Assembly: GCF_002909375.1 (NCBI RefSeq)
Contig: NZ_PPXD01000026.1
Coordinates: forward strand, 124,001-188,000
Direction of reading: 5' to 3'
Length of the DNA stretch: 64,000 bases
Source: Cryobacterium zongtaii
Lineage (GTDB): Bacteria > Actinomycetota > Actinomycetes > Actinomycetales > Microbacteriaceae
The notes under the pieces were generated by a model, which was not told where the DNA came from, did no database searches, and saw nothing but the letters and a program-made list of their open reading frames with translations. Of this stretch, positions 1 to 64,000 are shown in pieces (the first letter of the stretch is position 1; every line of letters starts with the position of its first letter). A program made the translations under genes and the position numbers.

Positions 1-50
1 GGGCCACTATGACTCGTGTCGGCCAACGTCGCCACGACCCGGGAGGACTC

Positions 51-500
51 ATGCACGCACTCGTCGTCTATGACACGAACTATGGCAGCACCCGCACCAT
101 CGCCGAGGTGATCGCCACCGAGTTGGGCCGGGGAACCACCACCCTCAGCGTGTCCGACATCACCGAGGCAAGCCTCGACGGCGTCGACGTCCTGGTGGTG
201 GGATGCCCGATCAACGGCTGGAAGCCGACCGATCGGATGCGCCGGTTCCTGCGCACCCTCGCACCGGGCTCCCTCGCCGGTGTGCGGGCCGCCGCGTTCG
301 ACACCCGCATCAAGTTATTCATCCACGGGGATGCGGCGGCCAAGATCTCGCACGCCCTGCACGCCGCCGGCGCCACTATCGTGGCCAAACCACACGGCTT
401 CGTTGTCGACGGCACCGAGGGGCCGCTGGCCGCCGGAGAGACCGGCAAGGCCGGTGCCTGGGCGGCGTACATCGGCGCCGAACTGCGCGCCAGCGCCTGA
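51..500 (+). CDS. Flavodoxin-domain protein
   Basis: This is a 149-residue cytoplasmic protein with a flavodoxin fold. Residues 4-16 (LVVYDTNYGSTRT) form the first beta strand and the phosphate-binding loop for FMN, and the rest alternates strands and helices as in short flavodoxins. I chose ATG 51 because GGGAGG lies 5 bases before it; the frame is open back to position 9 but without a comparable site. The gene converges on the betaine operon, so its promoter lies outside the window. It is probably an electron carrier or a flavodoxin-like regulator of oxidative state; the redox partner cannot be told. Confidence 0.8.
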   Translation: MHALVVYDTNYGSTRTIAEVIATELGRGTTTLSVSDITEASLDGVDVLVVGCPINGWKPTDRMRRFLRTLAPGSLAGVRAAAFDTRIKLFIHGDAAAKISHALHAAGATIVAKPHGFVVDGTEGPLAAGETGKAGAWAAYIGAELRASA

Positions 501-511
501 GACGACACAGA

Positions 512-539
512 AACGGCCCGTGCCGAGGCACGGGCCGTT
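512..539. terminator. Bidirectional hairpin terminator
   Basis: Positions 512-523 pair perfectly with 528-539 (12 bp, tetraloop CGAG). The hairpin lies between the convergent flavodoxin and betaine-binding-protein genes and can end transcription from both. T-tracts on either side are short. Confidence 0.75.
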
Positions 540-557
540 CATAGACGGGGCAGTCGA

Positions 558-1451
558 CTACGCGGTGAGCGAGTCCACGTACTCCTGGTTGTCTTCGATC
601 CACTTCGCGACGATGGGGCCGTAGTCCTGGCCGTCGTAGTCAACGAACATGGCGGCTTCGAGCGACTGGAGCTTGTCGAGGTCCATGGTGTAGTCAGCGA
701 TCCACTTGGTGGCCTGCGGGAAGTCGGTGGAGAAGTCCTTCTTGCCGTAGGCGTGGATGGTCTCCGAAGCGCCGAGGGTGCCTTCGGGGTCTTCGAGGTT
801 CTTCAGGTCGAAGGTGTCGTAGGCCCAGTGCGGCGCCCACAGGGTGACGGCGATGTTCTCGCCGGACTTCTCCGCAGCGGTCAACTCGGTGAGCATCGCT
901 GCGGTCGAGGAGGTCTGGTAGTCCATGTCCTCGAGGCCGTAGGTGGGGATGGTGTTGTCGGTCACGGCCTCGGTGAGACCGGCGCCGGGCTCGATGCCCA
1001 CGAGACGGTTGTCGAACAGGTCGGCGTTATCGGCCAGCTCGGCGAGGGTGTCGATCGGTGCATCGGCGTTCACGGCGATGGTGTTCTTGGCCTCGTCGTT
1101 CCAGGCCCCGAGTTCGGTGATGTCGTCGCCGTACTCCTCGAGGTAGGACTTGTGGGTGTTCGGCAGCCAGACGTCGAGGTTGAGGTCGTAGTCACCGGTG
1201 GAGAGCCCGGCGTAGACCGGTGCAACGTCGGCGTACTCGAGTTCGACGTTGTAGCCCTTCTCGTCGAGGATGGCCTTCCACAGCTCTGATGCCGCGATGC
1301 CCTCGTCCCAGCCGTTGAACACGGCGATGGTGAGGTCCTTGTTGTCCGAGTTGCCGTCGCCGACGGTCTCGGCTTCGGCCGCGGTGCAGCCGGCCAGGGC
1401 GAGCATGCCGATGGCACCGGTGGCGAGGATCTTGAGTGAACGGTTCTTCAT
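558..1451 (-). CDS. opuAC: Glycine betaine ABC transporter substrate-binding lipoprotein
   Basis: A 297-residue lipoprotein: positively charged start, hydrophobic stretch and lipobox LAGC with Cys22, so it should be anchored outside the membrane. The mature part resembles the ProX/OpuAC class of quaternary-amine binders, including the segment VWLPNTHKSYLEEYG and several Trp residues suited to an aromatic cage. It is the last gene of a three-gene operon, 72 bp after the permease gene. The likely substrate is glycine betaine or a related osmoprotectant; choline or carnitine cannot be excluded. Confidence 0.9.
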   Translation of the reverse strand: MKNRSLKILATGAIGMLALAGCTAAEAETVGDGNSDNKDLTIAVFNGWDEGIAASELWKAILDEKGYNVELEYADVAPVYAGLSTGDYDLNLDVWLPNTHKSYLEEYGDDITELGAWNDEAKNTIAVNADAPIDTLAELADNADLFDNRLVGIEPGAGLTEAVTDNTIPTYGLEDMDYQTSSTAAMLTELTAAEKSGENIAVTLWAPHWAYDTFDLKNLEDPEGTLGASETIHAYGKKDFSTDFPQATKWIADYTMDLDKLQSLEAAMFVDYDGQDYGPIVAKWIEDNQEYVDSLTA

Positions 1452-1523
1452 GTGTCTGCCTTTCGTGTCACCTGCTGGTGGTGACCGGGGTTGAAGCTGC
1501 GGGGGTTGAAGCTACGGGTGGAG

Positions 1524-2492
1524 CTAGACGCGGGACGGCTCGCGCTCGGCGGCCTGCGTCGGTGTCACGGCCGGGGCCACGGTCGGTTCCACGGCGACGG
1601 CCGCGGCCGGAGCGTGGACCGGGTGGGCGCGGCGCTTGCGAGCGGCGAGCACCCTGCTGATCGGGGTGTTCCCGTTGCCGAGAGCCGCGGTGAGCCGGTC
1701 CAGGAAGATCGCGAGGATCACCACGGAGAGGCCGGCCTCGAAGCCGAGCGACACGTCGATGCGGTTCAGGCTGGCCACGACCTGCTGGCCGAGACCGCCG
1801 GCGCCGACCATGCCGGCGATGACGACCATCGAGAGCGAGAGCATGATCACCTGGTTGATTCCGGCCATGATGGTGGGCATCGCCAGGGGCAGCTGAATCT
1901 GACGCAGGATGCGCCACGGTGACGCACCGAAGGCCTGGCCGGCTTCGACCACCTCACTGTCGACGCTGCGGATGCCGAGTTCGGTGAGCCGAACCCCGGG
2001 AGCCATGGCGAAGATGATCGTCGCCACGATGCCGGGAACAACACCGACGCGGAACAGGATCAGCGCGGGGATCAGGTACACGAAGGCCGGCATGGTCTGC
2101 ATGAAGTCGAGGATCGGGCGGATGATGCTGGACGCCACGCCGGACTTGGCCGAGAGGATGCCAAGCGGCACGCTGAACAGGATCGCCAGAACGCTCGCGA
2201 CGAGCACCAGGGCGAGCGAGTCCATCGCGTTCTCCCACTGGTCGACACCCACGATGACAACGAGGCCGACGACGGTGCCCACGGCGAACTTCCAGCCGCG
2301 GATCATCAGTGCCAGCGCCGCGGCCACGAGGATGATCACCCAGAACGGCGGTGTGGCCAGAATGAGGTCGACGAGGTCGTAGGCGCCGCTGAAGATGGCG
2401 CGCACGAAGTCGAAGAAGAACCCGAAGGTGTCGGTGATGAAGTCGATGAAGGTATCGGCCCAGGAGCCGAGGGGAATCCGGAAGTCGTTCAC
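1524..2492 (-). CDS. opuAB: Glycine betaine ABC transporter permease
   Basis: A 322-residue ProW/OpuAB-type membrane protein with about seven hydrophobic segments. The cytoplasmic EAA-type loop that contacts the ATPase is visible (EAGQAFGASPWRILRQI) followed by LPLAMPTIMAG. The last 45 residues are a polar, Ala/Pro-rich tail not needed in the family. Translation starts at GTG 2492, overlapping the ATPase stop codon by 4 bp (GTGA), so the two are translationally coupled. Confidence 0.9.
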   Translation of the reverse strand: MNDFRIPLGSWADTFIDFITDTFGFFFDFVRAIFSGAYDLVDLILATPPFWVIILVAAALALMIRGWKFAVGTVVGLVVIVGVDQWENAMDSLALVLVASVLAILFSVPLGILSAKSGVASSIIRPILDFMQTMPAFVYLIPALILFRVGVVPGIVATIIFAMAPGVRLTELGIRSVDSEVVEAGQAFGASPWRILRQIQLPLAMPTIMAGINQVIMLSLSMVVIAGMVGAGGLGQQVVASLNRIDVSLGFEAGLSVVILAIFLDRLTAALGNGNTPISRVLAARKRRAHPVHAPAAAVAVEPTVAPAVTPTQAAEREPSRV

Positions 2493-3844
2493 GGCTGTAC
2501 TCCTTCCGACGCGGTTTCGCGCAGGGTTTCGGTGATGATGCTCATCGAGATGGTGGCCGGCGGTTCCATCACCGGCAGCTCACCGGTCGTCGGACTGACA
2601 TTGCCGAGAGCCGCGAGCAGGGTCACCCGGGGGATCACGCCGAGCAAACGGTTGCGATCGTCGACCACGGCGATGGGCAGGTCGCTCTCCACGGCCAGTT
2701 CGACGAGGTCGACCAAGGCGGTGTCGGCGGCCACCGCGGTGGCGTCCAGGATGATGGCCCGCAGGTCGCCGTCGCCGGCCTTGACCTGTTTGAGCACGTC
2801 CCGGTCGCGCACGACCCCCGCGAAGCTGCGGTCACGGCGCAAAACGAAAGTGGCCGAGGTCTGCAGGTCGCGCATGGTGCGGAGAGCCGCACGCGGGCCG
2901 GCGGTGACGGTGACCACCGAACGCGCCGGCTCCATGACGCTGCCGGCGGTGAGCACCCGCGCCCTGTCGACATCCTGCACGAACTGGGCGACGTAATCGT
3001 TGGCCGGGTCGGTGAGGATCTCTTCGGGCGTGCCGATCTGCACGATCCGGCCGTCGCGCATCACGGCGATGCGGTCGCCGAGGAACATGGCCTCGTTGAG
3101 GTCGTGGGTGATGAAGATGATGGTCTTGCCGAGTTCGGCCTGCAGCTCGATCAGCTGTTCCTGCATTTCGCGGCGGATCAGAGGGTCCAGGGCGGAGAAC
3201 GCCTCATCCATCAGGAGAACGTCGGTGTCGGCGGCCAGGGCCCGGCCGAGGCCGACGCGCTGCTGCATGCCACCGGAGAGTTCGGAGGGCAGATTGTCGG
3301 CCCATCCGTCCAGTCCCACCAGGCGGATGATGGTGCGCGCCTTGGCGAGGCGCTCCTCACGGGGCATGCCCTGCACCTCGAGGCCGTAGGCGACGTTATC
3401 GATCACCGTGCGGTGGGGCAGCAGGGCGAAGTGCTGGAAGACCATCGAGATGCTTTGACGGCGCACGTCCCGCAGCTTGGCCGCCGGGATGCCGGTGATC
3501 GGGGTGTCTCCGACGGTGACAGTGCCGCTGGTGGCCTCGAGCAGGCCGTTGAGCATGCGGATGAGGGTGGACTTGCCCGAGCCGGAGAGGCCCATCACCA
3601 CGAAGATCTCACCACGCTGTACCTCGAAGGAAGCGTCGATGACGGCGGCCGTTCCCAGGTGCGCGAGCTCGTCACGGCTCGCGCCGCTCTGGAGTTTCTT
3701 GACGATGTCGTGCGGTTTGCGGCCGAAGGCCTTGTAGAGCCTGTCCGCCTTCACGGCGATTCCCGGTGCTACTGCTGCTGCAGTTTCTGTCTGCTCCGCC
3801 TCGCTGGCGGGTACTTCTGCCTTGACGGCGATGATTTCGGTCAC
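2489..3844 (-). CDS. opuAA: Glycine betaine ABC transporter ATPase with CBS domains
   Basis: A 451-residue OpuAA/ProV-type ATPase: Walker A GLSGSGKST at residues 85-93, signature LSGGMQQR, Walker B VLLMDEAFSALD, switch His in THDLNEA, then two CBS repeats over about the last 120 residues. CBS domains in this family sense ionic strength or cyclic di-AMP. I chose GTG 3844, preceded by GGAG at 5 bases; the frame stays open to 4123 but that stretch is Arg/Ser-rich and unlike the family. First gene of the opuA operon. Confidence 0.88.
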   Translation of the reverse strand: MTEIIAVKAEVPASEAEQTETAAAVAPGIAVKADRLYKAFGRKPHDIVKKLQSGASRDELAHLGTAAVIDASFEVQRGEIFVVMGLSGSGKSTLIRMLNGLLEATSGTVTVGDTPITGIPAAKLRDVRRQSISMVFQHFALLPHRTVIDNVAYGLEVQGMPREERLAKARTIIRLVGLDGWADNLPSELSGGMQQRVGLGRALAADTDVLLMDEAFSALDPLIRREMQEQLIELQAELGKTIIFITHDLNEAMFLGDRIAVMRDGRIVQIGTPEEILTDPANDYVAQFVQDVDRARVLTAGSVMEPARSVVTVTAGPRAALRTMRDLQTSATFVLRRDRSFAGVVRDRDVLKQVKAGDGDLRAIILDATAVAADTALVDLVELAVESDLPIAVVDDRNRLLGVIPRVTLLAALGNVSPTTGELPVMEPPATISMSIITETLRETASEGVQP

Positions 3845-4281
3845 GGATTCTCCGGAGCACGCCGAATAGACCGCCTGAGCGGTCGACAACACGGGGCTCG
3901 CTGTGTCGGACGGGTAGGCCGAGACCGGCCTCGACACCGAGAAACGGCGTGGGCTGGAGCGACCATGGGATCGCGTCCGTCTGGGCCTCACCGTACGTAC
4001 GCGGCCGTCCCAGTCGAGCTGGGGGCTACGCGTTCGCGTCCTGGTGAAGGGTCGGAAGACCGTCACCGAGCCTACCACGGTGGGGCGCTCCAGACCCCTG
4101 GACCCCCGACTCGCCGACCACAACGTGCACTCTCAAGTGCTGGTCAGCAGGGATAAAGCGCCCCGACTCAGATCAGCACGCCAGGGGCACCGGCCCCGGC
4201 GCGGCGGTCTGGGCGTACGTTCTCCCTAGAGGTCAGGATGGTCACGACGACGTGGCCCAGTGGTGCGGCCGGGAAGGATGG
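3845..4281. other. Intergenic region upstream of opuAA
   Basis: This 437-bp gap separates the divergent betaine operon and the CitA-like sensor gene. I see no convincing gene. A small inverted repeat GCACT-CTCA-AGTGC lies at 4127-4140. The opuA promoter must be here, but I could not identify -35/-10 elements with confidence. Confidence 0.5.
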
Positions 4282-5259
4282 GTGCGAACGATGCACGGGT
4301 GGAGCATTACACGCCGGCTGTTCGTCGCTCACTCTGTGTTCATAGTGTCTTTGGCCGTGTTCGTGAGCACTGCCGCCTTCGTCGACGCCCGGGACCGCGG
4401 CTACTCCGAAAGGGCCGACCGGCTGCTCGCGGTAGCGGCCGCGATCGCCGACAGCCCGTTCGTGGTGACGGCGGCGACATCGCCGGATCCGACGGCGGCG
4501 CTGCAGCCGTACACGCTCGAGGTCAACCGGGACGCCGCGCTGGACTTCATCACGATCATGAGCCCGGCGGGGGTCAGTTGGACGCACCCGGACCCCGCCG
4601 AAATCGGCCGGCAGTATGTCGGCCGCACGGGCCCCGCCACGGCCGGAATGTCGTTCACCGACGTCACGCCGGGCACCCCCGGCCCGTCGGTGCGCGCCGT
4701 GGTGCCGATCCTCGACTCCGATGGCGAAGTGGTGGGCATGGTGGCCGCCGGCGTGAGAACCAGCAACCTGCAGATCGCCCTCGACGCCCGGCTGCCCGCC
4801 ATCCTGGCGATAACGCTCACCCTGCTCCTGGCGGGTTCGCTGGCCACCTGGGTTCTGCGACGTTACCTGCGCCGGGTCACCCTGGGCTGGGGGCCGGAAG
4901 AACTCGCCCGACTGTTCGTCCATAACGACTCCGTGGTCAACTCGGTGCCAGAGGGGCTGATTCTCGTGGACGGCGCCGGCGATCTGGTGCTCTACAACGA
5001 TCGAGCCGCAGAGCTGCTCGGGCTGCCGCCGCGGCCCGCTTCCCGCGCCGCGGGCGCCTTCTCGCCGGGCATCGACGACCTGGACCTGCCGCCCAGCCTC
5101 GCCGACCTGTTGCGGAGCGGCCGCACCGTGGTAGACGAGATCCACCTGTGCGGGTCCCGGGTGCTGGTGGTGAGCCAGAACCCGGCAGAGCCCACCCCCA
5201 GCCGGCTGGGTACGCGGGCGGCGCCGGTGGGAACCGTGGCGACGCTCAGGGAACGCTGA
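4282..5259 (+). CDS. Truncated CitA/DcuS-like sensor (Cache-TM-PAS only)
   Basis: About 325 residues (GTG 4282, GGAAGG 4 bases upstream; ATG 4291 is an alternative). One membrane helix near residue 15, an extracellular Cache domain of the CitA type (WTHPDPAEIGRQYVG, then VRAVVPILDSDGEVVGMV), a second helix near residue 175, and a cytoplasmic PAS domain (VPEGLILVDGAGDLVLYNDRA). The protein stops at GTVATLRER, exactly where full-length citrate/C4-dicarboxylate kinases enter the dimerisation helix. The His box and ATPase domain are absent and no response regulator follows. Either a remnant or a kinase-less receptor. Confidence 0.75.
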   Translation: MRTMHGWSITRRLFVAHSVFIVSLAVFVSTAAFVDARDRGYSERADRLLAVAAAIADSPFVVTAATSPDPTAALQPYTLEVNRDAALDFITIMSPAGVSWTHPDPAEIGRQYVGRTGPATAGMSFTDVTPGTPGPSVRAVVPILDSDGEVVGMVAAGVRTSNLQIALDARLPAILAITLTLLLAGSLATWVLRRYLRRVTLGWGPEELARLFVHNDSVVNSVPEGLILVDGAGDLVLYNDRAAELLGLPPRPASRAAGAFSPGIDDLDLPPSLADLLRSGRTVVDEIHLCGSRVLVVSQNPAEPTPSRLGTRAAPVGTVATLRER

Positions 5260-5265
5260 GCCCGG

Positions 5266-5925
5266 TCAGTGCAGGCGCCGCGCCCGCACCACGACGTCTT
5301 CGGTGTGGTGGGCACCGGCACCGGTGGCCACGTGGCGGGGCCGGGTTTCGTCGACCTCGATCCGCCAGGTGTCGTCCAGCAGGGCCGCGACCTGGGCCGG
5401 GCTCACGTACAGGTCGGGATCAAAACCGTGCGCGGCGGCCTCAGCGGCGGTGGGCGTGGGGTGGTGCACTATGAGCAGCACACCCCCGGGCGCGACGGCA
5501 TCCAGCAGGGCGCGCTCCGCGATATTCTCGTCCGTGCGCAACAGGGCGGGGTACTGCGCGGAGACCAGGTCGAAGCTCGCCGCCGGCAGGGCCGCCTCGA
5601 CGAGTCCGGCGTGCAGCCAGCGCACCGTGCCGCCGACCAGGTCGGCTCGCACGAGGTCGGCCTGGCGGGCGGCGCGCTCGAGTGCCACTCGGGAGACATC
5701 CAGCGCCGTCACGTCCCAGCCCTGTGCCGCCAGCCAGAGGGCATCGGCGCCCTCGCCGCAGCCGACGTCGAGGGCCCGCCCCGGCCGCAGGTGGTGCGTC
5801 TCGCTGACCAGCGCGGCGTTGGGCCGGCCGCTCCACAGGGTCTCATTTCCGGCGTAGCGCTGATCCCAGAAGTCTCCTATTGCGTCGGGCTCCTGGGGTT
5901 CACGGGCGGTGTCGTTGGTGTGCAT
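5266..5925 (-). CDS. Class I SAM-dependent methyltransferase
   Basis: A 219-residue Rossmann methyltransferase. Motif I is LDVGCGEGADALWLA near residue 50, preceded by the N-terminal WDQRYAGNETLWSGRPN motif typical of the TehB/thiopurine-like small methyltransferase group. ATG 5925 is preceded by GGGAGGA with 7 bases spacing; the open frame upstream of it is not typical of the family. It is divergent from the IclR gene and converges, 6 bp away, on the truncated sensor. The substrate cannot be deduced. Confidence 0.85.
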   Translation of the reverse strand: MHTNDTAREPQEPDAIGDFWDQRYAGNETLWSGRPNAALVSETHHLRPGRALDVGCGEGADALWLAAQGWDVTALDVSRVALERAARQADLVRADLVGGTVRWLHAGLVEAALPAASFDLVSAQYPALLRTDENIAERALLDAVAPGGVLLIVHHPTPTAAEAAAHGFDPDLYVSPAQVAALLDDTWRIEVDETRPRHVATGAGAHHTEDVVVRARRLH

Positions 5926-6047
5926 GACTGCATCCTCCCTCGTCGGCGGCACGGCGACAAACTGGCTTGCCGAACCGGCAACCGGCCTGCGCCCCGGGGG
6001 CTCGTCGAAACGATAGCCTCGTCGCATGACAGCTGAGCCGGGGCGCC

Positions 6048-6866
6048 GTGGACGTGCCTGCTGAGAGCCGGGCGGCGCCCACGAAGGCCGATGTGCCCGC
6101 CGCCCGCCACACCCTGCAGATACTCACCCACCTGGCCGCCCAACGCGGGCCGGTACCGGCGTCGACCGTCGCGCAGACGCTCGGGCTCCCCCGGTCCACC
6201 GTCTACAGGCTGCTCGGCGTGCTCACCGAGCTCGGCTTCGTGCTGCACTTTCCCGAGGCCCGTCGGTACGGCATCGGCCTGGCCGCCTTCGAGCTGAGCA
6301 GCGGCTTTGCCCGGCAGGAGCCCCTGGCCCGGCTGGGCCGGCCGATCCTGGCCGCGCTCGTCGACACCATCGGCGAGAGCGCGCATTTGGCCGTGCTGCA
6401 CGGTCGCGATGTGATCTACCTCGTGGAGGAGCGCGCTCCCCGCCGCCCCGCCCTGGTGACGGATGTCGGTGTGCGCCTGCCCAGCCACCTCACGGCCAGC
6501 GGCCGGGCGCTGCTCGCGACGCTGCCGGTCGCGCAGGTGCGGGCCCTGTTCCCCGACCCGTCCGCCTTCGTGCAGCGCGACGGCGGCGACACCCCGGCGC
6601 CGGGCGGCGTGAGTAGCTATCGCGAGCTGAGCCGGCTCCTGTCCGAGGTGCGCGCGCAGGGCTACGCGGCGGAGGACGGCGACGTCACCCTGGGTCTCGC
6701 ATCCGTCGCGGTGGCCGTTCGCGACCACAGCGGCTGGCCCGCCGCCGGCATCGCCGTGACCTTCGCCCGGTCCAGCGTGCCGCCGGAACGCTGGCCGGAG
6801 CTCGCCGCCGCCGTGGAGCACGCCGCGGCCGAGTTGGGCCGCCGCATCAGCGGTCGAACCGGCTAG
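6048..6866 (+). CDS. IclR-family transcriptional regulator
   Basis: A 272-residue DNA-binding protein. The N-terminal winged helix covers about residues 20-80 (AQTLGLPRSTVYRLLGVLTE as recognition helix region), followed by the IclR effector domain with GESAHLAVLHGRDVIYLV and SHLTASGRALLA. It starts at GTG 6048 with no strong ribosome site. The divergent methyltransferase gene across a 122-bp gap is the nearest candidate target. The effector is unknown. Confidence 0.88.
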   Translation: MDVPAESRAAPTKADVPAARHTLQILTHLAAQRGPVPASTVAQTLGLPRSTVYRLLGVLTELGFVLHFPEARRYGIGLAAFELSSGFARQEPLARLGRPILAALVDTIGESAHLAVLHGRDVIYLVEERAPRRPALVTDVGVRLPSHLTASGRALLATLPVAQVRALFPDPSAFVQRDGGDTPAPGGVSSYRELSRLLSEVRAQGYAAEDGDVTLGLASVAVAVRDHSGWPAAGIAVTFARSSVPPERWPELAAAVEHAAAELGRRISGRTG

Positions 6867-6889
6867 TTTTTCGAAAAAGTGAACCGGTC

Positions 6890-6917
6890 TGAACCTTTTG
6901 GCCTGCCGTCTCGTTGT
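6890..6917 (+). promoter_or_regulatory. Putative ECF-sigma promoter of the yceI-sigma operon
   Basis: TGAACC at 6890-6895, 16 bases, then CGTTGT at 6912-6917. This resembles the mycobacterial SigL-type pattern (TGAACC and a CGT-containing -10), which fits the ECF sigma gene encoded in the same operon and suggests autoregulation. A second GTGAACC begins at 6879. Inference only. Confidence 0.45.
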
Positions 6918-6978
6918 ACAGAGTGGATGACCACCATCCGCTCGCCAATTACACGCGAAGACCATGAACGAGGGTGAC

Positions 6979-7686
6979 ATGCAGAAAAAGACGAAGATCG
7001 GGCTGTGGATTGCGGGCGGAGTTGTCGTCATCGGCGGTGCCGCCCTGGCCTTCGGGCCTGCGGTCTATGCCGACTACGCCAACAGCACCGTCGAGGCGGC
7101 CCCCACCATCGCCGCGGGCACCCCCGGCCCGACGGATGCCGGCGCGGCCACCGAGGTCAACGCGGACGACCTCTCCGGCACCTGGAGCGTGGCCGCGGAC
7201 TCCTTCGCGGGCTACCGGGTCGACGAGGTGCTGCAGGGCAACGACGTGACCGTGACCGGTCGCACGACCGACGTTTCCGGTGAGCTCACCGTCGACAACC
7301 TCTCGCTCACCGCCGCCACGATCACGGTGGACGTGGCGAGCATCGCCACCGACGAAGGCGCCAGGGATGCCTACTTCCGGGACTCCGCGATGGAAGCCGA
7401 CGACTTCCCGACCGCCACCTTCACGCTTACCGCACCGGTCACCCTCGAGGCCCCCGTGGCCGGTGTCGCGCAGACCCTGAGCGCCACCGGCGAACTCACC
7501 CTGCACGGCGTCACCCAGCCGGTCACGGTGGAGCTGCAGGCCGCGCTCACCGAGGCCGGCGGCCAGGTTGTCGGCAGCATCCCGATCACCTTCAGTGACT
7601 ACGGCGTCGACGCCCCCGACCTCGGCTTCGTCTCGGTCGAAGATGCCGGCTCCGTCGAGTTCGAGCTCTTCGTCGCGCAGAATTAG
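6979..7686 (+). CDS. YceI-family protein, membrane-anchored
   Basis: A 235-residue protein with one N-terminal hydrophobic helix (residues 7-30) and a C-terminal YceI lipocalin-like barrel, a fold known to bind polyisoprenoids. Recognisable pieces are GELTVDNLSLTAATITVDVASI, AYFRDSAMEADDFPTATF and TLHGVTQPV. ATG 6979 follows GAGGG at 5 bases, so it is preferred to ATG 6964. It sits 50 bp before an ECF sigma gene and probably shares its promoter, suggesting a role in envelope stress. Confidence 0.85.
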   Translation: MQKKTKIGLWIAGGVVVIGGAALAFGPAVYADYANSTVEAAPTIAAGTPGPTDAGAATEVNADDLSGTWSVAADSFAGYRVDEVLQGNDVTVTGRTTDVSGELTVDNLSLTAATITVDVASIATDEGARDAYFRDSAMEADDFPTATFTLTAPVTLEAPVAGVAQTLSATGELTLHGVTQPVTVELQAALTEAGGQVVGSIPITFSDYGVDAPDLGFVSVEDAGSVEFELFVAQN

Positions 7687-7736
7687 TCCAGCAGAGCCGT
7701 GTTCATTGTGGGCATCGGGCAGACCGGGAGGTGACC

Positions 7737-8243
7737 GTGGCAGAGCCACACGCGGAGCTCCTGCGGGCGCTGCACGACGCCCACGGGCCGGCACTGTTTC
7801 GGTACGTGGTGCGTTTGACCGGGGATTACGGGTTCGCGCAGGACGTGGTGCAGGAGACCCTGTTGCGCGCCTGGACGCGGCCGGCGTTGCTGAACCGGGA
7901 TGACGACGCCGCTCGCGCCTGGCTGTTCACGGTGGCCCGCAACCTCGTCATCGACGACAGGCGGAGCGCTCGGTACGCCCGTGAGATCGCGACCGATGAC
8001 CTGCCGGAGAGGTCGTCGACCGACGCCACCGAGGCCATCCTGGATCGCTGGCTGCTCACGGATGCCCTCACCGCGCTCACTCCCGAGCACCGCACCGTGC
8101 TGGTGAGCGCCTACTACCTCGGGCAGTCGATCGCGGAAATAGCCCTCCACCAACAGGTGCCGGAGGGCACCGTGAAGTCCCGCCTGCACTACGCCCTGCG
8201 AGCAATGCGGCTCGCCCTACAGGAAAGAGGGGTCACCGAATGA
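7737..8243 (+). CDS. ECF-family RNA polymerase sigma factor
   Basis: A 168-residue sigma factor with region 2 (ALFRYVVRLTGDYGFAQDVVQETLLRAWTRP) and region 4 (ALTPEHRTVLVSAYYLGQSIAEIALHQQVPEGTVKSRLHYALRAMR), in the SigK/SigL-like ECF group. GTG 7737 follows GGGAGG at 5 bases. It overlaps the anti-sigma gene by 4 bp (ATGA), which balances the two products. It should be held at the membrane by its partner and released by an envelope or redox signal. Confidence 0.9.
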   Translation: MAEPHAELLRALHDAHGPALFRYVVRLTGDYGFAQDVVQETLLRAWTRPALLNRDDDAARAWLFTVARNLVIDDRRSARYAREIATDDLPERSSTDATEAILDRWLLTDALTALTPEHRTVLVSAYYLGQSIAEIALHQQVPEGTVKSRLHYALRAMRLALQERGVTE

Positions 8244-9031
8244 CCTCCGACCGCTTCCGCGAGTGGGACGCCGCCTACCTGCTCGGCGCGCTCAGCCCCG
8301 AAGACCGGCACGCCTTCGAACGCCACCTGCCGACCTGCCCCGCCTGCGCCGGCGCCGTCGCCGAACTCGCCGGGCTGCCCGGCATCCTGGCGGCCCTGCC
8401 CGCGGCGGAGGCCGTGGCGCTCACCGAAACCACGCCCACCGAGATCGCCGCCTCTGCACCCCTGAGTGACGCGCATCTGCGCGCCGCACCGCACCAGCCC
8501 GGAGCTGTGCAGCGGCTCGCGGGGGCGGCCGTCGCCCGCACGCGGCGCAACCGGCTGCGTCTGGCCGTGGCCGGCACGGCCGTCGCTGCCGGCCTCGCCC
8601 TGGGCGGCGGGTTCCTCGGCGCCACCCTGGGCACGCCGGCGACTCTCGAGGCCGCACCGCCCTCATCCGCACCGTCCGCCACCGCACCGCCCACACCCGC
8701 CGACCCGGCCCCGACGATGGTCGTTGCCATGGAGCCAGTGGAGGCCGACGCCCTCACCGCGGCCCTCACCATCACCGACACCGACTGGGGCACCCGGTTC
8801 GACTGGTCGTGCGTGTACCTCAATCAGCTCTGGAAGGACAACGGGCCCCAGGACTACGACATGGTGATGACCGATCAGGACGGCACCGCGACGGTGCTCG
8901 CGACCTGGACGGCGACGAGCCCGAGCACCGAGAACCTCGCCGCGTCGACCGATGTGACCCTCGACCAGATTCGGAGCGTCGAGATCCGGGCCAGCCTCAG
9001 CGGCCTGCCGCTGGCGCACACGGACCTGTAG
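8240..9031 (+). CDS. Zinc-type transmembrane anti-sigma factor
   Basis: A 263-residue anti-sigma factor. The N-terminal zf-HC2 (ZAS) domain carries His29-x3-Cys33-x2-Cys36, one membrane helix lies near residues 111-131 (LAVAGTAVAAGLALGGGFLG), then a Pro/Ala-rich linker and an extracellular domain of about 100 residues. Such domains can release the sigma factor when the zinc thiols are oxidised or the protein is cleaved. The C-terminal part has a predicted beta-rich character (anti-sigma-K-like), but I do not recognise a ligand. Confidence 0.88.
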   Translation: MTSDRFREWDAAYLLGALSPEDRHAFERHLPTCPACAGAVAELAGLPGILAALPAAEAVALTETTPTEIAASAPLSDAHLRAAPHQPGAVQRLAGAAVARTRRNRLRLAVAGTAVAAGLALGGGFLGATLGTPATLEAAPPSSAPSATAPPTPADPAPTMVVAMEPVEADALTAALTITDTDWGTRFDWSCVYLNQLWKDNGPQDYDMVMTDQDGTATVLATWTATSPSTENLAASTDVTLDQIRSVEIRASLSGLPLAHTDL

Positions 9032-9045
9032 GGCCGTTCGGAGGG

Positions 9046-9945
9046 TCAGACCGTGAGCGGCCGCAACGTCCGCTCAGCCTGAACGCGCACCGCGGTCGAA
9101 ACCGCGTCGAGCAGCGGCGACGACAGGTTCCAGCGCTGCCAGTAGAGCGGCACGTCCACCGGATGCGCCGCCGCCAGCTCCACCAGACGGCCGTCGGCGA
9201 TCTCGTCCAGACACTGCTGCTCGGGCAGCACTCCCCAGCCCATGCCCAGCAGCACTGCGCGGGCGAAATCGTGGGAGGTGGGGATGACGTGACGGGGTGG
9301 GGCACCGGGCCCGCCGGCGTGCGCCCGCAGGAAGGCGTCCTGCAGGTCGTCGTTGCGGTCGAAGGTGACCACGGGCGCCTCCGGCAACGCGGCGAGTCCG
9401 TGGGCGAGCCAGCGGGTCACGAAGGCCGGCGTGGCGACTGCTCGGTAGCGCATCCGGCCCAGCGGCTCGGTGACACAGCCCTGGATCGATTCGCGGTCGG
9501 AGGTGACCGCTGCCATCACGGCGCCGGAGCGCAGCAGCGAGATCGTGTGCTCCTGGTCCTCGCGGTGCAGGTCGAAGGTGATGTCGAGTTCGTCGGCCAC
9601 CCCGGCGAGCGCGCCGAGGAACCAGGTGGCCAGGCTGTCCGCGTTCACGGCGAGGGAGATCTGCACGGACCGTTCGGCGGACCCGTCCTCGCGCAGCGCT
9701 CGCTCGGTGTCGGCCTCCAGGAGTTCGACCTGGCGCGCGTAGCGCAGCACCACCGCACCGGCGGCCGTGAGGCAGACCGGGGTGGTGCGCTGCACGAGGA
9801 CCCGGCCGCAGGACTGCTCCATGGCCTTGACCCGCTGCGAGACCGCCGACGCCGTGACGTGCAGCCGGCGGGCGGCCTTCTCGAAGGTGCCGTCCTGTAC
9901 CAGGGCGCGCAGGGTCTCCAGCTGGTCGAGGGTGAAGCGTTGCAT
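9046..9945 (-). CDS. lysG: LysR-type regulator of amino acid export (ArgP/LysG)
   Basis: A 299-residue LysR regulator of the ArgP/LysG subgroup: N-terminal helix-turn-helix FEKAARRLHVTASAVSQRVKAMEQ within residues 1-60, followed by the co-inducer domain. It is divergent from a LysE exporter 69 bp away, the classic arrangement in Corynebacterium where LysG with lysine or arginine activates lysE. ATG 9945 is the only sensible start. Confidence 0.9.
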   Translation of the reverse strand: MQRFTLDQLETLRALVQDGTFEKAARRLHVTASAVSQRVKAMEQSCGRVLVQRTTPVCLTAAGAVVLRYARQVELLEADTERALREDGSAERSVQISLAVNADSLATWFLGALAGVADELDITFDLHREDQEHTISLLRSGAVMAAVTSDRESIQGCVTEPLGRMRYRAVATPAFVTRWLAHGLAALPEAPVVTFDRNDDLQDAFLRAHAGGPGAPPRHVIPTSHDFARAVLLGMGWGVLPEQQCLDEIADGRLVELAAAHPVDVPLYWQRWNLSSPLLDAVSTAVRVQAERTLRPLTV

Positions 9946-9953
9946 AAGACCAG

Positions 9954-9968
9954 CTTACTCATCCTAAG
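9954..9968. promoter_or_regulatory. LysR-type operator (T-N11-A) between lysG and lysE
   Basis: CTTACTCATCCTAAG is an interrupted palindrome (CTTA-N7-TAAG) with the T-N11-A signature of LysR-family sites. It lies inside a wider dyad, CCAGCT at 9950-9955 and AGCTGG at 9976-9981, and starts 9 bp upstream of the lysG start codon. Suitable for LysG autoregulation and lysE activation. Confidence 0.6.
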
Positions 9969-10014
9969 AAAACGTAGCTGGACTGAATCACCGCGACTCC
10001 CTAGCGTTGGAGGC

Positions 10015-10644
10015 ATGACACCTGCGACAACCCTCCTCCCCGCGCTGTTGGGCCTGGTCACGGGTCTGTCCCTCATCATCGCCATCGGCGCCCAGAACGC
10101 GTTCGTGTTGCGGCTGGGCATCGAAGGCCGCACCCGGGTGATCGCGCCGGTGGTGGCCATTGCCGCTCTGTCCGATGCGGCTCTCATCCTCGCTGGCGTG
10201 CTGGGAATGGGTGCCCTGGTGGCGGCGGCACCGGCGGTCATGGTGGTCGTGCGACTGGTCGGGGCCGCTTTCCTGGTCGGTTACGGCCTGTGGGCGGCGC
10301 GGCGGGCCATCCGTCCGGGCGCGCTTCTGGTGACCGGGTCCTCGGGCAGCACCGGGATGCGGGTCGCCGTGGGCACGGTTCTCGCCCTCACCTGGCTCAA
10401 CCCGCACGTTTACCTGGACACCGTGGTGTTCCTCGGCGCCGTGGCCAGCCAACAGGACCCCGCCGAGCGCTGGTGGTGGGCCGGCGGCGCCATCACGGCT
10501 AGCATCCTGTGGTTCACCGGCCTCGGCTTCGGGGCTCGTCTGCTGCGCCCGATCTTCGCGCGCCCCGGTGCCTGGCGGGTGCTCGACGGCGCTATCGCTG
10601 TGCTCATGCTCGCCCTCGGCGCCCGGCTCGCGTTCGACCTCTGA
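10015..10644 (+). CDS. lysE: LysE/ArgO-family amino acid exporter
   Basis: A 209-residue membrane protein with about six helices. The N-terminal signature IAIGAQNAFVLRLGIEGR is diagnostic of LysE/ArgO, which exports basic amino acids. ATG 10015 fits the family; GGAGG lies only one base before it, and a TAGCGT -10-like element ends 7 bases before it, so a leaderless transcript is possible. Expression should depend on the divergent LysG. Substrate probably L-lysine and/or L-arginine. Confidence 0.9.
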   Translation: MTPATTLLPALLGLVTGLSLIIAIGAQNAFVLRLGIEGRTRVIAPVVAIAALSDAALILAGVLGMGALVAAAPAVMVVVRLVGAAFLVGYGLWAARRAIRPGALLVTGSSGSTGMRVAVGTVLALTWLNPHVYLDTVVFLGAVASQQDPAERWWWAGGAITASILWFTGLGFGARLLRPIFARPGAWRVLDGAIAVLMLALGARLAFDL

Positions 10645-10681
10645 CCCCGGTCGGCCGGCGGAGCCGCGGTACGCTTGCCCC

Positions 10682-11344
10682 GTGCTTTCCAAGGACCTGA
10701 TCCGCCTCTACCCCGAGCTGTACCACGTGGCAGCGGATGGGTCGTGGCCGTCGATCGAGCGGCACGGACTGCTCAGCACGGCCGCACTGGTCACCCGATG
10801 GGGCGTGCGGCAGGGGGCACCGCAGGCCGCGATCCTCACCAAGCGGCGTGGTGAGTCGCTGGAGTTGGAACATCCGGACTACGGCACCGCCGTCATCCGG
10901 CACCAGAAGGCGATTCACGAGTCATCGCTGGCGGCCGCGCTGGAGGACCTCTCCCCCAGCGGGTGGTACACGATGCTCAACGACCGGGTGTTCTTCTTCC
11001 TGCAGAAGCCGCGGCTGAACGAGCTGCTCGCCGCGCGCTCCTACCGGGACGACGCCCACACCGTGATCACGGTGGACACCCGCAGCCTGGTCACCGCGCA
11101 CGAGGCCGACATCGAGCTCACCAGCGTGAACACCGGCTTCGCGCAGCGATTCAGCGCCGAGCCGCGCGGACGGGACAGCTTCCAGTCGATCGAGGAGTTC
11201 GCGCATCCGACCCGGTCGCACGCTTCGACCAAGGTGGTGGATGTTGCCGAACTCGCGGTGTATCGCGGGGTGCGCGACATCACCAAGCACGTGAAGCGCG
11301 TCGAGCGCATGCGCGAGGGCACGGTGCTCGAGCGCTTCGTCTAG
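10682..11344 (+). CDS. DUF7002-like protein
   Basis: A 220-residue protein starting at GTG 10682. It begins LYPELYHVAADGSWPSIERHGLLST, which recalls the start of DarT/RES-like ADP-ribosyltransferase folds, and later has HQKAIHESSLAAAL, SGWYTMLNDRVFFFLQ and ITVDTRSLVTAHEADIELTSVNTGF. I believe the family is DUF7002, of unknown function. No antitoxin-like gene lies beside it. Enzymatic activity is only a possibility raised by the fold-like N terminus. Confidence 0.65.
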   Translation: MLSKDLIRLYPELYHVAADGSWPSIERHGLLSTAALVTRWGVRQGAPQAAILTKRRGESLELEHPDYGTAVIRHQKAIHESSLAAALEDLSPSGWYTMLNDRVFFFLQKPRLNELLAARSYRDDAHTVITVDTRSLVTAHEADIELTSVNTGFAQRFSAEPRGRDSFQSIEEFAHPTRSHASTKVVDVAELAVYRGVRDITKHVKRVERMREGTVLERFV

Positions 11345-11364
11345 CCGCGCGGCATCCCGCCTAG

Positions 11365-11432
11365 CTGTTCCCGTTCCGGACAATTGCACCCGGCGCACCG
11401 GGCACAATTGTCCGCATCGGCAACAGTTGCAG
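11365..11432. repeat. Dispersed palindromic repeat, copy 1
   Basis: A 68-bp element with nested dyads: CTGTT (11365-11369)/AACAG (11422-11426), GGACAATTG (11378-11386)/CAATTGTCC (11405-11413) and CCCGG/CCGGG around loop CGCA. It lies between the convergent DUF7002-like and GH1 genes. A near-identical direct copy is at 20257-20325, with a 27-bp stretch identical. REP-like; it could also stop transcription. Confidence 0.85.
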
Positions 11433-11438
11433 GGCAGG

Positions 11439-12635
11439 TCAGGCGGCGGGGGCGACCGACGGCTCCAGGCCGTTGCGGCGGGCGACCTCGCCGAGCCAGC
11501 TGGCGCTGGGCTTGGGGGTACGCGCGAAGGTCTGCTTGTCCCAGCCGATCAGGCCGAAGGTCGGTGCGAAGCCGGAGGCCCACTCGTAGTTGTCCAGCGC
11601 TGACCAGTGCAGGTAGCCGAGCAGGTCGATGCCGTCCTCGATGCAGGAGTGCAGCCCCTCGAGGGCGCCCTGCGTGTAGGCAATGCGGCGGCTGTCGTCC
11701 TGGGTGGCGATGCCGTTCTCGGTGACCATCACGGGAACGTGGTCGGTCAGCTCCCAGGCGGCGCGCACCCCGATACCGGCGGCCGGCGGGAAGAACTCCC
11801 AGCCGGTGAGGGTGGTTTCCACGCCCTGGGCGACGGGCCGGGGACCCTCGGGTCCGATGAAGGTGCGGGTGTACGCCTGCACGCCCACGAAGTCGTCACC
11901 CTTCACGTTCTCCAGGTACCAGTCCTCGCGCGGGTGGCCGTACTCCACGAGCTTCTCCGCTGCGCCCTCCTCGTCCACGGCCACGAAGGCCTGGGTGGCG
12001 ACGGTCCAGCCCGTCTTGAGGTGCGGTACCTGGCTGAGCACCTCGCGGGAGCGCTGGTGCGAGAGCAGCAGGGCATCCGCCACCTGCAGGTCAGGGTTGG
12101 CGAGGCCGTGCGCCACCAGGTTGGCGGCGTCCTCTCCGCCGGCGAGCATCGCGGCGATATTGGGCTCGTTGATGGTGCAGACGTAGTTGACGCCCTCGGC
12201 CACGACGGGCAGGGCGAGCTCGGTGTACCGGGCGAACAGGTCGGCGGCATCGGGAGCCCGCCAGAAGCCGTCGTTCTCGAACCAGCGCGGCACCGTGAAG
12301 TGCATCAGGGTCACGACCGGCTCGATGCCGAACTCGTGGCAGGTATCGACCATCCGGCGGTAGTGGTCCACGGCCGATCGGGACGCGAAACCGCGCTCCG
12401 GCTCGATGCGGGACCACTCGATGCTGAACCGGTAGGAATCCAGGCCCAGGTCGGCGAGCAGCTTGATGTCCTCGCGGTAGCGGTGGAAGCTGTCGGCGGC
12501 GTCACCGGACGGTTCGACCATGGTGGTGCCCTCGGCGTGTTCCTTGGGCCACCAGTTGCTGTTGACGTTGTTGCCCTCGATCTGGTGGGCGGCGGTCGCG
12601 GCGCCCCAGAGGAAGCCTTGGGGGAAAGTGAGCAT
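11439..12635 (-). CDS. GH1-family beta-glucosidase
   Basis: A 398-residue glycoside hydrolase family 1 enzyme, somewhat shorter than the usual 440-480. It begins with FPQGFLWGAATAAHQIEG, keeps the acid/base Glu157 in TINEP and the nucleophile Glu306 in VTENG, and has LHWSALDNYEWASGF near the end. Cytoplasmic, no signal peptide. It is the last gene of the LacI-controlled transport operon, so it should cleave imported beta-glucosides or oligosaccharides. It has HF rather than HW at the usual His-Trp (residues 112-113), which may alter aglycone preference. Confidence 0.9.
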   Translation of the reverse strand: MLTFPQGFLWGAATAAHQIEGNNVNSNWWPKEHAEGTTMVEPSGDAADSFHRYREDIKLLADLGLDSYRFSIEWSRIEPERGFASRSAVDHYRRMVDTCHEFGIEPVVTLMHFTVPRWFENDGFWRAPDAADLFARYTELALPVVAEGVNYVCTINEPNIAAMLAGGEDAANLVAHGLANPDLQVADALLLSHQRSREVLSQVPHLKTGWTVATQAFVAVDEEGAAEKLVEYGHPREDWYLENVKGDDFVGVQAYTRTFIGPEGPRPVAQGVETTLTGWEFFPPAAGIGVRAAWELTDHVPVMVTENGIATQDDSRRIAYTQGALEGLHSCIEDGIDLLGYLHWSALDNYEWASGFAPTFGLIGWDKQTFARTPKPSASWLGEVARRNGLEPSVAPAA

Positions 12636-12680
12636 GGAGGATCTCCTTGGGTAGCGGTGGTGCGGTGTAAAGATGAAGAA

Positions 12681-13529
12681 TCAGCTGGTGGATGCCCAGA
12701 AATCGTCGAGCATCGCGGCGGTGAAGCCGGGATTGTCGAGGTTGGGCAGGTGCCCGGCCTGCGGGATCACCCGGTACTGGGCGCCGAGTTGCTCGGCCAT
12801 CAGCCGCTGCGACGGAATCGGCCAGGCGTCGTCGGCGTCGCCGTGCGCGACCAGGGTGGGCACCGTGCTGGCCCGCACGGCGTCGGTGGTGTCGGGGGTG
12901 CTGTCCAGGATGCGGGCACCGCCGAGGATGTTGTCGACCGAGGAGGCGATCAGGCGGTCGCGCACGAAGACGTCGTCCGCGGTGAGCGGGCTGCCCTCCG
13001 GGTGGTCGAGCGCCCAGACCGCCAGGGTGCCCTGCTCGGCCACCAGGGCGGCATTCGCCGCATGTACTCCGGCCCGGCCGCCGGGACCGGAGCAGAGCAT
13101 GGTCAGGTCGGTGAACAGGGCCAGGCTCTGCGCCTGGGAGATGCTGTGCAGAAGCGCGGCCCGGGCGACGAGGCCGCCCAGGCTGTGGCCGACCAGGTGT
13201 ACGGGGCCGCCGTCGCCGACGAACCGGGCGACGGTGATGGCATCCGCCGCGAAGTCCTCGAGCCGGTAGTTCTCGATGCCCACCGGGGCGGCCGAGTCGG
13301 CCTGGCCGCGCTGGCTGTAGCTCACGGCCTCCCAGCCGTGCGCCGCGATCAGCGGCAGCAGCAGCCTGAAGTCTTCCTTGGAGCCGGTGAAGCCGGGCAC
13401 CAGCAGGGCCACACCGCGGCGCGGGCCCGCGGGCAGCACCCGGAACGCGGTGAGCGGCCCGGCCGCGGTGTCGACGGTGAAGTGCTCGAGCTCTGGGGCC
13501 AGGGCGAGGCCGCCGAACGGCGCGGTCAC
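12681..13529 (-). CDS. Alpha/beta hydrolase
   Basis: A 282-residue alpha/beta-hydrolase: oxyanion region LLVPGFTGSKEDF, nucleophile elbow GHSLGG, acid in AHGDADDAWP and histidine in PQAGHLPNL. It starts at GTG 13529 and overlaps the ATPase stop by 4 bp. Its place between the transporter and the GH1 gene suggests that it removes an ester (acyl or phenolic group) from the imported glycoside, but that is inference. Confidence 0.85.
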   Translation of the reverse strand: MTAPFGGLALAPELEHFTVDTAAGPLTAFRVLPAGPRRGVALLVPGFTGSKEDFRLLLPLIAAHGWEAVSYSQRGQADSAAPVGIENYRLEDFAADAITVARFVGDGGPVHLVGHSLGGLVARAALLHSISQAQSLALFTDLTMLCSGPGGRAGVHAANAALVAEQGTLAVWALDHPEGSPLTADDVFVRDRLIASSVDNILGGARILDSTPDTTDAVRASTVPTLVAHGDADDAWPIPSQRLMAEQLGAQYRVIPQAGHLPNLDNPGFTAAMLDDFWASTS

Positions 13530-15256
13530 GCGACGACCTTACGGGGGTTGGGGATCGCGTCCAGCAGCCGGATCGTGTAGTCATCCTGGGGGTTGCGCAG
13601 CACGTCGGCTGTGTTGCCGGTCTCGACCACCGCTCCCCCGTTGAGCACCATGATGTTGTCGGTGACCACCCGGGCCGAGAGCAGGTCGTGGGTGATGTAG
13701 AGCAGACTCACCCCCCACTGTTCGCGCAGGTCCTCGAGCAGGGCGAGCACGCCGGCGCGCAGCGACACGTCGAGCATCGAGACGGGCTCGTCGGCGATGA
13801 TCACCTGCGGGTCGCTGGCCAGCGCCCTGGCGATGACCACACGCTGGCGCTGCCCGCCGGAGAGCTGGTGCGGCAGCTTGGCCGCGAACTCCTCCACCGG
13901 GTTCAGGCCCACGATGTCGAGCAGTTCCAGCACCCGGCGGCGGGCGTCGGTGCCGTGCAGCCCGGTGAAGTTGATCACCGGCCGGGTGAGCGCATACTCC
14001 ACGGTGTGCAGCGGGTTCAGCGCGGAGTACGGGTCCTGGAACACCATCTGCACGTCGCGGTGCAACCGGCGGAAGTGCCGCCGGTTCAGCGAACCCACGT
14101 CGAGGTCACCGAAACGGATGCGACCGCTGGTGGGCTTCTCCACCGCCGTGATGAGCTTGGCGATGGTGGACTTGCCCGAGCCGGAGGCCCCCACCAGCGC
14201 CAGCGCGGCACCGGGTTCGAGGGTGAACGACACGTTGTCCACGGCGCGCACCGGCGCCTCGCCGCGGCGAGGGGCCGGGTAGATCTTCGAGACGTTCTCG
14301 ACGATCATGGCGTGCTGGTCGGCGCGAAGGGTGCGCGGCGAGACCGTGGGCGTGTGGGTGGCCGCCTCTGTGCGCGAAGCCCCCTCGGCCTTGCGCTGCT
14401 GCCGGTCGGCGAAACCGGGCAGCTCCACCACCTCGGCCCGCGGGTCGGCGTAGTGCGAGAGCAGCATCCGGGTGTAGTCGGCTTGCGGGTTCTCCAGGAT
14501 CTGTCGGGCCGGGGCATCCTCGACGATGCGGCCCTCGTGCATCACCATCACCCGCTGGGCGGATTCGAGGACGATGCCCAAGTCGTGGCTGATCAGGATG
14601 GCAGTGAAGTTCTCGGACTTCTGCAGCTCGATGATGGTGTTCATCACGGCGTGCTGCACCAGGACGTCCAGCGCCGTGGTGGGCTCGTCGAAGACCATCA
14701 GCTCGGGTTCGAGCGAGAGCGCCAGGGCGATGGAGACCCGCTGACGCATGCCGCCGGAGAGCTCGCCAGGGAACCTGTCGAGCACCTGCGGGGTCAGTTC
14801 GACCTTGCCGATCAGCTCGGTGGCCCGGGCGGTCCAGCGGGAGCGGTCGACGTGCCCGTGGGCGCGGAAGATGTCGACGAAGTGGTTGCGGATGCTGCGC
14901 ACCGGGTTCAACGCGTTCATGCCGGACTGCAGCACCATCGCGATGCCGCCGTGGCGCTGCTCGCGCAGCTGTTCGGCGTCGAGGCTGGCGATGTCCTTGC
15001 CGCCGAAGAGGATACGGCCCTTCTCAATGTGCGCCGGGGGCTTGCTCAGCCCGGTGAGCGCGAAGCCGAGGGTGGACTTGCCCGAGCCGGACTCCCCCAC
15101 CAGGCCGACGAACTCGCCGTGGGCCAGGCGGAAGGACACGTTCTGCACGGCCTTGGTGGCGCCGGCACCGTAGCCGTAGTGCACCGACAGGTCGTGCACC
15201 TCGAGCAGGGTCGTGTTGGCGGCGGGCGGGGTCTGTGCGTACGGTGCGGGGGTCAT
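13526..15256 (-). CDS. Peptide/oligosaccharide-type ABC transporter, fused double ATPase
   Basis: A 576-residue protein with two complete DppD/DppF-type ATPase domains in one chain. The first has GESGSGKST, LSGGMRQRVS and MVFDEPTTALD; the second [19 protein letters not shown] and IIADEPVSMLD. A variable linker near residues 270-310 joins them. Start ATG 15256 overlaps the permease stop (ATGA). Homologues of this transporter class import peptides, but several serve cello- or xylo-oligosaccharides, which fits the GH1 neighbour. Confidence 0.9.
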   Translation of the reverse strand: MTPAPYAQTPPAANTTLLEVHDLSVHYGYGAGATKAVQNVSFRLAHGEFVGLVGESGSGKSTLGFALTGLSKPPAHIEKGRILFGGKDIASLDAEQLREQRHGGIAMVLQSGMNALNPVRSIRNHFVDIFRAHGHVDRSRWTARATELIGKVELTPQVLDRFPGELSGGMRQRVSIALALSLEPELMVFDEPTTALDVLVQHAVMNTIIELQKSENFTAILISHDLGIVLESAQRVMVMHEGRIVEDAPARQILENPQADYTRMLLSHYADPRAEVVELPGFADRQQRKAEGASRTEAATHTPTVSPRTLRADQHAMIVENVSKIYPAPRRGEAPVRAVDNVSFTLEPGAALALVGASGSGKSTIAKLITAVEKPTSGRIRFGDLDVGSLNRRHFRRLHRDVQMVFQDPYSALNPLHTVEYALTRPVINFTGLHGTDARRRVLELLDIVGLNPVEEFAAKLPHQLSGGQRQRVVIARALASDPQVIIADEPVSMLDVSLRAGVLALLEDLREQWGVSLLYITHDLLSARVVTDNIMVLNGGAVVETGNTADVLRNPQDDYTIRLLDAIPNPRKVVA

Positions 15257-16185
15257 CGCTTGGTTCCTTCCCGGAGGCGCGGATTGCTGATGCCGTCGAC
15301 GCCGAAGTTGATGAGGGTGAGGGAGGTGGCCAGCAGCGCGATGCAGAGGCCGGGGGCGAACAGCAGTGCCCACTGGCCGGTGAGCAGGGCGTTGGAGTTC
15401 TGGGCCCAGAAGAGCATCGTGCCCCAGCTCACCACCGTGGAGTCGCCCAGGCCGAGGAATTCGAGGCCGGCTTCGGCGAGGATCGCCGCGGTGGCGGCGC
15501 CGAAGAAGTTGCCCACGATGAGTGAGGTCATGTTCGGCAGGATCTCCCGGAACACGATGCGGAACGGCCGTTCGCCGCTGAACACGGCCGCCGTGACGAA
15601 GTCGCGGGAACGCAGCGACTGGGTCTGGCTGCGCAGCACCCGGGCGCCCCACGCCCAGCCGGTGATCACGACGACCACGATGATCATGCCGATGCCGCCG
15701 CCGGAGAGGTAGGCGGCGATGACGATCATCAGCGGCAGGCCGGGGATGACGAGAAACAGATTGACGATGAAGTTGATCACGTCGGCGCCGAACCCGCGCA
15801 CGTAGCCCCAGCTGAGCCCGATCAGCACGGCGATGATGGTGGAAAGCAGCCCGGCGACGAGGCCGACGAAGATACTCACCTGGGCGCCGTAGAGCAGCTG
15901 GCTCAGCACGTCTTCACCGGCGGCGGTGGTGCCCAGCCAGTGTGCGGCGCTGCCGTCTGCGCTGCGCTCGAAGCCCGTCTCGCTGGCGCCGTACGGCGCG
16001 ATCAGCGGGGCGAAGATCGCGAGCAGCACGAACAGGGCGAGCATGACGAGGCCGATGCGGGCCTTGCCGTTGCTCCACACCGTGGAGGCGACACGGACGA
16101 CGACCTTCCAGGCTGAGGGTGCCTCGCCGATCGCCGTGATGGGTGCGCGAATGGCAGCGGTTGTGGGGGGCAATGAGGTTGTCAT
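15253..16185 (-). CDS. DppC-type ABC transporter permease
   Basis: A 310-residue permease: N-terminal cytoplasmic stretch, helix LVMLALFVLLAIFAPLIAPYG, then a DppC-type domain with the EAA-loop region VFSGERPFRIVFREILPNM. ATG 16185 overlaps the preceding permease stop by 4 bp, so the open frame further upstream is not used. Second permease of the oligosaccharide operon. Confidence 0.88.
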   Translation of the reverse strand: MTTSLPPTTAAIRAPITAIGEAPSAWKVVVRVASTVWSNGKARIGLVMLALFVLLAIFAPLIAPYGASETGFERSADGSAAHWLGTTAAGEDVLSQLLYGAQVSIFVGLVAGLLSTIIAVLIGLSWGYVRGFGADVINFIVNLFLVIPGLPLMIVIAAYLSGGGIGMIIVVVVITGWAWGARVLRSQTQSLRSRDFVTAAVFSGERPFRIVFREILPNMTSLIVGNFFGAATAAILAEAGLEFLGLGDSTVVSWGTMLFWAQNSNALLTGQWALLFAPGLCIALLATSLTLINFGVDGISNPRLREGTKR

Positions 16186-17267
16186 CGTCGGGTCCTCGGG
16201 TCCAGCACGCCGTACAAAATGTCGACGAGGAAGTTGGCGATGAGCACGCTCACGGTGATCATCAGGAAGAGTGCCTGCATGAGCGGGTAGTCCTGGTTGG
16301 TGACGGCGTTGAAGAGCAGGTAGCCGATACCGGGGTAGCCGAAGACCTGTTCCACCAGGATCGAGCCGCCAACGACACCGCCGAGGGCCAGGCCGAAGGA
16401 GGTGAGGTTGGGCAGGATGGCGTTTCGCGCTGCGTAGCGGAGGGCGATGGTGCGGGGCTTGAGCCCGTTCGCCTCCGCGAAGGTCACGTAGTCGTCGCCG
16501 AGGGTGGAGATCATGGTGTTGCGCATTCCCAGGATCCAGCCGCCGAGTGAGGTGATCAGGATCGTCAGCGCCGGCAGCACCCCGTGGTAGAGCGCGTCGC
16601 CGAAGAACTCGAACGAAAGGTTCGGCTCGGCCGTGGGCCCGTAAGCGCCGGATGTGGGGAAGAGCCTCAGCACGTAGCCGGCAAAGAAGAGCAGCAGCAG
16701 CGCCGTCCAGAAGTACGGGAAGGCGCTCATGAACGACCCCACCAGGGTGGGCACGCTGTCGAGCCAGGTGCCGCGCTTCCACGCCGCCAGCACGCCGAGA
16801 AGGGTGCCGAGGACGAACGCGACCACGGTCACCAGGCCCACCAGCACGAGGGTGTACGGCAGCGCGGCCGAGACCAGCTCCCCGACGCTCTGCGGGTAGA
16901 AGGTGTACGAGATACCGAAGTCCAGCGTGACCACCTGGTGCAGGTAGGCCAGGTACTGCTCGAAGATGTTGCCGGTGGGCACACCGAGCTGGGCCTCGAT
17001 GGCGGCCTTGGTGGCCTCAGAGACGGGGCCGTTCTGGGCGAGCTTGGCCAGCGCGGCATCCGCCGGCGTGCCGGGCATCAGCCGCGGCAACAGGAAGTTG
17101 ACCGTGACGGCCGCCCACAGGGTGAGAGCGAACAGGCCGAGCTTGCGGGCGACGTAGCCCAGGGACGTGGCGATCGGGCTCGGCGCGTGCGCCGCATCCG
17201 TGGGGCCTGGCCTCGTTGGAGGGCGGCTCTCGGCGCCGCGGGGCGCCGCCGTGGTGCTAGTCATCAT
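16182..17267 (-). CDS. DppB-type ABC transporter permease
   Basis: A 361-residue permease with an unusually long polar N terminus (about 35 residues) before the first helix LFALTLWAAVTVNFLLPRLMPG, the DppB hallmark, and the loop EANGLKPRTIALRYAARNAILPN. Two ATGs (17267, 17264) overlap the end of the binding-protein gene by 8-11 bp. The long gap between helices 1 and 2 is the usual extracellular insert. Confidence 0.88.
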   Translation of the reverse strand: MMTSTTAAPRGAESRPPTRPGPTDAAHAPSPIATSLGYVARKLGLFALTLWAAVTVNFLLPRLMPGTPADAALAKLAQNGPVSEATKAAIEAQLGVPTGNIFEQYLAYLHQVVTLDFGISYTFYPQSVGELVSAALPYTLVLVGLVTVVAFVLGTLLGVLAAWKRGTWLDSVPTLVGSFMSAFPYFWTALLLLFFAGYVLRLFPTSGAYGPTAEPNLSFEFFGDALYHGVLPALTILITSLGGWILGMRNTMISTLGDDYVTFAEANGLKPRTIALRYAARNAILPNLTSFGLALGGVVGGSILVEQVFGYPGIGYLLFNAVTNQDYPLMQALFLMITVSVLIANFLVDILYGVLDPRTRR

Positions 17268-18966
17268 TGACCTTCTTCAGATTTGTGAGAACGAGAAGCG
17301 GAGTGGACTCGTAGGTCTTGGGCGAGGCGTACGGTTCCGCGGCACTGGGCCAACCGGTGAATTTCGCGTCGCTGAACAGGCCCCAGGAGCCGCCGTAGTA
17401 GAGGCTGATGGAGGGGATCTGGTCGTAGACGACCTGCTGCAGCTGGTTGGCCAGGTCGGCCTGCACCACGGGGTCCAGCGCAACCTTGTAGTCGGCGAGG
17501 ATCTCGTCGACTGCCGGGTCGCTGAAGCGCTCGAAGTTGTTGCTGGCCTCCTCGCCGACGGGCTTGACCCACTCGCTGGAGAGCAGGTTGTTGAAGTCGC
17601 GGAAGGTGTTGCCGGTGCCGCCGGTGGCGCCCATGGCGAAGTCGTACTCGCCGTTTCGGAGAGCCAGGGTGTAGGCGGCGGGCTGCGGGGATTCGACCTT
17701 GACGTCGACGCCGATCGCGCCCCACTGCTTCTGCACCTCCTGCACACCCTTGAGCCAGTCGTTGTAGCCGGCCGCGGTGGTGATGGTCAGGCTGAGCTGG
17801 ACGCCGGATCCATCGAGCAGCTTGCCGCCCTGCTGGGTGTAACCGGCGGCGGCGAAATACTCCAGTGCCTTGGCGGTGTCCTGGGTGATCAAGCCGGAGT
17901 CGGGGATGTCGGGGTTGAGAACATCTTCCTGGTTGGGCAGCAGGATGTTGGTCTGGCCGGCCGGGTCCATGTAGCCCTCGGCGGCGGCGTCACCGACCAT
18001 GCCGCGGTCCAGCGCCGTGGACAACCCCTGGCGCACGTTGACGTCGTTGAACGGCGCCTTGGTGAGGTTGGGGAACAGGGCGATGGTGCCGCCCGGCGGG
18101 AACCAGTAGGTGTTCTGGTTGCCGGCATCCACCCAGGCGCCCTCGACATCGCTGATGAAGGAGTAGGCCCAGTCATAGCCCTTCGTGGCCACATCGAGCT
18201 GGGTGTTCGTGGCCGGCAGGATCAGGTGCTCGGCCGCGACGGTGTCGGCCTGCCAGTACTCCTGGTTCTTGTCCACGGTGTACTGCTGCGGCGCGAAGTT
18301 GCCCAGCGTGTACGGGCCGGTGCCGACGGGGTCGGGGTTCCGCCAGGTGGTGGGGTCCTCCACCTTCGCCCAGATGTGCTCGGGCACGATCAGGGTGGTC
18401 GAGGCGATCAGCTGGGCGGCGGGCACATCCGGTGCGGTGAGGTGCACGGTCACGGTGTCGGCGCCGACCTCGAAGGTGTCGATGTAGCTCCAGATACCCT
18501 GCAGGTCCAGGGACGGGTTGTCCTTGAGCAGCTGGAAGGTGAAGCCCACGTCGGCGGCGGTGAAAGCCTTCCCGTCGGACCAGGTCACGCCCTGGCGGAT
18601 GTCGAAGACGATCGTGGACGGGTCCGGCTGGGTGTAACCGGTGGAGAGCCACGGGTGCTCTTCGGCGTTGAGGTTGTCGAGCACGATCAGCGGCTCGTAC
18701 ATGTAGAACGCCGCGACCCGCTTGTTGATCATGAACGGGTTGAAGTTCTTCTCGAAAAGCGGTGAACCGTTGTCGGCCGCGACGAGCATGGTGTCGTCGG
18801 GGATGGACGGGTCCGGCGCACTCTGGATCTGGATACTGCAGGCGGCGAGGGTGGAGGCGACGACGGCCAGGGCCACGGCGGCCACTGTGCGCCGTGCCAG
18901 CGTCCGCCGCGCCGGGGAGTGACGGAGAGGCCCTGATCGGGGCCGAGATCGAGTGGGTTGCATCAT
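17257..18966 (-). CDS. Family 5 extracellular solute-binding lipoprotein
   Basis: A 569-residue SBP-family-5 lipoprotein. The signal has an Arg-rich start, a hydrophobic core and lipobox LAAC at about residue 42. The mature part holds MLVAADNGSPLFEKNFNPF and the segment TIVFDIRQGVTWSDGKAFTAADVGFTF, typical of DppA/OppA-like binders. First gene of the operon, preceded by a LacI-type operator. Ligand likely a beta-linked oligosaccharide or glycoside because of the GH1 partner. Confidence 0.88.
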   Translation of the reverse strand: MMQPTRSRPRSGPLRHSPARRTLARRTVAAVALAVVASTLAACSIQIQSAPDPSIPDDTMLVAADNGSPLFEKNFNPFMINKRVAAFYMYEPLIVLDNLNAEEHPWLSTGYTQPDPSTIVFDIRQGVTWSDGKAFTAADVGFTFQLLKDNPSLDLQGIWSYIDTFEVGADTVTVHLTAPDVPAAQLIASTTLIVPEHIWAKVEDPTTWRNPDPVGTGPYTLGNFAPQQYTVDKNQEYWQADTVAAEHLILPATNTQLDVATKGYDWAYSFISDVEGAWVDAGNQNTYWFPPGGTIALFPNLTKAPFNDVNVRQGLSTALDRGMVGDAAAEGYMDPAGQTNILLPNQEDVLNPDIPDSGLITQDTAKALEYFAAAGYTQQGGKLLDGSGVQLSLTITTAAGYNDWLKGVQEVQKQWGAIGVDVKVESPQPAAYTLALRNGEYDFAMGATGGTGNTFRDFNNLLSSEWVKPVGEEASNNFERFSDPAVDEILADYKVALDPVVQADLANQLQQVVYDQIPSISLYYGGSWGLFSDAKFTGWPSAAEPYASPKTYESTPLLVLTNLKKVNDD

Positions 18967-19030
18967 TACTACCGGGTTTCCTCAGTCATCGTTGAGCTGA
19001 TCGCGTCGGGGAGGCGCGAGATCTGACTCG

Positions 19031-19060
19031 AGTGTATGCGCATACATTGTGGGAAAGCAA
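19031..19060 (-). promoter_or_regulatory. Putative promoter of the oligosaccharide ABC operon
   Basis: On the minus strand TTGCTT (19060-19055), 18 bases, TACACT (19036-19031) make a plausible -35/-10 pair about 65 bp before the binding-protein start. The operator palindrome lies within the spacer and touches the -10, so bound repressor would block polymerase. Confidence 0.5.
19033..19046. promoter_or_regulatory. LacI-family operator, perfect 14-bp palindrome
   Basis: TGTATGCGCATACA is a perfect palindrome with the central CG step typical of LacI/GalR-family sites. It lies between the LacI gene end and the transporter start and is the best candidate binding site for that regulator. Confidence 0.75.
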
Positions 19061-19095
19061 GCACCTTTTTTTGTCGCGGGGGCGCCACGGCCCGG

Positions 19096-20181
19096 TCAGA
19101 CGCGAGGGCAACTCTCCCGCAGCACGACCTCGACCGGCAGGGTGAACGCCTGCGGTTCCAGATTCGGGTCGTCGAGCCTGGCCGTGATGGCATGCACGGC
19201 GGCACGGCCCAGCTCCACCATCGGCTGGTGCACCGTGGTCAGCTTCGGCCGGGAATGCCGGCCGGCCGTGATGCCGTCAAAGCCCGTGACCAGCACATCC
19301 TCCGGCACCCTGATGCCGCGCTGTTCGAGCACGTCGAGCACGCCCAGGGCGGTTTCGTCATTGGAGCAGAGGATCGCGCGGGGCCGTTCCGCAGCGAGGA
19401 TCCGCGCGGCCGTGGCCCGGCCGCCATCCCGGGTGAAGTCGCTGCGCAGGATACGAACGTTGCGTTCGGCGACCCCGGAGTCGGCGAGGGCGTTGCGGAA
19501 CCCGGTCAGCCGTTCCGCGTCGTCGGGGGAATCGGTGGGTCCGGCGATGTAGACCACGTCGTGCACGCCATGGTCCTGCAGCACGTAATTGGCCAGGGTT
19601 CGCATACCGGGGCCGTTGCTGGCGCTCACGTGGTCGAAGTCATCGGCGCGCTGGGCTCCGGCCAGGATCACCACGGGGATGCGGCGGGCCACGTAGGCGA
19701 GCAGCTCGTCGGGCACGGTACGGGCGAGCACGGCGAGGCCGTCCACCCGGCCGGCGATGTCGGTGACCAGGGCTTCACGGCTCGAGCCGCGCCCTGCGGC
19801 CACCATCAGGGCGAAGCCGCGGCGCCAGGCCTCGATCTCGGCGCCGCGGAGCACCTCGTCGAAGTAGAGGTTCTCGGTGTCGGAGGCGGTGTCGGAGTCG
19901 TCGTCGACGATCGGCACGGTGTCTCCGCGCGCCGAGTCGACGGGCTGGTCCGGCACGGTCTCGTCATGTCCGGGGAAGAACAGTCCGATCACGTTGGTAC
20001 GCCGGGCGGCGAGGCCCCTGGCCGCGGCGCTGGGCACGTAGCCGAGTTCCGTCACGGCGGCGAGCACGCGCTCCCTGGTGTGCTCGCGCACCGCAGCCGG
20101 CGAGCGCAGCACGCGGGACACCGTCGCGATGGAGACGCCGGAGCGTTCGGCGACGTCGTAGACGGTGGGTGCTTTCGCCAC
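19096..20181 (-). CDS. LacI-family transcriptional regulator
   Basis: A 361-residue repressor: N-terminal helix-turn-helix TVYDVAERSGVSIATVSRVL, hinge PSAAARGLAARRTN, and a periplasmic-binding-like sugar domain ending LTTVHQPMVELG. Residues about 74-104 carry an acidic, Asp/Thr/Ser-rich insertion (for example VDDDSDTASDTENLYF) between the first strand and helix of the sugar domain, longer than usual. GTG start at 20181. It should repress the adjacent transporter-GH1 operon through the 14-bp operator until the sugar binds. Confidence 0.88.
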   Translation of the reverse strand: MAKAPTVYDVAERSGVSIATVSRVLRSPAAVREHTRERVLAAVTELGYVPSAAARGLAARRTNVIGLFFPGHDETVPDQPVDSARGDTVPIVDDDSDTASDTENLYFDEVLRGAEIEAWRRGFALMVAAGRGSSREALVTDIAGRVDGLAVLARTVPDELLAYVARRIPVVILAGAQRADDFDHVSASNGPGMRTLANYVLQDHGVHDVVYIAGPTDSPDDAERLTGFRNALADSGVAERNVRILRSDFTRDGGRATAARILAAERPRAILCSNDETALGVLDVLEQRGIRVPEDVLVTGFDGITAGRHSRPKLTTVHQPMVELGRAAVHAITARLDDPNLEPQAFTLPVEVVLRESCPRV

Positions 20182-20256
20182 GTCGTCGTCTCCTCGCGTC
20201 CGTACCGCTGCGGTGCCGCCGCTGCTGCGGGGCGTCCTGCCATCGTACGGCGGCTA

Positions 20257-20325
20257 TTGTTCCCGTTGCGCAACAATTGCGCCCGGCGCACCGGGCACAA
20301 TTGTCCGCTTGGGCAACAGTTGCAG
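20257..20325. repeat. Dispersed palindromic repeat, copy 2
   Basis: A 69-bp direct copy of the element at 11365-11432, with one inserted base and a few substitutions; the central and right part (CCCGGCGCACCGGGCACAAT and onward) is unchanged. It lies in the gap between the LacI start and the DUF2252 stop codon, 13 bp from the latter. Confidence 0.85.
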
Positions 20326-20338
20326 CCGCGGAGGCGGC

Positions 20339-22003
20339 TCAGACGCCCTCCCGGGCCTCCAGCCAGCCGGTGTGCACGGCCTCGAGGAAGGCCTCGTAGT
20401 CCTTCTCGTTCTGGTCGGCATACCGGTTGGAGAAGTCGGTGACCGCGCGGTCGAACGTGTCGCTCTTTCCGAGGTACGCCGCGATCGCGACGGGGTCGCC
20501 CGACCTGGCGTGGGCCCGGGCCAGGGTCCAGCCGCAGGCGTGCGCGTAGAAAGTCATCCCCATCGGCACCATCGCCTCCACGATCGCCGAGCCCTTCATG
20601 TCACGCAGCTGACGCCAGTACAGGTACCGGTCGGCCTGCACTCCCTTGGTCCAGCCCAGGAAGATGTCGCTGGCGGCCTGCATCATCCGCTGCCCCTGCA
20701 CCACCCGCTCCCCCGGCTGCTCGTAGACGCTCTTGGGCAGGTGGTCCTCGAGCACGGATGCCGTGGCCTCCTTCACTTGCAGGAACAACGGGTCCTGCTC
20801 GTCGCGGCCCTGCAGCAGGGCGATAAACGCCCGGTTGCCGACGCTGCCGACACCCACCACCTTGTGGGCCACATCCACTACCTCGAAGCGTTCGAGCAGC
20901 CGGCGCCTGTCGTCCTGCAGGCTCTCGCGGTAGGACCTCAGCTGTTCCAGGACCGCCGCCTGCACATCGTCGGACGACAGGCCGAGGGACTCCGCGAGGT
21001 CGCGGACCGGTATGACGATCGGCGGTTGGCTGATGATCCGGTACTGGCCGTCGACGAGTTCGGCGAGCTTGGACAGTGCCTGCATGCTGTCGCGGGAGCG
21101 TGCCTTCGCGGCGTTCTTCAGCGCGGTCTTCTCCAGCCCCTTGGCCGCCTTCCGCGCCGCCTTGTCCTTCTGGGTGGCCCTGGCCATGTCCATGGCCTTG
21201 AGCATCTCCTGCTCGGTCATCCGGGCATACCAGATGTCCATGGTGCGCATCGCGGCGAACTGAGCCATCCCCTCCCGATACGAGCGCACGGCTTCAAGCG
21301 TCACACTCCGGATGTCCGCGGCATTGAACCCGTTGTTGCGGGCCGCGATCGTGAAGCTCGCCGTCATGCGCAGCACGTCGTATTCGAAGGGACCGGGCAG
21401 GGTCTCATCGAAGTCGTTGAGGTCGAAGAGCAGGTTGCGCTCCGGCGACGCGAACACGCCGAAGTTGGAAAGATGGGCGTCACCGCAGAGCTGGACGATG
21501 AGTCCGGCGCGCGGGGTGTCTTTGAGGTCGGTCGCCATGATCTTGGCGGCGCCGCGGTAGAAGGTGAACGGCGAGACCATCATCCGCCCGTGCCGCACCG
21601 GCACCAGATCGGGCACCCGGGTGCGATTCTGCTCCTCGATCAGAGCGACGGGGTCGGGGCGGTCTGCGGCCGGCTCCCACCCGTTGTGGCTGGCGCGGGG
21701 GGTCTCTGCTCGCGCCGCCTTGCCTCGAGCGGCGCGCGCGACCACGTTCGGGTGCTCGACGATGTGGGGCGCGCTGGTCCGACGCTCGGTGCTCGACCGC
21801 GTGGTGGACGGCTTCTTGGCGGGGGCCTTCTTCGCGGGCGTTTTCTTAACGGGTGCTTTCTTGACGGGCGCTGTCTTCGCGGTCGCTTTCCTGACGGGCG
21901 CTTTCTTCGCGGTCGGTTTCTTCGCGAGCGCTGCCTTGACGGGCGCTTTCTTCGCGGGCGCTTTCTTCGCAGGCGCTTTCTTCGCGGTCGCATTATTTGC
22001 CAT
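20339..22003 (-). CDS. DUF2252 protein with histone H1-like N-terminal tail
   Basis: A 554-residue protein. Residues 1-60 are a run of KKAPAKKAP-type repeats, strongly basic, like the C-terminal tails of histone H1 or mycobacterial HupB. From about residue 110 follows DUF2252, a kinase-like (aminoglycoside phosphotransferase-fold) domain with VQLCGDAHLSNFG and LFDLNDFDETLPGPFEYDV, equivalent to catalytic and metal loops. ATG 22003 has GAGGAG 8 bases upstream. Substrate unknown; the tail probably binds nucleic acid or other polyanions. Confidence 0.85.
   Translation of the reverse strand: MANNATAKKAPAKKAPAKKAPVKAALAKKPTAKKAPVRKATAKTAPVKKAPVKKTPAKKAPAKKPSTTRSSTERRTSAPHIVEHPNVVARAARGKAARAETPRASHNGWEPAADRPDPVALIEEQNRTRVPDLVPVRHGRMMVSPFTFYRGAAKIMATDLKDTPRAGLIVQLCGDAHLSNFGVFASPERNLLFDLNDFDETLPGPFEYDVLRMTASFTIAARNNGFNAADIRSVTLEAVRSYREGMAQFAAMRTMDIWYARMTEQEMLKAMDMARATQKDKAARKAAKGLEKTALKNAAKARSRDSMQALSKLAELVDGQYRIISQPPIVIPVRDLAESLGLSSDDVQAAVLEQLRSYRESLQDDRRRLLERFEVVDVAHKVVGVGSVGNRAFIALLQGRDEQDPLFLQVKEATASVLEDHLPKSVYEQPGERVVQGQRMMQAASDIFLGWTKGVQADRYLYWRQLRDMKGSAIVEAMVPMGMTFYAHACGWTLARAHARSGDPVAIAAYLGKSDTFDRAVTDFSNRYADQNEKDYEAFLEAVHTGWLEAREGV
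21812..21993. repeat. In-frame low-complexity repeat encoding the KKAP tail
   Basis: Imperfect 12-15-bp tandem units (core TTCTTCGCGGGCGC on the plus strand) encode the Lys/Ala/Pro tail of the DUF2252 protein. Copy number can be expected to vary by slippage. Coding, not a regulatory array. Confidence 0.8.
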
Positions 22004-22216
22004 GATGGCGGCTCCTCTGTGGACGACGCTGGAGCCCTCGCGAGCGGCGAAACCCACCGGCGGGCGGAAAGACCCTGTGAAGGGTCCACGATTGCCCGGG
22101 GGTCGGCGGCTGTCAATGCCCGCCGAGGCGAAAGGTGTTCAGCCGGTGGGGTGCCAGGACACCACGCGTTGAGCCTGGACGTCGAGTCCGTCGATGCCCA
22201 ACTCGAGGCCTCGCCA

Positions 22217-22927
22217 CTATGACGGCAGGGGCTCGACGGTGGCGCCCTCGCTAGGGATACCGACGTCCCGCAGTACTGGATGCTTCGCGCCGGCCGGCCA
22301 CTCCCGGTAGCGCCGAAAGGCCAGTGGCAGACCTCGCGCGATAGACAGGTCCGGGCTGTCCATCACCTGCAGATGCAGGTGCGGCTGGGTCGAGTTGCCG
22401 GAATTCCCGCATTCGGCCAGAGGTTGCCCCGGGTTTACGGTGTCTCCCTGACGAACGCGAATGGAACCGGCCCGCAGATGCACGAGAGCCAGAAACCCGG
22501 CACCCCCGACGAGTTCGATGACGATGTGATTGCCCGCGATGGCTCCCACTCCGGCCCGGAGCCGCGCCGCCTGGCCCAGGGCGTATGGCACGAGCGCCAG
22601 CTGAGATCGCCGAGCGGGGTGGTCGACCTCGCCATCGAACGCCTCGACGACGACGCCGGCGGCCGGTGCCAGGATCGCCCGCCCGTAGGCGAAGAACCGC
22701 TCCGGTGGTTCGGTGCCGACGTAGGTGACCCAGTCGCGGTGGGCGGCCGTGCGCCCGCGATCGTCCACCCCGGTGAAGTCGATCGCGTAGCGCTCGCCGA
22801 GCAGGTCGGTGCCATGGCTCGGCACGCGTCGGGCCGGGCTGTTGCCCGCCAGCCACCGGCCCGCGAACGGCAGTGCGAGCACGACCGGGCCGCGCGCCGG
22901 GGGCTGGTTAGCTGGCGGCCTGCTCAC
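22217..22927 (-). CDS. M23-family (LytM-like) peptidase
   Basis: A 236-residue protein whose C-terminal half is an M23 metallopeptidase domain: first zinc ligands in [15 protein letters not shown], then [11 protein letters not shown] and HLHLQVMD with the HxH motif. There is no signal peptide or membrane helix, unusual for a cell-wall endopeptidase. It starts at GTG 22927, inside the end of msrA (20-bp overlap), which implies co-translation. It may act in the cytoplasm or use another export route; substrate not determined. Confidence 0.8.
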
Positions 22928-23426
22928 GGCGCGGCAGGACCCAGCCCGGCCGCACGAAGTGGCAGGTGTAGCCGTTGGGGTAGTTCTGCAGGTAGTCCTG
23001 GTGCTCGGGCTCGGCCAACCAGAAGTCGCCGACAGGTTCCACCTCGGTTACGACGGGGCCCGGCCAGATACCGGATGCGTCGACATCCGCGATGGTGTCG
23101 CGGGCGACGCGCTCCTGCTCGGCATCCGCGAAGAAGATCGCCGAACGGTAGCTGCGGCCACGGTCGTTGCCCTGGCGGTCCTTCGTCGACGGGTCGTGGA
23201 TCTGGAAGAAGAACTCCAGCAGTTCCCGGAAGCTGGTGCGCTCGGGGTCGAAGGTGATCTCGATCGCCTCGGCGTGGTCGCCGTGGTTGCGGTAGGTGGC
23301 GTTGGGAGTGTCGCCACCGGTGTAGCCCACCCGGGTGGAGAGAACGCCCTCGCGCTTCCGCACCAGTTCCTCGACGCCCCAGAAACAGCCGCCGGCCAGT
23401 GTCGCCTTCTCAGTGGTTGTGCTCAT
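22908..23426 (-). CDS. msrA: Peptide-methionine (S)-S-oxide reductase MsrA
   Basis: A 172-residue MsrA with the catalytic GGCFWGVEE near residue 13, [27 protein letters not shown] and the FFQIHDPS segment. It repairs oxidised methionine with a thioredoxin- or mycoredoxin-type reductant. ATG 23426 is preceded by GAGGAGA at 7 bases. It is followed by the overlapping M23 gene. Confidence 0.95.
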
Positions 23427-23547
23427 AGTGTCTCTCCTCGTGTCGTGGACATTCTCTGGGCACAACGTGTCGGCGTACCGGCCTGTTCCGGCGCTCCCGT
23501 CACACACAGCCCGCTCACAGCTTAAGCGGTCGTTTGAGGGTACAGAA

Positions 23548-23577
23548 AAGCCCGGCCGCACACTCGCGGCCGGGCTT
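23548..23577 (-). terminator. Rho-independent terminator of tRNA-Lys
   Basis: 12-bp perfect stem (23548-23559 with 23566-23577, loop ACACTC on the plus strand). Read on the minus strand it is followed by TTTTCTG, just downstream of the tRNA 3' end. Confidence 0.8.
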
Positions 23578-23587
23578 GTCTTTCGTG

Positions 23588-23663
<76 letters not shown>

Positions 23664-23790
23664 GTATTTTTGTGCATATCGTTCAGGCGGGGCATCCCCG
23701 CCGACATGAGACATTACCATCAGTTTCTGCGCTCGCGCCAATCGAGAGCTGACATCGGCGTGTCGCGCCCCAGTCACTATTCTGGGGAGC

Positions 23791-24606
23791 GTGACCGAGA
23801 CCCTGCCGCCCACCCTCGCCGATGATCTCACGCTGGCCCTCGAGCTGGCCGATGCGGCCGACGCGATCTCGATGGCCCGATTCGAAGCCCTCGACCTTGT
23901 TGTCACCACCAAGCCGGACCGCACCCCGGTGACGGATGCCGACCAGGCGGTCGAGCGCGCCATCCGGGCTCTCCTGGCCGAACGGCGCCCCGGCGACGGA
24001 ATCCTCGGTGAGGAATTCGGCACGGCGGGGTCGACGACCCGGCAGTGGATCATCGACCCGATCGACGGCACCGCCGGCTTTTTGCGGGGCATCAGCATCT
24101 GGGGAACCCTGATCGCCCTCGCGATCGACGGGGTTCCGGTGCTCGGTGTGGTCAGCTCCCCCGCCTTGGGTAAGCGGTGGTGGGCCGCGACCGGCGGCGG
24201 CGCCTGGTCGACCGATGCCCGCCGTCCCGCGGCCGCGCCCACCCGTCTGCACGTCTCCGGCGTCGAAACCCTCGCGGACGCGTCCCTCAGCTACGGCAGT
24301 ATCCAGCAGTGGGATGCGGCCGGCCGGCTCGACGGGCTCGTGTCGCTGACCCGGCAGGTCTGGCGCACCCGGGCCTACGGCGACATGTGGTCGTACATGC
24401 TGCTCGCCGAGGGACACCTTGACATCGCCGGCGAATTCGACCTGCAGCCGTACGACATGGCGGCCCTGGTGCCTATTGTGCAGGAGGCCGGTGGCGTGTT
24501 CACCTCGGCCGATGGCGCGGCCGGCCCGTGGCACGGCAGCGCCCTGGCCACCAACGGCCTGCTGCACCAGCCGGCGCTGGACGCCATCGCCCCACCGATT
24601 CGCTGA
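23791..24606 (+). CDS. hisN: Inositol-monophosphatase-family phosphatase, probably histidinol-phosphatase
   Basis: A 271-residue Mg-dependent phosphatase of the IMPase family. Metal site 1 is GILGEEFG, site 2 [15 protein letters not shown], and late Asp in [18 protein letters not shown]. In actinobacteria this close relative is the HisN histidinol-phosphate phosphatase, though inositol-phosphate activity is possible. GTG 23791 is the start. Divergent from tRNA-Lys. Confidence 0.85.
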
Positions 24607-24644
24607 GCCGACCCCACTGGGCAGACGGCGCCAAGAGCCCGGAC

Positions 24645-25898
24645 CTACGGCCCCAGGGTGTCGGCTCGGTCGACGGCGCCGGCCGACTGCCAGAGCTCGT
24701 ACTGCAGCAACAGCGCCAACTCGCGCAACAACACCAGGTCAACGTCCTCCTGGGATCGGGGGTTCTGGTCGTATACGCAGAGCGCGCCGATGCGTTCGCC
24801 CGAGGGCGATTCGATCGGAAAACCGGCGTAAAAGCGCAACCGGGGACCGGAGACGACCAGGGGATTGTCCCGGAATCTCGGGTCAAGCCGCGCATCGGGA
24901 ACAACCAGAGCCGCCGACTCGAGCACCGTGACGGTGCAGAACGACTCGCTGCGGGGAATGTCGAACACCGCGAGGCCCACCGTCGCCTTGTGCCACTGCC
25001 TGTCACCGTCGATCACCGTGAACGCGGCCGCGCTGGTGCCCAGCGACGAGCGGGCCAGCGCAACAATCCGGTCAAACCGCGCCTCCGGTGCGGTGTCGAG
25101 CAGGTTCAACGCCATCAGCGCCCGGTGCCTGGCCTGTTCGATCTCCTCGGGTGTGCGGCCCTGCACCTCGGGTGCCGGCACCCCATCGGTGCGTCGCAGG
25201 GGCTCCAGCGGGCCGGCCATCGGCTCGGCCAGCACCTCTGCCCAGAGGTCGTAGTCGCTCGCGGACCGGAACCGGCCGGACCTGGCGACCGGCGTGCCGG
25301 GCAGCCTCACGAAGGTCAGCCGGTCGACAGCGGCACAGACGTCTTCGCTCACAGCGTTGAGCTCCAGCGCCTGCCGGCCGGCCAGTGCGCCGAAGGGGCC
25401 GCTGAAGGCCGGAATCAGCGCCACCGGGGCGATCCCGGCGACGAAGACCTCGGTGCCGAGGGAGCTCGAGTGCTGGATCTGCTCAACCAGGCTGGCGAGG
25501 TCCCGGCGCCAGGCCCGTGTGGACGTGAGCCGGCCCGCGTCGAACAGGCCGAGGGTGAGCACCACGGCGTCGTATCGCCACAGGTTGGCGAAGTCGATGT
25601 GCTCTGGCGCGTTGCGCGGCGTCATGTTCGACCGGGCGATCACGTCGACATCCACGCCGCGACCGGTGCGGGCCGTTAGCGCCCTGGCCAGAGCGCCCGG
25701 CAGTGCGAGGGTGTGGCTGAGCACACCCCAGCCGATGGCCGGTCCGCCGCCGACGATGAGGATGCGGTCACTGTCGATTCCCGGCGAGTGCGCCTGGGGA
25801 GCATCGTCCGGCACCGGGATGCCGCGGAACTTGCGCTCGAGAGTAGCCAGCCAGGCGAGCATCACGGGGACCATCGCGCACCGCAGGGCTTCGCGCAC
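24645..25898 (-). CDS. SGNH-like domain fused to a GAF domain
   Basis: A 417-residue cytoplasmic protein. Residues about 45-210 look like an SGNH hydrolase fold ([15 protein letters not shown], then [13 protein letters not shown] and VFVAGIAPV), but the nucleophile block is GGGP rather than GDS and no DxxH triad is visible, so esterase activity is doubtful. Residues about 265-400 are a GAF domain of the [13 protein letters not shown]...[11 protein letters not shown] type, normally linked to cyclic-di-GMP or kinase domains, absent here. GTG 25898 follows GGAGGG. Confidence 0.75.
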
Positions 25899-25989
25899 GT
25901 GACCCTCCAACTCGAAGTTGTTGGTACTGGACGGTCGTAGGCGTACATTGCATACAACTGGGTCTCATCATACGCATCCGCCGGTGTCA

Positions 25990-25995
25990 TAAGAT
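25990..25995 (+). promoter_or_regulatory. Possible -10 element of mshA (leaderless)
   Basis: TAAGAT ends 6 bases before GTG 26002 and no ribosome-binding site precedes that codon, so transcription may start at the initiation codon. No clear -35 element is seen. Confidence 0.35.
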
Positions 25996-26001
25996 TCTGT
26001 A

Positions 26002-27231
26002 GTGTCCCCTGTTACAGATCCCCTGCGTATCGCCCTGGTTTCCCTGCACACCTCCCCCGGTGCCGAGCCCGGTTCGGGGGACGCCGGCGGCATGAATGTC
26101 GTGGTGCGGCACCAGGCCGAGGCCATGGCCGCGCTGGGCCACCAAGTGGAGATCCTGACCCGACGGTCCTCCCCCGAGATGCCCGCCGCCCGGAGCCTGG
26201 GCGCCGGCGTCACCCTGCGTTACCTCGACGCCGGACCGCTCCGCTCGGTGCCCAAGGGCGACCACGAGGGGTTCATCGACGAATTCCGCGCGCAGGCCGC
26301 CGCGCTGGGTCCGTGGGACGTCATCCACTCGCATCACTGGTTCTCCGGCATGGCGATGCTGCCACTGGCCCGCGAGCTGGGCGTGCCGCACGTACAGAGC
26401 TTCCACTCCATCGCGGCCGACGAGGCCACCCCGCTGTCGGCGGGCGAGCGGCCCGAATCCGGCGGGCGGATGGCCGGCGAAGCCTGGCTGGCCCGGGAGT
26501 CGGACCTGATCGTGGCCGTGAGCGCCGCCGAGGCCGACACCGTCGTGCGTCGGCTCGGCGGGTCGATGGACCGCATCGCGATAGTCCCGCCCGGCGTGGA
26601 CGGGTCCCTCTTCCATCCCGTCGCGCCCGCTGCAGCCGGAGCGGACCGGGCCACGCCAACGGACCGCGGTTACGCGGTGGTCGCCGGGCGCCTCCAGCCA
26701 CTCAAGGGCCTCGACCTGGCCATCGAGGCCATCGCCGCCGTGCCGGCTCACCTGAGGCCGGAGCTCGTGATCGCGGGTGACGCCTCGGCCGACTACGACG
26801 GCTACATCGATGAGCTCAACCGGCTCGCGGCCCGGCACGGCATTGAGAACGGGGTGCGCTTCGTCGGTCCGCGGTCCCGCGTCGACCTGGCGGCCCTGCT
26901 CCGCGGCGCCCGGGTGGTGCTGGTTCCCTCACACTCCGAGACCTTCGGCCTGGTGGCGCTGGAGGCCGCGGCCAGCGGTGTTCCCGTCGTCGCCCAGGGC
27001 ACGGGCGGACTGCGCGAAGCTGTGCTCGACGGCGACACCGGTCTGCTCATCGAGTCGCGCGACCCGCAGGTCTGGGCGGATGCGCTCACCGACGTGCTCG
27101 CCGACCCCGCCCTGGCGCGGCGCCTGTCGCTGGCGGCCCGCGCGCGCGCCGAGACCTTCGACTGGTCGCGCTCCGCCGCGTCCCTGCTCGACGTTTACTG
27201 CGCCCTGCTGCCGGTATCGGTCTGCGCGTGA
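26002..27231 (+). CDS. mshA: D-inositol-3-phosphate glycosyltransferase-like GT4 enzyme (MshA)
   Basis: A 409-residue GT-B glycosyltransferase of family GT4. The N terminus has the MshA-like loop SGDAGGMNVVVRHQAEAMAALGH; the C-terminal domain has PSHSETFGLVALEAAASGVPV with the EX7E pair. MshA makes the first mycothiol intermediate from UDP-GlcNAc and inositol phosphate. The next gene is an MshB-type deacetylase overlapping by 4 bp, which supports this over a generic glycosyltransferase. Confidence 0.85.
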   Translation: MSPVTDPLRIALVSLHTSPGAEPGSGDAGGMNVVVRHQAEAMAALGHQVEILTRRSSPEMPAARSLGAGVTLRYLDAGPLRSVPKGDHEGFIDEFRAQAAALGPWDVIHSHHWFSGMAMLPLARELGVPHVQSFHSIAADEATPLSAGERPESGGRMAGEAWLARESDLIVAVSAAEADTVVRRLGGSMDRIAIVPPGVDGSLFHPVAPAAAGADRATPTDRGYAVVAGRLQPLKGLDLAIEAIAAVPAHLRPELVIAGDASADYDGYIDELNRLAARHGIENGVRFVGPRSRVDLAALLRGARVVLVPSHSETFGLVALEAAASGVPVVAQGTGGLREAVLDGDTGLLIESRDPQVWADALTDVLADPALARRLSLAARARAETFDWSRSAASLLDVYCALLPVSVCA

Positions 27232-27974
27232 GCCTGCTCGACGGCCAGCGGTCGGTGCTGTTCGTGCACGCCCATCCCGACGATGAGACCATCTCCACCG
27301 GCGCACTTATCGCCGAGTTCGTCGCCAGGGACAGCCGGGTGTTCCTGCTCACCTGCTCACGGGGCGAACGCGGCGAGGTCGTCGACGGTCCGCTCACGGC
27401 CCTGGCCGGCACCGAGGAGCTGGCGCGCGAACGGGAACTGGAGCTCGAACGGGCCACCGGCATCCTGGGCATCACCGAACGGTTCTGGCTCGGTGAGCCG
27501 CCCGCCAGGGTCGACGGCCTCGAGCCCCGCCGCTACCGCGACTCCGGCATGGTCTGGATTCGCCCCGGCCTGGCCGGGCCGGCGGACGACGCCGCCGACG
27601 ACGCCCTCTCGGTGGCGCCGCTGGCCGAGGTCACGGCCGACATCGCGGCCCTGATTGTGCGGCTGCGACCGTCCCTGGTGATCAGTTACGACGACGGCGG
27701 CGGTTACGGGCATCCCGACCACGTGCGCGCCCACGATGCCGCCCGCGCCGCGACCACGGCTACCGGCACCGCCTTCGCAGAGGTGCTCGAGGCACCCGCG
27801 GGTGACGAAGAATGGTTCGATCTGCCCCAGCACCTCGCGGTGGTGACGGATGCGTTGCGCGCGCACGCAAGCCAGCTCACCGTGCACGGCACCGAGATCG
27901 TGCACTCCGGCGGTCAGCGTGAGGCGATCGGCACCTCGGCCGGCCTGCGGCTACACCCACACCCCGCCGTCTGA
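27228..27974 (+). CDS. mshB: PIG-L deacetylase, mycothiol MshB type
   Basis: A 248-residue LmbE/PIG-L zinc deacetylase: HAHPDDETISTGALIAEF near residue 17 (metal and catalytic base), TCSRGERGEVV, and GGGYGHPDHVRAHDAA for the third ligand. GTG 27228 overlaps the mshA stop (GTGA). MshB removes the acetyl group from GlcNAc-inositol in mycothiol synthesis. The paralogue mca is at 50946-51809. Confidence 0.88.
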   Translation: MSLLDGQRSVLFVHAHPDDETISTGALIAEFVARDSRVFLLTCSRGERGEVVDGPLTALAGTEELARERELELERATGILGITERFWLGEPPARVDGLEPRRYRDSGMVWIRPGLAGPADDAADDALSVAPLAEVTADIAALIVRLRPSLVISYDDGGGYGHPDHVRAHDAARAATTATGTAFAEVLEAPAGDEEWFDLPQHLAVVTDALRAHASQLTVHGTEIVHSGGQREAIGTSAGLRLHPHPAV

Positions 27975-27989
27975 CCGTGACGGGCGCTC

Positions 27990-29138
27990 TCAGCCGAGGA
28001 TCGCTCCAGCGGCCACCGTCACCCTCTCGGCGCGCCGAGCCGGGGTCATCGTCCTGGTGAGCAGCCGGCGCAGCTCGGGCCGGCCGCCCCGGCTGAAGGC
28101 GGCACGCTGCTGTGCCGCACCGGTGCCGTCGACTCTGAGCCGGGCCACCGCCTCTCGCACCAGTTCGACGTCGCCCAGTTCTACGAGCTCGGGCTCGAGC
28201 ATCCGCACGAATCGGCGGAGGCAGCCGTGAGCCGGGGCCAGCCCGCCGCGCAGCGGATCGAAGACCTGCCGGTCCATTCCGTGATGGGCCGAGTGCAGCA
28301 GGGCAGCGGAGAGGAGTTCGGAGGGCATCTGGGCGGATGCGCTCGCGGCGGCGGCCTGCGCGGCCGGCACCCCGAGTGAATGCGCCACGAACGCCCGGCA
28401 CAGCGCGGTGATGAACAGCGTGGTCTGCGCGTCGAGCTGTGCGTCTGCCACCCGGAACTCGATCGTGGGCAGGTGCTCCGAGAGCCGCACGTCCCACATG
28501 ATCACGCCCAGGTCGACGGTGCCGCCGATGCCCAGCAGTCGTGCGATGCGTCGGTCGTAGTCCGCGGCGTCGAGGAAGGCCGGCGGGCAGCCCGAGGTCG
28601 TCCACCGGCGCAGCAATACCGTGCGCCAGCTGTCGTGCCCGGTGTCCTGCCCCCGCCACAGCGGAGAGTTCGCGGCGATGGCCGTGAAGAGCGGCAACCA
28701 GGGCCGCACCGCATTCAGGACGATCACCCCGGCCTCCCGGCTCGGGATGCCGACGTGCACGTGCAGACCACTCACCTGATGGTCGGCGATCACGGCGTCC
28801 ATGGTGCGTACGATGCGTTGGTAGCGCTCGGTGTCGGTGATCGTGGGGAACGCCGTCGTGTCGGGCGGGGTGCCGATACTCGCCACGATCACACCGAGTT
28901 CGGCCGCCTGGTCGGCGACCGCGCGTCGAAAGCCCGTCATGGCCGCGTGAGCGTCCTCCATCTTTTCGAACACCGCCGAAGCGTGCTCGATCTGGGAGGC
29001 CAGGAACTCCCGGTGCGTCACGCCCTGCCACTCGGGCATCGTCGACAGGTGCTCGAAGGCCTGGGCGCCCACATCCACGGGGAACAGGGTGTCAGGATCG
29101 AGGAATTGGAACTCCTCTTCGATGCCAAACGTAGCCAC
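27990..29138 (-). CDS. YbdK-type carboxylate-amine (glutamate-cysteine) ligase
   Basis: A 382-residue GCS2-family ligase beginning FGIEEEFQFLDPDTL, with SGLHVHVGIPSREAGV and IEFRVADAQLDAQTT as active-site strands. Family members ligate glutamate and cysteine weakly; in actinobacteria related proteins make other amide products. GTG 29138 is preceded by AAGAGGT at 5 bases. It converges on mshB (15 bp between stops). Actinobacteria normally use mycothiol, so true gamma-glutamylcysteine production is uncertain. Confidence 0.88.
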   Translation of the reverse strand: MATFGIEEEFQFLDPDTLFPVDVGAQAFEHLSTMPEWQGVTHREFLASQIEHASAVFEKMEDAHAAMTGFRRAVADQAAELGVIVASIGTPPDTTAFPTITDTERYQRIVRTMDAVIADHQVSGLHVHVGIPSREAGVIVLNAVRPWLPLFTAIAANSPLWRGQDTGHDSWRTVLLRRWTTSGCPPAFLDAADYDRRIARLLGIGGTVDLGVIMWDVRLSEHLPTIEFRVADAQLDAQTTLFITALCRAFVAHSLGVPAAQAAAASASAQMPSELLSAALLHSAHHGMDRQVFDPLRGGLAPAHGCLRRFVRMLEPELVELGDVELVREAVARLRVDGTGAAQQRAAFSRGGRPELRRLLTRTMTPARRAERVTVAAGAILG

Positions 29139-29323
29139 GTTGACCTCTTCCGTCGCCGTCGGATCACGACAGTGTGAACCGTCTGCGATGAGTGTGACCT
29201 GTAGCCGGATAGCGGTCAAGGGTCTTGCATCACCCTGCTGGGGGAACCGGACCGCCCTCGGTGGACGGGTGCACAATGGTCGCGTGCGCGCCACCGCGGC
29301 GGTGCCGGATGGGAGATGGACGG

Positions 29324-30160
29324 ATGTGCAGATGGCTGGCGTACCTCGGGGAACCCCTGCAACCCTCAATGATCGTGCTCGACGCTAAGCACTCGATAGT
29401 CGCGCAATCGCTGAACTCCCCGCTGGGAGCCGAGACGGTGAACGGGGATGGCTTCGGCTTCGGCTGGTACCCCACGGGAGCCCCGATGGGCACCGCACCG
29501 GCGCTTTTCCACAGCATCGAACCCGCGTGGAACGACGCGAACCTGAGCGAGCTCACCAGGGCTCTCACCAGTCCCCTCTTCTTCACCCATGTTCGCGCGG
29601 CAACCGCACCGCCGATCCAGCAGACGAACTGCCATCCGTATCGCTATCAGAACTGGATGTTCATGCACAACGGCGCCATTGCTGGGTGGCGCGAGCTCAG
29701 ACGCGACCTGACGTTGGCGATCGACCCGTCGCTGTACCCGAACGTGCTCGGCACGACGGACTCAGAGGTGCTCTTTCACCTCGCGCTGACCTACGGGCTC
29801 CGTGATGACCCGATCGATGCCATCGGGCGCGCCATTCGCACCGTCGAGTCTGTCGGCCACGATCACGATGTGCGTTTTCCCTGGCAGGGCACCGTCGCCG
29901 TCTCCGACGGCTCCACCTTGTGGGCCTTCCGTTACTCGACCCAGGGACGCACGCGCACGTTGTTTCATTCGGCGGACATCCGCACGCTCCGCCAGATGTA
30001 CCCCGACCAGGAGCGGCTGGCCGCCTTCGGTGATCATGCGAAGGTCGTGGTCTCCGAGCCGCTCAACGACCTGCCCGGCGCCTTCGTCGAGGTACCGGAA
30101 TCGTCCGCACTCATTCTCGAAATGGACGGGTATCGGCATCAGCCCTTCCTGGTCGACTGA
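29324..30160 (+). CDS. Class II glutamine amidotransferase domain protein
   Basis: A 278-residue N-terminal-nucleophile protein: it starts MCRWLAYLG so that Cys2 becomes the nucleophile, with NGDGFGFGWY, FFTHVRAAT, NCHPYRYQNWMFMHNG and LGTTDSEVLFH as active-site loops of the YafJ/EgtC group. A hydrolase or amidase rather than a full synthase, since no synthase domain follows. GGGAG lies 8 bases before ATG 29324. EgtC in ergothioneine synthesis is a relative, but no other egt gene is present. Confidence 0.85.
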   Translation: MCRWLAYLGEPLQPSMIVLDAKHSIVAQSLNSPLGAETVNGDGFGFGWYPTGAPMGTAPALFHSIEPAWNDANLSELTRALTSPLFFTHVRAATAPPIQQTNCHPYRYQNWMFMHNGAIAGWRELRRDLTLAIDPSLYPNVLGTTDSEVLFHLALTYGLRDDPIDAIGRAIRTVESVGHDHDVRFPWQGTVAVSDGSTLWAFRYSTQGRTRTLFHSADIRTLRQMYPDQERLAAFGDHAKVVVSEPLNDLPGAFVEVPESSALILEMDGYRHQPFLVD

Positions 30161-30189
30161 CCACGTCGGGCCGGCCGCTCCTGAATACA

Positions 30190-30219
30190 CAAAACGCCAC
30201 CTCGAGAGGTGGCGTTTTG
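30190..30219. terminator. Perfect 30-bp palindrome, bidirectional terminator
   Basis: CAAAACGCCACCT-CGAG-AGGTGGCGTTTTG, 13-bp arms with A-tract and T-tract ends, ends transcripts of the amidotransferase gene (plus) and of ssrA (minus). Confidence 0.9.
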
Positions 30220-30255
30220 CATGTTGGTGGTCAACAGCGTGTGGCAACAACCCAA

Positions 30256-30641
30256 TGGTGGAGATGCGGGGAATTGAACCCCGGTCCATTGCTGTGGTCA
30301 TGTTTCTTCTACGGGTGTATCCAGTGAAGGCGTTCTACTCGGCTCCGGAACTTGCCACTGGCAGCTGATCCGACGAGCCCAGCCCTCGTTTAAGTCCCCC
30401 TATACCCCGAGGCTCAGGATAGGAGCAATCTCTCTAAATGACGTCAGGATCCGAGTAGAGAGCATTCCCGGTCTGACGGTCTCAATGTGGTTCTACTTAG
30501 GCCGCGAGGGCGAAAGCGGAACGCGAGACAGTGCGGTTTGAATTGGCACTTATTGTTTTGCAGAGATCGTTTACGAGATAACCCTGCATCCTCGACCCGC
30601 TTCTCACAGTTACGCAGGCAATGTCGAAACCGATCATCCCC
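30256..30641 (-). ncRNA. ssrA: Transfer-messenger RNA (tmRNA)
   Basis: A 386-nt tmRNA read on the minus strand. It starts GGGGATGATCGGTTTCGACA and ends with a TTCAATTCC T loop and CATCTCCACCA, so the tRNA-like ends pair (GGGGAT with ATCTCC). The tag frame reads ANSNRTVSRSAFALAA then TAA, matching the actinobacterial ALAA ending. It rescues stalled ribosomes with SmpB, encoded about 1.2 kb away on the same strand. Confidence 0.95.
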
Positions 30642-30844
30642 ATGTTCACGTGCTGCCGACTCGAATGAGTTGCGCAGAACGCGGTTGTTGTCACACGCTG
30701 TTGAGTTACCAATCCTGTTTCCAGAACCGCAGTGGCGAACATTGCAGCTCACCACCACGGCCTTTCAGGATACAACACTTTCGCGCCACCCCGGTAGCGA
30801 CGGATGCCGCAGGCCGTCCTCGACAACGCGATCCGTCGGAGATC

Positions 30845-31796
30845 CCGGGGGTGCAGCGCGCGTTCACCGGCGCCTTCGGTGAAAAGCTCCGGGTCCTCGC
30901 GGATGCCGCGGGGATGGTGCAGGCCGTTCTGGAGTCGACCGACCTCGACGCGCTCAGTGACGCGGAGGTGGTGGCGTTCACCCAGACGGTCGAGAATGCC
31001 GGCCGGCCCGTGGACGCGGCCCGGATTGGCGCGGCGACCGTTGTCGGATACCGGTCCCGCCCCGGGTTGGGCCGGGATTCGATGGCGTGGCGGTTGGGGG
31101 CGTCGCATCAAAGCGACCTGCTCACCCGCCTCACCTTGGCGTCTCGGCAGGAGATGAAACGGCGCCTGGCGCTGGGTGAGAAGGTGGCCCAGAGGGTGCT
31201 AACGCACCGGCGGGGAGAAGCGCGCCGATATTCTCCGCGGCATCCTGGTGCAGGTCGCCCAAGACCCCCGCACCCCGACCATGGGCGGCATGCCACCGAC
31301 GGTGATGGTGCATGCGAACGCGGCCGACCTCCTCAAGGACGCCGGCGTCGGTTGGATCGACGGCGTCGACGGGCCGGTCTCGATGAAGACCATTACGCAG
31401 ATGATCGAGAACGGCGCCTTCCAGCCCGTCTTCTTCGGCAGCGCCGGTGCCGTCCTCGGCCTGGGCTCCAAGGCCCGTTGTTTCTCCCCGATGCAACGCA
31501 AAATGATCACCGCCCGAGACGGCGGCTGCATCATCCCGGGCTGCGACTGCCCACCCCAGTGGACCGAGGTACACCATGTGGTGCCGTGGCAGGTCGGTGG
31601 GAAAACCCATGCTTCCAACGGGGTACTGCTGTGCTGGTACCACCACCACACCATCGACAGCGGCGGGTGGAGAATCCGGATGGTCGGCGGGAAGCCACAA
31701 GTGAAGGCCCCGCACTGGATCGACCCGCCCGGGACATGGCGCACACCCGAGCAGCACCGGGCGCACGACCCGAAGACCCGACCACAAGACGAGTAG
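30845..31796 (+). pseudogene. Decayed DUF222/HNH endonuclease (13E12 type)
   Basis: Two pieces in different frames match one family. Positions 30845-31199 encode the N-terminal DUF222 part (EIPGVQRAFTGAFGEKLRVLADA ... DSMAWRLGASHQSDLL); from about 31205 the frame shifts and encodes ADILRGILVQVAQDP, later HHVVPWQVGGKTHASNGVLLCWYHH, the HNH motif. About 150 residues usually found between these are missing, and no start codon with a ribosome site precedes the first part. Such genes multiply in actinobacterial genomes. This copy is a remnant. Confidence 0.85.
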
Positions 31797-31819
31797 CGGC
31801 CAGATTGAGCGGGCGACTC

Positions 31820-31843
31820 GGGGCGGGTCGGGTCGGGTCGGGG
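31820..31843 (+). other. Guanine-run (G-quadruplex-like) motif
   Basis: Five G-runs separated by 1-2 bases (GGGG C GGG TC GGG TC GGG TC GGGG) end immediately at the smpB stop codon. On the minus-strand transcript the run is C-rich; the G-strand is the template for smpB transcription. Confidence 0.5.
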
Positions 31844-32320
31844 CTAGTCGCCGAGGTTGCGGCGGGCGGAGATGGCTCGGTCGGACTCGCGCTTGTCCTG
31901 GCGTTCGCGCAGGGTCTGCCGCTTGTCGTATTCCTTCTTACCCTTGGCCACCGCGATCTCGACCTTGGCCTTGCCGTCGCTGAAGTAGATCTTCAGCGGA
32001 ATCAGGGTGTAGCCACCCTCTTTGGTCTTGTGGCTGATCTTGACGATCTCCGCCTTGTGCAGCAGCAGCTTGCGCTTGCGACGGGGCGGGTGGTTCGTCC
32101 AGGTGCCGGCGGTGTACTCCGGAATGTGCACGGCATCCAGCCAGGCCTCCCCGGACTCGATGAACGCGTAGCCGTCGACGAGGGACGCCCGTCCGGCGCG
32201 GAGGGACTTCACCTCGGTGCCGCTGAGCACCATTCCGGCCTCGTACGTATCCTCGATGAGGTAGTCGTGGCGCGCCTTGCGATTGGTCGCGACGACCTTC
32301 TCGCCTTTTTCCCTGGGCAC
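31844..32320 (-). CDS. smpB: SsrA-binding protein SmpB
   Basis: A 158-residue Smp[42 protein letters not shown], then [25 protein letters not shown] and the basic C-terminal tail with [16 protein letters not shown]. It binds tmRNA and brings it to stalled ribosomes. GTG 32320 has GAGGAG 6 bases upstream. It follows ftsX by 72 bp. Confidence 0.97.
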
Positions 32321-32392
32321 GGCATTCTCCTCGATCGGTTCAGTGAAGCGGCCAGGCATCCGCCGGGCAGCCCATTAGTCTAGTGGTTCTGA

Positions 32393-33307
32393 TCAGACCT
32401 TCAGATAGCGGGTGATCGCGAAGTTGGCCGACGCCGCGGCCAGCGCCGCACCGAGCACCAGCAGGATCGGCACCACGGTGAACGCGTCATCGAGGCCGAC
32501 CAGGGCGAAGCCGGTGAGACTGGCACCCAGGTAGCCCTGCACGAAGTAGTGCACGATCGCCACGATCGCCCCACCGGCCAGCAGTGAACCCAGCAGCGCC
32601 GCGAAGACACCCTCAAGGATGAACGGCGTTTGGATGAACCGGTTCGACGCACCCACCAGTCGCATGATGCCCAACTCCTTGCGCCTGGAGAACGCCGACA
32701 GCCGGATCGTCGTGGCAATCAGCAGGGCCGCCGCCACGAGCATCAACGATGCGATGCCGATGGCTGTATAGCTGGCCACGTTCAGCACCGAGAAAATCTG
32801 ATCGAGGTACTTGCGTTGATCGGCGACATTCTCGACCCCGGCGACGCCGGACAGGCTCTCGACCAGCACCTCGGAGTCCTCGGGGTTGTTGAGGTTGACC
32901 CAGAAGGTCTGGTTGAGCTGTTCGGCTGTCACGTAGTCGGCCACGGGGTTGCCCGCGAACTGCGTCTTGAAGTTCTCGAACGCCTGCTCGTGCGTCTCGA
33001 AGTAGTACTTGTCGATGAAGGTTGCCAGGGTCGGGGACTCCAGCTGCGCCTCCACCGAGTCGATCTGCTCCTGGGAGGCTTCGCCTGCGGTGCAGGTCTC
33101 CCCCGGCGAGATGGCGGTGCACATGTAAATGCCCACCTGAGCGCGGTCGTACCAGAAGTTCTTCATCTGGCCGATCTGCATCTGCATCAGGATCGCCGCG
33201 CCCACGAAGGTGAGCGAGATGAAGGTGACCAGCACGACCGAGACGACCATGGAGGCGTTGCGGCGCAGGCCGTTGGATGCTTCGGAAAGCACAAGTCCGA
33301 GTCTCAT
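32393..33307 (-). CDS. ftsX: Cell division protein FtsX
   Basis: A 304-residue membrane protein with four helices (one near residue 30, three in the last 130) and a large extracellular loop of about 110 residues carrying a Cys pair ([12 protein letters not shown]). It pairs with FtsE to activate cell-wall hydrolases at the septum. It overlaps ftsE by 4 bp (ATGA). Confidence 0.95.
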
Positions 33308-34512
33308 CGGGTGGGTCCTACGTTCTGCTCACTGGTGGGATCGGCTTTTTCGCCCGGAGCCCGCAGGCCGAGCTTCTCGGCCAGGGTGAGCTGTTCTGGT
33401 TCGTCATGCTGGGTGACCGGGAGCACCGGCCTGGACATCGTGGAGGTCGGCTGCTCGACCGGCGGCGCAGCGGCCTGCTGGTCGGGTTCCGGCTGAGGGG
33501 TTTCCGGCTGACGGTCAACCGCTGCGGGCTGCTCGGCCATGACCGGAACCGGCGGGATGGGCGCCACGACAGGGACCGGCGGGGTGGAAGCCACGACCGA
33601 CAGGGGCTCGGCCCGTTCGATCACCGGTGCCGGTTCGGGCGTCGGCTCCACCGGCAGCGCGGTGCTCACCGCAACGGCGGCGGCCTCGACCTCGGCCGAT
33701 GCCACCTCCTGGGGCAGCACCTCCGGCGCGGGGTGAGTCAGCGGCGTGGCCGGGGCGGCGCCCGTGGCCGGCATCCGCGAGGACCTCGACGCGGCCCGCT
33801 CGCCGGGGGGCAGCACCATCGGGATGGCCGCCGTGGCGTAGCCGCCCTGACGCTCGTCGCGCACGATCTGGCCCGCGGAGAGTTCGATCACGCGGCGCTT
33901 CATCTTGTCGACGATGCCGGCCTCGTGCGTGGCCATGATCACAGTGGTGCCGCCGGCGTTGATCCGGGCCAGCAGCGACATGATCTCCGCACTGGTGGTG
34001 GGGTCGAGGTTTCCGGTCGGTTCGTCGGCGAGAACGATCTGCGGTTTGTTCACGATCGCTCGGGCGATGGCCACGCGCTGCTGCTCACCACCGGAGAGTT
34101 CGTGTGGCAGACGCTGCGCCTTTTCAGCCAGGCCCACCATCTGCAGGGTGTCGGGCACGGCTTCCTGGATGTACCCACGGGACTTACCGATGACCTGCAG
34201 GCTGAACGCGACGTTGTCGTAGACGGTCTTGTTCGGCAGCAGACGGAAGTCCTGGAAGACCACCCCGAGGTTGCGACGGAAGTAGGGCACCTTGCGGTTG
34301 GAGATGGAGCGCAGGTCCTGGCCGAGCACGTGAATGCTACCGCTGGACGGCTTCTCCTCCTTCAACATCAGGCGAAGGCAGCTCGACTTTCCCGAGCCCG
34401 AAGCCCCGACCAGGAAGACAAACTCGCCGCGAAGAATTTCGACGTCGATTGAGTTCAGGGCCGGTCGGTTCGTACCGGGATATTTCTTGGTGATGTGATC
34501 AAATCGGATCAT
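33304..34512 (-). CDS. ftsE: Cell division ATPase FtsE with long C-terminal tail
   Basis: Residues 1-228 are a standard Fts[39 protein letters not shown] and [11 protein letters not shown]. The protein then continues about 170 residues (402 in total; usual length is near 229) as a Pro/Ala/Val/Glu-rich, low-complexity tail ending [15 protein letters not shown]. The tail has no membrane helix and is probably disordered. It powers FtsX. Confidence 0.95.
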
Positions 34513-34592
34513 GGCGTTTCGAGCCTAGGCAGCCATCCGGGATTTACCTACTTGCGACATGCCTCAAGCAGCAAGTCCAAAGGTTGACACGC

Positions 34593-35699
34593 CTAGTCGG
34601 TGGGGGTCTTGCGCCAGCGGATGCCGGCGGCGATGAATCCGTCCAGGTCACCGTCGAACACGTTGGACGGGTTGTTGACCTCGTACTCGGTGCGCAGGTC
34701 CTTGACCATTTGATACGGCGCGAGCACGTAGCTGCGCATCTGGTCGCCCCAGCTCGCCGTGATGATTCCGGCGAACTCCTTCTTGGTGGCCGCCTCCTGC
34801 TCACGCTGCAGCAACAGCAGCCTGGACGCCAGCACCCGCATCGCCGCCGCGCGGTTCTGGATCTGGCTCTTTTCGTTCTGGCAGCTCACCACCAGTCCGG
34901 TGGGCAGGTGAGTGATGCGCACGGCGGAGTCTGTGGTGTTCACCGACTGCCCGCCGGGGCCGCTGGAGCGGAACACATCGACGCGGATGTCGTTGTCGGG
35001 AATCTCCACGGCCTCGGCCTGGGCGATCAGCGGGACCACCTCGACGGCGGCGAAGGAGGTCTGGCGCTTGCCCGCGGAGTTGAACGGGCTCATCCGGACC
35101 AGGCGGTGCGTGCCGGCTTCGACGCTGAGGGTGCCGAACGCGTACGGCGCGTTCACCTCGAACGTGGCGGACTTGATGCCGGCCTCTTCGGCGTAGCTCA
35201 CGTCGAGAACGTTGGTGGTGTAATCGTGCTGCTCGGCCCACCTCAGGTACATGCGCAACAGCATCTCGGCGAAGTCGGCGGCGTCCACGCCACCGGCCCC
35301 GGCCCGGATAGTGATCACGGCAGGGTTCGGGTCGAACTCACCGTTGAGCAGGGTGTGCACCTCGAGGTCGCCGAGGACCTTCTGCACGCTGCGCAGTTCG
35401 GCCGTGGCCTCATCGGCCGATTCCTGGTCGCCCTCGGCGTTGGCCAGCTCCACGAGCACCTCGAGGTCGTCGAGGCGGGACTCGATGCTGTCGATGCGTT
35501 TGAGCTCGCTCTGGCGGTGGCTGAGCTCGCTGGTCACCTTTTGGGCGTGCTCGGAGTCGTTCCACAGGTCGGGGGCACCCGCCTGGTCGCTCAACTCGGC
35601 AATGTCCAGCTTCAGCCTGTCGATGTCGATCACCGACCGGATGTCGTCAAACGTGGCCCGCAGCGCGGCGATCTGCTCAGAGAAATCCAGCTCAATCAT
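34593..35699 (-). CDS. prfB: Peptide chain release factor 2
   Basis: A 368-residue class I release factor: SPF codon-recognition motif in [15 protein letters not shown] and the catalytic GGQ in [17 protein letters not shown]. It recognises UGA/UAA. The reading frame is uninterrupted from ATG 35699, so the programmed +1 frameshift found in many bacteria is absent here. It lies upstream of ftsE by 80 bp. Confidence 0.97.
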
Positions 35700-35740
35700 T
35701 GTGGAATCCAGCCTACCGGGCGAGAGGTAACATCGAACGG

Positions 35741-36973
35741 ATGAGCACCGAGCGCCCCTTCAGCCTCCGGGGAGTGGCTCTGGCCGCGTTTCTACCCACG
35801 CTGCTCTTCTCCATCGGCGAGGGTGCGATGATCCCGCTCATCCCCTTGGTGGCGGACGGCCTCGGCGCGTCGCTGGCCTTCGCCGGCTTCATCGCGGCCA
35901 TGGTCATGGTCGGTGAACTCGTCGGCGACATCCCCAGCGGCGCGATAGTGTCCCGCATCGGCGAACGCAACTCGATGATCGGGGCGTCGCTGCTGGCGAT
36001 CATCGCCGTGCTGGTCTGCATCGTCGCCCCCAACCCGGTCGTGCTGCTGGTGGGCATCTTCCTGATCGGCCTGGCCACGGCCGTGTTCGCTCTGGCCCGG
36101 CACGCCTTCATGACCAGCTACGTGCCCGTGGCCTACCGGGCCAGGGCGCTGTCGACCCTCGGCGGCGTCTTCCGCGCCGGCTGGTTCGTCGGACCGTTCC
36201 TGGCCGCCGGGGTCATCCACCTCACCGGCAGCACCACCGCCGTCTTCTGGGTGTTCATCGTCTGTTGCGTGGCCGCCGCCGTCGTGCTGATGCTGCTGCC
36301 GGATCCGACGATTACCTTCGCGAAGCCTGCTCCCGTCGCCGCCGTGGAGACCGCGGGACTGTTCAGCACCATCTGGCGCTACCGGGGTGTGCTGCTGCGG
36401 CTGGGCACCGGCGCGGGACTGGTCGGTGCGATGCGGGCCACCCGCACGGTGCTGCTGCCGCTCTGGGCGGTCAGCATCGGCATCAACGAACCCGACACCG
36501 CCCTCATCATCGGCATCGCCGGCGGCATCGACTTCGCGCTCTTCTATGCCAGCGGCCAGATCATGGACCGCTTCGGGCGCATGTGGACCGCGATCCCGTC
36601 GATGATCGGACTGGGGGTCGGCATGCTCGCCCTCGCGTTCACCCACGATCTGCCCGAGAACGTGGCGTGGTTCATCGCCGTGGCGATGTTCCTGTCCGTG
36701 GCCAACGGTATCGGCAGCGGATTGCTGATGACCCTCGGCGCCGACCTGGCGCCGGCCGGCGGCCCGGCCCCGTTCCTGGGCGCCTGGCGGTTCACCGCCG
36801 ACTTCGGCAGCGCCGCCGCTCCCCTGGCCGTCGCCGCCATGATCGCACTGTTGTCGCTGTCGGTGGCCAGTGCTGTGATGGGAGTGGTGGGCCTGGTGGG
36901 AGCCGGCGTGCTCTGGCGCTACATTCCGCGGTACGCCCCGCGCCACCCCCGTTTTCCCCCGAGAGAAAGATAG
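35741..36973 (+). CDS. MFS transporter
   Basis: A 410-residue major facilitator with about 12 helices. The N-terminal half has [24 protein letters not shown], matching the MFS loop 2-3 motif; the second half starts near residue 205. ATG 35741 is divergent from prfB. The gene is followed 5 bp later by a Ddn-type reductase gene, so the two may be co-transcribed. Substrate (drug or metabolite efflux) cannot be assigned. Confidence 0.85.
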
Positions 36974-36978
36974 CCAGC

Positions 36979-37428
36979 ATGCCCCTGCTCGGAGAGTACG
37001 AGCCCAGCCCCGAGAAGTGGGTCCGCGACCAGGTCGAACTGTACGAGACCTCCGCCGGCACCAAGGGCACCACCATGCGCGGGATGCCCGTGATCGTCCT
37101 GAGCACCCTCGGCGCCAAATCCGGCAAGATCCGCAAGGCTCCGCTCATGCGCGTCGAACACGACGGCCGTTACGCCGCCGTGGCGTCGCTCGGCGGCAGC
37201 CCGAAGAACCCGGTCTGGTACGCCAACGTGCTCGCGCATCCGCTCGTCGAGGTGCAGGACGGTCCGGTGCGACGCGACATGCTCGCCCGGGAGATCACCG
37301 GCGACGAGAAGGCCCTTTGGTGGGAGCGGGCCGTTCTGGCGTACCCCGACTACGCCGATTACCAGGTCAAGACCGACCGGGTCATTCCGGTGTTCCTGCT
37401 CGAACCCGTCGCCGAGCCGGCCTCCTAG
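36979..37428 (+). CDS. Ddn-like F420-dependent nitroreductase-family protein
   Basis: A 149-residue protein of the Ddn (DUF385) family: [59 protein letters not shown] and [26 protein letters not shown]. Relatives use F420H2 to reduce quinones or nitro compounds. ATG 36979 starts 5 bp after the MFS stop; GAGAGAAAG lies in the upstream end. Confidence 0.85.
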
Positions 37429-38096
37429 TGGCCAAGCCACCGGCCCGGTCGAAGCGGCGCGGACCCCAGCTGGACCGGATCCTGCTCGAGAACCTGCTCG
37501 ACAACGACGGCGCGCTGGTGGGCCGCGGTGACGACCGTGAGGCCGAACGCTACAGCCGGGTGGACTTCTCCGGCCGGGACTTCACCGGCACCCGGTTCGC
37601 GGAGTGTGAGTTCCACGGCGTCGACCTGAATACCACGGTGCTGCGCGGCAGCACCTGGAACGAGTGCGTCGCCACCGAACTGCACGCGGCCGTGTTCAGC
37701 GCGCCACGATCGAGCTGGCGGGACGTGCGCATCGAGCACTCCAGGCTCGGCTCGGTCGAGCTCTACGACTCCGGCCTGCGCAGCGTTCAGCTGGACGGGT
37801 CGAAGCTGGACTTCATCAACCTGCGCAACGCCACCCTCACCGACGTGCTCATCTCCAACTGCATCATCGACGAGCTCGACCTCTCCGGGGCCACCGTGCA
37901 ACGGCTGGAACTCCGCGACTGCCGGATCGGCACCCTCGACGTGGCCGGCGCACGGCTGACCGACGTGGACCTGCGCTCCAGCGACTTCTCGGCCATCCAC
38001 AGCCTGGAAGGGCTCAGGGGCGCCACCATCGACGACGCCCAGCTCGCGCTGCTCGCTCCGTTGCTCGCGGCGCAGCTGGGCATCCTCGTTGAATAA
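37428..38096 (+). CDS. Pentapeptide-repeat protein
   Basis: A 222-residue protein with A(D/N)LxX-type repeats forming a right-handed beta helix from about residue 45 to 195 (FSGRDFTGTRFAECEFHGVDLN ... LDLSGATVQRLELRDCRIGTLDVAG). GTG 37428 shares one base with the stop of the Ddn gene. Members such as MfpA mimic DNA and protect gyrase, but many have no known partner; I make no functional claim. Confidence 0.85.
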   Translation: MAKPPARSKRRGPQLDRILLENLLDNDGALVGRGDDREAERYSRVDFSGRDFTGTRFAECEFHGVDLNTTVLRGSTWNECVATELHAAVFSAPRSSWRDVRIEHSRLGSVELYDSGLRSVQLDGSKLDFINLRNATLTDVLISNCIIDELDLSGATVQRLELRDCRIGTLDVAGARLTDVDLRSSDFSAIHSLEGLRGATIDDAQLALLAPLLAAQLGILVE

Positions 38097-38108
38097 AAGT
38101 AGGGCTCT

Positions 38109-39092
38109 CTAGAGCCACTTCTCGGCAAGGTGCTCCGCCACGACCCGGCGGATGGTGCCGGTACTGCCGCGCAACACGATGCTCTCGGTGCGGATCTTCG
38201 GCCCCATCTTGCGCACCCCGCCGACCAGCTGGCCGTCGGTGACGCCGGTGGCGACGAAATAGGTGTTGTCGCTGGTGACGAGGTCGTTCACGCCCAGGAT
38301 GCGGTCAAGGTCGTGGCCGGCGTCGATGGCCCGCTGTGCCTCGTCGTCGTCCTTGGGGTGCAGCTTCGCCTGGATGAAACCGCCCAACGCCTTCAACGCG
38401 CAGGCGGTGATGATGCCCTCCGGGGTGCCGCCGATGCCGACGCACATGTCGATCCGGGTCTCGGTGATGGCCGCGTTGATGCCGCCGGCCACGTCGCCGT
38501 CGAGCATCAACCGGGTGCCGGCGCCCGCCGCGCGCACCTCTTCGATCAGGCCGGCGTGCCGCGGCCGGTCGAGGATGGCGATGGTCATGTCGGACACATC
38601 CTTGCCCTTGGCCTTGGCCAAGGCGCGAATGTTCTCGCCGATCGGCTGGCGCAGGTCCACGACGTTGTGGCCCTCCCATCCGGTGACGATCTTGTCCATG
38701 TAGAACACGGCACTGGGGTCGTACATGCTGCCCCGGTCGGCGACCGCGATCATGCTCAGTGCGTTCTGGCGCCCGTTGGCGGTGAGTGAGGTGCCGTCGA
38801 TGGGGTCCACCGCGATGTCGCAGGAGGGCCCGCGCCCGCTGCCGACGTGCTCGCCGTTGTAGAGCATCGGCGCGTCATCCTTCTCGCCCTCGCCGATGAC
38901 GACGACGCCGTCGAAATCGACAGTGCCGAGGAATTTGCGCATCGCGTCGACGGCGGCACCGTCTGCGGCGTTCTTGTCGCCGCGGCCGATGAACGGCACA
39001 GCGCGGATGGCGGCGGCTTCGGTGGCCCGCACCAGCTCCATGCCGAGGCTGCGGTCGGGGTGGAGGTAGAGAGAATCGTGTTCAGTAGTCAC
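38109..39092 (-). CDS. glpX: Class II fructose-1,6-bisphosphatase
   Basis: A 327-residue GlpX: VIGEGEKDDAPMLYNGE and VDPIDGTSLTANGRQNA are the metal-binding loops, later DGDVAGGINAAI and GIGGTPEGIITACALKALGG. It makes fructose-6-phosphate in gluconeogenesis. GTG 39092 is divergent, across 175 bp, from fba, which produces its substrate. Confidence 0.95.
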   Translation of the reverse strand: MTTEHDSLYLHPDRSLGMELVRATEAAAIRAVPFIGRGDKNAADGAAVDAMRKFLGTVDFDGVVVIGEGEKDDAPMLYNGEHVGSGRGPSCDIAVDPIDGTSLTANGRQNALSMIAVADRGSMYDPSAVFYMDKIVTGWEGHNVVDLRQPIGENIRALAKAKGKDVSDMTIAILDRPRHAGLIEEVRAAGAGTRLMLDGDVAGGINAAITETRIDMCVGIGGTPEGIITACALKALGGFIQAKLHPKDDDEAQRAIDAGHDLDRILGVNDLVTSDNTYFVATGVTDGQLVGGVRKMGPKIRTESIVLRGSTGTIRRVVAEHLAEKWL

Positions 39093-39267
39093 TGTGTATT
39101 GGTGTCCTTCGAGGTCGTATGTGGGTTGCTGAGGGACGCGCCGGAACTACGCCGGTACGGGGCCAGCATACCCAGCGTGCCTAGAGCGGGACCTTGTACC
39201 CCGAGCGCTCACACAGAAGCCCTCGCTAGACTTGACGGACACCCCCGCTCGATTTCGAGGAGAAGCA

Positions 39268-40293
39268 ATGCCCATCGCAACCCCAGACCAATACGCCGAA
39301 ATGCTGAACAAGGCCAAGTCGAAGGGGTTCGCGTACCCCGCATTCAACGTCTCCTCCTCGCAGTCCATCAACGCCGTTCTCCAGGGCCTGACCGAAGCCG
39401 GCTCTGACGGCATCATCCAGGTCACCACCGGTGGCGCCGACTACTTCGCCGGTCACACGGTCAAGAACCGTGCCGCCGGCGCCCTCGCGTTCGCCAAGTT
39501 CGCGCACGCCGTTGCTGACAACTACCCCGTCACCGTGGCCCTGCACACCGACCACTGCCCCAAGGGTGCGCTGGACGACTTCGTACTGCCCCTCATCTCG
39601 GCCTCCGAGACCGCCGTCGCCGACGGCTTCAACCCGATCTTCCAGTCGCACATGTGGGACGGCTCGGCCATCGCGCTCGACGAGAACCTCGAGATCGCCA
39701 AGGGCATCATCACCCGCACCAAGGCGATCAACGCCATCCTCGAGGTCGAGATCGGCGCCGTCGGCGGCGAAGAAGACGGCGTTGAGGGCGACATCAACGA
39801 CAACCTGTACACGACCTTCGACGACACCGTCAAGATGATCGAGGCCCTCGGCCTCGGCGAACAGGGCCGCTACATGGCCGCCCTCACCTTCGGCAACGTG
39901 CACGGCGTCTACAAGCCCGGCAACGTCAAGCTGCGTCCGGAGCTCCTTGCGGAGATCCAGGCCAGCGTCGCCGCCAAGTACGGCACCAGCGCACTGCCCC
40001 TCGACCTCGTCTTCCACGGTGGCTCGGGATCGACCGATGCCGAGATCGCCGAAGCCGTCGCCAACGGTGTCGTGAAGATGAACGTCGACACCGACACCCA
40101 GTACGCGTTCACCCGCGCCATCGCCGACTACATGCTGAAGAACTACGACGGCGTGCTCAAGGTCGACGGTGAAGTCGGAAACAAGAAGCTGTACGACCCG
40201 CGCGCCTGGGGCAAGGTTGCCGAGACGGCCATGGCCGCTCGCGTTGCCCAGGCCACCCGCCAGCTCGGTTCCGCCGGGCACTCCAACAGCTAG
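39268..40293 (+). CDS. fba: Class II fructose-bisphosphate aldolase
   Basis: A 341-residue zinc aldolase: ALHTDHCPKGALDDFV, SHMWDGSAI, EVEIGAVGGEEDG, FGNVHGVYKPGNVKL and FHGGSGS carry the metal and phosphate-binding residues. GAGGAG lies 5 bases before ATG 39268. Divergent from glpX; both act in glycolysis/gluconeogenesis. Confidence 0.97.
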   Translation: MPIATPDQYAEMLNKAKSKGFAYPAFNVSSSQSINAVLQGLTEAGSDGIIQVTTGGADYFAGHTVKNRAAGALAFAKFAHAVADNYPVTVALHTDHCPKGALDDFVLPLISASETAVADGFNPIFQSHMWDGSAIALDENLEIAKGIITRTKAINAILEVEIGAVGGEEDGVEGDINDNLYTTFDDTVKMIEALGLGEQGRYMAALTFGNVHGVYKPGNVKLRPELLAEIQASVAAKYGTSALPLDLVFHGGSGSTDAEIAEAVANGVVKMNVDTDTQYAFTRAIADYMLKNYDGVLKVDGEVGNKKLYDPRAWGKVAETAMAARVAQATRQLGSAGHSNS

Positions 40294-40311
40294 TTCAACA
40301 GAAAACACCGG

Positions 40312-40911
40312 ATGACGATGGCAGAGAACGCTTCAGACCAGACCCCGGCGGTCACCCCGCCGGTGGACTACCGCCCCCAGCCCCGCTACGGCGAGCTGGC
40401 TCCGGAGGGCTGGACCTGGACGCCGCCGCAGGACGAACCCGTTCCTGCGGCCTCTGCCGCCGCATCCACCACGGTGACGCCGGCCCGGGCGACGCGGGGA
40501 TCGGCCGAACGGCCGGCCTCCGCGGCGCCAGGTGCGGTGCCGGGAACGGCGCCTGCCTGGGACCGACCCCTCACCATCAGCCTGCTGGTCTTCGGGCTGC
40601 TCGGCGCCTACTTCACCATCTCGATTCTCGGCAGCCTGCCGCAGGCCCTGGCGATGCTCTATTCGCAGGCCGAGCTGGGTGAGTACACCGTGACGGACTC
40701 CGTCAACGCGATCATCACCGGCGGCAGCATCGGCCAGGCCGTCGTCTGGGTGGCCGCGGCCGTCTCGTCGATCCTGCTGCTGCTGCGCGGACGACGCGCG
40801 TTCTACGTTCCGATCATCGGCGGCGTCGTCGCGTTTGTCCTGCTGGTCGCGGCCGTGGCCGTCGTGCTGGCCGGCGACCCGGCGTTGCTCGAGTACCTCA
40901 GCCAGCCATAA
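40312..40911 (+). CDS. DUF6264 family membrane protein
   Basis: A 199-residue protein with a Pro/Ala-rich cytoplasmic N terminus (YGELAPEGWTWTPPQD motif) and three hydrophobic helices near residues 85-110, 140-160 and 170-190. I recognise it as the DUF6264 type common in Microbacteriaceae; function unknown. It starts 18 bp after fba and is probably read through from it. Confidence 0.7.
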   Translation: MTMAENASDQTPAVTPPVDYRPQPRYGELAPEGWTWTPPQDEPVPAASAAASTTVTPARATRGSAERPASAAPGAVPGTAPAWDRPLTISLLVFGLLGAYFTISILGSLPQALAMLYSQAELGEYTVTDSVNAIITGGSIGQAVVWVAAAVSSILLLLRGRRAFYVPIIGGVVAFVLLVAAVAVVLAGDPALLEYLSQP

Positions 40912-40929
40912 GGCCCGGCCAGCCGCCGA

Positions 40930-42009
40930 CTACTCCGGTCGACTGACCCTGCCCCCGAGCGCACGCGCGTCGGTCTTGCCCTGCAGGTCTTTGCGCAGCT
41001 CCTTGGGCAGCGAGAAGAGCAGGTCTTCCTCGGCGGTCTTGATCTGCTCCACGTCGCCGTAGCCGGCGCCGGCCAGGTCGCGCAGCAGTTCCTCGACGAG
41101 TTCCTCGGGCACGGATGCTCCGCTCGTGACGCCCACGGTGTTCACGCCGTCGAGCCACTCCTGCTTCACTTCGTTGGCGTAGTCCACCCGGTAGGCGGCC
41201 TTCGCGCCGTACTCCAGCGCCACCTCCACCAGGCGTACCGAGTTGGACGAGTTCGCCGACCCCACCACGATCACCAAATCGGAGTCGCGGGCGACCTTCT
41301 TGATGGCCACCTGACGGTTCTGGGTGGCGTAGCAGATGTCGTCGCTGGGCGGGTCCTGCAGGTTCGGGAACCGGGCCCGCAGCCGGCGCACCGTCTCCAT
41401 GGTCTCGTCAACGCTCAGCGTGGTCTGCGACAGCCAGACCACCTTGTCCGGGTCGCGCACGACGATAGTGTCGGCCTCGTCCGGGCTGCCGACGAGCGTC
41501 GTGTGCTCCGGCGCCTCGCCGGCGGTGCCCTCGACCTCTTCGTGGCCTTCGTGGCCGATCAGCAAGATCTCGAAGTCGTCGCGGGCGAAGCGCACAGCCT
41601 CGCGGTGCACCTTGGTGACGAGCGGGCAGGTGGCGTCGATGGCCGACAGGCCGCGGGCGGCAGCGGCGTTGACCACCGCCGGCGACACGCCATGCGCGCT
41701 GAAGACGATATGCGAACCGGTGGGGACCTCATCCACTTCTTCGACGAAGATGGCGCCCTTCTTCTCGAGTTCGCTCACCACGTGGGTGTTGTGCACGATC
41801 TGCTTGCGCACGTAGACGGGCGCCCCGTACAGTTCGAGGGCCTTCTCCACCGCGATGACGGCCCGGTCCACGCCGGCGCAGTAGCCGCGCGGGGCCGCGA
41901 GCAGCACCTTTTTCGGCCCGACCACCGGGGTATCCTTGAGCCTGTTGCGCAGGCTGGGAATTCTGGGCATGCCAAGGCCGATCACGGGCGCATTAGTACT
42001 GGTACTCAC
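40930..42009 (-). CDS. ispH: 4-hydroxy-3-methylbut-2-enyl diphosphate reductase
   Basis: A 359-residue IspH with the three iron-sulfur cysteines in [19 protein letters not shown] and [10 protein letters not shown], plus [11 protein letters not shown] and [13 protein letters not shown]. Last step of the MEP isoprenoid pathway. It converges on the DUF6264 gene and is divergent from xseA. Confidence 0.97.
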
Positions 42010-42072
42010 CCGAACAGTCTAAGCGGGCATGTCTGAACGGACCGTGCGAGCCCTCAGCAGACCAGGAGACCC

Positions 42073-43299
42073 ATGAACGCAGTCACGATGCCCGCCGCGG
42101 GCGACGAGCCGCCCACTGTCGACGCCCCCTGGCCCGTCGCCGTGCTCTCCAACAAGATCCGCGGCTACATCGAACGGCTCGGCACCGCCTGGGTGGAGGG
42201 CGAGATCGTGCAGTGGGGCACCAGCGGCGGCAACGTCTACGGCAAGCTCAAGGACCTCTCCGTGGATGCGACGGTGAGCTTCACGGTCTGGTCGTCGGTG
42301 AAGGCCCGCCTGACCGGTGACTTCAAGCAGGGCGACAGGGTCATCGCCCTCGTCAAGCCCAACTACTGGGTCAAGGGCGGCTCCCTCACGATGCAGGTCT
42401 TCGAGCTGCGCCACGTGGGGCTCGGCGACCTGCTGGAACGGCTCGAACGCCTGCGCGCGCAGCTCAAGGCCGAGGGCATCTTCGACGCGTCCCGCAAACG
42501 ATCGCTGCCGTTCCTGCCGCACCGCATCGGGCTGGTCACCGGCAAGGACTCCGACGCCGAGAAAGACGTGCTCCGCAACGCCCAGCTGCGCTGGCCGGCC
42601 GTCGACTTCAGGGTGGTGCACGCCGCCGTGCAGGGCGACCGGATGGTCGGTGAGGTCACCGCGGCCATCAGGGCGCTGGATGCCGACCCCGAGGTGGACG
42701 TCATCATCGTCGCCCGCGGCGGCGGCGACTTCCAGAACCTGCTCGGCTTCAGCGACGAGTCACTCGTGCGCGCCGTCGCGGCCTGCACCACCCCGGTGGT
42801 CAGCGCCATCGGCCACGAGGCCGACCGGCCGCTGCTCGACGATGTCGCCGACCTCCGCGCCTCGACTCCCACCGACGCGGCGAAGCGGGTGGTGCCCGAC
42901 GTCTCCGACGAACTCAACAGGGTGCAGCAGGCACGGGCGCGGCTGAGCAGCCGGCTCACCGGTATCCTCGCCACCGAAGTCGACAGGCTCGGCCAGTTGC
43001 GCAGCCGACCGGTGCTCGCCGGCGCGGACTGGATCATCGACAGTCGTTCGCAGGACCTCACCCGGTACGTGGCGCGCGGCACCGAGCTGATGCACCGTAC
43101 TCTCGAACGCGCCGGTTCCAGCGTGGTCGAGTTGCGCTCCCAGCTGCGCGCCCTCTCCCCCCAGGGCACCCTCGACCGCGGCTACGCCATCGTGCAGCTG
43201 CCGGACGGCCACGTGCTGCGCTCCAGCGACCAGGCCCCGGCCGGCACCGAGCTGCGCATCACCGTGGGCGTTGGCACCGTGCCCGCGGTCTCGAAATAG
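42073..43299 (+). CDS. xseA: Exodeoxyribonuclease VII large subunit
   Basis: A 408-residue XseA: N-terminal OB-fold (VEGEIVQWGTSGGNVYGKLKD), nuclease core IGLVTGKDSDAEKDVLRNAQLRWP, VDVIIVARGGGDFQNLLGFSDE and VSAIGHEADRPLLDDVADLRASTPTDAA, then a coiled region. AGGAG precedes ATG 42073. First gene of an xseA-xseB-DUF4245-carbonic anhydrase group. Confidence 0.95.
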   Translation: MNAVTMPAAGDEPPTVDAPWPVAVLSNKIRGYIERLGTAWVEGEIVQWGTSGGNVYGKLKDLSVDATVSFTVWSSVKARLTGDFKQGDRVIALVKPNYWVKGGSLTMQVFELRHVGLGDLLERLERLRAQLKAEGIFDASRKRSLPFLPHRIGLVTGKDSDAEKDVLRNAQLRWPAVDFRVVHAAVQGDRMVGEVTAAIRALDADPEVDVIIVARGGGDFQNLLGFSDESLVRAVAACTTPVVSAIGHEADRPLLDDVADLRASTPTDAAKRVVPDVSDELNRVQQARARLSSRLTGILATEVDRLGQLRSRPVLAGADWIIDSRSQDLTRYVARGTELMHRTLERAGSSVVELRSQLRALSPQGTLDRGYAIVQLPDGHVLRSSDQAPAGTELRITVGVGTVPAVSK

Positions 43300-43323
43300 A
43301 TGGAAAGAAATAGGATGGATGAC

Positions 43324-43572
43324 ATGACTTCGTCCGCAGCCCCGACTCCGACCACCGCCGGCACCGTCCCGGCGGTCGACTCGCTCAGCTACGAGCAGGC
43401 CAGGGACGAACTGATCCGTGTCGTCTCAGTGCTCGAGCAGGGTGCGTCCACGCTCGAGGAATCCCTGGCGCTCTGGGAGCGGGGCGAGGCCCTCGCCACC
43501 CGCTGTGAGGAATGGCTGATCGGCGCCAAAGCACGCCTGGATGCCGCCCGCGGCGCGGCCACCGCGGAATGA
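43324..43572 (+). CDS. xseB: Exodeoxyribonuclease VII small subunit
   Basis: An 82-residue helical protein: [45 protein letters not shown] is the typical XseB hairpin. ATG 43324 follows AGGATGG; ATG 43315 and 43300 are alternatives. Its last base pairs overlap the next gene (ATGA). Confidence 0.93.
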
Positions 43573-44231
43573 GCCGCAGTCCCCGCCCACCGCGCGTCGT
43601 CGCGGAGCTCGGCCGCCCGGAGACCGCCGAGGAACGCGCTAGGCGGCTGGCAACCAACTCCAAGAACTACCGGTCCCGCAAGACCATCAACAACCTCGTC
43701 TACTCGCTGTTGGCGACCCTCGGCGCGGTCATCGTGCTGGTGCTGATCGTGCCCCGCAGCGACACCCCGATCAATCGCGAGGTCGACTACACGAGCGTCG
43801 CCGAACAGGCGCAGTCCGGCGTCGAGGAACCGCTCGTCGTGCCCGTGCTCCCACCCGGCTGGAGTGCCAACGCCGCCCAGTGGCGCCAGGGCGGCAACGA
43901 CGGTGTCTCGAGCTGGTACCTCGGCCTGCTCACCCCCGAGAATGAGTTCATCGGGCTCACCCAGGCCGTCGACGCCAACCCCACCTGGCTCGCCGACCAG
44001 CTCGAAGACGTCGAGCCGACCGACACCATCACCATCGCCGGTCTGGACTGGGCTGTCTACCGCAATCCCGCGCCGGCCGCCGACCGGGGCAACTTCGAAT
44101 CCGCCCTCGTCACCGAGGCCGGCGACAGCAGCTATCTCCTGATCGGCACCGCCACCGACGAAGAGCTGACCGTGCTCGCCGCCGCCGTGGCCGAGCAGAT
44201 CAGCACCGAACAGAACGGCTCCAGCGAATGA
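43569..44231 (+). CDS. DUF4245 membrane-anchored protein
   Basis: A 220-residue protein with a basic N terminus ([12 protein letters not shown]), one helix at residues 40-60 ([19 protein letters not shown]) and an extracellular DUF4245 domain containing [14 protein letters not shown] and [15 protein letters not shown]. Function unknown. It overlaps xseB and the carbonic anhydrase gene by 4 bp each. Confidence 0.85.
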
Positions 44232-44878
44232 CCGACACACCGACTCCGACTCCGACACCGGCCCAGGTCTGGAACGACCTCGCCGCGGGCAACGAACGCT
44301 TCGTGGCGGGCACACCGCAACATCCCCGGCAGGACGTCGACCGTCGCGCCGAGACCGCGTTCGTGCAGAACCCCATGGCCGCCCTGTTCGGCTGCAGCGA
44401 CTCCAGGCTCGCCGCCGAGATCATCTTCGACAAGGGCCTGGGAGACCTGTTCGTCGTGCGGAACGCCGGCCAGGTCATCTCCGATTCGGTGCTCGGCTCA
44501 CTCGAGTACGCCGTTGCGGTGCTCAAGGTGCCTTTGATCCTGGTGCTCGGCCACGACAGGTGCGGCGCGGTACGAGCCGCCATCGACTCGCAAGCCGAAG
44601 ACGCCGAGGCCCTGCCGCCGCACATCAACAGCATCATCGAGAAGATCGTGCCGGCGGTGCGCCGCGTCAATGGACCCGAAACCGGTCCGCTCGACCCCGA
44701 CGATGTGGACGCATCCGCCGTGGGCCGGGAACACCTGCGCGACACCGTGGCGGAGCTCGTGCAGCGCTCCGAGATGATCAGCGCCGCGATCGCAGAAGGT
44801 ACATTGGCTATCGTCGGTGCGAACTACAGGCTCCTCGAGGGCCGCGCAGATCCTGACCTCGTCGTCGGCGTCGTCTAG
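44228..44878 (+). CDS. Beta-class carbonic anhydrase
   Basis: A 216-residue beta-carbonic anhydrase with zinc ligands in FGCSDSR and LGHDRCGAVRA; it interconverts CO2 and bicarbonate. The N terminus TPTPTPTPAQ is a short low-complexity leader. The gene starts in the ATGA overlap with DUF4245. Confidence 0.92.
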   Translation: MTDTPTPTPTPAQVWNDLAAGNERFVAGTPQHPRQDVDRRAETAFVQNPMAALFGCSDSRLAAEIIFDKGLGDLFVVRNAGQVISDSVLGSLEYAVAVLKVPLILVLGHDRCGAVRAAIDSQAEDAEALPPHINSIIEKIVPAVRRVNGPETGPLDPDDVDASAVGREHLRDTVAELVQRSEMISAAIAEGTLAIVGANYRLLEGRADPDLVVGVV

Positions 44879-44930
44879 GAACTCTCGACACCGACCGGCA
44901 ACCCGCATGAATCGAAAGGTATGACACACC

Positions 44931-46346
44931 GTGGTGGACATTTCAGCTGAAACAGAATTCCGGATCGAACACGACACGATGGGCGAGGTCCGGGTTCCCG
45001 CCGACGCGCTCTACGGTGCGCAGACGCAGCGGGCGGTCGAGAACTTCCCGATCTCCGGATCCGTGCTCGAGTCCGCCCAGATCGCGGCCCTGGCCCGCAT
45101 CAAGAAGTCGGCGGCCCTCGCCAATGCCCGTCTCGGCGTGCTCGACTCGAACATCGCCGACGCCATCGCGGCAGCCGCCGACGAGGTCATCACCGGTCGA
45201 TACGACGCCCAGTTCCCCATCGACGTGTACCAGACCGGCAGCGGAACCTCGTCGAACATGAACATGAACGAGGTGCTCGCCACCCTCGCCACCCGCCGCC
45301 TGGGCAGCCCGGTGCACCCCAACGACCACGTGAACGCGTCGCAGTCCTCCAACGACGTCTTCCCCACCTCGGTGCACATCGCCGTGACCAGCGCCCTCAT
45401 CGACGACCTCATCCCGGCCCTGGATCACCTCGCGGTCGCGTTCGAGGCCAAGGCCGAACTGTGGGCGACCGCGGTCAAGGCCGGCCGCACCCACCTGATG
45501 GACGCCACCCCGGTCACCCTCGGCCAGGAATTCGGCGGCTACGCCCGCCAGATGCGCCTGGGCATCGAACGGGTGCGCACCGCGCTCCCCCGCGTCGCCG
45601 AGGTGCCGCTGGGCGGCACCGCCGTCGGCACCGGCATCAACACGCCGGCCGGTTTCCCGCAGCTCGTCATCGAGCTGCTCTGCGACGAGACCGAGCTGCC
45701 GATCACCGAGGCCATCGACCACTTCGAGGCCCAGGCCAACCGTGACGGCCTGGTCGACGCCTCCGGTGCTCTGCGCACCATCGCGGTTGGCCTCACCAAG
45801 ATCTGCAACGACCTGCGCTGGATGGGCTCCGGCCCCAACACCGGCATCGGTGAGCTGAGCATCCCCGACCTGCAGCCGGGCTCGTCGATCATGCCCGGCA
45901 AGGTCAACCCGGTCATCCCGGAGGCCGTGCTCATGGTCTGCTCCCGCGTGATCGGCAACGACGCCACCATCGCCTGGTCCGGCGCCTCCGGCGCGTTCGA
46001 ACTCAACGTGGCCATCCCGGTGATGGGCACCGCGCTGCTCGAGTCGATTCGGCTGCTCACCAACGGCGCCCGGGTGCTCGCCGACAAGACCGTCGACGGC
46101 CTCGAGGCCAACCTCGACCGTGCCCGCGCTCTGGCCGAATCATCGCCGTCGATCGTCACCCCGCTCAACCGGGTGATCGGCTACGAAGCCGCCGCCAAGG
46201 TGGCCAAGCACTCCGTGGCGCAGGGCCTCACGGTGCGCGAGTCGGTCATCGACCTGGGCTTCGTGGAACGCGGCGAGGTCACCCTCGAGCAGCTCGACAC
46301 GGCCCTGGACGTCCTGAGCATGACCCGGCCGCCCCAGGCGCGCTAA
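44931..46346 (+). CDS. fumC: Class II fumarate hydratase
   Basis: A 471-residue Fum[49 protein letters not shown] and the signature [11 protein letters not shown] with the catalytic Ser. TCA-cycle fumarate to malate. GTG 44931 fits the family; GAAAGG lies upstream. A strong hairpin follows at 46356. Confidence 0.95.
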
Positions 46347-46355
46347 CCCGTACCG

Positions 46356-46412
46356 CGAAAGCGGCGAACCGGTTGCTTCAGCTTCGCTGAGGCAACCGGT
46401 TCGCCGCTTTCG
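46356..46412. terminator. Very long bidirectional hairpin terminator
   Basis: A 21-bp perfect stem (46356-46376 with 46392-46412), then a further TCAGC/GCTGA stem with TTC loop, so nearly the entire 57 bp pairs. It separates convergent fumC and phoH2. Confidence 0.85.
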
Positions 46413-46417
46413 TGGCC

Positions 46418-47767
46418 CTATGCCAGCTCGTTTCCCTCCAGCATCTCGGTGACCAGGGCGGCGATGGCGCTGCGCTCGGACCGGGTGAGGGTCATGTGGG
46501 CGAACAAGGGGTGGCCCTTCAGCGTTTCGATCACACTCGCGACACCGTCGAAGCGACCCACGCGCAGGTTGTCGCGCTGGGCCACATCGTGGGTGAGCAC
46601 CACCCTGGAGTTCTGTCCGATCCGGCTGAGCACCGTCAGGAGCACGTTCCGCTCCAGCGACTGCGCCTCGTCGACGATCACGAAGGCGTCGTGCAGGCTC
46701 CGACCACGGATGTGGGTCAGCGGCAGCACCTCAAGGATGCCGCGCTCGACGACCTCCTCCAGTACGTTCTCGCTCACCAGTGCCCCGAGGGTGTCGAACA
46801 CCGCCTGGCCCCAGGGACCCATCTTCTCCTGCGCGTCACCGGGCAGGTAGCCGAGCTCCTGGCCGCCCACCGCGTACAGCGGCCGGAACACCATGATCTT
46901 GCGGTGCTGCTGCCGTTCCAGCACGGCTTCCAGGCCGGCGCAGAGGGCGAGCGCCGACTTCCCCGTCCCCGCTCGACCTCCCAACGACAGGATGCCGATC
47001 TCCGGGTCCAGCAACAGGTCGATCGCCAGGCGTTGCTCGGCCGAACGGCCGTGCAGGCCGAACAGGTCGCGGTCCCCGCGCACCAGGCGCAGCTCGCCCC
47101 GCCCGGTGACCCGGCCGAGGGCCGAGCCGCGGTCGGAGTGGATCACCAGGCCCGTGTTGACCGGCATGTCCTGCACCAGGCGGGTCTGCAGGGACTCCTT
47201 GTCGTAGAGGTCGTTGACCTGCTCGGCGCTCAGGGTGATCTCGTCCATGCCCGTCCAGCCGGAGTCCACAGCCAGCTCGTGCCGGTACTCGTCTGCGGTC
47301 AGTCCGATCGAGGCGGCCTTCACCCGCAACGGCAGGTCCTTGGACACCACGGTGACGGCGAGTCCGTCGTTGGCCAGGTTCATGGCCACCGCGAGGATGC
47401 GCGAGTCGTTGTCGCCCAGCTGCAACCCGGAGGGCAGCACCGACATGTTCGAGTGGTTCAGCTCGACCCGCAGGCTGCCGCCCTCCCCCACCGGGATGGC
47501 GAAGTCGAGTCGTTCGTGCTTGACCCGCAGTTCGTCGAGGTAACGCAGCGCCTGCCGGGCGAAGTAACCGATCTCCGGGTCGTTGCGCTTGGACTCCAGT
47601 TCGGTGATCACCACCACCGGCAGTACGACGGAGTGTTCGGCGAACCGGAAGATCGCCTTCGGATCGGACAGGAGAACCGAGGTGTCCAGCACGAAGGTGC
47701 GCTCGGTTTGGTCGACCCCTGACGATGTGTGTTCTGCGTTCAGGTAGTCGGTTCGATTAGCGGTCAC
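46418..47767 (-). CDS. phoH2: PhoH2-type PIN-PhoH protein
   Basis: A 449-residue protein: PIN ribonuclease domain ([15 protein letters not shown], acid residues through about 140) followed by a PhoH ATPase ([28 protein letters not shown], Walker B and [11 protein letters not shown]). In mycobacteria such proteins are RNA helicase-ribonucleases. GTG 47767 follows GGGAG at 6 bases; the upstream open frame is not needed. Confidence 0.93.
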
Positions 47768-47855
47768 AACCACTCCCACCCCGCACCCGGGGGTGCGGAT
47801 TTGTTGGCGAGCGGCCACAAGCTTTTTCTCGAGCCGTACTTATGTGGCCGTCTCG

Positions 47856-47874
47856 ATCAGGTGCCATACCTGAT
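47856..47874. promoter_or_regulatory. Dyad upstream of phoH2
   Basis: ATCAGGT-GCCAT-ACCTGAT, 7-bp perfect arms, about 90 bp upstream of the phoH2 start. Could be an operator; no regulator can be named. Confidence 0.4.
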
Positions 47875-47966
47875 GAGATGAACGTACGTCGAGTGGCTGG
47901 GAATTGGAAAAGCGACACGCCCAACGTCACGAGACGTTAACGTTCGTCGGACGGGTGCCGGCTAGG

Positions 47967-49115
47967 TCAGTATCCGGCGGCGGCGGCGTACGCCGTGAAG
48001 GCGCCGCGCAGCATGTCGACGGTCTCGTCGGCGAGGTGCGCGTGCACGCTGAGCCGCACCGTGCCGCCCCGGGTCGTGACCGTCACGCCATGGTTGTGCA
48101 GCGCGGCACCGAGCGCGGTGAGACGTTCCGCGGGCGGTACGAGTACCACCAGGCCGGCCCGTTCCCTGGCGTCCCTGGCGGAGAGCACCGGAATGCCGAA
48201 CTGGTCGGCCAGGTCGATCAGTCGCTCGACGTTGGCGCACACCAGGGCCTCGATGGCGGGCAGGCCCGCGGCCTGGATCTCCTCCAGCGCCGTCGCGAAC
48301 CGGGCCTGGGCGATGCCGTCCCCGTTAGTCACCCCGAACGCCGACGCCGCGTGTGCCGGCGGCGGCACCTGGTCCCACGGCTCGGTGACCTCGGTGCCGG
48401 TGAATCCGGAGACAACCGGGGTGAGCCGTTCCACGGCGCGGTCGCTCAGGGCGAGGAAGCCGGTGCCCCAGCCGGCCCTGACCCACTTCTGGCCGCCGGA
48501 GGCGACGACATCGGCCGCCTCGTAGGCGGCATCCACGACCCCGAAGCCCTGGATGGCGTCGACGATGAGCAGCCTGTCACCGATGACCTGCCGGATGCCT
48601 TCCAGGTCGGCCCTGAAGCCCGTGCGGGAATCGACGAGGCTGACGGCGACCGCGACGGTGGTCGGTGTCAGCTGGTCCCGCACCTGCCCGGGAGTGACCG
48701 CTCCGGCGCTGTTCTCGCCGCCGTCGGTCGTGAGCCACTGCGGCGTCGCCACGTGCAGGGCCTCCGCGGCACGGCTGGCCGCGAACGGCAGGCTCGGAAA
48801 GTCCGCCGGTGACAGCAGCACGTCACCGGTCAGGCCGAACATGGCGTGCATGAGGCCCATGCTGGTGTTGGGTTGGGACACGATCTGGTCGGCCCTGAAC
48901 CCCAGGCCCGCGGCCACGGCGGTGCGCATCCGTTGATCTTGCTCGCCGAAGTGGCCGAGGCTGCCGTGTCGGGCCCTGGCCAGGATCTCGGTCTGGCCGC
49001 GCGTTTCGGCGACGACGGCGCTGGACATGGGGCCGATACGGCCGTAGTCCAGGTAGCCGGGGTCTTCGGTGAAGCCGTTCAGGTAGGCGGCGAGGGGCGT
49101 CTCGACCGCGCTCAC
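47967..49115 (-). CDS. Class V aminotransferase (PLP-dependent)
   Basis: A 382-residue PLP enzyme of the class V (cysteine desulfurase/kynureninase-like) fold: cofactor-binding RTGFRADLEGIRQ, VDAIQGFGVVDA and the Schiff-base lysine in ASGGQKWVRAGWGTGFLAL. GTG 49115 overlaps the uppS stop (GTGA). Substrate not predictable; no cysteine-loop typical of desulfurases is visible. Confidence 0.82.
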   Translation of the reverse strand: MSAVETPLAAYLNGFTEDPGYLDYGRIGPMSSAVVAETRGQTEILARARHGSLGHFGEQDQRMRTAVAAGLGFRADQIVSQPNTSMGLMHAMFGLTGDVLLSPADFPSLPFAASRAAEALHVATPQWLTTDGGENSAGAVTPGQVRDQLTPTTVAVAVSLVDSRTGFRADLEGIRQVIGDRLLIVDAIQGFGVVDAAYEAADVVASGGQKWVRAGWGTGFLALSDRAVERLTPVVSGFTGTEVTEPWDQVPPPAHAASAFGVTNGDGIAQARFATALEEIQAAGLPAIEALVCANVERLIDLADQFGIPVLSARDARERAGLVVLVPPAERLTALGAALHNHGVTVTTRGGTVRLSVHAHLADETVDMLRGAFTAYAAAAGY

Positions 49116-49891
49116 CCGCCGAACCTGCGGTGCCGTTTGGCGAAGTCGCGCAGGGCCCGCAGGAAGTCGACCTGGCGGAGGTCGGGGCCGAGGGCCTCGA
49201 CGAAATAGAACTCGCTGTGCGCGCTCTGCCAGAGCATGAAGTCGCTGAGTCGCTGCTCGCCCGAGGTGCGGATGACGAGGTCGGGGTCGGGCTGGCCGCC
49301 CGTGTACAGGTGCTGGCCGATGAGTTCGGGGGTGAGGGTCTCGGCGAGGTCCTCGAGAGTGCCGCCGTGGGCATGGTGGGTGGCGACAATGCTGCGCATC
49401 GCGTCGGTGATCTCGGTGCGGCCGCCGTAGCCGACGGCGAGGTTCACGTGCAGGCCCGTGTTGGCGTGCGTGCGGGCCTCCGCGGCGGACAGGGCGCCCT
49501 CCAGGGGCCCGGGCAGGCACTTCTTCGACCCGACCTGCTGCACCTTCCAGTCGCGGTAGTGCGACAGGTCCTCGGCGAGGTCGGCGATGATCTCGAAAAG
49601 GGCGTCGAGTTCCTCGGTCGGACGCTGGGTGAGATTGTCGGCCGAGAGCAGGTACAGCGTGACGACGGAGATGCCGAGATCGTCGCACCACTCCAGGAAT
49701 TCGCGCATCTTCGCGGCCCCGGCCCGGTGGCCGTGGGCGGCGGAGTCGTAGCCGAGCTGTTTGGCCCACCGGCGGTTGCCGTCGATGATCATGGCCACGT
49801 GCCGCGGCAGGACCGCCGCGGTCAGCCCGCGACGCAGCCGACGCTGGTAGACCCTGTAGAGGAGTCCGCGTCCGAGGGAGAATTGCCGCAT
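49112..49891 (-). CDS. uppS: Isoprenyl transferase (UppS/Z-FPP synthase type)
   Basis: A 259-residue cis-prenyltransferase: HVAMIIDGNRRWAKQLG (catalytic Asp), HRAGAAKMREFLEWC, and LVIRTSGEQRLSDFMLWQSAHSEFYFVE. Makes the lipid carrier for wall synthesis, or the short Z-farnesyl product. ATG 49891 preferred over GTG 49897. Coupled with the aminotransferase downstream. Confidence 0.93.
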   Translation of the reverse strand: MRQFSLGRGLLYRVYQRRLRRGLTAAVLPRHVAMIIDGNRRWAKQLGYDSAAHGHRAGAAKMREFLEWCDDLGISVVTLYLLSADNLTQRPTEELDALFEIIADLAEDLSHYRDWKVQQVGSKKCLPGPLEGALSAAEARTHANTGLHVNLAVGYGGRTEITDAMRSIVATHHAHGGTLEDLAETLTPELIGQHLYTGGQPDPDLVIRTSGEQRLSDFMLWQSAHSEFYFVEALGPDLRQVDFLRALRDFAKRHRRFGG

Positions 49892-49967
49892 CTGCACACA
49901 GTTACGCTAGCTCAATCCGGCCCGCGTTCGCGCCGCGGCGCCGCCGAGGCTGCCGTATCCTGACAGC

Positions 49968-50669
49968 ATGGCCGCTACGGATGACATCCCGAATCTCCCC
50001 CTCCTCGAAGACGAGATCGAGCATCCGGTTCCCGAAAAGCCCACCTGGCGGGGCTGGATCCACGCCGGCACGTTCCCGGTCACCATCGTCGCCGGCATCA
50101 TCCTGCTGCTCGCGGCGGACGGCCCGGCTGCTAAATGGAGTTCGGCGGTCTTCGTGGCCAGTTCGATGCTCCTGTTCGGCAACTCGGCGCTCTACCACCG
50201 CTTCAACTGGCAACCGCGCACCCGCATGGTGCTCAAGCGCATCGACCACGCCAACATCTTCCTGCTGATCGCCGGATCGTACACGCCCATCACGGTGCTG
50301 GCGCTGCCGCCGGACAAGGCAGTGCTGCTGCTGACCCTGGTCTGGGGCGGCGCGATCCTCGGCATCGCGTTCAGGGTGTTCTGGATCAACGCCCCGCGCT
50401 GGCTGTACGTGCCGCTCTACCTCGCGCTGGGCTGGGGCGCGCTGATGTTCATCGTCGACTTCTTCCAGGCCGATGCCCTGATGATGACCCTGATCATGGT
50501 CGGCGGACTCTGCTACTCGGTCGGCGCCGTCGTCTACGGTCTCAAGAAGCCCAACCCGATTCCCGGGGTGTTCGGCTTCCACGAGATCTTCCACTCGCTG
50601 ACCGTGGTGGCGTTCCTCTGCCACTGGTTCGCGATCCTGATCATCGCCACGCATCCGCTGTACCCGTAG
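49968..50669 (+). CDS. trhA: Hemolysin III/TrhA-family membrane protein
   Basis: A 233-residue PAQR-type protein with about seven helices. Conserved pieces: SSMLLFGNSALYHRFNWQ, KRIDHANIFLLIAGSYTPI and FHEIFHSLTVVAFLCHWFAIL (metal-binding His residues). Homologues influence membrane-lipid homeostasis. Divergent from uppS. Confidence 0.88.
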   Translation: MAATDDIPNLPLLEDEIEHPVPEKPTWRGWIHAGTFPVTIVAGIILLLAADGPAAKWSSAVFVASSMLLFGNSALYHRFNWQPRTRMVLKRIDHANIFLLIAGSYTPITVLALPPDKAVLLLTLVWGGAILGIAFRVFWINAPRWLYVPLYLALGWGALMFIVDFFQADALMMTLIMVGGLCYSVGAVVYGLKKPNPIPGVFGFHEIFHSLTVVAFLCHWFAILIIATHPLYP

Positions 50670-50685
50670 GCGGGTACCCACGAAC

Positions 50686-50949
50686 TCAGGCTTCCGGCGT
50701 GTCCTTCTTCTGGGCGGCCAGCGCGTCGCGTTCGGCGACCTCGGCCTGCAGCCGTTCCTGCATCTCCGCACGGTACGTGGTGCGGCGGATGCGGCGGGCC
50801 AGGTCCATGCCCAGCAGCAGGGTCACGGCCGCGACGAAGAAGATCGCGAAGAAGCCCCACGGGCCCGGCGTGACGGTGTCGGGGTTGAACTCGGGCGCCG
50901 GGGTGTTGGACAGGATGAAGCTGACCACGGGAGAGTACATCCCGCTCAC
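50686..50949 (-). CDS. Small single-pass membrane protein
   Basis: An 87-residue protein: one helix at residues 31-48 (WGFFAIFFVAAVTLLLGMDLARRI) and a charged C-terminal helix ending KKDTPEA. GTG 50949 overlaps the mca stop by 4 bp. From memory, a small membrane protein also follows mca in mycobacteria. Function unknown. Confidence 0.7.
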   Translation of the reverse strand: MSGMYSPVVSFILSNTPAPEFNPDTVTPGPWGFFAIFFVAAVTLLLGMDLARRIRRTTYRAEMQERLQAEVAERDALAAQKKDTPEA

Positions 50950-51809
50950 GCGTCGTCCCTCACACCACTGAAAAGATCGGATTCGGGCATGTTCGTGTCA
51001 ACTTTCGATTCGACGAGTTGGAAGTCCTCGTAGGGCCAGGCCTTGCGCACCATGTCGTTGGGCCAGAAAAAGAAACTGCTCGTCGGCGACACCTGGCTGG
51101 CGTGTGACCGCAAGGCATCATCGCGCACCTCCAGGAAGTCCCCGATCGGCACGTGCGTCGTGGCCAGGTTCGGGTACTCGCTCATCCGTTCCCTGGCGCT
51201 GGCCAGCGGTTCGAGCAGATCGGAGTCCGGTTCGGTGATGCTGAGCTCGAGGTACATGGCGTCCATGCGCTCGAGGTTGAAGATGCGGTCGTAGTACAGC
51301 TTGTCGATCTGCCACGGCGCGCCGGCATCGGGATACCGGTCGGCGTCGGCCGCGGCGCGGAACGCCTCGACAGAGACCTGGTGGCAGCGAATGTGATCGG
51401 GGTGCGGGTAGCCGCCGTTCTCGTCGTAGGTGATGAGCACCTGGGGACGGAAATCGCGGATGATGCGCACCAGTGGTTCGGCCGAGTACTCCAGCGGCAC
51501 GTCGGCGAAGGAGTTCTTGGGCACCCCGCCGTCGTCGGCCATGCCGGAGTCCTGGTAGCCCAGCCACAGGTGTTGGATGCCCATCGTCTGCTGGGCCGCC
51601 GCCATCTCCAGGCGGCGGAGGCCGGCGAGGTCGCGCTCGGCCATGGCCACGTCGGCCAGGTCCTCGTTGAGGATGCTGCCGCGTTCACCGCCCGTGCAGC
51701 TCACGATGAGAACCTCGGCGCCGAGGCTTCGGTAGTACGCGTACGTCGCGGCGCCCTTGCTCGACTCGTCGTCGGGATGGGCGTGCACTGCCAAGAGCCG
51801 CAGGGTCAT
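50946..51809 (-). CDS. mca: Mycothiol S-conjugate amidase
   Basis: A 287-residue PIG-L family zinc amidase: VHAHPDDESSKGAATYAYY, GGERGSILNED, GYPHPDHIRCHQVSVEAF. It differs from MshB by the KGAATYA segment and by FFFWPNDMVRKAWPYEDF near the end, both typical of Mca. It cleaves mycothiol adducts to detoxify electrophiles. Complements mshA-mshB at 26-28 kb. Confidence 0.92.
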   Translation of the reverse strand: MTLRLLAVHAHPDDESSKGAATYAYYRSLGAEVLIVSCTGGERGSILNEDLADVAMAERDLAGLRRLEMAAAQQTMGIQHLWLGYQDSGMADDGGVPKNSFADVPLEYSAEPLVRIIRDFRPQVLITYDENGGYPHPDHIRCHQVSVEAFRAAADADRYPDAGAPWQIDKLYYDRIFNLERMDAMYLELSITEPDSDLLEPLASARERMSEYPNLATTHVPIGDFLEVRDDALRSHASQVSPTSSFFFWPNDMVRKAWPYEDFQLVESKVDTNMPESDLFSGVRDDA

Positions 51810-51879
51810 GAAACTCCTCAGAAATGCCAGCTAACCTAAGGTACAAGCCTAATCGTTGAACCGTGAGTGTGGAGTCTGA

Positions 51880-52281
51880 GTGGCCGTGAGCAGCAACCTC
51901 GACGAACGCTATGGGCGAACCCCCGGAAGCACCCGCCGCGACCGCCGGGTGCTGTGGGTCGTTGCCGGCCTCTTCGCCCTGATCCTCACCGGATGGGTCG
52001 TCTGGGCCGGCCTGGACGGCGCGGGCCCGGAGATCGAAGCCAGGGACACCAGGCACCAGATCATCGACGACAACAGCATCAGCGTGACCTTCGAGGTGTC
52101 GCTGCCCCCGGAGAACGCCGCCAGCTGCGCTGTGCAAGCGCTCAACGAGTCGTTCACCGTGGTGGGCTGGAAGGTCATCGATCTGGCGCCGTCCGCCGAC
52201 TACACCCGCTCGTTCACCGAGATCGTGAAGACGACCGAGTTGAGCAACACCGGATTGATTTACCGCTGCTGGTTGACCTAG
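51880..52281 (+). CDS. DUF4307 membrane-anchored protein
   Basis: A 133-residue protein: N-terminal DERYGRTP and Arg-rich motif, one helix at residues 24-43 (VLWVVAGLFALILTGWVVWAG), and an extracellular DUF4307 domain with VSLPPENAASCAVQALNE and IYRCWLT. GTG 51880 (or 51886). Commonly found between mca and greA in actinobacteria; function unknown. Confidence 0.85.
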   Translation: MAVSSNLDERYGRTPGSTRRDRRVLWVVAGLFALILTGWVVWAGLDGAGPEIEARDTRHQIIDDNSISVTFEVSLPPENAASCAVQALNESFTVVGWKVIDLAPSADYTRSFTEIVKTTELSNTGLIYRCWLT

Positions 52282-52326
52282 AATGATGTATTCGCCCTGA
52301 CAGAAGTCGGGGCGTCCGCTGTATGT

Positions 52327-52386
52327 CGTGACGTACTAGGCCGCGATGTTCTAGGACGTGACGTGTCAGGCCGTGACCTGCCCAGC
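52327..52386. repeat. Four 15-bp degenerate tandem repeats upstream of greA
   Basis: CGTGACGTACTAGGC, CGCGATGTTCTAGGA, CGTGACGTGTCAGGC, CGTGACCTGCCCAGC in direct succession; about 80 bp upstream of the greA start. Noncoding in all frames I could check. Possible multi-site regulator binding or transcript structure. Confidence 0.6.
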
Positions 52387-52465
52387 GACGAACGGCCGCT
52401 TCCTGCGGCACCATCGGCGCACTATCTGCCGGCGCACCACCGATCAGCACGAGAAGGAGAGAACC

Positions 52466-52954
52466 ATGACTACCGAAACCTCGGTCACCTGGCTAACCCA
52501 GGAGGCCTATGACCGCCTCGCTGCGGAGCTGGACACTCTCAGCACTGTTGCTCGGGTGGACATCGCCAACAAGATCGAGTCCGCGCGGTCGGAGGGCGAC
52601 CTCAAGGAGAACGCCGGCTACCACGCGGCCAAGGAGGAGCAGGGCAAGATGGAGGCGCGCATCCGCACCCTCACCCTGCTGCTGCGCACCGCAGAGGTGG
52701 GCCACGCCCCCGAGAGCAAGGGCGTCGTCGAGCCCGGAACCGTCATCACCGCCACCATCGCCGGTGACGAGAGCCGGTTCCTCATCGGCAGCCGGGAGAT
52801 CGCCGGCGACAGCGACCTGGACGTGTACAGCGAGAAGAGCCCCCTGGGCGAAGCCATCATCGGGCTCAAGGTCGGCGCGAAGACGAGCTATGAGACCCCC
52901 AACGGCAAGCAGATCGCCGTGGAGATCCACCTCGTGGAGACTTTCACCGGCTAA
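52466..52954 (+). CDS. greA: Transcription elongation factor GreA
   Basis: A 162-residue GreA: coiled-coil with the catalytic acidic tip (ARSEGDLKENAGYHAAKEEQGKMEARI) and the C-terminal FKBP-like domain (YSEKSPLGEAIIGLKVGAK). It stimulates cleavage of backtracked RNA. GAAGGAGA precedes ATG 52466. Ends with a strong terminator. Confidence 0.95.
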   Translation: MTTETSVTWLTQEAYDRLAAELDTLSTVARVDIANKIESARSEGDLKENAGYHAAKEEQGKMEARIRTLTLLLRTAEVGHAPESKGVVEPGTVITATIAGDESRFLIGSREIAGDSDLDVYSEKSPLGEAIIGLKVGAKTSYETPNGKQIAVEIHLVETFTG

Positions 52955-52971
52955 CTGCCCCTGTTGACACG

Positions 52972-53001
52972 AACGGCCGGCTGCTCACCCAGCCGGCCGT
53001 T
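52972..53001 (+). terminator. Rho-independent terminator of greA
   Basis: 12-bp stem (52972-52983 with 52990-53001), loop CTCACC, followed by TTTTG. May also end the convergent ilvA operon. Confidence 0.88.
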
Positions 53002-53015
53002 TTTGTGTGCCCGGT

Positions 53016-54287
53016 CTAGTCGGTGCGGGGATCGTACCCGGCGGCGCGCAGGGTGTCGACGACGTGCTGGCGGTGTTCGGGGCCGCGGGTCTCGACGCTG
53101 ATGTCCAGCTCGACCTCGCTGATCTGCAGGCCGGCGCCGTGGCGGGTGTGCAGGACCTCGATGACGTTGGCGTGCGCCTCCGCGAGCAGCTCGGAGATCC
53201 GGGCGAGCTGGCCGGGACGGTCGGGCAGCATGATCCGCAGCTTGAGGTACCGGCCGGATGCAGCCAGGCCGTGGCTGATCACGCGCTGCATGAGCAACGG
53301 GTCGATGTTGCCGCCCGAGAGCACCGCAACGGTGCGGCCGGTGTTCGTGATCTTGCCGGCCAGGATGGCGGCGACCGAGACGGCTCCGGCCGGCTCGACG
53401 ACGAGCTTGGCCCGCTCGAGGAGCACCAGGATCGCCCTGGCCATGTCGTCCTCGCTGACGGTGACGATCTCGTCGACGGCGTCGCGGATGATGGCGAAGT
53501 TCAGCAGGCCCGGCTTGGCCACGGCGATGCCGTCGGCCATGGTCGGGGTGATGTCGATGGCGAGGGCCTCCCCCGCGGCGATGGACGGCGGATACGCCGC
53601 CGCGTTCTCTGACTGCACCCCGATGACCCGGATCCGACGGTTGTGCCGTGCCGAGTACTGCTTGAGCACACTGGCCATGCCGGAGGTGAGCCCGCCGCCG
53701 CCGATCGGCACGATCACGGTCTCGAGGTCGGGCATCTGGTCGAGGACCTCGAGGCCGAGGGTGCCGGCGCCGGCCACCACATCCGGGTGGTCGAACGGGG
53801 GAATCAGGACCGCGCCGGTCTCGCGGGCGTACTCGGCAGCGGCCAGGAGCGGCTCCGCGACCGTGTGCCCGCGCAGGATCACCTGGGCGCCGTAGTCGCG
53901 AGTGGCCTGCAGCTTGGGCAGCGCGACGCCGACGGGCATGAAGATGGTCGCCTCGATGCCGAGCTCTCTGGCGGCGAACGCCACCCCCTGGGCGTGGTTG
54001 CCGGCGGAGGCGGCGACGACGCCGCGAGCCTTCTCCTCGTCGGTGAGCTTGGACAGCCGGTGGTACGCGCCGCGGATCTTGTACGATCCGGTGCGCTGCA
54101 GGTTCTCGCACTTGAGGAAGACCGGTGCACCGAGGATCGCCGAGAGGTAGCGGGAGCTTTCCATCGGCGTGACATCGGCCACCCGCGACACCACGGTGCG
54201 GGCGGTCTCGAAGTCGTCGAGGGTGGGGCCGGCCAAGGTTGTGTCGGCACGGGCTGCGCCGGCGAGAACTGCGGGGGTGTCTGTCAT
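53016..54287 (-). CDS. ilvA: Threonine ammonia-lyase
   Basis: A 423-residue PLP enzyme: PLP lysine in RTGSYKIRGAYHRL, GVVAASAGNHAQGVAFAA, IVPIGGGGLTSGM, then a short ACT domain (from about residue 345, IMLPDRPGQLARISELLAEAHANV). It makes 2-oxobutanoate for isoleucine. ATG 54287 overlaps the AI-2E-family stop by 4 bp, a surprising operon partner. Confidence 0.92.
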   Translation of the reverse strand: MTDTPAVLAGAARADTTLAGPTLDDFETARTVVSRVADVTPMESSRYLSAILGAPVFLKCENLQRTGSYKIRGAYHRLSKLTDEEKARGVVAASAGNHAQGVAFAARELGIEATIFMPVGVALPKLQATRDYGAQVILRGHTVAEPLLAAAEYARETGAVLIPPFDHPDVVAGAGTLGLEVLDQMPDLETVIVPIGGGGLTSGMASVLKQYSARHNRRIRVIGVQSENAAAYPPSIAAGEALAIDITPTMADGIAVAKPGLLNFAIIRDAVDEIVTVSEDDMARAILVLLERAKLVVEPAGAVSVAAILAGKITNTGRTVAVLSGGNIDPLLMQRVISHGLAASGRYLKLRIMLPDRPGQLARISELLAEAHANVIEVLHTRHGAGLQISEVELDISVETRGPEHRQHVVDTLRAAGYDPRTD

Positions 54288-55573
54288 GGACGGGTCTCTC
54301 TTACTCTGCTCTCGGTGACGGCGACTGTGCGCTGCGGCCGGAAGCCCGGCCGCTGCGGAATCGTCTGCCACAGAATGGAGCCGGGTGCAGCGCCGGCCGG
54401 CGGCACTCCCCCGCGCCAGGCACCGCTATGGATGTAGCTGATCATAACGTTCAGCACGGCAGCGACGGGAACCGCGAACAGGGCGCCGGGGATGCCGGCC
54501 AGCAGCGCACCGGCCGCCACGACCAGCACCACGCCGAGCGGATGCACCTTGACGGCGGTGCCCATGATCAACGGCTGCAGCACATGGCCTTCGATCTGCT
54601 GCACGAGCAGCACCACCCCGAGCATCAGCAGGGCCACGAACCAGTCGTTGAAGATCAGCGCAATCAGCACGGCCACGGCGCCCGTGGCCACGGCGCCGAC
54701 GATCGGGACGAACGAGCCCAGGAACACCAGCACGCCGATCGGGATGGCCATCGGCACTCCCAGGATCGCGGCTCCGGCGCCGATGCCGATCGCGTCGATC
54801 GTGGCGACCAGGATCTGCACCCTGGCGAAGTTGCCCAGGGTCGTCCAGCCGGCCGCGCCGGCTCCGGCGACGGCAGGTCGCGCCCGGCGGGGGAAGATCC
54901 GGACGATCCAGTTCCAGATGCCCTTACCGTCGATGAGGATGAACAGCAGACTGAACAGGGTGAGGAGCGCACCCGTGGCCAGGTGCCCCAGCGACGACCC
55001 CAGCGACAGGGCGCCGCTGATGAAGATCTGGCTGTCGGCCTGGAGGGCGTCGACGGCCTGGCTGAGATAGCCATTGATCTCGGCGTTGCTCAGCTGCAAC
55101 GGCGACGCCGCCAGGACCTCCTTGAGGTTCGCGTACGACGCCGCGAACCGGGCGCTCAGCCCCACCGAGCCGGCGGCGATCTGCGTGACGGCCAGCGTCA
55201 CGAGACCGGCGATCACCGCGAGGGTGCCGACCAGAGCCGCCGCGACGGCGAGCCCCTTGGGCCAGTGATGCCGGGTGAGGAAGCCGACCAGCGGTACGAG
55301 CAGGGCGGACACCAGCACCGCCACGAGCAGCGGGATCACGATGAAGCGCAGCTGCACGATGAGGTACAGCAGCACGGCGATCACGGCGGCGATCACGAGA
55401 AGACGCCACGCCCACGCGCCGGCCAGGCGGATGCCCGCCGGGATGTTCTCGTCCACGCCGTTGGTCTCCGGCTGCACCGGCGTGAGGACCGCCGTGATAG
55501 GCGCGGTCGAGGGGGTCGTTCGGAGTTTACGCCGGCGGCCGAACCAGCCGGGACTTCCCGTGGGTGTGCTCAC
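54284..55573 (-). CDS. AI-2E/PerM-family transporter
   Basis: A 429-residue membrane protein with about eight helices, including the family pattern LVVLFIVIPLLVAVLVSALLVPL-like segment (residues 65-100) and AIPIGVLVFLGSFVPIVGA in the second half. Members act as sodium or small-molecule exporters. It overlaps both neighbours by 4 bp (ABC ATPase and ilvA). Function not assigned more closely. Confidence 0.83.
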   Translation of the reverse strand: MSTPTGSPGWFGRRRKLRTTPSTAPITAVLTPVQPETNGVDENIPAGIRLAGAWAWRLLVIAAVIAVLLYLIVQLRFIVIPLLVAVLVSALLVPLVGFLTRHHWPKGLAVAAALVGTLAVIAGLVTLAVTQIAAGSVGLSARFAASYANLKEVLAASPLQLSNAEINGYLSQAVDALQADSQIFISGALSLGSSLGHLATGALLTLFSLLFILIDGKGIWNWIVRIFPRRARPAVAGAGAAGWTTLGNFARVQILVATIDAIGIGAGAAILGVPMAIPIGVLVFLGSFVPIVGAVATGAVAVLIALIFNDWFVALLMLGVVLLVQQIEGHVLQPLIMGTAVKVHPLGVVLVVAAGALLAGIPGALFAVPVAAVLNVMISYIHSGAWRGGVPPAGAAPGSILWQTIPQRPGFRPQRTVAVTESRVRETRP

Positions 55574-56700
55574 CGAACCAGTCTAGGACGGCGTGGGAGC
55601 GCGGCGGCGAGGTCCTGCACAGCTTCCACCGGGACGGGTGCGCCGGCAAAGCGCACCAGCACGCTCTCGCCCACCTGATGGCGGTCGCGGACGTCGTGTT
55701 GCACCACGACGGTGCCGCCCTGCTCGAGTTGCACGCTGGTGCGGCGCAACGAGCCGAGGAAGCTGGAGACCAGCACGATGCCGGCCAGGCTCATGCCTGC
55801 CGGAGCATCGCCTGGCGTCCCGGCCGTGACCAGCGTCAGGTCCTCTGGACGCACGAAAACCCGCACCGGCCCATCCGCGTGGGACGGGTCCAGCAGCGGC
55901 AGGACCACCCCGTGCACCTCGGCGAAGCCGTGCCGCACCGCTCCGGGCAGCCGGTTGCTCAGCCCCACGAAATCCGCGATGAACGGCGTCGCCGGCCTGG
56001 TGTAGAGCTCCTCCGGCGTGCCCACCTGCTCGATCCGGCCGTCCCGCATCACCGCGACCCTGTCGGCGACGGCGAGGGCCTCGTCCTGGTCGTGCGTCAC
56101 GAAGAGGGTGGTGATGCCCAGTTCGGTCTGGATGCGCCGGATCTCATCGCGCAGCTGCACCCGCACCTTGGCGTCCAGCGCCGAGAGCGGTTCGTCGAGC
56201 AGCAGCACCCGGGGCCGGGTGACCAGCGCCCTGGCCAGGGCCACCCGCTGCTGCTGGCCGCCGGAGAGTTCGTGCGCGAACCGGCCGTAGTGGGCGTCCA
56301 GGCCGACCAGGGCCAGGGCCGCCGCCGCCCGTTCGCGGCGCTCCGCGGCCGGCACCCGGCGCATTCGCAGTCCGAATTCGACGTTCTCGCCGGCGCTCAG
56401 GTGCGGGAACAGCGAGTAGGACTGGAACACCATGCCCATGTCGCGGCGGCTGGTCGGCAGCCCGGAGACGTCGTCGCCGTTGATCAGGATGCGTCCGTCG
56501 TCGCAGCTCTCCAGGCCAGCCAGCACCCGCAGCGCCGTGGTCTTGCCGCTGCCGCTGGGGCCGAGCAGGGCCACGAGTTCGCCGGGCTGCAGGGTGAGGT
56601 CGAACTCGGTCAGCGCCAGGTGGCTGCCGTAGCGCTTGGCCACGCCGGCGAACTCGACGACGGTCTTCTGCTGAACTGGGGGCGTTTGGATGTGACTCAT
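55570..56700 (-). CDS. PotA-type ABC transporter ATPase
   Basis: A 376-residue ATPase: GPSGSGKTTALRVL, LSGGQQQRVALARALV, VLLLDEPLSALDAKV, THDQDEALAVADR, then a TOBE domain over the last 110 residues. Typical of spermidine/putrescine, iron(III) or phosphonate importers. ATG 56700 overlaps the permease stop (ATGA). Confidence 0.9.
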   Translation of the reverse strand: MSHIQTPPVQQKTVVEFAGVAKRYGSHLALTEFDLTLQPGELVALLGPSGSGKTTALRVLAGLESCDDGRILINGDDVSGLPTSRRDMGMVFQSYSLFPHLSAGENVEFGLRMRRVPAAERRERAAAALALVGLDAHYGRFAHELSGGQQQRVALARALVTRPRVLLLDEPLSALDAKVRVQLRDEIRRIQTELGITTLFVTHDQDEALAVADRVAVMRDGRIEQVGTPEELYTRPATPFIADFVGLSNRLPGAVRHGFAEVHGVVLPLLDPSHADGPVRVFVRPEDLTLVTAGTPGDAPAGMSLAGIVLVSSFLGSLRRTSVQLEQGGTVVVQHDVRDRHQVGESVLVRFAGAPVPVEAVQDLAAALPRRPRLVR

Positions 56701-57572
56701 GACTGGTCTCCGCCGGAGGTCGGGGTGGTCGGGGTGAGGGTGGTCGGGGTGCGGGCCGGCCGGCGACGTTCGGTGCCGAGCCGGCCGATGGCCAGCAACA
56801 GCAGGAACGCCGCGAACAGTGCAAGCAGCGAGAGGATCACGGCGCTGTACGGGTCGTTCTTGCTGACCACGACGAGCGCGGTCTGCAGGTTGACCCGGCT
56901 CAGTAGCGACGCGATGGTGAACTCGCCCAGCACCACGGCCACGGCGATGAACGCGCCGGCCAGGATGCCGCGGCGGAGGTTCGGCACGAGCACCCGCACC
57001 AGCACACTGGCCCAGCCGGCACCGAGGGTGCGCGCCGCCTCGCTGAGCGTGCGCACGTCCACACCATCGAGGTTGGCGTGGATCGCCCGGTAGGCGAACG
57101 GCAGCACGGTGATACCGTACGCGAATGCCAGCGTCCAGACGCCGCTGCCCGCGAACCGGGCCAGCACGCTGAACACCGGGGCCAGGCCCACCACGAGCAC
57201 GATCGCGGGGATGGAGATGGGCAGGATGCACACGATCTCCAGCGTGCGGCGCAGCCGGGGAAACCGGATGTGCACGAGCAACATCGTCGGCACCAGCAGC
57301 ACCAGCACGATCACGACGGTGCCGACGGCCAGACCCACCGAGTTGCCGAGGGCGACCAGAACCGGGGCGTACTCGCCGGTCAGCCCGTTCTGGAACAGCT
57401 CGATCCATCGCTGGAAGTCGTAGCCGCCGACCAGGCCGCGCCGCAGGGTGAACTCGATCATCGCGAGGATCGGCACCGCGAAGACCAGGCCGACCCCGCC
57501 GAGGATCAGCAGCCGGGTGAGCCGACCGGGCGCGTGCGCGACGCCGCGCACCGACCGGAGACCCGCCGTCAT
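56697..57572 (-). CDS. PotC-type ABC transporter permease
   Basis: A 291-residue permease with six helices and the EAA loop (LSEAARTLGAGWASVLVRVLVPNLRRG). ATG 57572 lies in the ATGA overlap with the preceding permease. Ends with a Thr/Pro-rich tail (TPTTLTPTTPTSG), low-complexity and unusual. Confidence 0.88.
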   Translation of the reverse strand: MTAGLRSVRGVAHAPGRLTRLLILGGVGLVFAVPILAMIEFTLRRGLVGGYDFQRWIELFQNGLTGEYAPVLVALGNSVGLAVGTVVIVLVLLVPTMLLVHIRFPRLRRTLEIVCILPISIPAIVLVVGLAPVFSVLARFAGSGVWTLAFAYGITVLPFAYRAIHANLDGVDVRTLSEAARTLGAGWASVLVRVLVPNLRRGILAGAFIAVAVVLGEFTIASLLSRVNLQTALVVVSKNDPYSAVILSLLALFAAFLLLLAIGRLGTERRRPARTPTTLTPTTPTSGGDQS

Positions 57573-58411
57573 CGCTGCCACCTCGCGGCGCGGGACGCCA
57601 GCTTGGAGTAGCCGAACATCACGACGGTCATCACCAGGATCATGCCCAGCGCCAGCGCGCCGGCGAGGTTCTCCCGGCCGAGCATGGTCTCGCTGGTCAG
57701 CGCCGACCGGATCTGCAGCGGCACGATCTGCGCGCCCTGGCTGGTGAGGGTAGCGGCGGTGGCGTACGAGGAGAACGCGTTGGCGAACAGGAGCAGCAGG
57801 CCGCCCAGGAATGACGGCGCCAGCACCGGCAGCCCGATGCGCAGCCAGTAGGTGCGCGTGCTGCCGCCGAGGGTGGCGTTGGCTTCCGCCCAGGTCGACT
57901 TGAGCGACGCGAGCGCCGGCATGAAGGTGATGATCATCAGGGGCACTTGAAAGTAGATGTACGGCAGCACCAGGCCGGGCAGTTCGTAGAGCCAGACCCC
58001 GTCGGCGAAGATGTCGATGCCCAGACGCTCCTGCAGCAGCAGGGTGACCATGCCCTGGATGCCGATGGTCGCGGTGAACGCGAAGGCGAGCATGGCGCCG
58101 CCGAACTGGGCGATGACGCTGCTGAGGGAATCGACGGTGGAGCGCAACGCCCCGTCCGGGCGGGCGCCGAGCAGGGCGTAACAGACCAGGGCGCCCACGA
58201 CGGCGCCGATGATCGCGGTCAGCGCCGACAACCAGATCGAGCTGCCGAAGGCGGCCAGCACCACGGGGTCGCCGAGCGCGGCAACGGTGTCGAGGGTGAA
58301 ACCGCCGTCGTTGCCGATGAAGCCGGTGCCGACGGCGATCAGGGTCGGCAGGGCCAGGAAGAGCAGCACATAAACCGCGAACGGCAGCAGCCCGAAGGCT
58401 GCTGCCGGCAC
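57569..58411 (-). CDS. PotB-type ABC transporter permease
   Basis: A 280-residue permease, six helices, first helix FGLLPFAVYVLLFLALPTLI and the EAA-type loop WAEANATLGGSTRTYWLRIGLPVL. I place the start at GTG 58411, 7 bp after the binding-protein stop; the open frame upstream of it is antisense-like overlap with that gene. Pairs with the second permease. Confidence 0.83.
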   Translation of the reverse strand: MPAAAFGLLPFAVYVLLFLALPTLIAVGTGFIGNDGGFTLDTVAALGDPVVLAAFGSSIWLSALTAIIGAVVGALVCYALLGARPDGALRSTVDSLSSVIAQFGGAMLAFAFTATIGIQGMVTLLLQERLGIDIFADGVWLYELPGLVLPYIYFQVPLMIITFMPALASLKSTWAEANATLGGSTRTYWLRIGLPVLAPSFLGGLLLLFANAFSSYATAATLTSQGAQIVPLQIRSALTSETMLGRENLAGALALGMILVMTVVMFGYSKLASRAARWQR

Positions 58412-58418
58412 ACGGAAC

Positions 58419-59558
58419 CTACTGGACAGCCGCGGCCCACTTTTCGCCGAGCAGCGTTGCCGCGGCTTCGCTCTGCGCGGCGGTCGGGACCACTGTGGTG
58501 TCCGGCACGGCGGGCAGGGCGTCGAACAGGTCGGCGTCGATGGTGCCTTCCGCGGCCATGGCGTCGGCGCGCGCCGGGCGGGCGCCTCCTTCGAGCCAGA
58601 GGTTCTGCGCTTCGTCGCTGTAGAGGAATTCCTGCCAGAGGCGCGCGGCGGCCGGGTGCGGCGCATCCACGTTGATCGCCTGGTTGTAGTAGCCGGCGTA
58701 GCCGGTGCCGGGGAAGACCACGACCTCCCAGTTGCGCTCACCCTCCAGCTGGGCGCCGTAGCCGACGTTGAGGTAGTCCCAGTCGAAGACGACGGGGGTC
58801 TCGCCCGAGGCGATGGTGGCGGGGGTCGGGTCGACCTTCACGAAGTTGCCGGCGGCGTTGAGGTCACTGAAGAAGTCGATGCCGGCCTGGAAGTCGTCCA
58901 CCGAGCCGTCGTTCTGGACGGCGGCCATGCCGACGGCGGCGAAAGCCGCTCCGGCCTGGGTCGGGTCGCCGTTGATGGCGACCTTGCCCTTGTAGTCGGC
59001 GCCGAGCAGGTCGGCCAACGACTCGGGTGCGGGAACGGCGTCGGGGTCGTAGCCCACAGCCATGTATCCGCCGTAGTCACCCACGTACAGGCCGCTCTCT
59101 TCCTTCAGCGCGTCGGGGATGTCGGACCAGGTGGCCACCTGGTAGGGGGCGAACTGGTCGGTGTTGGCCAGGGCAACGGCCAGGCCCAGGTCGAAGACGT
59201 CGGGGGCGGTGTCCTGGCCGGCCAGGTTCTCGGCGGCCTGGATTTCCTCGGCGCTGGAGCCGTCAGGGGCGGCCTCGGTGATGGTGATCTCGGGGTACTT
59301 CTCGGCGAAGAGGTCCAGAACAGCGCCGTAGTTGGCCCAGTCCCGCGGGAGGGCGATGACGTTCAGGGCGCCCTCCTCGATGGCGGCGGCCTCGAGGCCG
59401 GCCAGGTCGCCGAAGGCGGAGATGCTGGTGGCGGTGGCCGCGTCGACGGAACCGTCGGTGCCGGTCGCCTCGGCGGTGCCGCTCGCGCAGCCCGTGAGGG
59501 TGAGAGCGACGATGGCTGTCGCGGCGAGGGAAGCGGCCAGGGTGCGGGTGGTAAGCAA
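58419..59558 (-). CDS. PotD/AfuA-type solute-binding lipoprotein
   Basis: A 379-residue lipoprotein starting at TTG 59558 (GGAGG 4 bases upstream). Lipobox LTGC at about residue 24. Mature domain has VIALPRDWANYGAVLDLFAEKYPEI, PVVFDWDYLNVGYG and AINVDAPHPAAARLWQEFLYSDEAQ, as in binders for polyamines, iron(III) or aminophosphonates. Ligand cannot be fixed. First gene of the coupled operon through ilvA. Confidence 0.82.
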   Translation of the reverse strand: MLTTRTLAASLAATAIVALTLTGCASGTAEATGTDGSVDAATATSISAFGDLAGLEAAAIEEGALNVIALPRDWANYGAVLDLFAEKYPEITITEAAPDGSSAEEIQAAENLAGQDTAPDVFDLGLAVALANTDQFAPYQVATWSDIPDALKEESGLYVGDYGGYMAVGYDPDAVPAPESLADLLGADYKGKVAINGDPTQAGAAFAAVGMAAVQNDGSVDDFQAGIDFFSDLNAAGNFVKVDPTPATIASGETPVVFDWDYLNVGYGAQLEGERNWEVVVFPGTGYAGYYNQAINVDAPHPAAARLWQEFLYSDEAQNLWLEGGARPARADAMAAEGTIDADLFDALPAVPDTTVVPTAAQSEAAATLLGEKWAAAVQ

Positions 59559-59699
59559 GGGTCCTCCGTATGAGAGAGCAGGGTGATGACCGGCTGTACC
59601 GGTCGCTGCGAGACTAGAAGCGGCGGGTTGCGCAGGCACACCGCAGGGTTGAACGCGGCGTGAACGTCGGATGTCGCCGGCCGCCGGTAGGGTCGAGGC

Positions 59700-60902
59700 G
59701 TGCTCCAGACGATCTCGCCCGCCCTCGCCCGCCGTGTCGCCCTCGCCGCGCAGGGCTTCGGCCGCCCGGCCGCGCCCACTCCAGGCATCCGCCAGCTCGG
59801 CGCCCTCGTGGAGCGGCTCGGATTGCTGCAGATCGACTCGGTGAACGTCTTCGAACGCAGCCACTACGTGCCGGCGTTCAGCCGTCTCGGCCCCTACGAC
59901 AAGGCCCAGCTCGACAGGTTGAGCACCGGCGCCAAGCCGCGGCTCACCGAGTACTGGGTGCACGAGGCGTCGCTGATCCCGGTGGATGACTGGCCGCTGT
60001 TCCGCTGGCGGATGCAGGCGTACAGGGACAAGGCCGCCGCCGACGACACCCACTGGTCGCAGGAGAACGCCCCCATGCTGGCCTGGCTGCGGGCCGAGCT
60101 GGCCGCCAACGGCCCCATGCGCGCCAGCGCGATCGAGCACGACGCCAACAAACGCAGCGGCCCCTGGTGGGGCTGGTCGGATGTGAAGATCGGCCTGGAG
60201 ACGCTGTTCCGCTGGGGCGACGTGGTCAGCGGCGGCCGCCAACGGTTCGAGAGGGTCTACGCGTTGCCCGAGCAGGTCTTCCCGACCGCGCTGCTCGACC
60301 GCGAGGTGCCGGCCGCCGACGCGCACCGTGCGCTCATCGCGCAGGCGGCCCGGGCCCACGGCATCGGCACTGTGAAAGACCTGGCCGACTACTTCCGGTT
60401 GCGCACCGAACCCGCCCGCGCCGCCATCGCCGAGCTCGAGGATGCGGGTGAGCTGATTCCGGTCGAGGTTCCCGGTTGGGGCCGGGGCGGGGCCGCCGGC
60501 ACCGCCTGGTTGCACCGGGACGCCCGGCTGCCCCGCCGGCTGGACGCCGCGGCGGTACTCAGCCCGTTCGACCCTGTGGTCTGGGAACGGGCGCGGGCGC
60601 TACGACTGTTCGGCTTCCACTACCGCATCGAGATCTACACCCCCCAGGAGAAACGGCAATTCGGCTACTACGTGCTGCCGGTGCTGCTCGGCGACACCAT
60701 CGTGGGCCGTGTCGACCTCAAGAACGACAGGCAGGCCGGGGTGCTGCGGGTGCAGGCCAGCTGGGCCGAGCCCACCGCGCCCGCCGACACCGCCGCACGC
60801 CTGGCCGAGGTGCTGCGGAGCACCGCGGCCTGGCAGGGTCTGTCCGACATCGAGGTGGTCCCCCGCGGCAACCTCGCGGCCGCTCTCGCCGCGGAGATCT
60901 AG
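59700..60902 (+). CDS. YcaQ/AlkX-like winged-helix DNA glycosylase family protein
   Basis: A 400-residue protein of the HTH_42 (YcaQ/AlkX) family: the QIDSVNVFERSHYVPAFSRLG motif holds the QxD catalytic residues described for interstrand-crosslink glycosylases, with WVHEASLIPVDDWPLF and a winged-helix bundle through the C terminus (IEIYTPQEKRQFGYYVLPVL). GTG 59700. It probably repairs alkylated DNA or crosslinks. Confidence 0.85.
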   Translation: MLQTISPALARRVALAAQGFGRPAAPTPGIRQLGALVERLGLLQIDSVNVFERSHYVPAFSRLGPYDKAQLDRLSTGAKPRLTEYWVHEASLIPVDDWPLFRWRMQAYRDKAAADDTHWSQENAPMLAWLRAELAANGPMRASAIEHDANKRSGPWWGWSDVKIGLETLFRWGDVVSGGRQRFERVYALPEQVFPTALLDREVPAADAHRALIAQAARAHGIGTVKDLADYFRLRTEPARAAIAELEDAGELIPVEVPGWGRGGAAGTAWLHRDARLPRRLDAAAVLSPFDPVVWERARALRLFGFHYRIEIYTPQEKRQFGYYVLPVLLGDTIVGRVDLKNDRQAGVLRVQASWAEPTAPADTAARLAEVLRSTAAWQGLSDIEVVPRGNLAAALAAEI

Positions 60903-60933
60903 CGCCTGGGATCTAGCGCCTGAGATCTAGGCC

Positions 60934-61818
60934 TTAGAAGGTGCTGCCCATCGCGTGCAGTCGCTCGATGCGCTCGGTCAGTGGCGGGTGGGTGGCGAAG
61001 AGCTTGTCCATCACGCCGGGTTTGAGCGGGTCGGCGATCCACAGGTGCGCCATCGAGGTGTTCTGCTTGCGCATCGGGCGGCCGTACTCGCCCAGCTTGG
61101 CCAGGGCGCTGGCCAGGGCATCCGGCTGACGGGTGGTCAGGGCGCCGGTGGCATCCGCCAGGTACTCGCGCTGCCGCGACACGGCCAGTTGCACGACCGA
61201 GGCAATCAGCGGGGCCACGATCATGGCGACCAGGCCGAACACCAGCACGATCGGGTTGCCGTTGTTGTTGTTACCGCGGCCGAAGAACGCCATTCGCAGG
61301 AAGATGTCGGAGATGAAACCGACGGCCACGACCAGGCCGAACACGATCATCGAGACGCGGATGTCGTAGTTGCGCACGTGCCCGATCTCGTGGGCCATGA
61401 CGCCCTCCAGTTCGGCGTCGTCCATGATGTCGAGCAGACCGGTGGTGGCGGCCACGATGGCGTGTTTGGGGTCCCGGCCGGTGGCGAAGGCGTTGGGCGC
61501 CGGGTCGTTGATGATGTACACCTCGGGCATCGGCGTGCCCGTGGTGATCGACAGGTTCTCCACGATGCGCCAGAGCCGGGGGTGATCGGTGACGCTGTTC
61601 ACCCGGATGCCCCCGCTCATGGCGATCGACTGCCGACCGGCCGCGAAGTACTGGATCAGCGCGTAACCGCCGGCGATCACCAGGGTGAGGATGAGCACGC
61701 CGGGACCCTGTACGCCGTAGGCAAGACCGGCAAGCCAGCCGAGCCCGGAGATGATCACCACGAACAGCACAATGATGAAGACGGTGTTGCGCTTGTTACG
61801 CGCGATCGCGCTGTACAT
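60934..61818 (-). CDS. htpX: M48 metalloprotease HtpX
   Basis: A 294-residue membrane metalloprotease: zinc motif MAHEIGHVRNYD, N-terminal helices over residues 10-50, and two further helices after the active site. It clears damaged membrane proteins. Follows lemA by 36 bp; lemA-htpX is a known pairing. Confidence 0.94.
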   Translation of the reverse strand: MYSAIARNKRNTVFIIVLFVVIISGLGWLAGLAYGVQGPGVLILTLVIAGGYALIQYFAAGRQSIAMSGGIRVNSVTDHPRLWRIVENLSITTGTPMPEVYIINDPAPNAFATGRDPKHAIVAATTGLLDIMDDAELEGVMAHEIGHVRNYDIRVSMIVFGLVVAVGFISDIFLRMAFFGRGNNNNGNPIVLVFGLVAMIVAPLIASVVQLAVSRQREYLADATGALTTRQPDALASALAKLGEYGRPMRKQNTSMAHLWIADPLKPGVMDKLFATHPPLTERIERLHAMGSTF

Positions 61819-61854
61819 GGGTCCTCTTCGGGGCTGCGGTTACAGGTGTGGCGG

Positions 61855-62421
61855 CTAGAACTGCACGCGAGGCGGTTCGGCGATGGCCGCGGAGTCGCTG
61901 ACCTCGAAGAACTCGCGCTGGCTGAAGCCGAGGTTTTTCGCGAACAGGTGGTTCGGGAAGACCTGGATCTTGGTGTTCAGCTCGCGCACGCCACCGTTGT
62001 AGAACCGGCGGGAGGCCTGGATCTTGTCTTCGGTGTCGACCAGCTCGCCCTGCAACTGCAGGTAGTTCTGGCTGGCCTGCAGCTGCGGGTACGCCTCGGC
62101 GACCGCGAAGATGCTCTTCAGGGCCGTCTGCATGTGGTTCTCGGCCGCGGCGGCGTCCACCGGGCCCTGCGCGGAGAGAGTCTCGGCGCGCGCCTTGGTC
62201 ACGTTCTCGAAAACCGACTTCTCGTGAGCCGCGTAGCCCTTGACGGTTTCGATCAGATTGGGGATGAGGTCGGCACGGCGCTTGAGCTGCACAGTGATGT
62301 CGCTCCACGCTTCATCCACCCGCACCTTGAGGGTGATGAGCGAGTTGTAGGTCGCCCACAGGTAGATACCCGCGATCGCAACGAGTGCGACGACGATGAG
62401 GACCGGGATGAGCCATTCCAT
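61855..62421 (-). CDS. lemA: LemA family protein
   Basis: A 188-residue protein: N-terminal helix (VLIVVALVAIAGIYLWATYNSLI), then LemA helices with VDEAWSDITVQLKRRADLIPNLIETVKGYAAHEKSVFENVTKARAE. Often found with htpX, as here; envelope-associated, precise role unknown. Confidence 0.92.
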   Translation of the reverse strand: MEWLIPVLIVVALVAIAGIYLWATYNSLITLKVRVDEAWSDITVQLKRRADLIPNLIETVKGYAAHEKSVFENVTKARAETLSAQGPVDAAAAENHMQTALKSIFAVAEAYPQLQASQNYLQLQGELVDTEDKIQASRRFYNGGVRELNTKIQVFPNHLFAKNLGFSQREFFEVSDSAAIAEPPRVQF

Positions 62422-62536
62422 GGCAGCGTCTCCTTGCGATTTGACCTGGGCGATACGTGTTCGAGCCCCATCATAACGAAGCCCGCTGGGGCTCCCATGT
62501 GCTTCCCATCACACTCCAAGGAATCATCCCGCCCGG

Positions 62537-62603
62537 GTCCGCGAAGTGTGAGAAAAGCACCCATCCGGGCCGGTTTTCGGGGCTTGTCTCACACCTCGCG
62601 AAC
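62537..62603. repeat. 67-bp imperfect palindrome after the GH1-like gene
   Basis: Arms 62537-62553 and 62587-62603 pair at 15 of 17 positions, with an inner AAGC/GCTT. It ends next to the stop codon of the GH1-like gene. No T-run follows, so it is more palindromic element than standard terminator; sequence is unlike the 68-bp repeat. Confidence 0.7.
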
Positions 62604-64000
62604 CTATCTTGCGCTGAGGACTTCCTGGAGCCAGCGGTAGGAGAGTTTGGGGGTGCGCTTCCGGGCGGGGTCGGTGAAGTCCACGTGGACCAGGCCGAAG
62701 CGTTGGGTGTAGCCGGCCGCCCATTCGAAGCCGTCCAGCAGCGACCAGATCAGGTAGCCGCGAAGGTCAACCCCCTCGGCCGGTCCGCCGGGCGCGACGG
62801 CGTCCACGGCCGCCACGAGGTGCTCGGCCAGGTAGTCGATGCGGGCCAGGTCGGTCACCGCGCCACGGACATCCGCTGTGTCGGGATAGCTCGCGCCACC
62901 CGCGGTGAGGTAGACCGGCGGCAGGGCCTCGCCGTAGCGGTCCTGCAATTCGGCCAGCAGCACCGGCAGGTACTCGGGTGCGTTCGGCCAGCCGAACCCG
63001 GTGACCGGATGCTCGCGGAACTCGGTCAGGTGGAACGGCAACCGGCTGCTCATCGGGCGTTCCTCAGCGGGACGGTCCTCGGGCGCGCGTACCGGTTTGG
63101 CCGCTCCGGCCGCCACCCGGCTGGGCTGGAAGTACTCCACGCCGTAGAAGTCCAGCGGCTGGTGGATCGTGCGCAGGTCGTCGGGTTCGATCTCGTGCAG
63201 GTAGCGCAGCTCGTTCTCGAACACCCCGACGGGGTCTGGGTAGCGGCCGAGCAGCACCGGATCGGCGAAGAGCCGGTTGCGCAGCAGGTCGTAGAGGGCC
63301 GCGGCGTCGCGGTCGGCCTCCCGGTCGGTGGCGCTCTGCACCGGCGAGTGCACATTGGCGAGGCCGATCCCGCCGCGCACGTCGGCGGCGCGCAGCCCCT
63401 GCACGGCGAGGCCGTGACCGAGCAGCTGGTGGTGGCCGGCCGGTAACGCGTCGAACAAGAGGGCCTGGCCCGGGGCGTGCACGCCGATCATGTAGCCGTT
63501 GAACATCACCGTCGCCGGGTCGGCGATGGTGACCCACCGGTCGATGCGGTCGCCGAAGACCGCACCCATCTCGTGGGCGTAATCGCCGAATCTCATCGCG
63601 GTGTCACGGTTCAGCCAGCCGCCACGGAGCGCAGCGGGGGTGTCCCAGTGCGACAGGGTTGCCATCGGGCTGATGCCGTTGCCGAGCAGCTGATCGAGCA
63701 GCCTGTCGTAGAACGCCAGACCCGACCGGTTCAGCGTCCCACGACCGTCGGGTTGCAGGCGCGGCCAGGCGAAGGAGAACCGATAGCTGTCTGCGCCCAA
63801 CTCCCGCAGCAGGGTGACGTCCTCGGTCAGCTTGCCGATGTGGTCGGCGGCGACCGACGCGTTCTGGCCGTCCAGGATGCGGCCGGGCTCGCGGGTGAAG
63901 GCATCCCAATGGGATTCGCCGCGGCCGCCGTCACGCGCGCCGCCTTCGATCTGGAAGGCCGAGGTGGCCGTGCCTATCTGAAAACCGGTGGGGAGCCGAT
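62604..64000 (-). CDS. GH1-family protein lacking both catalytic glutamates (partial)
   Basis: A GH1 homologue, open to the window end and missing only a few N-terminal residues (it runs RLPTGFQIGTATSAFQIEGG...). The fold is well kept: TLSHWDTPAALRGGW and IWSLLDGFEWAAGYTQRFGL. But the acid/base motif TINEP is TIADP (Asp codon 63521-63519), the NYY-type motif is GVEYF, and the nucleophile motif TENG is TAGG (Ala codon 62903-62901). It is probably inactive as a retaining glucosidase, or changed in function. Compare the intact GH1 at 11439-12635. Confidence 0.88.
   Translation of the reverse strand, partial: RLPTGFQIGTATSAFQIEGGARDGGRGESHWDAFTREPGRILDGQNASVAADHIGKLTEDVTLLRELGADSYRFSFAWPRLQPDGRGTLNRSGLAFYDRLLDQLLGNGISPMATLSHWDTPAALRGGWLNRDTAMRFGDYAHEMGAVFGDRIDRWVTIADPATVMFNGYMIGVHAPGQALLFDALPAGHHQLLGHGLAVQGLRAADVRGGIGLANVHSPVQSATDREADRDAAALYDLLRNRLFADPVLLGRYPDPVGVFENELRYLHEIEPDDLRTIHQPLDFYGVEYFQPSRVAAGAAKPVRAPEDRPAEERPMSSRLPFHLTEFREHPVTGFGWPNAPEYLPVLLAELQDRYGEALPPVYLTAGGASYPDTADVRGAVTDLARIDYLAEHLVAAVDAVAPGGPAEGVDLRGYLIWSLLDGFEWAAGYTQRFGLVHVDFTDPARKRTPKLSYRWLQEVLSAR

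Follow-up and report, generated by a model that had tools for sequence, protein, structure and literature searches.

The GH1 gene at the end of the window, by which we mean the whole analysed stretch of 64,000 nucleotides of Cryobacterium zongtaii contig NZ_PPXD01000026.1, encodes a protein in which both catalytic glutamates are replaced. Its orthologs have lost the catalytic nucleophile repeatedly and remain under purifying selection. Judging from the residues that the active site has kept and lost, the window protein may well be a maintained, non-hydrolytic GH1 pseudo-glycosidase that is kept for binding, most likely still holding a glucose-like sugar.

The features on which this reading is based are listed below; positions are those of the window, and residue numbers follow what we take to be the Thermotoga maritima GH1 numbering.

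62604..64000, minus strand: putative GH1 pseudoenzyme gene, cut by the window edge (PF00232, 412.2 bits; TIGR03356, 445.1 bits).
63951..63953, minus strand: Gln20 (in FQIEG), kept, by alignment.
63645..63650, minus strand: His121-Trp122 pair (in SHWD), kept, by alignment.
63516..63530, minus strand: TIADP, which aligns with the NEP motif of solved GH1 enzymes; Asp stands in place of the acid/base Glu (63519-63521) and Ala in place of the preceding Asn (63522-63524).
63129..63137, minus strand: EYF instead of NYY, by alignment; Asn293 replaced by Glu and Tyr295 by Phe.
62895..62906, minus strand: TAGG, aligned to TENG of solved GH1 enzymes; nucleophile Glu replaced by Ala (62901-62903).
62718..62747, minus strand: WSLLDGFEWA, by alignment; Trp398, Glu405 and Trp406 kept, Asn403 replaced by Gly.
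61855..62421, minus strand: LemA-like gene, downstream, from position and neighbours; its only library match, MamQ, is below the cut-off, and the name LemA is presumptive.
60934..61818, minus strand: next neighbour after the LemA-like gene, from position and neighbours; presumably an M48 (HtpX-like) peptidase, from its HEIGH motif.

Within the window the GH1 frame is open and undamaged from 62604 to 63998 (464 codons, minus strand). In the genome the gene spans 62604-64058 and encodes 484 residues, its start (ATG at 6058-6056 of L039) lying 58 bases past the window edge and overlapping, as ATGA, the stop of the FAD-oxidase gene 5' of it. The Pfam match (PF00232; curated cut-off 22.6 bits) covers profile positions 3-449 of 453 and places the protein in the GH1 sequence family. 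The score against TIGR03356, the NCBIfam equivalog of GH1 beta-glucosidases, falls below the cut-off of 478.5 bits. The 484 residues hold a single GH1 domain and not the tandem KL1-KL2 arrangement of Klotho proper, and inspection by eye revealed no N-terminal signal or hydrophobic stretch. The closest solved chain in a PDB search is 8znv, for which a literature search found no describing paper; the second-best match is 8in1, a two-domain chain of 994 residues that we infer to be akuBGL. A second GH1 gene lies within the window at 11469-12629 (minus strand; L005/L008), with its TINEP and TENG motifs intact.

The equivalence of TIADP to NEP-type and of TAGG to TENG motifs was taken from alignment to the solved GH1 enzymes 8znv, 3w53 and 1gnx. 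Where a retaining GH1 enzyme has its nucleophile glutamate, in TE[NGS]G, the window protein has alanine, and where the acid/base glutamate stands in NEP it has aspartate, the latter change being conservative. The preliminary description, according to which both catalytic glutamates are replaced, is thus borne out. Its further claim of an intact -1 subsite is right for Trp398, Glu405, Trp406 and the His-Trp pair but not for Asn165, Asn293, Tyr295 and Asn403, each of which is replaced in addition to the glutamates. Trp337 and Phe335, presumably residues of the aglycone side, are both kept. Since the genomes of the four nearest species (L010-L013) likewise have Asp for the acid/base residue and Ala for the nucleophile, and parallel replacements occur in dozens of others, chance and sequencing or assembly error are excluded as explanations, their probability being negligible. 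The retaining mechanism of hydrolysis needs both glutamates, and the window protein is presumably unable to hydrolyse by it. The same requirement is stated in PMC10619976 and PMC10628560 (partial texts).

Some match to the window protein was found in 56 of the 57 Cryobacterium genomes, and 55 (not G044 and G056) keep an ortholog of at least 65% identity. The nucleophile glutamate is missing from 50 of these 55 orthologs, comprising 47 full-length rows and three split or frame-broken genes that were read piecewise. Full-length rows were available from 52 of the 55 genomes, and five of them (G004, G025, G053, G055 and G024) have both glutamates. In the three genes read piecewise, those of G002 and G016 (each split across contigs) and of G008 (frame broken, in a genome only 83% complete), SLG replaces EGG at the nucleophile. 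The GH1 match is split at the same place in four genomes, namely these three and G052. In G052 (L062, about 2000-2200) an in-frame, low-complexity insert of about 60 residues, rich in Gly, Ser, Arg and Pro, is found there, and His121-Trp122 has become Gln-Arg; at this site the contigs of G002 and G016 end and the frame of G008 is broken.

Beyond the genus, the family search gave matches at an E-value of 1e-120 or better in 60 of 299 genomes and 23 of 85 genera, and the order search in 28 of 297 genomes; in both, the best five candidates per genome were scored. Of the loci newly found by the order search, 17 in all, 16 have intact motifs (one of them from the same family); the remaining one, L167, was mis-parsed. 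In what is labelled here the operon clade, a part of the tree in which several rows are without the operon, 55 of 95 rows lack the nucleophile: the 47 from the genus and eight from outside it (G302, G207, G063, G256, G139, G251, G334 and G315). A further case, G644, came from the control search and lies outside the tree. The losses in G644 (L278) and G302 (L271) occur in two genera whose other parsed rows are intact. It should be noted that in G092 (L113, 4649-7433) the operon GH1 gene is tandemly duplicated, with intact glutamates in both copies.

Active GH1 orthologs from the Microbacteriaceae operon are about 54-66% identical to the window protein and have the same gene order; unlike the window protein, they and 8znv possess both glutamates, Tyr295 and Asn403. 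The shared gene order identifies the window gene as orthologous to the active operon enzyme rather than as an additional copy, and duplication of an active copy was ruled out as its source. The preliminary description had pictured one pseudoenzyme acting beside a true GH1 enzyme. Instead, the active enzyme's own ortholog was converted in place, and this happened repeatedly.

On a tree of 109 rows, from which the catalytic columns had been removed, the state of the nucleophile changes at least eight times, a count that does not separate loss from regain; all 14 outgroup rows are intact. A single origin of all 55 nucleophile-less rows is rejected (p-AU 5e-47), and six independent contrasts lie on well-supported branches. 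This is a 'quick' tree, which leaves forks within the genus open, and the position of L127 (G315), a long branch, is unsure. Columns filled in fewer than 30% of rows were dropped, in two rows (L016 and L019) an over-long envelope had added residues at the upstream end, and the half or broken genes L063-L067 were left out. A test of correlation by independent pairs could draw on only six supported ones, a number that leaves most columns short of significance.

Tyr295 and Asn403 are missing from all 55 nucleophile-less rows. Four intermediate rows (L021, L037, L038 and L092) have also lost them, together with Trp398, and have both glutamates; therefore, Tyr295 and Asn403 appear to have been lost before or with the nucleophile. 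What replaces the lost residues varies by lineage. Six residues occupy the nucleophile position (Ala in 23 rows, Leu in 17, Ser in 5, Val in 4, Gly in 4 and Thr in 2), at least seven different residues replace Tyr295, and the acid/base position is Glu in 30 of the 55 rows and Asp in 21. Arg repeatedly takes the place of Trp398, in 19 of 55 rows, without being universal. Convergence on one new pocket is thus unsupported.

Selection on the protein is strong. For seven nucleophile-less sets, one-ratio codon models gave dN/dS values of 0.046 (the window protein and its four nearest relatives), 0.044, 0.048, 0.057, 0.058, 0.036 and 0.085; two larger sets that contain some of the smaller gave 0.071 (clade A) and 0.057. 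The sets overlap (win5 lies inside clA11), and two two-row sets yielded no value. Six sets with both glutamates gave 0.031-0.063, the lowest value being from a set in the outgroup and the highest from one that holds an intermediate row, and a set of 15 active orthologs, all from a single other genus, gave 0.053. The nucleophile-less range, 0.036-0.085, therefore overlaps the intact range and extends slightly above it, the slightly raised values being those of clade A and of the g8 trio (0.085). The neighbouring FAD oxidase shows 0.033-0.080 in ten sets. By rough figures, neutral evolution would have produced about 41 stop mutations in the window set and about 144 in a clade of 17 genomes described below (with kappa set to 3.0 for the latter); their 5 and 17 frames contain none. 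The protein is a GH1 domain that has lost its catalytic glutamates and is maintained by selection, which makes it a probable GH1 pseudoenzyme, Klotho-like in kind. Conservation across the genus and the low dN/dS lend strong support to the earlier view of an undamaged frame, with decay unlikely and a role other than hydrolysis, and the isolated decaying copy that it had named as the contrary outcome is not what the homologue survey and the dN/dS values reveal.

The constraint has shifted within the protein: the active-site core, which falls roughly within the slowest-evolving tenth of positions in active relatives, has become fast-evolving, and the remainder is still constrained. Six core positions (Asn165, Glu166, Asn293, Tyr295, Glu351 and Asn403) have a mean rate percentile of 10.6 in the 15 active orthologs of the other genus, and of 83.3, 75.8 and 78.4 in three nucleophile-less Cryobacterium clades. 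For nine positions of the sugar and aglycone shell the mean percentile rises less, from 30.9 in the active orthologs to 52.4, 61.6 and 50.1 in the same three clades. In the control rates L273 is cut short and L271, which has lost the nucleophile, is left out; sites that appear 'decelerated' may reflect narrower sampling. Trp337 is replaced in 89% and Phe335 in 87% of nucleophile-less rows, and Asn165 drifts inside one clade.

Other residues of the pocket are nearly invariant among the 55 nucleophile-less rows: Gln20, His121 and Glu405 are each kept in 54 and Trp406 in all 55, with Trp122 kept in 47 and Trp398 in 34. Glu405 and Trp406, which we take to serve O4 and O6 of the sugar, are not demanded by the fold, because the phospho-type paralog of the same genome (L003) has Ser and Ala at positions 405 and 406. 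In a 6-P-beta-glucosidase, Gln and His bind O3 and O4 and Asn binds O2 (PMC3605045, partial text), and a Streptomyces GH1 enzyme makes -1 contacts through Gln, His, Asn and Tyr, among other residues (PMC12369401, partial text). The retention of Gln20, His121, Glu405 and Trp406 against the loss of the Asn and Tyr residues therefore indicates that the glycone site has lost its C1/C2 side and preserved the other.

On the 5' side of the GH1 gene lie a gene for an FAD-linked sugar-lactone oxidase, matched by TIGR01679 and PF04030, one for a PLP-type enzyme with the alanine racemase N-terminal domain (PF01168), and one for a TetR regulator. Among 60 fetched neighbourhoods, the PLP, FAD and GH1 genes occur together in 37, FAD and GH1 only in 4, and GH1 with neither partner in 19 (one cut by a contig end), 13 of which (L115-L127) belong mostly to the more distant, active outgroup. 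Matches to LemA and M48 both lie near GH1 in 41 of the 60. In L139 and L154 an apparent ABC-transporter pair, recognized by eye, stands in opposite direction between GH1 and LemA; positions 62422-62603 of the window hold no such pair, the LemA-like gene coming directly after GH1.

Across the 57 genomes, an FAD-oxidase match at E 1e-40 is present in 41 (with only 33-35% identity in G048 and G035) and the PLP gene at E 1e-60 in 32; six genomes (G012, G022, G023, G026, G033 and G047) have the ortholog and the FAD gene without the PLP gene. In a clade of 17 genomes (L041-L043, L045, L047-L057, L059 and L060) the PLP gene is absent, the FAD gene is absent beside GH1, and a close FAD homolog is absent from the whole genome (no match in 15, only 33-35% identity in 2). 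The GH1 gene is kept there at a dN/dS of 0.058, and its role in this clade is therefore independent of both partners. The idea that the protein depends on the FAD oxidase or on the PLP enzyme is accordingly weakened.

The history that best fits these data would start from a conventional beta-glucosidase, intracellular and encoded in a Microbacteriaceae operon of PLP enzyme, FAD sugar-lactone oxidase and GH1. Catalysis would have become dispensable in Cryobacterium and, in separate events, in a few further genera; residues around C1 and C2 of the sugar would then have been lost, first Tyr295 and Asn403 and later the nucleophile, along with Asn165 and the acid/base residue, and the protein would have been retained for a second, binding-type job. 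A glucose-like sugar might be held by its O3/O4/O6 side through Gln20, His121, Glu405 and Trp406 and be reported or buffered, uncleaved, which would be a regulatory use; alternatively, the liganded barrel could be presented to a partner, again without cleavage. The half-site that survives suggests a ligand rich in hydroxyl groups, for example glucose, and the retention of its four residues favours sugar binding, with the proviso that a structural role is possible for Gln20 and His121. Drift in the remainder of the pocket suggests protein contacts and favours a role in which not all of the pocket takes part. This drift outside the four kept residues is seen in most lineages and would count against a pure sugar sensor, whose pocket should resist it.

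It is conceivable, but in our opinion less likely, that the pocket is not used at all and that an ancestral, surface-borne protein-protein function, as a chaperone or regulatory subunit, alone is now selected. The pocket does drift in an otherwise constrained protein, the gene overlaps the FAD-oxidase gene through ATGA, and a precedent exists in akuBGL GH1D1, which has an Asp acid/base residue, showed no hydrolysis and has been proposed to be a chaperone (PMC10619976, partial text). Such a scaffold, however, leaves the near invariance of Glu405, Trp406, Gln20 and His121 unaccounted for, and the operon partners are gone from the whole 17-genome clade that keeps the gene. Altered or residual catalysis, with a different reaction such as transglycosylation or nucleophile-free chemistry relying on the Asp acid/base residue or on some other group, is unlikely. 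It would suit the acid/base position, still Glu or Asp in nearly all rows, and GH1 mutants with an alanine nucleophile can act as glycosynthases with activated donors; against it, the varied substitutions at the nucleophile and at Tyr295 show no shared new site, and even Asn165 drifts inside one clade.

A myrosinase-like, ascorbate-assisted mechanism, considered in view of the neighbouring sugar-lactone oxidase, is not favoured: myrosinases keep the nucleophile, which the window protein lacks, and the oxidase has proved dispensable. That the gene is on its way out and has been caught early is very improbable. The catalytic positions are relaxed, as this would predict, and the frame of G008 (the 83% complete genome) is broken at the low-complexity insert that also interrupts the contigs of G002 and G016, but the dN/dS values across many species contradict it and the frames of the 47 full-length nucleophile-less rows of the genus are open. 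Maintenance for binding, with a sugar still held, remains our preferred reading.

Pseudoglycosidases as such are known. The KL1 and KL2 domains of alpha- and beta-Klotho are, like the window protein, GH1 folds without a catalytic Glu that are kept for binding; beta-Klotho has Asn241 and Ala889 at the catalytic Glu positions, and a peptide mimics a glucoside in its KL2 pocket (PMC10628560 and PMC7828330, partial texts). The Klothos, however, are animal co-receptors with tandem domains, whereas the window protein is a single bacterial domain that arose repeatedly from an active ortholog. In akuBGL GH1D1 of Aplysia (compare the first domain of CjCEL1A) the acid/base Glu is changed to Asp, as in the window protein, and the recombinant domain is inactive; unlike the window protein, it is fused to an active GH1 domain, keeps the nucleophile and is missing the glycone-binding site (PMC10619976, partial text). 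YKL-39 and other chitinase-like GH18 pseudoglycosidases are likewise glycosidases turned glycan-binding (PMC7828330, partial text), although they differ in family, fold history and animal origin and their ligand has been demonstrated. The beetle GH28 pseudoenzymes are glycoside hydrolases that have no activity and are of importance to the beetle (PMC6549527, partial text); they belong to an expanded, duplicated insect family, in contrast to an ortholog converted in place. Among the literature matches listed, in which subscription journals are largely missing, there was no bacterial, single-domain, recurrently arising GH1 pseudoenzyme. A term search of the available part of the pseudoenzyme review PMC10211241 found no mention of glycosidases.

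Pseudoenzymes are often explained by duplication and the release of one copy. Here, an ortholog loses catalysis repeatedly under strong purifying selection, and the intact rows, four intermediates and dead rows form a natural series of replicates in close bacteria, which makes a non-catalytic role of a glycosidase fold directly testable. Dozens of such genes may be annotated as beta-glucosidases. We tentatively suggest that the GH1 protein of the Microbacteriaceae operon is a two-function protein, a beta-glucosidase with a hidden binding function, and that the latter is what selection truly protects. If this is true, the recurrent loss of catalysis has exposed the second function, and the protein would be a counterpart of Klotho in the bacterial cytoplasm, with a glycosidase barrel that has become a receptor.
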